Position numbers and translations under genes: made by a program | Shown here: positions 1-28,979 of the stretch, in pieces | Layout: each line of letters opens with the position of its first letter | Numbering within the stretch: position 1 is the stretch's first letter | Notes under the pieces: model-generated | What the model saw: only the letters and a program-made list of their open reading frames with translations | Told to the model about the DNA's origin: nothing | The model's database searches: none | Virus record (IMG/VR): IMGVR_UViG_3300027902_000025 | Coordinates: 1 to 28,979 of that record | DNA length: 28,979 bases | DNA from: a virus | Reading direction: 5' to 3' (one strand)

Positions 1-2
1 CA

Positions 3-275
3 ATGCATCCAGACTGGGCGCGATCGCTTCGGGACCAATGCCAGGCTGCAGGAGTGCCGTTCTTCTTTAAGCAGTGGGGAGAGTGGGGTTTGGGTTCTCT
101 TGGTCAAAAGATAGACCATGCATTAGTTCAAAATGATAGTTATGTAAATGTCGGACACGAACGGCCGCGGTCATTTATTGCTTTTGGATCGGCCATAATG
201 ACCCGGCAAGGCAAAGCCGCTGCCGGCAGGATCCTGGACGGGAAGGAATATCTCGGGGTGCCGAAGAATGGATGA
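3..275 (+). CDS. Phage Gp37/Gp68 family protein (DUF5131), 3' end
   Basis: Only the C-terminal part of this gene lies in the window; the reading frame is open to the left edge, so the ATG at 3 is probably internal. The visible protein begins [13 protein letters not shown] and contains [10 protein letters not shown], the characteristic C-terminal block of the phage Gp37/Gp68 (DUF5131) family, and ends in a GRILDGKEY segment also typical of that family. Members carry a radical-SAM-like cysteine cluster in the N-terminal half, which is off the window, so activity cannot be judged here. The biochemical role of the family is not established. It overlaps the next gene by 8 bases, which suggests one transcript. 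Confidence 0.8.
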
Positions 276-759
276 AGGCCCGACATTCCATTGTGAATCC
301 TATCACCTCGACATGCCGAGAGATAAGCAGCTCGTATGGTGTGCGAAGCAGTATCGCATTGGACGATTAGTTTGTATAGACTGTGAATTTGGCAAAGCGG
401 CCGCAAAGGAGAATGCGGCGGCCGTACGGTCGTCTTTGCCGACACTGGATAAAAGAAGAATGATATCGGCAGGCTTACGAGGCCGAGAGATTGCAAAATC
501 GAAACAACAAAACGAGGAGGGAGATATGGCGAATACCGGAGTCAAGGTGTGCGTGGATTGCGGAAAGGAATACAAGCCGGCATCTAATGTTCAGAAGAGA
601 TGTGATGATTGCAGGAAAAAACACAAGCCTGCACCCGTGAAAAGAAGACAGGCAGGCAGGCAGGCAGGGCAAAGTCTCGAAGGGCAACGGCTCGCGGTCC
701 ACCGGGGCCAGCCACGATCACGAATGCGAGGGTTGCGAGGCATTGCAGATGCAGCTTGA
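268..759 (+). CDS. Small cysteine-rich protein with zinc-ribbon segment, frame broken by (CAGG)5
   Basis: The ATG at 268 overlaps the stop of the preceding gene. The first 86 codons encode an unrecognised basic segment with a CIDC pair. In the same frame a second ATG at 526 follows an AGGAGGG ribosome binding site (515-521), giving [16 protein letters not shown] followed by CDDC, a four-cysteine zinc-ribbon pattern. After five tandem CAGG units (649-668) the frame becomes arginine-rich and unlike protein until the stop at 757-759, while the +1 frame becomes protein-like. The true product is probably a zinc-ribbon protein starting at 526 (or a longer form from 268) whose C-terminus is in the other frame. 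Function unknown; nucleic-acid binding is a guess from the zinc ribbon. Confidence 0.5.
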
Positions 760-859
760 CGATCAATCCAGGGCCGAGAAGATCATGGTTGCTATGGACA
801 TCGTGCCGGCAGAGAAGTTCGAACTGGCCCGAAAGCTCGTGCGACAACTTTCCAGCTAA
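526..859 (+). pseudogene. Frameshifted or phase-variable zinc-ribbon protein
   Basis: This entry joins the two parts of the gene. Frame 1 from 526 encodes the CVDCG/CDDC zinc ribbon. Frame 2 after the repeat, from about 669 to the TAA at 857-859, encodes a glycine/serine linker, an [10 protein letters not shown] segment and a helical tail that starts at MQLDDQSR and ends LVRQLSS, and it reads like a natural C-terminus. Removing one CAGG unit (four bases) would make a single open frame from 526 to 859. The break is therefore a slipped repeat, a phase switch, or a sequencing/assembly error in the repeat. The frame-2 part has no good ribosome binding site of its own. Confidence 0.55.
649..668 (+). 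repeat. (CAGG)5 tetranucleotide repeat at a frame break
   Basis: Five perfect CAGG units sit in tandem exactly where protein-like coding passes from frame 1 to frame 2. A unit of four bases changes the frame with each gain or loss. Four units would restore one continuous frame, and five units, as here, send translation to the stop at 757-759. Confidence 0.9.
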
Positions 860-875
860 ATAAATTTGGGATAAA

Positions 876-1856
876 ATGAGCAAGGTCATATTGTCAGAGT
901 CATCTGTGGAATGGTATCACGCGGACCTGATTCAGGAACCGTTGAAGGGGAAGGACATAGGTGATCCGGTTGTTCTCGTTCGCAGGAGATTTTCTGACAT
1001 ATTAGGCTCTCGAGACGAGCAATTAATTGCCCTCCCTGGAGGTCCGGTTATAAGCTTATTTACAGGATGCGGAGGAATGGATATCGGCGTAGAGCAGGCC
1101 GGTTTTTGTACTGTCGTGCAGCATGAATGGGACCACGCGGCATGCCTGACATTAATCGCGAATCGTCCGGATTTTTTCTCACATTCTGCTTTGATCCAGG
1201 GAGATCTTAAAAAGACACCGACTTCTATGCTGCTCCGCGAAGCCGGCCTTCGAGTGGGAGAGGCCTATATTGTAACCGGAGGTCCGCCTTGCCAGGGGTT
1301 TTCTACATCAAACTCAAATTCTCATAAAAATAAATATGACGCGCGGAATGATCTTGTATTCGAATATCTTCGTGTGGTCAGAGAATCACAGCCAAAGTTC
1401 TTTGTGTTTGAGAACGTCCCTGGATTTGTTTCGTTCAATGGGCACGAATACCTGAAGGCCTTTTTGAAAACTGCTTACGATTGCTATTATGAACTGGTAT
1501 ATGGTTTGTTGAACGCTGTTGAGTATGGGGTCCCTCAGCATCGCGTCCGATTTATATGCATGGGAACGAGGCGCGATCTATTCGAGATAGAAAACACGAT
1601 CGCGGCAATGCCTAATCCACAACACTTTTCTCCGCGAGATCTTGACCGTCTCAATATACTGGAGACTCCTCTTGGGTTATTCCAACAAGAGCATGACAGC
1701 CTGACGCGGGCCCCTGGGATACGATACTTCTCGGATCGGCCGCTATTAATTCCGCCCAGCCCGACCAATGGTCAGGATCGCTCAAAAACTTTTATGAATT
1801 TTTATGACAAACTGGAACGTGAAGAACCGGACAGGATTGTGAGGGATTTGAAATGA
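876..1856 (+). CDS. DNA cytosine-5 methyltransferase, C-terminally short
   Basis: The protein has the ordered motifs of C5-cytosine methyltransferases: motif I SLFTGCGGMD at residues 60-69 (AdoMet binding), motif IV GGPPCQGF at 135-142 with the catalytic Cys139, motif VI FENVPG around 178-183 and motif VIII QHRVR at 221-225. Only about 100 residues follow motif VIII, and neither the target-recognition region followed by motif IX nor a motif X (a GN-type block) is visible, nor is there one in the N-terminal 55 residues as in circularly permuted enzymes. It may be inactive, or need a partner. No restriction endonuclease is adjacent, so if active it is an orphan enzyme protecting or marking phage DNA. 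The ribosome binding site is weak. Its stop overlaps the next start (ATGA). Confidence 0.85.
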   Translation: MSKVILSESSVEWYHADLIQEPLKGKDIGDPVVLVRRRFSDILGSRDEQLIALPGGPVISLFTGCGGMDIGVEQAGFCTVVQHEWDHAACLTLIANRPDFFSHSALIQGDLKKTPTSMLLREAGLRVGEAYIVTGGPPCQGFSTSNSNSHKNKYDARNDLVFEYLRVVRESQPKFFVFENVPGFVSFNGHEYLKAFLKTAYDCYYELVYGLLNAVEYGVPQHRVRFICMGTRRDLFEIENTIAAMPNPQHFSPRDLDRLNILETPLGLFQQEHDSLTRAPGIRYFSDRPLLIPPSPTNGQDRSKTFMNFYDKLEREEPDRIVRDLK

Positions 1857-2242
1857 TGCACATCTCTTTCGGCTGGACGTCGCCGGCTGTCAAGGCACGG
1901 TACAAGGATACGACCCGGCGTGACTGGAAGGACAGCCACGCAAAGAAGTTCAAGCCAGGCGATTTGGTGAATGCATACGACAAGGACCCACGATACGGCG
2001 GGGTATGCTTCGGTATCATCCGGATCAAGTCACTTTTTAAAGAGCCTATTGCGGACATGCCGGACAGCGATTATGAACGCGAGGGGTTCGCGTTCCTTTT
2101 CCAAAACCCGCACCTGGTCCCGAAGTCCATGCCGATCGACGTTTCTCCCGAGGGTTTTAACGCCTGGCGCGACAGCGGAGAGACATACTATACTGTCCGG
2201 TTCGAGATCGTGGAGTTATATCAGAGATTGGAGGCGGCATGA
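1853..2242 (+). CDS. ASCH/PUA-like small phage protein
   Basis: This 129-residue protein starts with a strand followed by a TTRRDW element, then KFKPGDLVNAYDKDPRYGG, and has an FEIVELYQ C-terminal strand. That arrangement resembles ASCH-type proteins, in which a conserved T-x-R-R segment precedes a G-D-x-V strand of a PUA-like beta barrel. ASCH domains are thought to bind RNA or modified nucleotides, but the function here is unknown. Two adjacent ATGs (1853 and 1856) could serve as start; the first overlaps the methyltransferase stop, so the two genes are probably translationally coupled. It overlaps the following gene by four bases. Confidence 0.55.
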   Translation: MMHISFGWTSPAVKARYKDTTRRDWKDSHAKKFKPGDLVNAYDKDPRYGGVCFGIIRIKSLFKEPIADMPDSDYEREGFAFLFQNPHLVPKSMPIDVSPEGFNAWRDSGETYYTVRFEIVELYQRLEAA

Positions 2243-2700
2243 AATCAAAAGCCTACGATAACACATCTACCCCGGTGGCGGGCAGCCAGGAGGCGATCCG
2301 GAGGATCCTTTCCAAGTACGGCGCCGACGGCGTGCAGTTTTACGAGGATTGGAAGCAAAAAAGAATATTGGTCCGGTTCCTCTATTCGGTACGGGAAATC
2401 CAGTATTCAGTTTTGTTCAGTATCCCGATTCGGGATGCGAATATGGAGACGCCGACCGGCAGGCCGCGCAAATCCTCGCAGATTGAAATCCTGCAGGCCC
2501 AGGCGCACCGGGGGATCTGGCGCGCGGTGTTCTGGGCGATCAAGAGCCGCATGGAGGCTGTGGAGTTCGGCATCGAGACCTTTCAGGAAGCATTCATGTC
2601 TCATTTTGAAATTCCGGGTACAGACAAGACCATAGGCGACGTCGTCCTGCCGCAGTTTGAAAGCGGGAAATTCAGGCTCCTGCCGGCGGGGAAGGGATAG
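2239..2700 (+). CDS. Conserved-looking phage hypothetical protein
   Basis: This 153-residue soluble protein begins MKSKAYDNTSTPVAGSQEAI and continues with an IRRILSKYGADGVQFYEDW block, a strand-rich centre and a GRPRK basic patch, then a helix around RAVFWAIKSRMEAVEFG. The N-terminal block resembles small uncharacterised proteins found in early regions of many phages; I assign no function. It has no signal peptide or membrane segment. The start is set by the ATGA overlap with the upstream gene, so it belongs to the same transcript as the methyltransferase and ASCH-like genes. Confidence 0.6.
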   Translation: MKSKAYDNTSTPVAGSQEAIRRILSKYGADGVQFYEDWKQKRILVRFLYSVREIQYSVLFSIPIRDANMETPTGRPRKSSQIEILQAQAHRGIWRAVFWAIKSRMEAVEFGIETFQEAFMSHFEIPGTDKTIGDVVLPQFESGKFRLLPAGKG

Positions 2701-2714
2701 AAGGAGGAGTTAAT

Positions 2715-3614
2715 ATGGGAAGAGTGCATTTTGAACCTCCAGGCGTGGATTTTGAACTGCCAATTGGGACTAAATGTATTAATCTTTATAAAAAAGTGCC
2801 ACCATATATGCGTTCCCAAAATGGGTACGGATACCCGGGAATTTTATTGGAGAAAGATGGGAAAATCCAATGTCATATTTGTGGAGAATGGTTTGAGCAG
2901 TTGGCTCCTCACGTTTTTCCTATTCATAAAATCAATATACCGGAATATAAAAAAAGGTTTGGTTTTCGCAAAAAAGATGCACTTATTAATTCAAAATTAA
3001 AAGAAATACGCAAAAAGATAGGTATATGTTGTTCAAAATATATTAGGAAAATAGGCTCGGAAAACTATGGTCATCGTCAAAATCATAGTTATCTCACAAA
3101 AAGTTTACCCATTGATTTTGTTGCCGACGAAATAATTTTTAGATCGAAAAAACCAATGGCATCATTGATTGAAGAAGGATTGTGTCCTGCTCAGAGAGAT
3201 GGACGATTTGATGTGATTGCAAAATTAAAAAAACAACCGACAGAATATGATGTTGAACAAGAAGATATGCCTCTCTTATCACAAATTTTAAAAGATTACG
3301 GTTCTTTTGAAAAGTATATTAAATTTCGTAAAACCGAACGTAAATATCAATACAAAAAGGCTTGGGACAAAGCACGGAGGGAAAAATCAGAGTCTCTTGT
3401 TTCTATGGAAGACCTTAGGTTGGCCGCTAAAAAAATGGATGATTATTTTATGATTGCGAGTATTCGAAATTTATACAAAACAAAAGGCCGAGTAACTATA
3501 CAAGATTTTGACGTATATCCATCACATGAAACAGTTTGTAAAAGGTTTGGTAATTTAGAAAATGCTTTACGTGAATCCGGAATTGATCCAGCAACATGGA
3601 CAATGGTGGGATGA
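2715..3614 (+). CDS. MucR/Ros-like zinc finger protein with homing-endonuclease-associated repeat
   Basis: A strong AAGGAGGAG ribosome binding site precedes the ATG. Around residues 50-80 the segment IQCHICGEWFEQLAPHVFPIH followed by EYKKRFGF matches the shape of Ros/MucR zinc fingers (C-x2-C, then H-x4-H and a Y-x-x-x-F/W-G helix). The last 60 residues contain PSHETVCKRFGNLENALRESG, the pattern of the HNH-endonuclease-associated repeat that binds DNA. No HNH, LAGLIDADG or GIY-YIG catalytic motif is visible. The gene is clearly more A+T-rich than its neighbours on either side, with many AAA and AAT codons, which suggests recent acquisition. Likely a DNA-binding regulator or a catalytically reduced homing-type element; its stop is flush with the primase start. 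Confidence 0.65.
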   Translation: MGRVHFEPPGVDFELPIGTKCINLYKKVPPYMRSQNGYGYPGILLEKDGKIQCHICGEWFEQLAPHVFPIHKINIPEYKKRFGFRKKDALINSKLKEIRKKIGICCSKYIRKIGSENYGHRQNHSYLTKSLPIDFVADEIIFRSKKPMASLIEEGLCPAQRDGRFDVIAKLKKQPTEYDVEQEDMPLLSQILKDYGSFEKYIKFRKTERKYQYKKAWDKARREKSESLVSMEDLRLAAKKMDDYFMIASIRNLYKTKGRVTIQDFDVYPSHETVCKRFGNLENALRESGIDPATWTMVG

Positions 3615-6600
3615 ATGTCCGACTTCGAGCGCGTAAAAGAAAAAATCGACCTTCTGGATTTTATCAACTCCGAGACGTCCGGAAGCCTGAAGGACCGCAG
3701 GCCCGGGTCTTGCCCGCTCTGCAAACACAATGATTGCTTCAACGTGGACCGCGACAAGGGTCTCTGGAAGTGTCATTCCTGCGGCGAGGGTGGGGACATG
3801 ATCACGTTCCTGGAGAAGAACAAAAACCTCGATAAGGGCGCGGCGCTGAAGTATGCGGCAGAAATAGCCGGCATTACGCTCGAGCAGAGGCCTGCCGTCG
3901 ACGCGAAACTCGATTCTCGTGAACGGCGGGAGAGCCTTCAGGAGAAGATCTACCGATTGGCCGCGGATTATTATCATGCGGCCGCTGCTGTAGATAATTC
4001 TCCGGCAAAGGCCTGGTTCTGCAAAAAGCGCGGGCACCGGCCCGAGACGTTCCTCTCCATGCGCGTGGGCTGGTCCACGGACGGACTGGTGAAATATCTG
4101 GAAGAGCAGGGCATCAAACCCGAGGACGTCCTACGCTACGGCCTGGGCAAGAACAAAGACAAGGACGGCAACGAGGTCCCGATCAAGGATTATTTTTGGC
4201 AGGGTCTCGCGTTGTTCCCGGTTTTCGATTCCGAAGGGACCGTCATCAACATCAAATCCAAGGACCCGGATAAAAAATATCCGGGAGTGCCGATTGCCGA
4301 CGTTAAGAAGACATGGTTCCTGCACAACGAGGTCCTGGGCAAGCACCAGGACCTGTTTGTTGTTGAGGGCGAGAACGACGTGGCCAGCCTGCTGGATGCG
4401 GGATGTGAGAACGTCCTGGGCACCGCCGGCGCGCCCGGGAAAGACCAGGCCCTGGAGCTTCGGAAGTTTTGCTCGAACAAGACGGTGTATCTCTGGTTCG
4501 ACCGGGACAAGCAGCCGGCGTTCGATCGCACGAAGCTGGACGGCAACGGCGGCGCGCATCATATACGGTTTTTATACCGGCAACTGTCGGACAGCAGCGT
4601 GAAGGTGCGTATCATTGTCCACCCGGGCGCAGGCAAGGATCCCGATGATTTTATCCAGATGCTTTTTCGGGCCGGGAAGACTCCCCAGGAAGCGCGCCAG
4701 GCTGTCAAGGACCTCAAGAATACCGCCGTAGAGCCGTTGACCTGGGAGCTGGACCAACTGAAGGACTACGACGAGTCCAGGGAACGCCTCGAGGCATTCA
4801 AGCTCCGTAAGCTGCCGCAGGCGATCACGGCCATGGCGTCCTCTGCCGATCAGGAGGTGGCGATCGACACGGCCGCGAAAGCCGTGGGCATATCGATCAA
4901 GGCGATCGAGGAGTTGGTGGCTAATTCCGCCGATCTCTATCCGCTTCTGTCCGATGCATTCAAGGGCAAGATCAAGGAGGCCGATCCGTTGCACCTGGCT
5001 GAGTTTATTTTCCGCTGGTTCGGGAACGGCAGAGGCGCCCGGTTTTTCAAGACCCGAGACATGAAATTCCATCTGTTCTACCAGCGGAGCATTTATGAGA
5101 TCGGGAACAATCCGAACTTCAACACACTGATGCAGAAGCTCACGCGCCTGGCAGCGGTGGAACGCCCAGGAAGCACGGTCTGGTACTTCCTGACGAACCT
5201 GTGCAACATGCACGGCGAGGTTGTGGACCTTATGTCCTGGATCTATACTGATCGCGCCAGCGATACCATTTACGCGAATCTCAATAGTTCCCACAACAAG
5301 ATACTCCGGCTCGAGCCGGGCAAGGACCCCGTGGTGGTCGACAATGGCACAAACGAGCAATCCGTGCTCCTTACCTCCAGCAACCAAATAAGACAATTCG
5401 AATATTTACACGACACCAGCGAAGCCGAAGGCTTTCGCGCGCTAAAATCGCTTTTGATGGATACCTTGCCGGCCGAGGGGCCGCAGAAATATTTCTATGC
5501 GTGTTGGATCATCTCCGTTTTCCTCATGAATTTTCAGACCGACCGGGGGTTGATGCAGATCATCGCGGGCACACAGATCGGCAAGTCAAAGGCCGCGGAG
5601 CGCGCGTCTCAACTGATCTACGGCGAGAGTTACGTGGGCAAAGGGACCGGCGCCGCGGAGACCCGGGTCGCGATCCAAAATCCGCTGATCTTTCTCGACA
5701 ACGTGGAAAACAAAAACCTGCTCCAGGGCACGATCGACTTTCTTCTTTTCGTTGCGAACAGCGCGCAACGGCCGAAGGCGAAAGCCGGGTCCGATACGGA
5801 AGTGCTTTATCAACGGCTGAATAGTTTTGCGATGATCACGTCGATCGAGGCGTTCCCCGGCCGGCTGCCGGAGCTGATCAACCGAACATTTCCACTGATC
5901 CTCGAGAAACAATATCGTCAGCACGGTTATATGCATGACGAGTGCATGGGCGAGATCTTGAAAAAGAGGAATGTCATTCTTTCGGCGATCTTCAAGATGA
6001 TCACGCGAAACGTGCTGCCGCGGCTCGCGGAGCGGAAGGATTGGTCGAAGCATCTGCAGACCGTGCACCCAGGGCACAATAAAGAGCGGAACAACGAGCA
6101 CATCTGCACCATGCTGCTGATCCTGGAAGGCCTGCTCGAATATATCCCCTACACAAAAAACGAAACGCCGATCAAGAAGCAAGCGGCCGAGCTGCTCGAT
6201 AAATGGATTACCTACCAGGAGGAGCAGGCCCGGGAGACGGCGCTTACGTCGAACACGCTGCTTTCGAAGATGGACGGCCTGGCCAGGGAGATCTGGGTCA
6301 AGATGCGCGGCCGGGACAACCTGGATTATCAGGTCCATTCGGAATTTAAGGATGTGAAGGTGAAGGTCTACGACGATCCCGAATACGTCGAGACGTTCTA
6401 CCTGACCGAGCCGAAGGAAGAGTTCAGCGAGGAGACGGATGAATTTAAGGAGCTCTACCAGCGGCTCGAGCTTATCATCCCGGCGCCGAGGTTGCAGACG
6501 CTGTTGACCCGGTACTGTGCCTCGATGCACGAGCGCACGCCGTTTGAAACCGCCACGGCCCTGGCCGCGCGGATCCGCGACGGCAAGCAGGTTATGGAGG

Positions 6601-6713
6601 CGGGCGGCTGGGAGTATATCACCCGGGGAGACAACGAAGGCCTGAACCAGTACAAAAAAGTGCACGGGATCAGGTATTGGAGGTTCTCTAAACGGCTGAG
6701 AGTCGGCGGCTAA
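3615..6713 (+). CDS. Bifunctional DNA primase-helicase
   Basis: This 1032-residue protein starts with a zinc-binding primase finger (CPLC at 33-36, CHSC at 53-56, then GEGGDMITF). A TOPRIM domain follows, with VVEGEND (Glu251) and WFDRD (Asp296, Asp298), the metal-binding residues of DnaG-type primases. The C-terminal half has a Walker A motif GTQIGKS at 652-658 and a Walker B LIFLD at 691-695, so it carries an NTPase that is probably the replicative helicase or origin-unwinding ATPase. The fusion resembles plasmid and satellite-phage replication proteins in layout. It lies immediately upstream of the GGGGGCACAT repeat block, the natural place for its target origin. The ATG follows the previous stop directly. 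Confidence 0.85.
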   Translation: MSDFERVKEKIDLLDFINSETSGSLKDRRPGSCPLCKHNDCFNVDRDKGLWKCHSCGEGGDMITFLEKNKNLDKGAALKYAAEIAGITLEQRPAVDAKLDSRERRESLQEKIYRLAADYYHAAAAVDNSPAKAWFCKKRGHRPETFLSMRVGWSTDGLVKYLEEQGIKPEDVLRYGLGKNKDKDGNEVPIKDYFWQGLALFPVFDSEGTVINIKSKDPDKKYPGVPIADVKKTWFLHNEVLGKHQDLFVVEGENDVASLLDAGCENVLGTAGAPGKDQALELRKFCSNKTVYLWFDRDKQPAFDRTKLDGNGGAHHIRFLYRQLSDSSVKVRIIVHPGAGKDPDDFIQMLFRAGKTPQEARQAVKDLKNTAVEPLTWELDQLKDYDESRERLEAFKLRKLPQAITAMASSADQEVAIDTAAKAVGISIKAIEELVANSADLYPLLSDAFKGKIKEADPLHLAEFIFRWFGNGRGARFFKTRDMKFHLFYQRSIYEIGNNPNFNTLMQKLTRLAAVERPGSTVWYFLTNLCNMHGEVVDLMSWIYTDRASDTIYANLNSSHNKILRLEPGKDPVVVDNGTNEQSVLLTSSNQIRQFEYLHDTSEAEGFRALKSLLMDTLPAEGPQKYFYACWIISVFLMNFQTDRGLMQIIAGTQIGKSKAAERASQLIYGESYVGKGTGAAETRVAIQNPLIFLDNVENKNLLQGTIDFLLFVANSAQRPKAKAGSDTEVLYQRLNSFAMITSIEAFPGRLPELINRTFPLILEKQYRQHGYMHDECMGEILKKRNVILSAIFKMITRNVLPRLAERKDWSKHLQTVHPGHNKERNNEHICTMLLILEGLLEYIPYTKNETPIKKQAAELLDKWITYQEEQARETALTSNTLLSKMDGLAREIWVKMRGRDNLDYQVHSEFKDVKVKVYDDPEYVETFYLTEPKEEFSEETDEFKELYQRLELIIPAPRLQTLLTRYCASMHERTPFETATALAARIRDGKQVMEAGGWEYITRGDNEGLNQYKKVHGIRYWRFSKRLRVGG

Positions 6714-6764
6714 TTTTTTTTATTCTGAGAGGTTCAATTATATAGGGGAGCATTTTTAGGAATG

Positions 6765-6782
6765 ATGTGCCCATGTGCCCCC
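6765..6782 (-). repeat. Left inverted pair ATGTGCCC + ATGTGCCCCC
   Basis: ATGTGCCC (6765-6772) runs directly into ATGTGCCCCC (6773-6782). Together they are the exact reverse complement of the first 18 bases of the right-hand cluster at 6950-6967, so the block is bounded by an inverted repeat. Confidence 0.85.
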
Positions 6783-6830
6783 TAATTTAAAATAATATTT
6801 AATTATCAATTAGTTAAGTGTTAAAAAAGT

Positions 6831-6884
6831 GGGGGCACATATGGGGGCACATTGGGGGCACATGGGGGCACATTGGGGGCACAT
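6831..6884 (+). repeat. Five direct GGGGGCACAT iterons
   Basis: Copies lie at 6831-6840, 6843-6852, 6854-6863, 6864-6873 and 6875-6884. Start-to-start spacing is 12, 11, 10 and 11 bases, close to one DNA turn, so bound proteins would sit on one face of the helix. Confidence 0.9.
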
Positions 6885-6901
6885 AACGATAGTGTCGGTT
6901 T

Positions 6902-6911
6902 ATGTGCCCCC
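6902..6911 (-). repeat. Inverted iteron ATGTGCCCCC
   Basis: A single reverse-orientation copy opens the second A+T-rich module. Together with the direct copy at 6950-6959 it repeats the arrangement formed by 6773-6782 and 6831-6840. Confidence 0.85.
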
Positions 6912-6949
6912 TTTAAAAATATTAAGTTTATCAAGTGATTAAGTCGTCA

Positions 6950-6983
6950 GGGGGCACATGGGCACATGGGCACATGGGCACAT
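6950..6983 (+). repeat. Right cluster: GGGGGCACAT plus three GGGCACAT
   Basis: GGGGGCACAT (6950-6959) is followed without gaps by GGGCACAT at 6960-6967, 6968-6975 and 6976-6983. The 8-base period differs from the 10-12-base spacing of the central cluster. Confidence 0.9.
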
Positions 6984-7027
6984 TAAAAATGCTCGGGTAA
7001 AAAGGAAAGGGGGAAAAAACAGGATAT

Positions 7028-8041
7028 ATGCTACTTTTGGAGTACATTCACTGGCTTGAGCGCAACCAGGCAGCCGAAAAGACGATAAAAAACTATTCGA
7101 ACAAGGTACGCATCTTCGTTGAATGGCTGGAACCGCAGAATATCGGCGTGCCCGAAGTGCACCCAGATCTCGTGTTCACGTTTCACAATCATCTGATGAT
7201 CGATCGAAAACAGAAGCCTGCAACCAGGACGACGTATCTGCGGGCGCTGCGAAGTTATGGAGATTTCCTGATCACGCAGGCGATATTCAAAGAAAACCCT
7301 TTCCGAGCGGTGGCCATGCCGAAGATCCACAAGGTGCCCCCGGACCAGCTCGATGAGGAAGAGATAGCCAAGATCATGAATGCGGCGTTCGAGAAAAAAA
7401 ACGAAAAGGGCATGCGGGACCTGGCGATCATCGCGGTTCTCGCCGGCACAGCCTGCAGAGTGAGCGCGTTGATCGGGATGAAAATCACGGACTTTAGGCC
7501 CACGGTAGAAACGGTTCCGGAGAACTGTCAGCATTGCGGGCAATACATCACGTCCGGAAGACTCGCCGGCCGCGGCAAGAAGGTGAAGATGACGATGGTG
7601 CGGATCCGCGAGAAGGGCGGGAAAGAATGGGACGTGATTGTACCGGAGAAGGCAGCGTTTTATTTACAGCAGTATTTGAGCGCCAGAAAAATTGGAGTTA
7701 ATTCAGACATTGTGTTCCCGACCGTGCGCAACAAAGAGGTCAGGGCGATCAGCAGGCATGGTGTGCTCACCATGGTGAAGGTCCTGTCCAGGAAGGCCGG
7801 GCTTACAAGGAAGATATCGCCGCATTCATTCAGGCATGCAGCCATTACCTGGTGGCTGGATATCGGCATCGATCCTGAAGTAGTGCAGCGATGGGTCGGA
7901 CATCGAGCGTTGTCACAGACGATGGAGTATCGCAATAAATCAATCCGATCGTTTGTCTGGAGCGGAATTGCGATGGATCGGAACCTGTTAAATCATGTGC
8001 ATACGCCGATGGACATCATATTTAAAAAGATGAATGGATAG
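7028..8041 (+). CDS. int: Tyrosine recombinase / phage integrase
   Basis: The 337-residue protein has an N-terminal SAM-like core-binding domain (about residues 1-95) and a catalytic domain. The catalytic residues are visible: Arg144 in TACRVSAL, Lys196 in REKGGK, His266 and Arg269 in PHSFRH, His292 in RWVGH and the nucleophile Tyr301 in TMEYRN. A short insertion after the first catalytic Arg carries CQHC (167-170), a possible zinc knuckle that ordinary Xer-type recombinases lack. The ATG is preceded by AGGA at 7021-7024. It would perform site-specific integration and excision, or dimer resolution. Its placement directly after the iteron block fits an attP-int arrangement. A remnant of a related gene lies at 8633-8776. 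Confidence 0.9.
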   Translation: MLLLEYIHWLERNQAAEKTIKNYSNKVRIFVEWLEPQNIGVPEVHPDLVFTFHNHLMIDRKQKPATRTTYLRALRSYGDFLITQAIFKENPFRAVAMPKIHKVPPDQLDEEEIAKIMNAAFEKKNEKGMRDLAIIAVLAGTACRVSALIGMKITDFRPTVETVPENCQHCGQYITSGRLAGRGKKVKMTMVRIREKGGKEWDVIVPEKAAFYLQQYLSARKIGVNSDIVFPTVRNKEVRAISRHGVLTMVKVLSRKAGLTRKISPHSFRHAAITWWLDIGIDPEVVQRWVGHRALSQTMEYRNKSIRSFVWSGIAMDRNLLNHVHTPMDIIFKKMNG

Positions 8042-8058
8042 GGCTGCGTGCGTACTCT

Positions 8059-8289
8059 GTGGGTTGGAAGGTCGAAAATAATCCTATCGACCAAATAAAC
8101 CTTGACCTTGGATTCCTCGAGGCTATGATTGATCTTTTTGATCGAATGAGCATTACAGTTGGAGAAATTGATATTAAGAGTAACACGGTGGCTTCGATGT
8201 GCTTTGAAGCAAATCATAAGTTGGAAAGCATCCGGAAGCAGTTGGATAAAATTAATAACTCGCCAGCTGCATTTTCCGGTCGCCGCTAA
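8059..8289 (+). CDS. Small hypothetical protein (GTG start)
   Basis: This reading frame gives a 76-residue helical protein with coherent amphipathic stretches, including LGFLEAMIDLFDRM and ANHKLESIRKQLDK. I do not recognise it. The proposed GTG start lacks an obvious ribosome binding site, and translation might start at the ATG at 8125 instead. It lies in the 0.6-kb segment between the intact integrase and the remnant of a second one, so it may be cargo brought in by recombination. Confidence 0.4.
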   Translation: MGWKVENNPIDQINLDLGFLEAMIDLFDRMSITVGEIDIKSNTVASMCFEANHKLESIRKQLDKINNSPAAFSGRR

Positions 8290-8392
8290 AGGCAGTAAAA
8301 GGACCAACACCGCCGTGAGGGACGATGCTCTTTTGTCTCTCTCGACGGTTGTAATTATCATTAACAATAAATGTGTTTCATTCGGAGGACAT

Positions 8393-8623
8393 ATGGCCAT
8401 AATCGGCGATGAGCATGATAATTCCGATCAGAAAGGCGAGCATGGATATTTCGTTGTGGATAGGGCGCGTACTCCAGAAAAATACCGGCAGACAATTTAT
8501 CTATTTATGGATATGAAACAGATGCGGGAACTTCTCGAGCATTTATCGGCACAAGTAATGAAACCAGGGCCGCATGATACGGTGACACCACGTCTATTAA
8601 AAATCTTTACGGGGATGAGCTAA
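8393..8623 (+). CDS. Small hypothetical protein
   Basis: The start at 8393 is chosen because GGAGG (8384-8388) lies at proper distance; the frame is open further upstream but that part does not look like protein. The 76-residue product begins MAIIGDEHDNSDQKGEHGYF and contains DRARTPEKYRQTIYLFMDMKQMRELLEHLSAQV, a strand followed by an amphipathic helix. No motif or signal peptide is recognised. It belongs with the preceding gene to the segment between the two integrase C-termini. Confidence 0.55.
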   Translation: MAIIGDEHDNSDQKGEHGYFVVDRARTPEKYRQTIYLFMDMKQMRELLEHLSAQVMKPGPHDTVTPRLLKIFTGMS

Positions 8624-8632
8624 AGGCCATGA

Positions 8633-8776
8633 ATGCTTTTTACCAATTCACAGACTATGGAGTATCGAAACAAATCTATTCGAGCGTTCGCGTATAGCGG
8701 GATTGCCATGGACCGAAATCTATTAGAGCACATACATACTCCGATGGATATGCTCTTCAATAAGATGTGTCAATAG
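8633..8776 (+). pseudogene. 3' remnant of a second tyrosine recombinase
   Basis: Reading from 8648 gives SQTMEYRNKSIR, then SGIAMDRNLL, HTPMD and the stop at 8774-8776. This aligns without gaps to the last 42 residues of the integrase at 7028-8041, including the catalytic tyrosine, with about 32 of 42 residues identical. The DNA differs at many third codon positions, so it is a remnant of a diverged relative and not a fresh duplication. Nothing upstream in this frame resembles the rest of an integrase. The ATG at 8633 could start a 47-residue peptide, but it is more likely a dead fragment. Confidence 0.85.
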
Positions 8777-8852
8777 AATTTCTCAGCGTATTCGGTGGTT
8801 TAGTTAGTTATTCATAAAGTTATTAGTCTTGTTTATTCATCTGTTCATGCGC

Positions 8853-8861
8853 TTATCAACA
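8853..8861 (+). promoter_or_regulatory. Single DnaA-box-like site
   Basis: TTATCAACA differs by one base from the DnaA consensus TTATCCACA. It lies inside a small inverted repeat (CTTAT at 8852-8856, ATAAG at 8866-8870). A lone copy may be chance. Confidence 0.25.
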
Positions 8862-8901
8862 GTAAATAAGTTTTGAATCCTTGATCAAATACGATAGAGT
8901 A

Positions 8902-8928
8902 TTGAATTATAAAAGTAAAAGTTATAGA
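8902..8928 (+). promoter_or_regulatory. Candidate promoter for the Mor-type regulator
   Basis: TTGAAT (8902-8907) and TATAGA (8923-8928) resemble -35 and -10 boxes, but their spacing of 15 bases is short. They lie in the A+T-rich part of the 273-base gap between the integrase remnant and the regulator gene. A short GGGTACCCCC / GGGGGGTGGG dyad follows at about 8968-8995 and could be an operator or an mRNA hairpin. Confidence 0.3.
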
Positions 8929-9049
8929 CAAAGGGGAACGGTTGTGTATCTATGAGAAATTGCAAAGGGTACCCCCTCTTCACCTGGGGGGTGGGTTCGT
9001 TTGTAAGTTGGGTATGTTTAGGTTTGAATTGAGTTTTTAGAGGGCAGGG

Positions 9050-9391
9050 ATGGGTCGAGAAGATGATGGGTTGCGGATTGATACCTGGGCTGAGATTGAA
9101 GAACTGATTGCCCGCGAGGCCGAGAATAAGTTCGCGGCGCAGATGCTCGATGTCGATCGTGCCCGTTCATATGCTCTTGAATTTGCCGCGACCACCGTCC
9201 GCACGATCTGTTCGATCCTCGGAGGGCAAACCGTTTATGTTCCATATCTCGCGCGGCACCATCGTGAAGAACGAGATAGGCAGATTTGCATGAACTTTCA
9301 CGGCGTGTGTAAGGACTCGGCGCGCGAGGTCGGGTTATCGGTCAGGCAGACCCGCAGAATCGTGGGGAAAAAAGTGACATCTTCATCTTAA
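9050..9391 (+). CDS. Mor/C-family transcription activator
   Basis: The 113-residue protein ends with GGQTVYVPYLARHHREERDRQI, then an ARE-x-GLSVRQTRRIVG helix-turn-helix. This is the layout of the Mor/C activators of phage Mu: an N-terminal dimerisation region, a GGxxxYxP beta strand that inserts into the DNA minor groove, and a C-terminal HTH. In Mu, Mor switches on middle transcription and C the late genes. Here it stands alone between the integration and terminase modules, so it most likely activates the assembly genes downstream. A GAGGG-like ribosome binding site precedes the ATG. Confidence 0.85.
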   Translation: MGREDDGLRIDTWAEIEELIAREAENKFAAQMLDVDRARSYALEFAATTVRTICSILGGQTVYVPYLARHHREERDRQICMNFHGVCKDSAREVGLSVRQTRRIVGKKVTSSS

Positions 9392-9417
9392 AATGTCCTC
9401 GACAATTTGATATTAGT

Positions 9418-9456
9418 ACGCCATCAGCTTAATCAGGCTGGTGGCGTTTTTGTTTT
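9418..9456 (+). terminator. Rho-independent terminator after the Mor-type gene
   Basis: ACGCCATCAGC (9418-9428) pairs with GCTGGTGGCGT (9437-9447), allowing one mismatch in an 11-base stem, and is followed by TTTTTGTTTT. It separates the regulator from the terminase genes, so those either have their own promoter or depend on read-through. Confidence 0.85.
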
Positions 9457-9480
9457 CGCCGCCAGCCGCAACGAGGTGCG

Positions 9481-10419
9481 GTGGCCGAGACAAAGCCCGT
9501 TATCCCCCTGAAGCGCTCTCAATTCGTCTGTCCGAAATGCCCCGGGCAGGATGGACAGAGCGCTTTTTTCTTTTTCGCGGCCCTGGAGCAGATGCGGCAA
9601 AACGACACGGGAGAGTATGTGGCCGACTGCCCGGAGTGCGGCGTTGAATGCGCGGAACTCTGGTACATGGCGAATGTGCGGAATTGGCAGGGCAAGCAGG
9701 CTGGTCCCGTTACCGAAGCCGGGAAGAACAAGGTCCGCGGGAATGCATTCCGTACCGGCTCGTCTTATTTCTCCGGCGCTATCCCCAAAACACTTCCGCC
9801 GGCGAAACCCGGAAAGTATCCCGAATGCGATGACTGCCAGGACCTCGATGAATGTACGCAGTCAGTAGCCGACGCCATGGGGACCTGCCGTTCTATTTTC
9901 TGTCACCGAAGAACGGAAATTTATACAAAATATCGTGAAGCTCACATATCCGGCGACCCTGAATCGTTGCGCCTGACTGCCGCGGAGGTCCACGCGCGCA
10001 TGCATATGGTGTTGAACTCCTGCTTCAAGGCCATCTTTGACAACGGCGTGTTCATCGAGAGCCTGATAGTGTCCGACGGCAGGGTCGTGAAAATGAAGGA
10101 CTATAAAGGCAACGACGTCAACCTTCTCGAGAAGAAGATCAACCCCGCGATCAATGAATCGATCAAGATCCTCGAGAAGATGGGCTTCTCACTCGCCGAC
10201 TGGACGCTGACGCCGAAGAGCAAGGAAGCCAAGGCTGCCCTCGAGGGTTATCTCGTTGGCCGCGCAACAGAGAAGGGCCAGACCATGGATGAGTTCCTCG
10301 CAAAACACAATGCCGACATGAAGGCGTTCCATTCGGCCCTCGCGCGCGGCAACGAGCTGGTAAAGAACGATCCGATGTTGATCGAAGCACTTCAGGAGGA
10401 GAAAGAACCCGGTGCATGA
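9481..10419 (+). CDS. Terminase small subunit-like protein with zinc finger
   Basis: The gene starts with GTG (9481) after GAGGTG. Cysteine pairs at the N-terminus (CPKC and CPEC), a second group (CDDC, then CTQS and CRSIFC) and a basic C-terminal part with long helices suggest a nucleic-acid-binding protein of 312 residues. Its position directly upstream of the large terminase, overlapping it by four bases (ATGA), is the main reason to call it the DNA-recognition subunit of the packaging motor. It is longer than most small terminases, and the zinc-binding N-terminus is unusual. No direct match to a named small-terminase family is claimed. Confidence 0.6.
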   Translation: MAETKPVIPLKRSQFVCPKCPGQDGQSAFFFFAALEQMRQNDTGEYVADCPECGVECAELWYMANVRNWQGKQAGPVTEAGKNKVRGNAFRTGSSYFSGAIPKTLPPAKPGKYPECDDCQDLDECTQSVADAMGTCRSIFCHRRTEIYTKYREAHISGDPESLRLTAAEVHARMHMVLNSCFKAIFDNGVFIESLIVSDGRVVKMKDYKGNDVNLLEKKINPAINESIKILEKMGFSLADWTLTPKSKEAKAALEGYLVGRATEKGQTMDEFLAKHNADMKAFHSALARGNELVKNDPMLIEALQEEKEPGA

Positions 10420-12011
10420 CGCGCGCAACGATACCCGACATACAGGTCCGCAACCGGGCCGAGGAAGAGATACAGCGCGATGCCGCGTCGGACCTCCTGT
10501 GGCTGAAGCACGTTTGCAATATCACCGCGCGGCCGCAACAGCTCATGTACATGGCGCAGATGGACGAACATCCGTTCATCTCGATCGTGGCCATGCAACG
10601 GACCGGGAAATCGAAGGCCGCCCAGTTCAAAAATTGCAAGTGGGCCGCGTGCAATCCGAAAGAGGACCTTCGCTATTTCGCGCCCACGGTCTACCAGGCG
10701 CGGAAAAACCTCAAAGAGACCATCGATTTGATCCTGCAATCCCCGATCCTGCTCGCATATATCGAGACGCGGCTCGGCCGGCGCCAGATCTCGGCCACGA
10801 ATTTCTCATTTTTAAACGGATCGAACGGCGAGGCCTTTGGGCAGGACTCGAAACTGGACGGCGTGAACGCGACGATCGAGCACCTGGACGAGTTCGACGA
10901 CATGGACCTCGAGATCGTCAAGAACCGCATCTGGCCGCGCGGCTCCGGTCAGAACGAGAACGGCCAGCCCACGCGCGTGGAGATCACCGGGACCATCCAG
11001 GAAGAACAGGGGAACCTTCACGCTATTTCTTTGGACCCGAGTTTTTTCAAGCCGCCGATGTTCACGATCTACCACGCGCGCGAGGCGGGGTTGATCGACC
11101 AGGCTTTTTTCACTCTTCTACAGGAACAGCTCACGCCGGACGAGTGGCTGCGGATCGCGCTCTGCATGTACAAAGGCGGCCGGCAGTTCTTTCCGCAGAA
11201 GGCGCTGCGCAAAATGCAGATCAAGGGAGCGGAGATGCTGTGCTCGGTTGTAGATCCGGAACTCGGCAAGGAATACAAGACCGAGGGAGAAATATCCTTC
11301 GGTCTGGACATGGGGGCCCAGGGTACGCAATCCACGAGCTCAAAATATTCTCTCGCGGTGACGGAACAGGTCGGCCTCTGGAAGCGGTGGATATTCGGCA
11401 GGGAATGGGCCCCGACCACGGACCCGAAGATCATCAAGCGGGACGTGATCGAGCTTTGGTCATACTTCCGTCCGATCGGTGGGTTCGGGGACGCCTTCGA
11501 CGCGAACATCATCGCGGACATCAACGACAAACTGTACGAGCAAGGGCTCACGAGCTATTCGCGGCAACGCGAGGGCACGGAAGAAAACACCCAGGCCAAC
11601 TGGGACAAGTGGCCGCTGCAACCGATACGATTCACCGGCTATCAGAAGCACTGGATGCTCAAAACGCTCCGGGACGACATCATCGAATCGCGTTTTTATG
11701 CGCCGATGCTGGACGTGGAAGCGGACGATCGCTGGGACCCATCGAAAGCAAAAAATTACCTGGACCCGGCTATTGGAGAAAAGGCGCTCATCAAATTCCT
11801 GGTGCAATGCAAAAACATGCGGGCCGAGCGCGCGCCCGGGGGCCAGTATTATCTCTACAGCATGATCAAGCCGCGGCTGGGTGACGACAACGTGGACAGC
11901 GCGGCCATGGCGAACGCCTTCCTGACGACCGGGAAGGGAAGCATAGGCGGGCCGATCGAGCATGTAAGCAGCGGGAAGAAGTTGGAGACAGCAGAAAAAA
12001 TGATCTGGTAG
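10416..12011 (+). CDS. terL: Terminase large subunit
   Basis: This is the packaging motor ATPase and headful or cos nuclease. Walker A is MQRTGKS at residues 60-66, and Walker B with the catalytic glutamate is HLDEFDD (Asp158, Glu159). The RNase H-like nuclease domain shows its acidic residues in FGLDMG (Asp298), GDAFDANI (Asp359, Asp362) and the late GDDNVDS block near residue 490. A length of 531 residues is normal. The ATGA overlap with the upstream gene couples the two subunits. The motor docks on the portal encoded at 12591. Confidence 0.9.
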   Translation: MTRATIPDIQVRNRAEEEIQRDAASDLLWLKHVCNITARPQQLMYMAQMDEHPFISIVAMQRTGKSKAAQFKNCKWAACNPKEDLRYFAPTVYQARKNLKETIDLILQSPILLAYIETRLGRRQISATNFSFLNGSNGEAFGQDSKLDGVNATIEHLDEFDDMDLEIVKNRIWPRGSGQNENGQPTRVEITGTIQEEQGNLHAISLDPSFFKPPMFTIYHAREAGLIDQAFFTLLQEQLTPDEWLRIALCMYKGGRQFFPQKALRKMQIKGAEMLCSVVDPELGKEYKTEGEISFGLDMGAQGTQSTSSKYSLAVTEQVGLWKRWIFGREWAPTTDPKIIKRDVIELWSYFRPIGGFGDAFDANIIADINDKLYEQGLTSYSRQREGTEENTQANWDKWPLQPIRFTGYQKHWMLKTLRDDIIESRFYAPMLDVEADDRWDPSKAKNYLDPAIGEKALIKFLVQCKNMRAERAPGGQYYLYSMIKPRLGDDNVDSAAMANAFLTTGKGSIGGPIEHVSSGKKLETAEKMIW

Positions 12012-12023
12012 CAGGAGGGGCTT

Positions 12024-12590
12024 ATGAAACATGGTGAAATAATCACGGTAACCCTTGTGCCCGGAGAAACACTTGCGATCACGACGGACGTTTCGGCAAC
12101 AGCTTCGGTGATCAGATTGCCCGATACGCCCGGGGGCGCGTCGCCGGGGATTATTTATGCGGTCCCCGCAAGCACGACAAAGAGGATCGGTCCCTTTGGG
12201 ATCCAAACGAGATATTCAATCACCGCATCCAACGGCACGGTGACCTATTCGACGGGCAGGATCGAGTCCGGGCAGAACAGCACGGGCAGCATCATAAAAA
12301 TCGCCACGACAAACGGTACCACACCCGTTCTGGTATTCGATGCCGCGGGGGCCCCCGCGGCATATACCATCAAGTCGATCGAAGTCATCGCCCTGGATCC
12401 TACCGCCGGGAATATTATCGCGAAAAACGCCGGCAGTACCGTTACAACGATTGCGAAAGGCACCACGGCAGGAGTCCCGACCGGAATGTCCTCACTCAGC
12501 AATACTGCGATAGCAGCGGGCGCATCGCTGACCGTTGAAAGTTCATCCGCCGGCAATGCCACGATCATAATCATTCTTGATCCGGCATAA
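12024..12590 (+). CDS. Beta-rich virion-associated protein
   Basis: A good AGGAGGGG ribosome binding site precedes the ATG. The 188-residue product is rich in Thr, Ala, Gly, Ile and Val and poor in charged residues, with repeated strand-like stretches such as ITVTLVPGETLAITTD and SLTVESSSAGNATIIIIL. The N-terminal half resembles the all-beta domains of phage surface proteins. It sits between terminase and portal, where some phages place head decoration or fibre proteins. No specific family is recognised. Confidence 0.5.
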   Translation: MKHGEIITVTLVPGETLAITTDVSATASVIRLPDTPGGASPGIIYAVPASTTKRIGPFGIQTRYSITASNGTVTYSTGRIESGQNSTGSIIKIATTNGTTPVLVFDAAGAPAAYTIKSIEVIALDPTAGNIIAKNAGSTVTTIAKGTTAGVPTGMSSLSNTAIAAGASLTVESSSAGNATIIIILDPA

Positions 12591-15038
12591 GTGGGTGGGA
12601 GCCAGAATTTGGTAAAGGCAAAAAAGAAGATGATGGTTGCTACCACAAAAATGGCAGAGACCAAAACCAAGCGCACGCCGCCCAAACCCGGCGCCGAGGT
12701 TGCCGCCGTCCTTAATCCCCTGAACCCCTTCGCGAACTGGACCGGCAGGTTCGAATGGCTCCGCGCATACAACCCCGATGAACTCGTGCGGGACAAAGGC
12801 CGCGGACTCAAGATCTACCAGGAGATGACGCGCGAACCTTTTGTAAAAGCATCATTGCAGCAAAAGGTCACATCCTTATTGGCCGTACCCTGGGATGTAA
12901 AGCCGGCGTCCGCTGACGCGGACCACCTTATCCATGCCGACTTTGTCAAGTGGAACCTGAAAAATCTTCGGGGCGGGTTTGCACGCGATATCTGGGAAAT
13001 GTGCGACGCCCTGGTCACCGGGTTTTCCCTGCTCGAAAAAGTATGGGACATCGTGCCGGACGGGACCTATGCGGACAAGGTGCAACTCGTCGCGCTCAAA
13101 TCGAAAGACCCGTTTTATTTCGGGTTCGATTTCGACGAATTCATGAACCTGAAACCGAACGGCGTGGTCATGGCGTTTGCCGCGAACGGGGCCACGAACA
13201 TCCCGCTGCCGTCGGAAAAATTCTTTATTTTCTCATTCCTCAAAAAATACGAGAATCTCTACGGTCAGAGCGATCTGCGCGCCGCGTATCGAGCGTATTG
13301 GATCAAAGACACGGCGTGGAAGCTCCGCGCGATCTACATGGAGCGCTTCAGCGGGAACACGCTGAAAGGAAAATATCCACGCAACAACAACCAGGCCCTG
13401 AACAAGCAGGCGCTGCTCGATATTTTCAAATCCTGGCAACTCGAGACCGGCGTGGCCATCCCCGACGACATGGAAATAGAAGTCATGCAGGTGGCCACGT
13501 CCTCGGATTCCGAATATGCCCGGGCCATGGCGGACTGCAACAAGGACATAGCCGTCGGGATTCTTGGAGAATCGCTCACACTCGATGAAGGCCGCAAGAC
13601 CGGCGCCCGGAACATGGGCGAGATCCACAAACAGGTTGTGGAGCTCTTCATTCAATTCCTCGACATGGTCCTGACCGCGGACATCAACGAGCAAATTATC
13701 CGGGACATTGTTGACTATAATTTCCCCGGCGTGACGGACTATCCGGAATTTTATTGGTACTCGCGCGAGGATTACGATCCGCTCACGTTCGGCCAGGCAA
13801 TTGCCTCCTGGCAGACCGCAGGGGTAGAGGTGTCAAAATCCTGGTTCTATGAAAAGACCCGGATGCGCCTGCCGAATGGGCCCGATGATATTTTGAAACC
13901 GATGGCCGCTTCAGCGCCATCACCAGGAGGAGCGTTCGGAGCTAAAAGTCCGGAGTTGGGAGCTAAACCAACAGCAACGGACGCATCATCTCAGGCACAG
14001 CAATCGACTAAACTCGCGGAACCGGCGCCGCAGGATTCAAAATTAAAAATTCAAGATTCAAAGGGCGGATATTTTCGTGATCTCTCGAAATGGGAAACAT
14101 TCGCCGAGATCCCGAAGGTGGACAATCGCCTAAAGATGCTCGAGGACAAAGCCATTGCCTTGTCGCAGCCGGCGTACGACCAGATTTTTAAAAATATCCT
14201 GTCGCAGATAGAGAAAAAGGACGTCCTCGCATCCAAAGATTTTGCGGCGGCCGCGAAGATCGCCGTGAATCCGTCGTTGCTCAAGGGCGTTATTTTCCGC
14301 ACTATCCTGACCGCGAATATGCTCGGTCGCGCTGACGGAGTGATCGCCGCACAGAACCAGGGGTTCAATTTCGGGAAGATACAGAAGTTCGCGGAGATAG
14401 GGTTCGACTGGTCGCTTATGGACGGACCATTCACTCCGGAAGACGCGGCGAAATTTTTCTCCGGCAAGGTGCCGATGACCAAGGATGAATACGACGCGCT
14501 GGTCCAGCAATTAATGGACCAGGCATTCTATGTCGCCGGCCTGGACAAGACATCCATTGAACGAGATGTGCAGACGTTACTGACCGACGCGCTGAACAAC
14601 GGCATGTCGCTCGATACGTTCAAATTCAAGCTGAACGAGCTCCAGGTAAAATACGTAGAACCGGTTTATGAACGTGCGGGAGTAGGCCAGGCCTCGGCCG
14701 ATGACACGGTGCTCGACTATCACGCCGAGACCGTGTTCCGCACGAACTTGATGAGCGCCTACAACGAGGGCCGCGCGGCTCTGTATGACGATCCTGATGT
14801 GAAAGAATTTTTCCCGGCATACGAGTATACGGCGATCCTGGACGGCAGGACCACGGAGATATGCTCCGAGCTCGACGGCATGGTCCGCCTGGCTGATGAC
14901 CCGGCATGGGACAAGTTCTGGCCGCCGAACCATTTCAACTGCCGCAGCACGGTGATCCCGATCAATAAATATGATTTTACGCAGGACATGATCACCGACG
15001 TTCCAAACGTCGCACCCCAGGAAGGGTTTGGAGGATAA
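12591..15038 (+). CDS. Portal (Mu gp29/DUF935-type) fused to MuF head morphogenesis domain
   Basis: Residues about 50-430 match the Mu gp29-like portal family: KIYQEMTREPFVKASLQQK near the start, then GFSLLEKVWD, a YGQSDLRAAYRAYWIK helix and GESLTLDEGRKTGARN. After a variable linker (about 440-490), the C-terminus carries a MuF (Mu gpF) domain with AETVFRTNLMSAYNEGR, DGRTTEIC, LDG and PPNHFNCRS. In Mu these are separate genes, F being a minor head protein; portal-MuF fusions are known in other phages. The start is uncertain: GTG at 12591 abuts the upstream stop, TTG at 12609 has a GGGAG site at the right distance, and ATG at 12630 is a third option. Confidence 0.88.
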   Translation: MGGSQNLVKAKKKMMVATTKMAETKTKRTPPKPGAEVAAVLNPLNPFANWTGRFEWLRAYNPDELVRDKGRGLKIYQEMTREPFVKASLQQKVTSLLAVPWDVKPASADADHLIHADFVKWNLKNLRGGFARDIWEMCDALVTGFSLLEKVWDIVPDGTYADKVQLVALKSKDPFYFGFDFDEFMNLKPNGVVMAFAANGATNIPLPSEKFFIFSFLKKYENLYGQSDLRAAYRAYWIKDTAWKLRAIYMERFSGNTLKGKYPRNNNQALNKQALLDIFKSWQLETGVAIPDDMEIEVMQVATSSDSEYARAMADCNKDIAVGILGESLTLDEGRKTGARNMGEIHKQVVELFIQFLDMVLTADINEQIIRDIVDYNFPGVTDYPEFYWYSREDYDPLTFGQAIASWQTAGVEVSKSWFYEKTRMRLPNGPDDILKPMAASAPSPGGAFGAKSPELGAKPTATDASSQAQQSTKLAEPAPQDSKLKIQDSKGGYFRDLSKWETFAEIPKVDNRLKMLEDKAIALSQPAYDQIFKNILSQIEKKDVLASKDFAAAAKIAVNPSLLKGVIFRTILTANMLGRADGVIAAQNQGFNFGKIQKFAEIGFDWSLMDGPFTPEDAAKFFSGKVPMTKDEYDALVQQLMDQAFYVAGLDKTSIERDVQTLLTDALNNGMSLDTFKFKLNELQVKYVEPVYERAGVGQASADDTVLDYHAETVFRTNLMSAYNEGRAALYDDPDVKEFFPAYEYTAILDGRTTEICSELDGMVRLADDPAWDKFWPPNHFNCRSTVIPINKYDFTQDMITDVPNVAPQEGFGG

Positions 15039-15039
15039 C

Positions 15040-16650
15040 ATGGCAATCATCGTCAACAAAAAAGGCAAGTCCCACGCTATGGCGCTGGTAAATTCCGGGA
15101 ACGTCGACCGGGGAGATGCCTGGTCGTTTTCAGCAGAGGATGGCAATGCCTTGCTCGGTAAGAACGGCGACAACTGGGGTGAATACGCCAAATGGTTTTT
15201 GGCCGAGGACACGGGCGCCGCGGAACAGACCAAGGACCGGTATAAATATCCCTTCGGTAAAAGCGGGAAGGTTTATCGCAACGGCGTGATAGCGGCAAAA
15301 CAACGCGCGGCGGCACAGGGAGAGACGGACATCGATGCCGCGGCAGATGCGGTTCTTCAGAAGATCGACAAAAAGAAGGAGGCAACCAAAATGTCAGAAC
15401 TCAGTATGAACGATAAATGGGACCTGATAGAAGATGCGCTCTATCCGGACAACGGCAACGGGGCCATACCGACGGGATGGCTTCAGGACATGTATGACGA
15501 CCGCGTGATTGTGAATGAAAGCGGCGATCTCTATGAAATCCCGTATACCATCGACGCAAACAATGTTGTGACGCTCGGCGATCGCAAGGCCGTGCGTGTC
15601 ACCTATGAGGCTATGGCCGAACTCAAGGACATCGAGATATTCGAGGCCGGCACCTACCGAGGCAAGACCTACACGGAAGCGGACCTCGACACCATGGTCA
15701 AGAACTTCAACGAGTTCAAGGCAGAGATCAAGCCGGTGGCCGTGATAGGGCATGACGAGAACCAGGACCTGCTCAAACAATCTGGCCTCTTCTCCGCCGG
15801 CTGGATGGAAAGCCTGAAAAAAATCGGGTCTAAGCTCGTAGCCTCGTTCAAGGACGTGCCGAAAGTGCTGGCCGATTTGATCGGCAAGGGAGCGTTCAAG
15901 CGCATCAGCTCCGAGGTTTACAACGACTATAACGGCAAGGGCCTTGCCCTTCGTCGCGTAGCGATACTGGGGGGAGATATCCCCGAAGTCAAGACCTTGC
16001 AGGACATCGCGGCGCTCTACGCCGAAAAACCGAAAGGTGAAAGTACCTGGATCAATCTCTCTGAGAAAGATCAAAAATCAGCCGCACCCCCGGCGCCCGC
16101 GAAAGCGGCAGGGGACGGCATTAACGTCCCGCCGGACGGCGGAAAGGAGACAAACATGGACGTAACGGAATTATCAGAACAGGTCACAAAACTCACTGAG
16201 ATGATGACCCAGATGCAGGAAGAAGCCAAGGCAAAGGACGCGAAGATCATCGAACTCCAAACCGCCAGCACCGCGGCAGTGACCCGACTTTCCGAAGTGG
16301 AGAAAAACAAGAAGCGGGACGACATCAAGCTCTACCTCAAGGACCGCGTGAAAGACGGCCAGATCTCGCCGGCGCTCGTGACCCTGGGTCTCGAGCGGTT
16401 CATGGAAGGACTCGACGACGCTTCGGTCATGAAGTTCAACGACAAGACCGGAGACCAGACTCCGCTCGCATTCATGAAAAAGTTTTTGAACGCGATCCCG
16501 AAGTGGAGTGTGGTCCGTTTCGGAGAAATAGGGAACCCGGACCAGACCAAAGGCAAGGAAGAGAAGATCGTGGACCGCACACAACTCGCTGAAATGACGC
16601 CGAAGGACCAGGCGGCATTCTTCAAGGCAGGCGGCAAGGTCATCGACTAA
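15040..16650 (+). CDS. Prohead protease-scaffold (Mu I-like) with extra N-terminal domain
   Basis: The ATG at 15040 follows GGAGG (15030-15034). Three regions are visible in the 536 residues. The first, up to about residue 117, has DAWSFSAEDGNALLG and a YKYPFGKSGKVYR block found at the front of other phage head-maturation proteins. The second resembles the Mu I-type protease, with a candidate catalytic pair in VIGHDE and FKRISSE. The third, from residue 373, is a Glu/Lys-rich coiled coil typical of scaffolds. Two internal ATGs with strong ribosome binding sites mark the borders between these regions. The gene follows the portal directly and precedes the coat gene, as expected for capsid maturation. 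Confidence 0.8.
   Translation: MAIIVNKKGKSHAMALVNSGNVDRGDAWSFSAEDGNALLGKNGDNWGEYAKWFLAEDTGAAEQTKDRYKYPFGKSGKVYRNGVIAAKQRAAAQGETDIDAAADAVLQKIDKKKEATKMSELSMNDKWDLIEDALYPDNGNGAIPTGWLQDMYDDRVIVNESGDLYEIPYTIDANNVVTLGDRKAVRVTYEAMAELKDIEIFEAGTYRGKTYTEADLDTMVKNFNEFKAEIKPVAVIGHDENQDLLKQSGLFSAGWMESLKKIGSKLVASFKDVPKVLADLIGKGAFKRISSEVYNDYNGKGLALRRVAILGGDIPEVKTLQDIAALYAEKPKGESTWINLSEKDQKSAAPPAPAKAAGDGINVPPDGGKETNMDVTELSEQVTKLTEMMTQMQEEAKAKDAKIIELQTASTAAVTRLSEVEKNKKRDDIKLYLKDRVKDGQISPALVTLGLERFMEGLDDASVMKFNDKTGDQTPLAFMKKFLNAIPKWSVVRFGEIGNPDQTKGKEEKIVDRTQLAEMTPKDQAAFFKAGGKVID
15391..16650 (+). other. Nested in-frame start: protease-scaffold without N-terminal domain
   Basis: AAGGAGG at 15376-15382 lies 8 bases ahead of an in-frame ATG at 15391 that begins MSELSMNDKWDL. 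Translation from here would give a 419-residue form lacking the first domain. It could be a real alternative product, or a trace of an ancient gene fusion that removed a stop codon. Confidence 0.45.
16156..16650 (+). CDS. Nested scaffold protein (Mu Z-like) in frame with the protease
   Basis: GGAAAGGAG (16141-16149) stands 6 bases before an in-frame ATG at 16156 that begins MDVTELSEQVTKLTEMM. The 164-residue product would contain only the coiled-coil scaffold part. In phage Mu, scaffold protein Z is made from an internal start inside protease gene I, and lambda C/Nu3 works the same way, so this arrangement is very likely functional here. Confidence 0.65.
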   Translation: MDVTELSEQVTKLTEMMTQMQEEAKAKDAKIIELQTASTAAVTRLSEVEKNKKRDDIKLYLKDRVKDGQISPALVTLGLERFMEGLDDASVMKFNDKTGDQTPLAFMKKFLNAIPKWSVVRFGEIGNPDQTKGKEEKIVDRTQLAEMTPKDQAAFFKAGGKVID

Positions 16651-16654
16651 GCAA

Positions 16655-16698
16655 ACACCCTGCACTCGCGCGACGCACTCGTAAACGCTGGGTGCAAG
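16655..16698 (+). repeat. 43-base intergenic element, copy 1
   Basis: This stretch starts ACACCCTGCACTCGCGC and ends CGCTGGGTGCAAG. It matches the reverse complement of 21580-21622 almost base for base. The ends CACCC and GGGTG can pair to a hairpin with one internal mismatch. It lies just upstream of the coat gene. Confidence 0.85.
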
Positions 16699-16758
16699 TC
16701 AATCCTCATAACTTCTCCTCTTGATGGGAGATGAACTTAAACAAGGAGACTTACTCTC

Positions 16759-17919
16759 ATGGCAAACACTTTAACCAACCTGATACCCAGCATGTACGCG
16801 GCGCTGGATATCGTATCGCGCGAACTGATCGGGTTCATCCCGGCGGTCACGCGCAATTCCAGCGCGGAACAGGCCGCTAAAGGCCAGACCATCACCTATC
16901 CGGTGGCTCCTGCGGCGACCGCCGGCGATGTTACTCCCGGTTTGTATGCCGCAGATGAAGGCGACCAGACCATCGGCACCGGGACCATGACCATCAGCAA
17001 GAGCAGGAAAGTGCCTATCCGCTGGAACGGTGAAGAACAGCGGGGCGGCATCAATGCTGGATGGTACGACCAGCTCCTGCAGCAACAGTTCTCCCAGGCC
17101 TTCCGTACGCTGGCAAATGAAATGGAAGGCGACCTGGCAGGTCTCTACACCAAAGCATCCCGGGCACAGGGTTCGGCCGGCACGTCTCCTTTCAACACGG
17201 CGAACGATCTGAGTGACGTTGCCCAGGCAAAGAAAATCATGCAGGACAACGGCGCTCCCATGGGCCAGCTTCGTTGCGTCCTCGGCACCACGGCGGCCGC
17301 CACCATCGGCGGCAAGCAGGCTGTGCTCTTCAAGGTGAACGAATCCGGGACCACGGACCTCCTGCGCGACGGCATCATCGGCAGGTTGGAAGGATTCGGC
17401 TTCGGCGTTTCCGCCGCGGTCAAGAGCGTCGTGAAGGGCACGGGCACCTCATATGTGACCTCCGGATCAACCGCACCGGGCGTGACCGATATCGCGCTCG
17501 TGACCGGCAGCGGCACGGTCCTCGCCGGAGATGTGGTGACGTTCGCGGCCGATTCGAACAACAAGTACGTGATCGGAGTCGGCGTGGCCGCTCCCGGAAC
17601 CATCTCCCTGGCCAAACCCGGCGCGCTCGTCACCATCGCAACGGCGAACGCCATGACCATCGGCAACAACTTTATCGCCAACATGTTTTTTGCCAAAGAG
17701 GCGATCCATCTCGTGACCCGGGCACCTGCAATGCCGATCGGTCCGGATGGCAGGCCTATGGACATGGCGGACGACGTCGTATATGTCACCGATCCGGTCA
17801 GCGGACTGGTCTTCCAGGTGTGCGCATACCGGCAGTACCGGCAACTCAAGTACGAGGTTGCCATTGCCTGGGGCGTTGCGGCGATCAAATCCGAACACAT
17901 CGGCATCCTGCTCGGATAA
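16759..17919 (+). CDS. Major capsid protein, P22 coat-like
   Basis: The 386-residue protein begins MANTLTNLIPSMYAALDIVSREL and continues GQTITYPVAP, matching the N-terminus of P22 gene 5-type coat proteins, which have the HK97 fold. A segment rich in Val, Gly and Ala near residues 230-290 would form the inserted domain of that family, and the protein ends in a strand-rich region. It forms the capsid shell and follows the protease-scaffold gene. The AAGGAG ribosome binding site lies at 16743-16749. A perfect hairpin follows the stop. Confidence 0.85.
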   Translation: MANTLTNLIPSMYAALDIVSRELIGFIPAVTRNSSAEQAAKGQTITYPVAPAATAGDVTPGLYAADEGDQTIGTGTMTISKSRKVPIRWNGEEQRGGINAGWYDQLLQQQFSQAFRTLANEMEGDLAGLYTKASRAQGSAGTSPFNTANDLSDVAQAKKIMQDNGAPMGQLRCVLGTTAAATIGGKQAVLFKVNESGTTDLLRDGIIGRLEGFGFGVSAAVKSVVKGTGTSYVTSGSTAPGVTDIALVTGSGTVLAGDVVTFAADSNNKYVIGVGVAAPGTISLAKPGALVTIATANAMTIGNNFIANMFFAKEAIHLVTRAPAMPIGPDGRPMDMADDVVYVTDPVSGLVFQVCAYRQYRQLKYEVAIAWGVAAIKSEHIGILLG

Positions 17920-17938
17920 CTCTGAGCAATAAAATACA

Positions 17939-17962
17939 CGGAGGGGACTCCGGTCCCCTCCG
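17939..17962 (+). terminator. Perfect 10-bp hairpin after the coat gene
   Basis: CGGAGGGGAC (17939-17948), loop TCCG, GTCCCCTCCG (17953-17962). There is no T-run behind it, and a ribosome binding site follows within six bases, so it may be a partial terminator or a 3'-end hairpin that stabilises abundant coat mRNA. Confidence 0.6.
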
Positions 17963-17981
17963 ATTCTTGAGGAGAAATGAA

Positions 17982-18164
17982 ATGGGAAAGAACAAATTAT
18001 TTGGAAACGAAGAAGAAGAGATAACGCCCGATCCGCCGGAAGAAACGAAACCGGAAGCACCCGGCGCGAAGCTGGTGCGGATGAGCAAGGCCGGAGAGTT
18101 TTCGGACGTGCATCCCGACACCGTGAAGAGCCATGAACAGGCAGGATGGAAAGTCGAGAAGTAA
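17982..18164 (+). CDS. Small acidic protein of the head region
   Basis: GAGGAGA at 17968-17974 sets the ATG at 17982; the frame is open further upstream inside the coat gene, but only as a shadow. The 60-residue product has an acidic, Pro/Glu-rich first half and a short second half, RMSKAGEFSDVHPDTVKSHEQAGWKVE, that resembles the little addiction-like tail found in several head-tail joining proteins of phages. Function is not known; head-tail joining is suggested by position only. Confidence 0.6.
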   Translation: MGKNKLFGNEEEEITPDPPEETKPEAPGAKLVRMSKAGEFSDVHPDTVKSHEQAGWKVEK

Positions 18165-18821
18165 ATGCCCTACTGCGTTAAACAAAATATCCTCGACCTC
18201 GAGATGACCGAAGCGGAGATGCTCACGCTGACGGATGACAAGAAGGTCGGGGCGATTAGCGACAACCAGGTAGTTGCGGCCATTACCAGGGGAGATGCGG
18301 AGATCGATGCCTGCTGCCAGGGCATGTACACGGTGCCGTTCGGCCCGAATTCAGAAGTCATCGGTTCCGATGCAAAAAATTATACCTGCATCATGCCTCA
18401 CGTTGCCGCGGCAATCAATCAACCGATCACCGGCGCGAACTGGGCGACCTACTGGGTGCAGAAAGGATCCGCTGGGGCGGCCTGGGTCCTCGGCACTACC
18501 TACACGGCCATCCCGAATATCGTCATGGGCTGGTCCGCGACCCTTGCGGCATTCAACCTTTATCGCAACCGTCCGAAGCCGGCAACGCTGATAGACCGGT
18601 ATAACAAGGTCATGGCGTGGCTGAAATCCGTGGAGAACGGTGAACGGGCCATCACCGGGACCATGGGAGATTTTTACAGCTATCCGGCCAGCACCACTGA
18701 CGGCACGGTGCAGGAATTCCGCAGGACCATGCGGGACATCGACGGCAACGTGGTCGGGGACATCGGCAGCGTCGGAGAGATCGGCGCTCCCGGAGATTTC
18801 GGAAGAGGGAGGTCCTGGTAA
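18165..18821 (+). CDS. Mu gp36-like (DUF1320) head-tail connector with inserted domain
   Basis: The N-terminus (YCVKQNILDLEMTEAEMLTLTDD, then AITRGDAEIDACCQGMYTVPF) and the C-terminus (NLYRNRP, RYNKVMAWLKSVENGE) match the Mu gp36/DUF1320 family of head-tail connector proteins. Between them, at about residues 72-113, lies a module YTCIMPHVAAAINQP, TGANWATYW, AAWVLGTTY. This short W-rich beta motif recurs in unrelated phage virion proteins and may bind carbohydrate. The start is directly after the upstream stop, without a strong ribosome binding site, so translation is probably coupled. Confidence 0.75.
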   Translation: MPYCVKQNILDLEMTEAEMLTLTDDKKVGAISDNQVVAAITRGDAEIDACCQGMYTVPFGPNSEVIGSDAKNYTCIMPHVAAAINQPITGANWATYWVQKGSAGAAWVLGTTYTAIPNIVMGWSATLAAFNLYRNRPKPATLIDRYNKVMAWLKSVENGERAITGTMGDFYSYPASTTDGTVQEFRRTMRDIDGNVVGDIGSVGEIGAPGDFGRGRSW

Positions 18822-19111
18822 TGCCGCCAAGCATAGTTGAACACAGCGATCTGATGTGGTACATCATCATCCTGCTCGGGATGGGAATCGTCAGCCTGTT
18901 GGTTTATGGCGCGAAACGGGAGCTCCGGAACGTCAGTGCCAATCAGGGCAGTACAACGGAAACATTGGTCCGGATAGCCGATAAACTCGATACTGCAATC
19001 CAAGACGTGCATAAACGGATCGACCAGGTAAAAGAGGACGTTGATGTATTAAAGGGAGAACACCGGGCCCTCCATAAATATTTACCTTCTTCACGGGTGA
19101 AAACAGAATAA
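18821..19111 (+). CDS. Membrane-anchored coiled-coil protein
   Basis: The 96-residue protein has one N-terminal transmembrane segment (WYIIILLGMGIVSLLVYG, about residues 13-30) followed by a heptad-like soluble tail (TLVRIADKLDTAIQDVHKRIDQVKEDVDVLKGE). Such N-in proteins occur next to head-tail genes and can be holin-like or spanin-like. No lipobox is present. It overlaps its neighbours by one base at both ends (TAATG), so it belongs to the assembly operon. Confidence 0.7.
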   Translation: MPPSIVEHSDLMWYIIILLGMGIVSLLVYGAKRELRNVSANQGSTTETLVRIADKLDTAIQDVHKRIDQVKEDVDVLKGEHRALHKYLPSSRVKTE

Positions 19112-19647
19112 TGCAGATGATCGTTTCAATAAAAGGCATCGAAGAGATTCAGGCGGCAATAAACGGTTTTGCTGATCGGATGTCGAACCCGTCCCAACTC
19201 TTGCGCGCCGGCGGCGTGTTAATGCTCGAATCCGTGCAGCGGAACTTCATCGAAGGCGGCAGGCCTGACCGTTGGGTGCCTCTTTCGCAGGTGACCTATC
19301 TGCTCCGGTACCGGGACAAGGCGCGCTTTCGCACCTATTCAAAAGGAGAGAGCAAAGGACGGCTTACCAAGGCCTCGGCTGATAATTTTGTTTCCGGCGG
19401 CGCTGAACCATTGCGGGACAAAGGATTGCTCATGGCATCGATCGCTCCGGCCGAGATGACGGACAAGAGCATCAGCATCGGCACGAACGCTCCCCAGGCG
19501 CAACTATTGAACGACGGCGGACAGGCCAGGGGATTCATCAAAGGATCGCCGATGATTCCAGCCCGGCCGTTTATGATGCTCCAGGACGCGGACCGGGAGA
19601 CGCTCACGAAGATGGCGGGAGATTTTATCATGCGAGGGAAGGAATAA
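19111..19647 (+). CDS. Phage virion morphogenesis protein (Mu G-like tail completion)
   Basis: The 178-residue product has the features of the Mu G/P2 gpS tail-completion family: an N-terminal strand, RAGGVLMLESVQRNFIEGGRPDRWVPLS, then PLRDKGLLMASI, GTNAPQAQLLNDGG and the closing IPARPFMMLQDADRE. Such proteins close the tail or join it to the head. One-base overlap with the upstream gene supports the ATG at 19111. Confidence 0.85.
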   Translation: MQMIVSIKGIEEIQAAINGFADRMSNPSQLLRAGGVLMLESVQRNFIEGGRPDRWVPLSQVTYLLRYRDKARFRTYSKGESKGRLTKASADNFVSGGAEPLRDKGLLMASIAPAEMTDKSISIGTNAPQAQLLNDGGQARGFIKGSPMIPARPFMMLQDADRETLTKMAGDFIMRGKE

Positions 19648-19691
19648 AAGTAAGAAGGAAGAATTAAGAAGGAAGAAAATAAGGTTAAGGA

Positions 19692-20162
19692 ATGAAAAAT
19701 TTATTGTCCAACATACAAGCCCGTTTGAGCGACCAGATCTCTTATCTGCCAATGAGAGACCAAACCCTTCACGCGATATTCATCGTGCCGGATGAAAACG
19801 ATCTGCCTCCGGAAGCGGATTTCCCGTGTTTTGGCCTGAAGGATGGACCGATCTCATACGATATTAAACCCGGGTCCCGTGGAGAAACGCTTGTAGTCAC
19901 GATCATCGGTTACGTCATGCTTCCGGAAAAAGAGGCATCCATCATGGGCAAGGACGAAATTCCGGGCGCGCTGGACCTGATGAACGATGCGAAGAACGCC
20001 CTGGACAATTGGCTGCCGGATGGGTTCAGCTCTGCATATATCGTTGCCGAAACCGCGAGCGTGCGGCTGATCAAAATGGACCCGACGGTTGCGCAGGACC
20101 AGTGGCCGTTCTTGCAGAAAAAAACCGCGACATTCAAATACTGGCGGGAAGTCATTTTATAG
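19692..20162 (+). CDS. Tail terminator candidate
   Basis: This 156-residue soluble protein begins MKNLLSNIQARLSDQI and has alternating strands and helices, with DFPCFGLKDGPI, then ETLVVTIIGYVML and a late ALDLMNDAKNALDNWL helix. It shows no clear family signature. It lies between the Mu G-like morphogenesis gene and the tail tube gene, the usual place of the tail terminator in long-tailed phages, and the fold pattern is compatible with that. The leader upstream (19648-19691) contains two copies of TAAGAAGGAAGAA. Confidence 0.55.
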   Translation: MKNLLSNIQARLSDQISYLPMRDQTLHAIFIVPDENDLPPEADFPCFGLKDGPISYDIKPGSRGETLVVTIIGYVMLPEKEASIMGKDEIPGALDLMNDAKNALDNWLPDGFSSAYIVAETASVRLIKMDPTVAQDQWPFLQKKTATFKYWREVIL

Positions 20163-20173
20163 CGGAGGTGCAT

Positions 20174-20380
20174 ATGGCACGAATAAAATATACAGGCCCG
20201 GTTGACCCGATGCGGATACCGGGAATAGGACCCGTGGGAAAGGATTGGATACCATGCCCTGATAATATCGCGTGGGAGTTTATAAATACAACAGGTTTTG
20301 TCGTTGAACTTGATCAAAAGATTGGATCGCCTGTTGTATCTGATTCTGTAAAAAAGATCAAGGGAGGTGACGACAAATGA
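20174..20380 (+). CDS. Small hypothetical protein before the tail tube gene
   Basis: GGAGGT at 20164-20169 fixes the ATG at 20174; upstream codons of the same frame are shadow. The 68-residue product begins MARIKYTGPVDPMRIPGIGPVGKDW and has a strand-rich centre, DNIAWEFINTTGFVVELDQK. The pattern of short beta strands resembles small head-tail joining or decoration proteins. Its stop overlaps the start of the tail tube gene. Confidence 0.6.
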   Translation: MARIKYTGPVDPMRIPGIGPVGKDWIPCPDNIAWEFINTTGFVVELDQKIGSPVVSDSVKKIKGGDDK

Positions 20381-21552
20381 GCACCGCAACCACAATCGCA
20401 TTCGGCAGGAACACCAAGGTATTCGCCAAGAAAGAGACCACGCCGGGAACCTTAGTCATTCCCGCGACGGGAGACATGATCGTCGTCAACTCCGGCGAGA
20501 TACAGGTCCCGAACCCGACGTTCGTGGACGATAAGGGCGTGCGCGGATCGCGTTCCGATTTCAACCGGTACACGGCTAACATCCCGGGCGCGCCGTTCAA
20601 GCTTCAACGGTATGTCCGGCCATCCGGGGCCACAGGCACAGCGCCGGAAGCGGATTGCGTGTATGAATCCGCACACGGGTTAAAGACCGTGGTTGGGGGC
20701 ACCAGCGTGACCTACAGCCCTTTGGACACGCAGCCGAGTTTTTCACTCTACATAAAAAAAGACCACACGGTCTACGTGGCGGCCGGATGCGTGATCGATA
20801 AATATGTCCTGAAAAAAGACAACAAGGACCTGCTCGAGGTGAGCGACGACGGCAAGGGATTCAATGTGCTCTGGACCGGCACCGGCAGCTTCGGCATCGC
20901 GATCGGCACCACGCCGGCGCCGGGCACCCAGGAAGAATGGCTGGTGGACGATACGAAAAAGTGGTGCGTAGGCTCGCACATCATCTGCGATACCGAACAG
21001 ATGCAGGTCGTGGGCACGGACTGGCAGAGCTCCGCAACGGCCACCAAGATCAAGGTCGCCCGCGGATACAACGGCAGCACTGTGGCCACGCATTTGATCA
21101 ACGCCGTGATCTTGCCGTATCTGCCGACCGGGACCGAAACCGGCGCGCCCCTGGCCGCGCGCGTGGGCACGATGACGATCGCCGCCTCTTCCATCCCGTT
21201 CCTGGACATAGACTTCAACTATGCGAACGCCATTTCCCAGAACGAAGAGGAAGTGACCGGGACCATCACGCCCACGGATTACTTCGAAGGCGACCGCACG
21301 GTCACGGGCACGATGTCGATCTATTTCCGGAAGACGGACCTGAAATGGTTCGCGGATGCGATCCTGCAGACCCGGAAAGCCGTGGTCCTGAATTTCGGAT
21401 CCATCGCCGGCAAGATGGTGCAGATCACCCTGGCGTCCTGCGAATTCGACATGCCGACATATGCCGGAGACAAGGACGTGATGAAGCTCTCGGTGAAGTA
21501 CAAGGCCTTTGCCGTTTCCGGGAATGATGAAGCGACGGTGAAGTTTTTGTAA
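20377..21552 (+). CDS. Tail tube protein of a long-tailed phage
   Basis: The 391-residue protein has the layout of siphovirus tail tube proteins: an N-terminal FGRNTKVFAKKETTPGT block, then PNPTFVDDKGVRGSR, a beta-barrel stretch, a less conserved insert at about 150-245 with KIKVARGYNGSTVATH, and a closing FDMPTYAGDKDVMKLSVKYKAF with the strands of the tube interface. It polymerises into the tail tube. It lies directly before the frameshifted chaperone gene, as in lambda V and G/T. Ribosome binding site AGGGAGGTGA. No sheath gene is present, which supports a non-contractile tail. Confidence 0.8.
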   Translation: MSTATTIAFGRNTKVFAKKETTPGTLVIPATGDMIVVNSGEIQVPNPTFVDDKGVRGSRSDFNRYTANIPGAPFKLQRYVRPSGATGTAPEADCVYESAHGLKTVVGGTSVTYSPLDTQPSFSLYIKKDHTVYVAAGCVIDKYVLKKDNKDLLEVSDDGKGFNVLWTGTGSFGIAIGTTPAPGTQEEWLVDDTKKWCVGSHIICDTEQMQVVGTDWQSSATATKIKVARGYNGSTVATHLINAVILPYLPTGTETGAPLAARVGTMTIAASSIPFLDIDFNYANAISQNEEEVTGTITPTDYFEGDRTVTGTMSIYFRKTDLKWFADAILQTRKAVVLNFGSIAGKMVQITLASCEFDMPTYAGDKDVMKLSVKYKAFAVSGNDEATVKFL

Positions 21553-21559
21553 GCGGAAG

Positions 21560-21650
21560 GGCTTTCCAGCTTGCAAGCTCTCGCACCCAGCGCCACGAGT
21601 GCTTAGCGCGAGTGCAGGGTGTGCAGGCTTGACAGCTTGCCAGATTATCA
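21560..21650. repeat. CTTG-type intergenic repeat cluster 1
   Basis: Short arrays of AGCTTGCAAG, GCTTGACAGCTTGCC fill the 119-base gap after the tail tube gene and surround copy 2 of the 43-base element. The last 21 bases (21623-21643) recur exactly at 23006-23026. Confidence 0.75.
21580..21622 (-). repeat. 43-base intergenic element, copy 2 (inverted)
   Basis: Reads CTCTCGCACCCAGCGCC to GCGCGAGTGCAGGGTGT and is the near-exact reverse complement of 16655-16698. It is embedded in an AGCTTGCAAGCT repeat cluster behind the tail tube gene. Confidence 0.85.
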
Positions 21651-21671
21651 GCCAAGACAAGAAGGAGGACT

Positions 21672-22136
21672 ATGGATCTAACAACACTCAAGAAAAAAAC
21701 ACCGACCACGGCCTGGTTCGATTTTACGGACAATGTCCGGGTGCAGCTCCAGTATGTGGACCCCGCCGAGATCCGCAGGATGGTGCAGGTCTGCACGAAG
21801 ACCGTGAACGGCCGGGAAGAATTCGACCAGGAAAAGGCGCTGGTCGAGATGGCCAAGCGGATCCTGGCCTGGGAAGGATTGACCGTCAAGATCGCTTCCG
21901 GGCTCATGTCGCTCGATATTCCCGAGGGGCAGGAAGAATCGATCGTGCCCTGCACCGAGGTGAACAAACTCGCGCTCCTGAAGGAGAGCTGGGACTTCAA
22001 GCCGTTCGTTGAGAACCGAACAACGCGGCTGGCGGAATTCCGGGCCGTTCAGCAGGAGTCGGAAAGAAAAAACTCGCAGAGTTCGCCGACTGGACCTTCT
22101 TCGGCGGACTCAGTTGCGACGACTGCAAAGCAGTAG
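21672..22136 (+). CDS. Tail assembly chaperone, short form (lambda G analogue)
   Basis: AAGGAGG precedes the ATG. The 154-residue in-frame product begins MDLTTLKKKTPTTAWFDF and contains VQLQYVDPAEIRRM and a helical C-terminal half, which suits a tail assembly chaperone of the lambda gpG kind. At residues 132-134 the mRNA has the slippery heptamer A AAA AAC, after which the zero-frame product continues only with a Ser/Thr-rich stretch (NSQSSPTGPSSADSV) to the stop at 22134-22136. Chaperones of this type bind the tape measure protein during tail assembly. Confidence 0.82.
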   Translation: MDLTTLKKKTPTTAWFDFTDNVRVQLQYVDPAEIRRMVQVCTKTVNGREEFDQEKALVEMAKRILAWEGLTVKIASGLMSLDIPEGQEESIVPCTEVNKLALLKESWDFKPFVENRTTRLAEFRAVQQESERKNSQSSPTGPSSADSVATTAKQ

Positions 22137-22399
22137 AACAGGATGCGGGGGTCCTGCCGCCCTGCAAGACCGAAGAAAGTTGCAACAAGCCGGGCCTGCA
22201 TCCAACGAATATCGAAGTATGGGAGATCTATTGCAGGATCAGCGACCAGATCGAGATGTACCAGGTCAACCAGACCAAGACCCATATCCTGCTCCGGGCG
22301 GAGGCGATCAAGGCGGTGATCGATATCGTCGGTCCCGAGGATCCGCTCGAGACGTTCGACCGGGTGATGCTGGTGCATAAGATCAGGTATCCGGAATGA
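21672..22399 (+). CDS. Tail assembly chaperone, -1 frameshift form (lambda GT analogue)
   Basis: A -1 shift at 22067-22073 carries translation into the frame that ends at TGA 22397-22399. The new C-terminus reads KKLAEFADWTFFGG, then CDDC, CKTEESCNKPGLHP and a VWEIYCRISDQIEMYQ segment, and looks fully coding. The fusion would have 242 residues. The T-like domain has its own cysteines and a NKPGLHP turn found in other phage tail proteins of this position. There is no good start codon for an independent gene in that frame, so frameshifting is the natural explanation. Confidence 0.85.
22067..22109 (+). promoter_or_regulatory. Programmed -1 ribosomal frameshift signal
   Basis: Slippery heptamer AAAAAAC (22067-22073) lies in the correct phase (A AAA AAC). 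A 7-base spacer follows, then GTTCGCCGA (22081-22089) pairing with TCGGCGGAC (22101-22109) in a 9-bp stem with one T-G wobble and an 11-base loop. Confidence 0.88.
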
Positions 22400-22465
22400 A
22401 GCATGATATCCGAAGACGACATCTGGTGTGAACTTGGATGCCCGCCGCAGAGGAGGAAAAGGACG

Positions 22466-22999
22466 ATGATCGATACGAGCACACGACGACCGAATCTTGA
22501 TGAGAAGCAGAAACGGGTCATCGAAAATATTGAGCCGTATACCCTGGGCATGGACCTGATCTGCACCCGGGGACACAGCACTCCCGGGGAACAACTCGAC
22601 ACGATAGAAAAGTTGGCAGCCAACAACAAGGTTCATTTTCCCGAGTTTCAATCCGGGAACCTCGAGGAAATAATCGATATCCCGGACGTCGGGAAGGGCT
22701 ATCGTTGGCAACGGACCCACAGCCATTTATTGAATATCGGAGTAATCGTTAATCCACCCCTTGAATGCACGATCCTCGAGGATTACATCCGGCCGAACGG
22801 AGAAAACATGAAGGGCGAGACCATGCAGCCCTCGCCGCACATTACGAGCGATCCGATAGATTTTTCAAGCCGCGTCAACGGCGTGCCGCATCTCGATCTG
22901 GTGGTCAGCATCATGACCCGCGCCAAGGCCGCCGGCGCCGGCATACGATATATCAAACCGGAACCGAAGAACGGTTGTGTGCATGTGGATATAGCTTGA
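22466..22999 (+). CDS. M15-like zinc peptidase, probable endolysin
   Basis: AGGAGG at 22451-22456 lies 9 bases before the ATG at 22466, so I chose it; an in-frame ATG at 22403 would add 21 residues but has a weaker site. Near the C-terminus the segment SPHITSDPIDF has the spacing of the M15 motif S-x-H-x2-G-x-A-x-D, giving His and Asp zinc ligands, and CVHVDI would be the second zinc histidine as in W-H-V-D. The glycine and alanine of the usual motif are Ser and Pro here. M15 enzymes cut peptide bridges of peptidoglycan. Neighbouring membrane proteins support a lysis role. The stop codon is within a CTTG repeat. Confidence 0.6.
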   Translation: MIDTSTRRPNLDEKQKRVIENIEPYTLGMDLICTRGHSTPGEQLDTIEKLAANNKVHFPEFQSGNLEEIIDIPDVGKGYRWQRTHSHLLNIGVIVNPPLECTILEDYIRPNGENMKGETMQPSPHITSDPIDFSSRVNGVPHLDLVVSIMTRAKAAGAGIRYIKPEPKNGCVHVDIA

Positions 23000-23030
23000 C
23001 AGCTTGCAGGCTTGACAGCTTGCCAGCGTG
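22993..23030. repeat. CTTG-type intergenic repeat cluster 2
   Basis: AGCTTGACAGCTTGCAGG and CTTGACAGCTTGCCAG in tandem; the first CTTGA supplies the stop codon of the peptidase gene. Bases 23006-23026 equal 21623-21643. Confidence 0.8.
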
Positions 23031-23040
23031 AAAACGAAAA

Positions 23041-23274
23041 ATGGATACATTAGTCAACATAGCGACGTTCCTGGCCAAGGGGAAATTCATCATGTGGATC
23101 TATACGATCAACATGGTGACTTTGTCCTGGTATGCGACAGTAAAGGAAATAACAATCGATGGCAGTATTGCCGTGATGTACAGTGCGGCCTTGTCAACAT
23201 ATGTACTATCCAAGGGGCATGAGCTTTACGAGAAGCGACAGTCTCTTAATAAATCACCCGGAGAATCGCAATGA
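23041..23274 (+). CDS. Holin-like membrane protein
   Basis: The 77-residue product shows two membrane segments, FIMWIYTINMVTLSWYATV at about 16-34 and GSIAVMYSAALSTYVLSKG at about 41-59, and a charged C-terminal tail (HELYEKRQSLNK). Two-helix proteins of this size next to a peptidoglycan peptidase are commonly holins. There is no strong ribosome binding site before the ATG, but the start is close to the end of the repeat cluster. It overlaps the next gene by four bases. Confidence 0.6.
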   Translation: MDTLVNIATFLAKGKFIMWIYTINMVTLSWYATVKEITIDGSIAVMYSAALSTYVLSKGHELYEKRQSLNKSPGESQ

Positions 23275-23687
23275 AAAAATCCATCATAATTTTTATTATC
23301 TTTTTATTCTTCGCCTGCGCGCCGAAGTTCATCACGCACCCGATCGAGACGAAAACCAAGACCGGCGATGCCGTGACCGTGATAACGCCGAAACAGATAG
23401 GAAGCAGGCAGGATGTGCCGGTAGGTTGGAAGCCCGCGGACACGATCATCATCAAGCAGCAGGGAAAGGCCGAGACCTATGTGAATAAAAAAACCGGAGA
23501 GGTCGCGCAGAACGCTCCGGCTCAGGCGATCACGCAATCGATCGAAACTCCGAAGAAGTCCTGGGCCTGGGCCTGGTGGACCGGCGGGATCCTCGGCGTA
23601 TTGGTTTTGATCAATTATCTTCTTAATTCCTTTTTCGGAGTGAACCCGTTCGGATGGATCGGTAAAAAAATATTCAAAGGAGGATAA
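23271..23687 (+). CDS. Membrane or lipoprotein, spanin-like candidate
   Basis: The 138-residue protein has an N-terminal hydrophobic signal (SIIIFIIFLFFAC) with a cysteine at residue 16 that could be lipidated, although FFAC is an imperfect lipobox. A polar middle region follows and then a second membrane segment near residues 104-122 (WWTGGILGVLVLINYLLNSF). Its place behind the holin-like gene suggests a spanin or other envelope protein. No family is recognised. Confidence 0.6.
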   Translation: MKKSIIIFIIFLFFACAPKFITHPIETKTKTGDAVTVITPKQIGSRQDVPVGWKPADTIIIKQQGKAETYVNKKTGEVAQNAPAQAITQSIETPKKSWAWAWWTGGILGVLVLINYLLNSFFGVNPFGWIGKKIFKGG

Positions 23688-23689
23688 CG

Positions 23690-23794
23690 ATGCTGACTAT
23701 CACTTTAATTGGCGCGGCCTTTGTGGCCGGCGTGCTTCTGAGCGACAAGATCAAGAACGCCCTGGTCGCTGCGTATAAAAAGATATTCACGTAA
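23690..23794 (+). CDS. 34-residue membrane peptide
   Basis: AAAGGAGGA (23677-23685) gives an excellent ribosome binding site. The product MLTITLIGAAFVAGVLLSDK followed by IKNALVAAYKKIFT is one short hydrophobic helix with a basic amphipathic tail. It is a typical small phage membrane protein, perhaps assisting the holin. Confidence 0.65.
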   Translation: MLTITLIGAAFVAGVLLSDKIKNALVAAYKKIFT

Positions 23795-23819
23795 TAATTT
23801 TATTTGGAGGTAAAAAGCA

Positions 23820-24794
23820 ATGGAAAGAATCAGCTATTCTCCACGGCTGGGAAAACATCCAAAGAAGTTCGATCATCGTACGCTGCAGTTCGCGCGTTAC
23901 ATGCCCAAACTGCCGACGCCGCCGACGGCAACCGACCACGCTTCGAAACTGCCGGCAAATATCGGCATGATGGGGAACGACACTTATGGCGATTGCACGG
24001 TCGCGGCCGCGGGGCATATGGTCCAGAGTTGGACTGCGTATGCCGAGCGAGGCATCGAGACCTTATCCGATGCGGATATTCTTGCTGCATATGATGTCAT
24101 ATCTCCGAACGACCAGGGCGCGTATATGCTCGATGTGCTGAACTACTGGCACAAGACCGGCATCGGCCCGGACAAGATCGAGGCATTCGTTGAAATCGGC
24201 ATCGCGGACCTGATCCAGGCGAAGTTGGCCATCGAATACTTCGGCTCGTGTTATATCGGCATGTCGCTGCCCGACGTCAACACGTTCGGCCCCTGGACTA
24301 CGCCTACCGGCCCACCTGATCCGTACAATGGGCATGCGGTATGCCTCATTGCGTATGATGATGCAAAGAAGATGTTCAAGGTCTGCACCTGGGGCGAGAT
24401 CTGGGACATGAGCTATGCGTGGTTCCAAAAATACATGGACGAAGGATACGCCGTGCTGAATGATATCGAGATCATCACGGCAACCGGTAAGAGTCCGGAA
24501 GGATTCGACTTCGCCACGTTGCAGGCGGACCTGTCGCATATCGGCGATCCGGTCACGCCGCCCACGCCCGTCCCGCCGACGCCGCCCCCGGTACCGCCGG
24601 CTCCGACTCCGGTGTTGGCATTCACTGCCGTGGTCAGCCCGCATTATATTTTGACACTGGGAGGGGTCATCCAGAAGACGACCTACGCATCATCGATGGA
24701 AGCCGCCGAGCATGCCGCCAATTTCAAATTGGCAAACAAGACCAAAGACGTTTATTTCGACGTTGTCGGTCGATGGAAGGTGACGGCCAAATGA
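23820..24794 (+). CDS. Papain-like cysteine peptidase with proline-rich hinge
   Basis: Residues about 45-225 have the features of C1-like cysteine peptidases: NDTYGDCTVAAAGHM with the likely nucleophile Cys59, GHAVCLIAYDD with His172, and CTWGEIW at 189-195 in the place of the N-S-W-G motif. A hinge of repeated Pro-Thr/Val-Pro (about 246-264) leads to an 60-residue C-terminal domain with AEHAANFKLANKTKDVY. There is no signal peptide. Targets could be host envelope proteins, phage proteins or defence factors; the sequence cannot say. The asparagine of the usual triad seems replaced. It overlaps the nuclease gene by four bases. Confidence 0.72.
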   Translation: MERISYSPRLGKHPKKFDHRTLQFARYMPKLPTPPTATDHASKLPANIGMMGNDTYGDCTVAAAGHMVQSWTAYAERGIETLSDADILAAYDVISPNDQGAYMLDVLNYWHKTGIGPDKIEAFVEIGIADLIQAKLAIEYFGSCYIGMSLPDVNTFGPWTTPTGPPDPYNGHAVCLIAYDDAKKMFKVCTWGEIWDMSYAWFQKYMDEGYAVLNDIEIITATGKSPEGFDFATLQADLSHIGDPVTPPTPVPPTPPPVPPAPTPVLAFTAVVSPHYILTLGGVIQKTTYASSMEAAEHAANFKLANKTKDVYFDVVGRWKVTAK

Positions 24795-25180
24795 ACCCGC
24801 CGAATATCAGCTTTCCCTATTGGTATTACGCCGGCTGCTTCAATGTGGTGGACGGCGATACCTATGATCTGCAGTTCGATTTCGGCATGATGCTCTGGCA
24901 GAAAGACCGGTTCCGCGCCTACGGCATCAACGCCCCGGAGCTGACCAGCAAAGACCCGGTCGTGCGCGCGCAGGCGCAATTGGCAAGGCAGTTCTGTATC
25001 GACCGGATACTCGGCCGGACCATCGAGAGCAAATCGCTCATCATCAACACGCACCTCGACAAGCGGGAGAAATACGGCAGGATCCTCGCCGATGTCTACT
25101 ATTGCGATGCCTCTGGTGTGTGGTCATGGTTGAACGACGAGCTTATCCAGGCCGGGCTGGCCGTGGTATATCTGCCGTAA
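24791..25180 (+). CDS. SNase-like (thermonuclease) nuclease
   Basis: The start at 24791 overlaps the upstream stop (ATGA) and follows GGAAGG. The 129-residue protein matches the staphylococcal nuclease fold: VVDGDTYDL with the calcium ligands Asp21 and Asp23, FRAYGINAPE with Arg42 and Glu50, and KYGRILADV with Arg97, the equivalents of the Arg35, Glu43 and Arg87 active site. A WLNDELIQAGLAVVY tail is also typical. It cuts DNA or RNA with calcium. No signal peptide is visible, so it would act in the cytoplasm or be released at lysis, for instance on host nucleic acid. Confidence 0.82.
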   Translation: MNPPNISFPYWYYAGCFNVVDGDTYDLQFDFGMMLWQKDRFRAYGINAPELTSKDPVVRAQAQLARQFCIDRILGRTIESKSLIINTHLDKREKYGRILADVYYCDASGVWSWLNDELIQAGLAVVYLP

Positions 25181-25185
25181 ACGGA

Positions 25186-25242
25186 ATCGCTTTCAAGCTG
25201 GCAAGCGTGCAAGCTATCAAGCCTGCAAGCTTTCAAGCAGAA
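25186..25242. repeat. CTTG-type intergenic repeat cluster 3
   Basis: TTTCAAGCTGGCAAGCGTGCAAGCTATCAAGCCTGCAAGC and similar units fill the gap between the nuclease and the next gene, mostly in the reverse sense (CAAGC) of clusters 1 and 2. Confidence 0.75.
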
Positions 25243-25253
25243 AGGAAGTTAAA

Positions 25254-25700
25254 ATGGACTATCTAATCGGAATCATCACAAGCATTCTCATCCACTGGCG
25301 GGACAATCCTTTTGACATGGTTGTTGAGATATTCATGTCTGGAGTATGGACGCTCGTGGTCACCTGGCTATTCTGGGGCCTGTACGTGATGGGTATGGGG
25401 CTGCAGCGCGAGATGGATACGCTCAAGGCGCAGGGCAAGGACTTCACGTTCACGCAGAAGACGCTCGCCGGGCCCTGGGTGAGCCTGCTGGTGATCGTGG
25501 ATGTTGTGTTTCGGTTTACCTACGGCATTTTGATCTTTTTCCCGGACCTACCGAGGGAACTGACATTTTCGCAGCAGCTTGAGCGGCTCCTGAGCTACGG
25601 CAAAGGGTCCTGGCGATATAAGTTGGCGTTCTGGCTCGCATCGGAGCTGATCAATCCGTTTTCGGCGGGCGCGCCGCATATTCGGACGCCGCTGGAATAA
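25254..25700 (+). CDS. Phage membrane protein
   Basis: The 148-residue protein has hydrophobic stretches near residues 26-47 (IFMSGVWTLVVTWLFWGLYVMG) and 77-97 (LLVIVDVVFRFTYGILIFFPD). Between and behind them are amphipathic regions, ending in FSQQLERLLSYGKGSW and ASELINPF. It resembles a family of small membrane proteins of unknown function found near lysis genes in phages of proteobacteria, with the DLPRE and NPF blocks. Its role is unknown. Confidence 0.6.
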   Translation: MDYLIGIITSILIHWRDNPFDMVVEIFMSGVWTLVVTWLFWGLYVMGMGLQREMDTLKAQGKDFTFTQKTLAGPWVSLLVIVDVVFRFTYGILIFFPDLPRELTFSQQLERLLSYGKGSWRYKLAFWLASELINPFSAGAPHIRTPLE

Positions 25701-25730
25701 AAAATAAAAGATTGCAACTAAGGAGGATTT

Positions 25731-25901
25731 ATGATTCAGCTTACCATCACGCTAAATGACAACAAGACGATATCGGTTACCGGACCGATCGATGATAAAT
25801 TCATTTGCTATGCCTTATTGGAATCGGCAAGGGATGTGATCAAGGATTATAAGCCATCCGCCATTGTGGCGCCGGACCAAAATCTCACATTTCGTAACTA
25901 A
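25731..25901 (+). CDS. Small hypothetical protein
   Basis: AGGAGG lies at 25721-25726 before the ATG. The 56-residue product, starting MIQLTITLNDNKTISVTGPI, is two beta strands and a helix (ICYALLESARDVIKDY) with no known motif. It is short but has a strong ribosome binding site and lies between two real genes at normal spacing. Confidence 0.7.
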   Translation: MIQLTITLNDNKTISVTGPIDDKFICYALLESARDVIKDYKPSAIVAPDQNLTFRN

Positions 25902-25917
25902 ATAGGAGGTACTATTC

Positions 25918-26457
25918 ATGGGTAGACAACTATTTCAGGATGGGCCATATGTTGATCCTCCTGTATCGTCTCCGACTGCTCTTACGTCAACGTCTGCGGA
26001 GGCTCTTTGGATAGGCGCAACGTTCACACCGATCTTTGCGAATGATCCAAAGGCAGGAAAGATTTACTGCGTTCGCGCAGGTGGCATCATGTCAACCGGC
26101 GCATCGGGGACGCTGATCTTGATCCCTCAGTATGGTGCGCTTGGAGGCACGACACTCGGCTCATCACAGACCGTTACCATGCCTATCAACATGACAAACG
26201 TGGCGTGGTATCTGCAATTCGACCTGGTGTTCCGTATCATAGCGGCTGGTTCTAACTCAACCTGCATAGGATCAGGGATGTTCGTGACGGCTCCGTATGC
26301 GTCTGCTCCCGCTGCTGGACTTTCGTGTGTCATTCCGTTTGGTGGAACGTCGGCAACTGTGGACGCAACTGCAAACTCAGGCATCACGATCTCAAAGACG
26401 TTGAGCGTTGCAGGTTCGATGACCATGAACTATGCGTATATATTCTCAAGGAATTAA
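25918..26457 (+). CDS. Virion surface or tail protein, jelly-roll-like
   Basis: The 179-residue protein has alternating strands with Thr, Ser, Gly and Ala, and segments FTPIFANDPKAGKIYCV, GTLILIPQYG, WYLQFDLVFRIIAAGSNST and GITISKTLSVAGS. The arrangement is common in phage minor structural proteins of the fibre region. It has an AGGAGGT site upstream. Exact position in the virion is unknown. Confidence 0.65.
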   Translation: MGRQLFQDGPYVDPPVSSPTALTSTSAEALWIGATFTPIFANDPKAGKIYCVRAGGIMSTGASGTLILIPQYGALGGTTLGSSQTVTMPINMTNVAWYLQFDLVFRIIAAGSNSTCIGSGMFVTAPYASAPAAGLSCVIPFGGTSATVDATANSGITISKTLSVAGSMTMNYAYIFSRN

Positions 26458-26459
26458 AC

Positions 26460-26789
26460 ATGCAAGCAATCAATGTTGTGCCAGGAGTTCCGAACACACC
26501 GGTTCATGCATTTGATTGTTTCATGGAAGTGTCTGCAAACTTCTATGAGAGAAATTATACAATCAACGGCGTGACAAAAGACGCAGGAGGCACAGCTCTT
26601 GGTCTGTGTACCGTTTATCTGTTTTGCATGAGTTCGGGCGTGCCTGTGCTTACCCTAACCACCATATCCGACGTGAACGGAAACTATTCATTCGTTGTCG
26701 ATAAAACGCTGGTATGGTGGGTCGTGTCTTATCTTATAGGAACGCCTGATGTGGTGGGGGCAACCGTAAATAATCTGGTCGGGGTATAA
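26460..26789 (+). CDS. Fibre-region protein with Ig-like beta sandwich
   Basis: The start at 26460 lies two bases after the previous stop. The 109-residue protein contains ERNYTINGVTKDAGGTALGLCTVYLF and TTISDVNGNYSFVVD. This is the pattern of the small beta-sandwich domain of the carboxypeptidase regulatory type (G-V/I-x-D-x2-G followed by T-x-S-D-x-N-G-x-Y-x-F) that phages often use in fibres. No transmembrane segment. Confidence 0.65.
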   Translation: MQAINVVPGVPNTPVHAFDCFMEVSANFYERNYTINGVTKDAGGTALGLCTVYLFCMSSGVPVLTLTTISDVNGNYSFVVDKTLVWWVVSYLIGTPDVVGATVNNLVGV

Positions 26790-26805
26790 GTAGAAAGGGG
26801 AAATC

Positions 26806-27156
26806 ATGGCAAAGCAAATAATCGTGCTTGGAGTGACTTCAAATATCGGCGGCGAGTATTCCGTGAATGTCGCTTTCTGGTATCCGGTCGCCTCTGGTGA
26901 GGAGTTTCCGCTTCCCGGCAGATCGTCGGAATATAAAGGCGCAACATTGGACGAACTGACAGCGCTCCGGGTCGGATCGGTAATCGAAGAAGTACGGGGA
27001 TATATTGTCCCGTCGAGTTATACCGTCGCGCAGGTGCAAGCATTTTTGCTTACCATCTATCAAGCAAAAGTAGCATACATAAACACAAAGCCCGCCGTGG
27101 GGAATTTCTATGGATATAATTTCGACGGTTCTGCGTGGAATAATATTCACGGATAA
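26806..27156 (+). CDS. Fibre-region hypothetical protein
   Basis: A GAAAGGGG site precedes the ATG. The 116-residue protein begins MAKQIIVLGVTSNIGGEYSVNVAFWYPV and has a helical second half around VAQVQAFLLTIYQAKVAYI. No family recognised. It is in the block of small virion-surface genes. Confidence 0.65.
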   Translation: MAKQIIVLGVTSNIGGEYSVNVAFWYPVASGEEFPLPGRSSEYKGATLDELTALRVGSVIEEVRGYIVPSSYTVAQVQAFLLTIYQAKVAYINTKPAVGNFYGYNFDGSAWNNIHG

Positions 27157-27160
27157 GTAA

Positions 27161-27844
27161 ATGGCTATAGTTCCTAGAGCAGCGTATTCAGCGGAATCGA
27201 ACGCAGTCGCCAGCGTAGTCGTGCAGGCCGATGATTTAATTGTCGTCATATATAGTTTTGGTGTTAATGCAACGCCGACATGCTCGGACAATGCAAATGG
27301 TGGAACGAATACTTATACGCAGGCGGGCATTTCTCAGGGAACTGCGGATGGAACTGCTTGCACCGTCATAAGTTTTTGGGCAAAAGCAAAAGCGAGTGAG
27401 ACGCTTACTATAACATGCACATCCGAAACTGCCCCTGTTATCGCGGTGCATGTTTACTCGGGCGCAAATATAACTGCTCCGGTTGATGGATTTACAGCCA
27501 AGACCGATTCATCCGACACCACGTCTCACACATCAGGCACGGACAATACGGGCAACGCAAACGATGTGCTTGTTTGCGGATGGTATCAGATCAACACCGC
27601 AGAAACCCCGACAACGAGCGGCGGATGGACGCGGAGAACGCTTCAAAACTCAGGATATGGGGAAACGGCATGCAGTTGTGATTATATCGTATCTTCCACC
27701 GGGGCCTATAGCTGCCCCTTGAACGGAACGTACAGCGTTGAATATGTCAGTTTGATTGTAGGGTTCAAAGCGTTGGACGGCGGCGGGCGGTATACGGTTC
27801 CCGGGCTTAATGTCCCGGTTTTTAACAAGCAAGGTGAAACATAA
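27161..27844 (+). CDS. Fibre-region beta-rich protein
   Basis: The 227-residue protein is rich in Thr, Ser, Ala and Val: SVVVQADDLIVVIYSFG, TCSDNANGGTNTYTQA and CTVISFWAKAKASETLTITC read as a beta sandwich like those in phage surface proteins and some secreted adhesins. No catalytic motif is visible. It overlaps the next gene by one base. Confidence 0.65.
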   Translation: MAIVPRAAYSAESNAVASVVVQADDLIVVIYSFGVNATPTCSDNANGGTNTYTQAGISQGTADGTACTVISFWAKAKASETLTITCTSETAPVIAVHVYSGANITAPVDGFTAKTDSSDTTSHTSGTDNTGNANDVLVCGWYQINTAETPTTSGGWTRRTLQNSGYGETACSCDYIVSSTGAYSCPLNGTYSVEYVSLIVGFKALDGGGRYTVPGLNVPVFNKQGET

Positions 27845-28806
27845 TGTCGGTAATGAATATAAAACTTGTTGATCCAACAACAGCGCCGGGCGGCGGAGCT
27901 GCTGCCCTTGCGGCTTCTGTTTCCTGCGTTGTCACGGTCAGCGCAGCACTCACAACCTCGATCCCCCTGGCCTCCTCGGTATCCTGCGTTGCAACGATCA
28001 GCGCCCAACTCACCACCTCTATCAACCTGGCGTCTTCGGTGGCCTGTGCAGTCACGATCAGCGCCCAACTCACTACCTCCATCAACCTGGCGTCTTCGGT
28101 GGCCTGTGCAGTTACGATCAGCGCCCAACTGACGACGTCGATCACCCTGGCATCCTCGGTGGCCTGCGCGGCAACGATCAGCGCCCAGCTCACGACGTCG
28201 ATCACCCTGGCATCCTCAGTGACCTGCGTTGTCACGATCAGTGCAGCACTTACCACAGCGATCACTCTCTCGTCGTTCGTATCCTGTGTATGTACAATCA
28301 ATGCGACGCTCACGTCGGGGGCCGATACTGCTTTGACCGCATCTGTGTCCTGTGTTGTCACGGTCAGCGCAGCACTCACAACGTCGATTCGACTGGCTTC
28401 CGCAGTCAGTTGTCTTGCGACGACGAGTGCGGCGCTTACGACGTCGATCGCCCTGGCTTCCTCGGTGGCCTGCGCAATAACCACGAGTGCGGCGCTTACA
28501 ACGTCGATTACCCTGGCATCCTCGGTGGCCTGCATTGTTTCGATCAATACCCAGCTGACGACGTTCATTCGTTTGGCAGCCCAGGCAACCGTCGCCTGTC
28601 TCACAACTGCCGATCTGACCACCGCGATTCCTTTTGTTCTGCCGGCGCACAGGAATGTCTTCATACTGGACGATGCCTATCGGGCATTCTCGCTCGATAA
28701 AAAGTCGCGGCAGTTCCCGATCGATACGAAACAACGCTCATTCATAAACGACAAAACGCGAAGGAAATTCACACTCGATACCAAGCGGAGGGTGATCAAT
28801 GCCTGA
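27844..28806 (+). CDS. Repeat-built tail fibre-like protein
   Basis: The 320-residue protein is mainly twelve 20-residue repeats (residues 22-264) of the kind LASSVACAVTISAQLTTSIN. A cysteine stands at repeat position 7 in the first eleven copies and one or two places later in the last. The C-terminus (residues 270-320) changes to five nine-residue repeats of the kind RQFPIDTKQ. The strict repeat length suggests a beta-solenoid or stacked beta fibre. It lies in the fibre block and may be the shaft of a receptor-binding or side fibre. Repeats 3 and 4 are almost identical in DNA, so the array probably grows and shrinks by recombination. Confidence 0.75.
   Translation: MSVMNIKLVDPTTAPGGGAAALAASVSCVVTVSAALTTSIPLASSVSCVATISAQLTTSINLASSVACAVTISAQLTTSINLASSVACAVTISAQLTTSITLASSVACAATISAQLTTSITLASSVTCVVTISAALTTAITLSSFVSCVCTINATLTSGADTALTASVSCVVTVSAALTTSIRLASAVSCLATTSAALTTSIALASSVACAITTSAALTTSITLASSVACIVSINTQLTTFIRLAAQATVACLTTADLTTAIPFVLPAHRNVFILDDAYRAFSLDKKSRQFPIDTKQRSFINDKTRRKFTLDTKRRVINA
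27907..28635 (+). repeat. Twelve 60-base coding tandem repeats
   Basis: Unit LASSVACAVTISAQLTTSI at DNA level about 60 bases. Copies at 27967-28266 are most alike; copy 7 is diverged and is followed by two extra residues that shift the register before copy 8. Confidence 0.85.
28681..28806 (+). repeat. Nine-residue C-terminal repeats (R-x-F-x-x-D-x-K)
   Basis: RAFSLDKKS, RQFPIDTKQ, RSFINDKTR, RKFTLDTKR and the partial RVINA; a related RNVFILDDA precedes them. Basic beta-strand repeats of this kind may cap or anchor the fibre. Confidence 0.7.
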
Positions 28807-28979
28807 GCCTCTCTACCTGAAGAAAAACGATCTGCAACCCTATTATAACACCATCAATGCTCGTTATCGCAGTCCGCAGCTAGGCAATCAACTGGACGTT
28901 ACTGCCTTTACTGAACAGGTTTACAGTTATTGGTTAAACAATCATGGCTATGGCATACAGCAGATTACTGTAAGTGATA
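28799..28979 (+). CDS. Virion-region hypothetical protein, 5' end
   Basis: The ATG at 28799 overlaps the end of the previous gene and lies behind GGAGGGTG. Sixty codons are visible to the window edge without a stop, starting MPEPLYLKKNDLQPYYNTINARYR and ending near GIQQITVSD. No motif is recognised. It continues past the window. Confidence 0.6.
   Translation, partial: MPEPLYLKKNDLQPYYNTINARYRSPQLGNQLDVTAFTEQVYSYWLNNHGYGIQQITVSD

Follow-up and report, generated by a model that had tools for sequence, protein, structure and literature searches.

The whole 28,979-base virus record IMG/VR IMGVR_UViG_3300027902_000025, of which both contig ends are cut, was analysed here and is called the window. 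A block of short repeats lies at 6765-6983 between a primase-helicase gene and a tyrosine integrase gene. It starts 52 bp past the primase-helicase stop codon and ends 44 bp before the integrase start. The block is about 220 bp long and is the only one of its kind in the window as delimited by the two cut ends. For the window, F denotes GGGGGCACAT, R denotes its complement, and the numbers between them are centre-to-centre distances. The genes and features, with their basis in brackets, are as follows.

3615-6713, + strand: primase-helicase gene, 1032 aa, the proposed initiator (Pfam, PDB profile search, AlphaFold with VIA/Foldseek)
Residues 1-440 of this protein: Zn finger and DnaG/Toprim primase (Pfam, predicted fold)
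Residues about 455-880: SaPI Rep/Cch/D5-type helicase (predicted fold)
Residues about 880-1032: C-terminal domain with winged-helix order (predicted model)
6765-6772, - strand: iteron R1, 8-bp form, outer half of the left doublet (repeat count, layout reading)
6773-6782, - strand: iteron R2 (ATGTGCCCCC), inner half of the left doublet (repeat count)
6783-6830, no strand: left spacer of 48 bp with high AT content, the proposed melting site (DUE) (composition in the window and its relatives)
6831-6840, + strand: iteron F1 (repeat count)
6843-6852, + strand: iteron F2 (repeat count)
6854-6863, + strand: iteron F3 (repeat count)
6864-6873, + strand: iteron F4 (repeat count)
6875-6884, + strand: iteron F5 (repeat count)
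6902-6911, - strand: iteron R3, a single inverted copy (repeat count)
6912-6949, no strand: right spacer, 38 bp, its length kept across relatives and its AT content not (family comparison)
6950-6959, + strand: iteron F6 (repeat count)
6960-6983, + strand: iterons F7-F9, three head-to-tail 8-bp forms where most relatives have one (repeat count, family comparison)
7028-8041, + strand: tyrosine integrase gene, 337 aa, a neighbour that probably does not bind the block (relative L009 without the block, Pfam core-binding domain from residue 5)

The word GGGCACAT occurs exactly 12 times in the window, every time within 6765-6983, against an expectation of 1.03 +/- 1.08 and a maximum of 4 in 100 dinucleotide shuffles of the whole window. 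The original prediction that the copies are not arranged at random was thus borne out; its figure of about eleven becomes an exact 12. Eight of the 12 copies are full-length GGGGGCACAT, located at 6831, 6843, 6854, 6864, 6875 and 6950 on the + strand and at 6773 and 6902 on the - strand. Elsewhere in the window we found no exact copy and a single GGGGGCACAT with one mismatch, at 7332 inside the integrase gene. The block reads R-8-R-58-F-12-F-11-F-10-F-11-F-27-R-48-F-8-F-8-F-8-F. The unit ATGTGCCCCC-spacer-GGGGGCACAT occurs twice as predicted, at 6773-6840 with a 48-bp spacer and at 6902-6959 with a 38-bp spacer, and the denser 8-bp cluster at the right side was recovered at 6952, 6960, 6968 and 6976. 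The five direct copies, with steps of 12, 11, 10 and 11, are also present, except that the first of them doubles as the right arm of the first unit. The left end of the block is an 8-bp doublet as well (6765 and 6773), a feature that had not been stressed before. The most AT-rich 50 bp of the window (6781-6830, 86%) falls in the left spacer. Cumulative GC skew climbs nearly throughout the window and was uninformative on the start site.

The protein encoded upstream of the block combines two enzymatic parts. Members of its family have a DnaG Zn finger and, in nearly all cases, a Toprim domain by Pfam. The AlphaFold model of the full protein has a mean pLDDT of 83.6, and in this model residues 103-439 match the DnaG RNA-polymerase domain with Z 23-26. 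The C-terminal part of the model (from 439-455 to 1032) matches SCCmec Cch (Z 18.8), the SaPI5 primase-helicase (Z 18.4), SaPIBov1 Rep (Z 17.2) and poxvirus D5 (Z about 16); the values of 17-19 for the Cch, SaPI5 and SaPIBov1 proteins are well above unrelated rows for single domains. By its predicted fold, the protein is a DnaG primase fused to an initiator helicase of the SaPI Rep/SCC Cch type. When modelled alone, the C-terminal 163 residues gave a pLDDT of 87.6 and the order strand-helix-helix-helix-strand-strand, which we read as a putative winged helix. Fold matches for this domain alone were weak and mixed, with the iteron initiators RepE and pi among the top rows at Z <5, tied with unrelated folds. 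Searched with the same domain alone, Foldseek returned nothing significant, and Pfam and PDB sequence searches returned nothing credible. Directly upstream of the primase-helicase gene, 2715-3614 encodes a protein that has an HNH-associated repeat and a zinc-finger part of the ROS/MUCR type.

We then asked how widely the block occurs. A scan of viral contigs with the primase as a single-sequence query found no relatives, and a nucleotide search of phage records with the block gave chance matches only. The word search that had been proposed, run as ATGTGCCCCC-N25-55-GGGGGCACAT, gave 0 matches in 2.9 million viral contigs, and the word is private to this record. A full-length homologue of the primase-helicase (34% identical) was found on a Desulfocapsa plasmid (NC_020305, L010), with GGTGCA iterons downstream of the gene in the same orientation order around an AT-rich spacer. 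An alignment of just two rows, the window protein and this plasmid homologue, brought out the family among viral and genome contigs. Since the word varies between relatives, word searches miss the block and a layout search finds it. In a word-free layout scan of the family loci with a maximum score of 10, 27 loci scored at least 6 and 14, including the window, reached the maximum, while 755 kb of shuffled sequence gave 0 matches; three further blocks (L011, L028 and L050) were recognised by allowing mismatches or by reading the sequence. The layout follows a primase-helicase homologue (27-59% identical) in 30 of the 31 loci that have the 3' end of the gene, a set that includes the near-duplicate pairs L033/L035 and L039/L040. 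The sole exception is L045, where the gene is present and a block is not visible; in L024 the contig ends before the block position. Named hosts of the relatives are mostly Desulfobacterota and related MAGs.

The consensus layout of the family is R-8-R-47-F-11-F-11-F-11-F-11-F-27-R-47-F-8-F, from which the window departs in having a left spacer 11-12 bp longer and two additional iterons on the right. The words include GGTGCAAGT, GGTGAAAGT, GGGGGAAAGT, GGGTTGAAGT, GGGTAGCAGT, GGTTGCAAGT, GGTGACAGAT and TAGGGGAAGT. The left spacer is AT-rich in all relatives (71-91%), and a search for a sequence common to these spacers gave a top 6-mer not above shuffles; the shared TTATCAA...TTAAGT, correctly noticed in both spacers of the window, is not a feature of the family. 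The right spacer is mostly 36-38 bp long across relatives, with an AT content of 34-78%. A spacer constant in length and variable in AT content argues for one melting site and a docking group at a fixed distance rather than two melting sites. The double unwinding region suggested by the original prediction is therefore not a general feature, and the corresponding spacer of an E. coli PICI has 42% AT.

Several loci vary around this scheme. In L012, L014, L036 and L039, further forward iterons separate the gene end from the RR doublet, with up to five of them in L039; the window has none there. Similar blocks occur in L027 (Calditrichia; 13100-13345), L048 (7940-8160) and L049, with GGTTAC and TGGACA as words, and the family similarity detected in their primase genes is limited to the N-terminal part. 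These three loci suggest, from their sequence, that the class of block is wider than the family studied. On the Desulfocapsa plasmid, a second and different iteron array with a period of about 21 bp (CCGAGAATGGTGATAGTT) lies at L010:16387-16725 beside a separate replication initiation gene, so that there seem to be two replicons on this plasmid, of which one is the phage-type primase-helicase together with its block.

Because the block lies between two genes, we examined which of them it accompanies. If it were a set of arm-type sites for the adjacent integrase, and hence part of an attP region, its end only 44 bp before the integrase start would be expected, and an integrase does come after the block in most relatives; in P4, moreover, attP lies between crr and int. 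The relatives of the two genes point the other way. The only close relative of the integrase among viral contigs is that of L009 (73% identical), and the 13-kb L009 locus has no GGGGCAC and no iterons; a DnaB-type helicase gene and a gene overlapping the integrase start lie upstream of the integrase there. Conversely, L028, the nearest relative of the primase-helicase (59%), keeps the layout beside an integrase that is only 23% identical. The layout kept in L028 and the iterons absent from L009 indicate that the block goes with the primase-helicase and not with the integrase. In addition, the SAM-like core-binding domain of the integrase begins at residue 5, which leaves no room for an N-terminal arm-binding domain, and in P4 the arm repeats are annotated separately, next to the iterons. 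We consider arm-type sites very unlikely. The check proposed earlier, whether the block travels with the primase or with the integrase, thus came out for homologues of the primase-helicase. The layout was neither missing beside homologues of both genes nor an unconserved expansion, and the origin reading withstood this comparison. The window and L009 also share the integrase, Mor, terminase and portal genes at 66-78% identity and have unrelated replication modules, with the exchange boundary between the block and the integrase start (6713-7028).

The layout was next compared with described origins. In SaPIs the origin follows directly after rep, and its iterons are recognised by the C-terminal domain of Rep; likewise, Cch2 uses its C-terminal domain to bind direct repeats downstream of its own gene (PMC7581432). 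In PICI origins an AT-rich region is always flanked by two sets of iterons, and plasmids were used to test the pri-rep-ori of EcCICFT073 (PMC6092414). The region 3' of the EcCICFT073 primase gene reads R-9-R-46-F-22-R-11-R-9-R-31-F-11-F-22-R-46-F-9-F, with a left spacer of 77% AT and a right spacer of 42% AT. Like the window, where the order is RR, 48 bp at about 86% AT and F5, this E. coli PICI has its origin just 3' of the initiator gene, with RR, an AT-rich spacer and F on the left and FF-R-46-FF on the right. The two differ in the middle, where EcCICFT073 has an inverted RRR group and two F and the window family has five direct F, and in the word (GGTAGACA versus GGGGGCACAT). They also differ in the carrier, a satellite in the one case and, in the other, a genome with terminase, portal, head and tail-family genes. 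Thus, the window has the PICI-type position directly 3' of the initiator gene and, by its predicted fold, a helicase of the SaPI Rep/Cch/D5 kind fused to a primase; the DnaG type of the primase part is a difference from the PICIs. SCCmec Cch2 and Cch, with their putative downstream origin, are similar in having a self-loading-type helicase, and Cch is the best fold match to residues 455-1032. Unlike the window, Cch2 is reported with only three 5-nt repeats and has a separate primase-polymerase, and an RR/F5/R/FF layout is not reported for it (PMC7581432).

For P4 we used the annotated record NC_001609 and our reading of its sequence. The P4 ori is F-10-F-11-F-22-R-43-F-10-F, and each crr repeat ends R-43-F-9-F. 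P4 also has a primase-helicase fusion (alpha), and its gene order alpha-crr-int matches the order primase-helicase, block and integrase. In form, the P4 ori equals the right half of the window block, and its iterons (GGTGAACA) are of similar build. Iteron groups of the P4 type recur with spacings of 11, 27, 47 and 8 in the family and of 27, 48 and 8 in the window. The P4 type I word GGTGAACA itself does not recur, the window having GGGGGCACAT and the relatives GGTGAAAGT, GGTGACAGAT and others. Between P4 alpha and the window protein, the Zn finger is 33% identical over 73 aa (E 1e-6); outside it no pairwise similarity was detectable, a C-terminal profile comparison was negative, and the Pfam families of the helicase parts differ. 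Whereas ori and crr of P4 are 4.5 kb apart, the window has, between its cut ends, one block of about 220 bp, which would unite what P4 splits into ori and crr. As read from the sequences, the window block shares its outer groups with the PICI origin and its right half with the P4 ori. The original prediction was aware of no described phage origin with this two-module form, but the iteron groups and their spacings are shared by PICI origins and by the ori and crr of P4 (PMC6092414), and the form of the origin itself is already known.

Given the conserved anatomy and the close match in layout to origins that have experimental support elsewhere, we conclude that 6765-6983 is very probably the replication origin of the phage, of the PICI/P4 type, with the upstream primase-helicase as its initiator. 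That protein as the binder, one of the options raised initially, is the best-supported reading of the sequences, the layout recurring next to homologues of its gene and being missing next to a close homologue of the integrase. In this model, the C-terminal domain of the primase-helicase would bind the iterons, and copies of the protein would assemble on the RR doublet and the F5 array, which flank the AT-rich left spacer. This spacer would then melt and, by analogy with SaPI Rep and Cch2, the helicase would load itself, probably as two hexamers, after which the fused DnaG primase, judging from its domains, may lay primers for the host polymerase. The composition of the right spacer in relatives suggests that the right R-47-FF would serve as a further docking group at a fixed distance and not generally as a second melting site.

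An origin could also be read by another initiator, from the host or from a part of the phage beyond the contig, with the primase-helicase loaded secondarily. The DNA-reading domain is putative and a gene beyond the cut contig ends could have gone unseen, both of which would suit such a factor. We nevertheless consider it very improbable: no gene other than the primase-helicase was found to accompany the block on plasmids and phages alike, the predicted fold of this protein places it with self-loading initiators whose own C terminus reads the repeats, and the differing words argue against a conserved host factor. An unlinked initiator, as also envisaged at first, is not needed to explain the block.

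A third explanation would give the block no role in replication, as a transcriptional operator or regulatory array for the integrase or as an RNA/G-quadruplex element. Its position just upstream of the integrase would agree with this, and the G-rich word makes 6831-6885 and 6950-6983 fit a G-quadruplex pattern on the + strand. The pattern is also found in L028, L013, L032 and L044, but 21 of the 26 loci tested do not have it, and we therefore rejected a G-quadruplex role and regard the pattern as a by-product of the word. Against regulation in general, the block can lie up to 2 kb after the primase gene (L030), and its layout agrees in detail with known origins. This explanation is accordingly given very little weight.

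We also asked which part of the protein might read the word. Residue 1015, in the wing, ranks first for association with word class among 990 columns scanned, with V/I/T in 17 of 18 proteins with GTG words and K/R in 9 of 10 others, where the classes (GTG or not) were defined after the wing alignment had been inspected. Word and wing change together between sister groups: L013 (GGGGGAAAGT) versus L034 (TGGTGAAAGT), whose proteins are 87% identical, and L032 (GGGGGAAAGT) versus L015/L038 (TGGTGAAAGT). These two word changes are separate events on a tree built without the C-terminal domain. All five informative pairs among seven phylogenetically independent ones agree with residue 1015. A tree-aware test over all columns was not significant, as some column does as well in 70 of 128 arbitrary orientations. 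In Mantel tests the word tracked every protein region weakly and none stood out after control; its correlation with the C-terminal sequence was no better than with other domains. The covariation at residue 1015, where contact with DNA is expected, is thus suggestive but not proof. Going further, and with slightly less than even confidence, we propose an undescribed and widespread class of phages and plasmids, most of them from Desulfobacterota, that would share one rigid origin grammar while the word drifts freely together with a few wing residues (at 1015, K/R without GTG and V/I/T with GTG). If true, this class would form a natural series of mutually orthogonal origins with a protein-DNA code that can be read, and would connect the replicons of phages, plasmids and satellites.

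The genome that carries the block contains gene families for terminase, portal, head protease, major head, head-tail adaptor, tail completion, minor tail and tail chaperone proteins. Its content is not the satellite gene content without a full virion set that characterises a PICI, and from its genes the carrier looks like a phage. Terminase or portal genes also occur in other members of the family, where an integrase comes after the block. A Mor-family gene (Mu middle activator) follows the tyrosine integrase at 9050-9391; the head genes are Mu-like, and no transposase was seen in the contig. At the cut right end, 27844-28806 holds a 320-aa frame of Ala/Ser/Thr/Val-rich repeats of about 24 residues with no PHROG match, perhaps a tail or surface protein. 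What appears new is a satellite-type origin in phages with their own virion genes, in which the layout is fixed and the word is free, together with the suggestive covariation at wing residue 1015; we found no description of it for this family. These findings indicate a stricter form of the satellite-type origin on a plasmid and in phages that carry virion genes. The family offers about 28 natural pairs of word and initiator, which make origin choice and the avoidance of cross-talk between related replicons directly testable.

Follow-up and report, generated by a model that had tools for sequence, protein, structure and literature searches.

A probable lambda-type G/GT programmed -1 ribosomal frameshift in a phage tail assembly chaperone gene of IMG/VR record IMGVR_UViG_3300027902_000025

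In a 28,979-nucleotide stretch of viral DNA (positions 1 to 28,979 of IMG/VR record IMGVR_UViG_3300027902_000025, referred to as the window), we identified a junction between a tail assembly chaperone gene, G, and a T domain in the -1 frame which, with a probability that we put at about 95% from the sequence and its relatives, is a lambda-type G/GT programmed -1 ribosomal frameshift. Frameshifting of this type is already known, and the window adds another case. All parts of the window signal that can be read in the letters fit the lambda-type scheme, although, unusually, the window has no tape-measure gene directly after T. Under the proposed mechanism, most ribosomes would translate G and stop at 22136, giving a protein of 154 aa, and a minority would slip back by one base at A AAA AAC while AAA and AAC occupy the ribosome, probably helped by a hairpin beginning 5 nt downstream, and would then read the -1 frame to 22399 to give a G-T fusion of 242 aa. 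If the roles known from lambda carry over to this phage, G would coat the tape-measure protein, and the T domain of the less abundant G-T would recruit the tail-tube protein, with the tube polymerising around the tape measure.

Gene G (21672-22136, + strand) encodes its 154 aa in the zero frame as 134 aa up to the slip site and a 20-aa tail. Its product matches phrog_313, "Tail assembly chaperone" (E 6.6e-11; E 6.2e-07 for the pre-slip part alone), and the gene lies directly downstream of the major tail (tube) protein gene (20377-21552, +; PF18906 Phage_tube_2, E 7.9e-13), supporting the tail-chaperone identity that an earlier note, made from the letters of the window, had assigned to it. The G protein is 42% identical to the G of locus L185 and 33% identical to that of L187. 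An AlphaFold model of G has a mixed fold at moderate confidence (76.7), and a fold search of this model against the PDB returned nothing significant.

The zero-frame codons AGA AAA AAC at 22065-22073 place the slippery heptamer A AAA AAC (22067-22073, +) in the phase X XXY YYZ within ORF 21672-22136, in agreement with the earlier note. Our scan of 30 window ORFs, which were chosen by hand, found 19 in-phase heptamers over 8318 positions, and only the one at 22067-22073 has a -1 ORF that passes the zero-frame stop. The heptamer is followed by a spacer of 5 nt (22074-22078, +) and a hairpin (22079-22111, +) with an uninterrupted stem of 11 bp, including one G-U pair, formed by 22079-22089 and 22101-22111 around a loop of 11 nt (22090-22100). 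The loop is thus as first described, but the 9-bp stem and 7-nt spacer of that description, which counted the inner 9 bp, are replaced by the longer stem and shorter spacer given here. In the minimum-energy fold of the signal a further 5 bp are formed, in which the spacer is paired with 22115-22119. The 47-nt hairpin stretch folds at -24.8 kcal/mol (z -4.5), with 0 of 200 shuffles as good, and z is -2.97 and -2.32 for longer stretches of 55 nt and 121 nt, respectively.

The -1 frame has no stop from 22013 up to the one at 22397-22399, so that the post-slip product has 108 residues (22073-22396) and the T domain consists of 108 codons plus stop (22073-22399, +), with no usable start. The first ATG, GTG or TTG in this frame is the ATG at 22256, and starting there would drop the first 61 residues of T. 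The codon-usage score of 22139-22399 is +48.7 bits in the -1 frame vs -70.0 and -47.6 bits in the other forward frames; this score, the length of the product and the existence of homologues bear out the proposal that the -1 frame encodes a protein-like domain of about 108 residues lacking a start of its own. From dN/dS values below 1 in 6 of 6 pairs (0.08-0.39, with dS saturated in some pairs), T evolves under purifying selection. The window T had no match in Pfam and only a weak similarity to phrog_680 (E 0.11); its AlphaFold model is mostly helical, with moderate confidence (mean pLDDT 77.6), and a PDB fold search with the predicted model gave nothing significant. Beyond the slip site, the zero-frame G has a further 16-27 residues in the window and in loci L182, L183, L186, L188, L172 and L031, and since G continues in the zero frame, this stretch (22074-22136 in the window, and its counterparts in the six relatives) is read in two frames. 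The zero-frame residues encoded there are mostly rich in Ser, Gly, Pro and Ala.

Scanning viral_contigs with the single proteins G, T and tail tube yielded no relatives, and tblastn searches of phages with G and T, at E 0.01 and 0.1, found none either. Because these direct searches with G and T failed, relatives were gathered via the major capsid protein and then by phmmer with the tail tube and T. Homologues of the window tail tube were found in L020, in L031, which is from a Desulfovibrionaceae genome, and in L118-L120, L031 and L118-L120 sharing the window tail-tube family; L031 also gave a T match, and A AAA AAC precedes a -1-frame T in both L031 and L118. Further T scans, together with Erythrobacter phage XM05 (L171), brought the number of distinct T loci to 21 besides the window. 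A T profile run over all the collected loci matched 52 ORFs, comprising 33 of phage type, 11 chromosomal, 6 of DUF1799 type, L193 and XM05. Duplicate and near-identical loci were merged by eye, which reduced the 33 phage-type matches to 21 distinct ones (window included), or 22 with XM05; L193, a weak partial T match with a stop, was left out of the counts. The six DUF1799-type matches, in the capsid-relative loci L044, L032, L110, L078, L149 and L042, each have an in-phase heptamer upstream. The closest capsid relative, L003 (83%), has no homologue of the window tail tube, G or T, and contains a homologue of the window's gene at 19692 followed by an ORF that is amidase-like by eye. Klebsiella phage ST405-OXA48phi1.3 has a phrog_313 gene but no in-phase heptamer in its last 200 nt, and no T was found there.

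All 21 other distinct T homologues adjoin a G-like ORF, and every one of the 22 distinct loci has an in-phase slippery heptamer where G meets T, at the same place as in the window in each of the 21 others. Conservation of the heptamer in relatives, which had been named beforehand as a check on the proposal, was thereby verified. Since the T loci were found by T similarity and not by the heptamer, this count is not circular, but the 22 loci are related by descent and cannot be taken as independent events. Outside the junction, these G genes carry motifs of this class at 14 of 2613 codon positions. The junction heptamers are A AAA AAC (14 loci), G GGA AAC (4), A AAA AAU (2) and A AAU UUG (2). 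This variation bears on transcriptional slippage, in which RNA polymerase would slip on the six-A run present at 22067-22072 and some mRNAs of altered length would fuse G and T. A run of six A is short for such slippage, and the G GGA AAC and A AAU UUG junctions (4 and 2 of the 22, respectively) have no long homopolymer, yet fit the pattern for ribosomal slipping. That the letters of the motif vary while the slippery pattern is kept argues for selection on slippage and against a transcriptional origin, which we consider very unlikely. The A AAU UUG motif, with G in the last place, falls outside the strict heptamer consensus as it is outlined in PMC10885494.

The same set of loci allows two further explanations to be weighed. 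T might be made as a separate protein, either from a start codon of a non-standard kind or by ribosomes that re-initiate after terminating at the end of G: the non-standard codons ATT (22037) and CTG (22154) are present in the -1 frame of the window, and 5 of the 22 loci have a standard start codon upstream of the heptamer in the T frame. This explanation is less probable again, given that the T frame has no such start upstream in the remaining 17 loci, that the window has no ATG, GTG or TTG before 22256, that the heptamer is kept in all 22 loci, and that T homology starts at or beside the first post-slip residue. The frame change might also be a sequencing error or the trace of a single decayed gene, as could be imagined for a record that is a linear virus fragment, but G and T are offset in the same -1 sense in each of the 21 other distinct loci, which come from different genomes and phages, and purifying selection acts on T; we regard this as the least likely of the alternatives to a programmed -1 frameshift, with a chance close to nil.

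For the hairpin that would assist the -1 ribosomal slip, the 55 nt after the heptamer at the 22 sites have a mean z of -1.65 vs -0.22 in 110 control windows taken from these loci, a difference with p 7.6e-5 when kinship among the loci is ignored, and z is below -2 at 9 of the 22 sites vs 8 of the 110 control windows. The hairpins of L186, L187, L183, L173, L118, L168 and L171 are no stronger than shuffles, and covariation among 8 sequences in one common register does not exceed that of controls. The expectation that the stem would be conserved in relatives therefore holds for many loci, which have strong hairpins, but not for all. With the hairpin weak or absent in several loci and covariation not in excess, it is not a fixed element of the clade; a hairpin that is clear in the window and a tendency in the clade is well supported by these folding predictions.

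All of the 12 aligned T sequences share four cysteines, C15, C18, C31 and C37 in window T numbering (codons within 22115-22183, +), as well as L42 and N46. This four-cysteine module is probably a zinc site; the predicted T model has low confidence in the cysteine region. Two of the 12 aligned T sequences match DUF1799 (PF08809; best E 1.2e-06), and one Phage_TAC_18; matches to zinc-ribbon models are weak and confined to single members. On this profile evidence the window T appears to be related to DUF1799 T domains at a distance only. The T of XM05 is a Phage_TAC_18 protein (E 5e-14) without the four cysteines. The T regions of HK639 (L018, 11222-11530) and of XM05 (L171, 2501-2932) are unannotated in their records, and the XM05 record places an antisense hypothetical gene over the T region.

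The 11 chromosomal T matches (L195-L202 and L205-L207, from genomes of one class) are single-frame ORFs of about 200 aa where complete, and none has a heptamer at the corresponding junction. In profile comparisons with 7 rows, the C-terminal half of this family, which is T-like and carries the four cysteines, matched T with a probability of 96.3% (E 2e-09); the comparison of the N-terminal half with G was not significant. The neighbours of the family are host genes rather than tail genes: 8 of the 11 loci have a recJ homologue, named by eye, and 10 of the 11 have CoA-binding and methyltransferase genes. Relatives with an independent T start and no slippery heptamer were what the earlier note held would speak against a frameshift, and this heptamer-free family, although it was found, sits among host genes and not among tail genes. 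These chromosomal proteins are possibly a domesticated tail-chaperone domain. We suggest, tentatively and at somewhat less than even odds, that the T domains of the clade form a class of their own, marked by a zinc-binding four-cysteine module that starts shortly after the slip site, and that bacteria took over one member of this class, now encoded in a single frame on the chromosome next to recJ and perhaps a domesticated G-T fusion.

Among tail genes, the annotation of T5-like phages resembles an independent T start. The G of these phages is weakly similar to the window G (phmmer E 4e-6 to 2e-3) and belongs to phrog_313; the second chaperone ORF belongs to phrog_3914, is annotated with its own start and sits before the tape measure, and a single profile, phrog_313, spans both halves. 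In 9 of 9 examined phages (L024-L028 and L208-L211), the second ORF occupies the +1 frame and stays open back into G through the junction, where the end of G reads UUU CGU (7 phages) or UUU CGA (2 phages), a motif present once per gene and solely at this position in all nine. The reading upstream of the annotated second-ORF starts aligns among most of the phages. The uninterrupted +1 ORF and the conserved UUU CGN within it suggest not independent initiation but a shift of a different kind: a +1 (or -2) frameshift at this junction is likely on the sequence comparison, and the separate starts annotated for the second chaperone are probably wrong. An animal virus is known to use a +1 site that resembles UUU CGN. 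In the excerpts returned by a literature search, we found no published account of a +1 (or -2) tail-chaperone shift in T5-like phages or Demerecviridae, or of the UUU CGU site.

Downstream of T, the next ORF (22403-22999) encodes 198 aa, the longest hand-picked ORF has 324 aa, and neither profile matches nor the hand-picked ORFs reveal a tape-measure gene directly after T in the window, up to 28979. The record is classed as linear and is possibly a fragment, so the tape-measure gene may lie beyond the window end. Among the 22 loci, an ORF of at least 400 aa begins just after T in 14, many such ORFs being cut by the locus end. The stretch 22403-28979 contains the 198-aa ORF, which is peptidase-like by eye, a nuclease (PF00565) and other small ORFs, and a C-5 cytosine DNA methylase gene (PF00145, E 9.2e-42) is present at 876-1856.

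These findings add to the tail chaperones a little-annotated phage group whose second product is missed by gene finders. Homologous junctions with four heptamers and varying hairpins can serve to find out which elements a -1 signal requires, and the four-cysteine module with its chromosomal relatives offers a starting point for learning how T acts and if it has been put to new use by bacteria.

Like lambda, the window has a chaperone gene after the tail-tube gene, a heptamer near its 3′ end and a -1 T domain without its own start. Unlike lambda, in which the slippery heptamer is G GGA AAG, the window has A AAA AAC, a strong hairpin, a four-cysteine T module and no tape-measure gene directly after T. 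The lambda G/gpG-T programmed -1 frameshift is described in Levin 1993 and Xu 2004, 2013 and 2014, as cited in the review PMC5009743, whose account of lambda has G and G-T binding the tape-measure protein, T recruiting the tail-shaft protein, and a ratio of G to G-T of approximately 30:1. T5-like phages share with the window a weakly similar G and a second domain in another frame, but there UUU CGU or UUU CGA, and not a -1 heptamer, precedes a second ORF in the +1 frame. In Acinetobacter phage Loki, an AAAAAAC motif beside the tail-chaperone stop is mentioned in PMC5313236. Escherichia phage HK639 (L018) resembles the window in its in-phase A AAA AAC, with a -1 ORF of 102 aa that ends at the tape-measure start, and differs in that its T is a DUF1799 domain (E 1.1e-16) with no cysteine module. 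The same layout of A AAA AAC and then T is present in S-LBS1, where T is again a DUF1799 domain.
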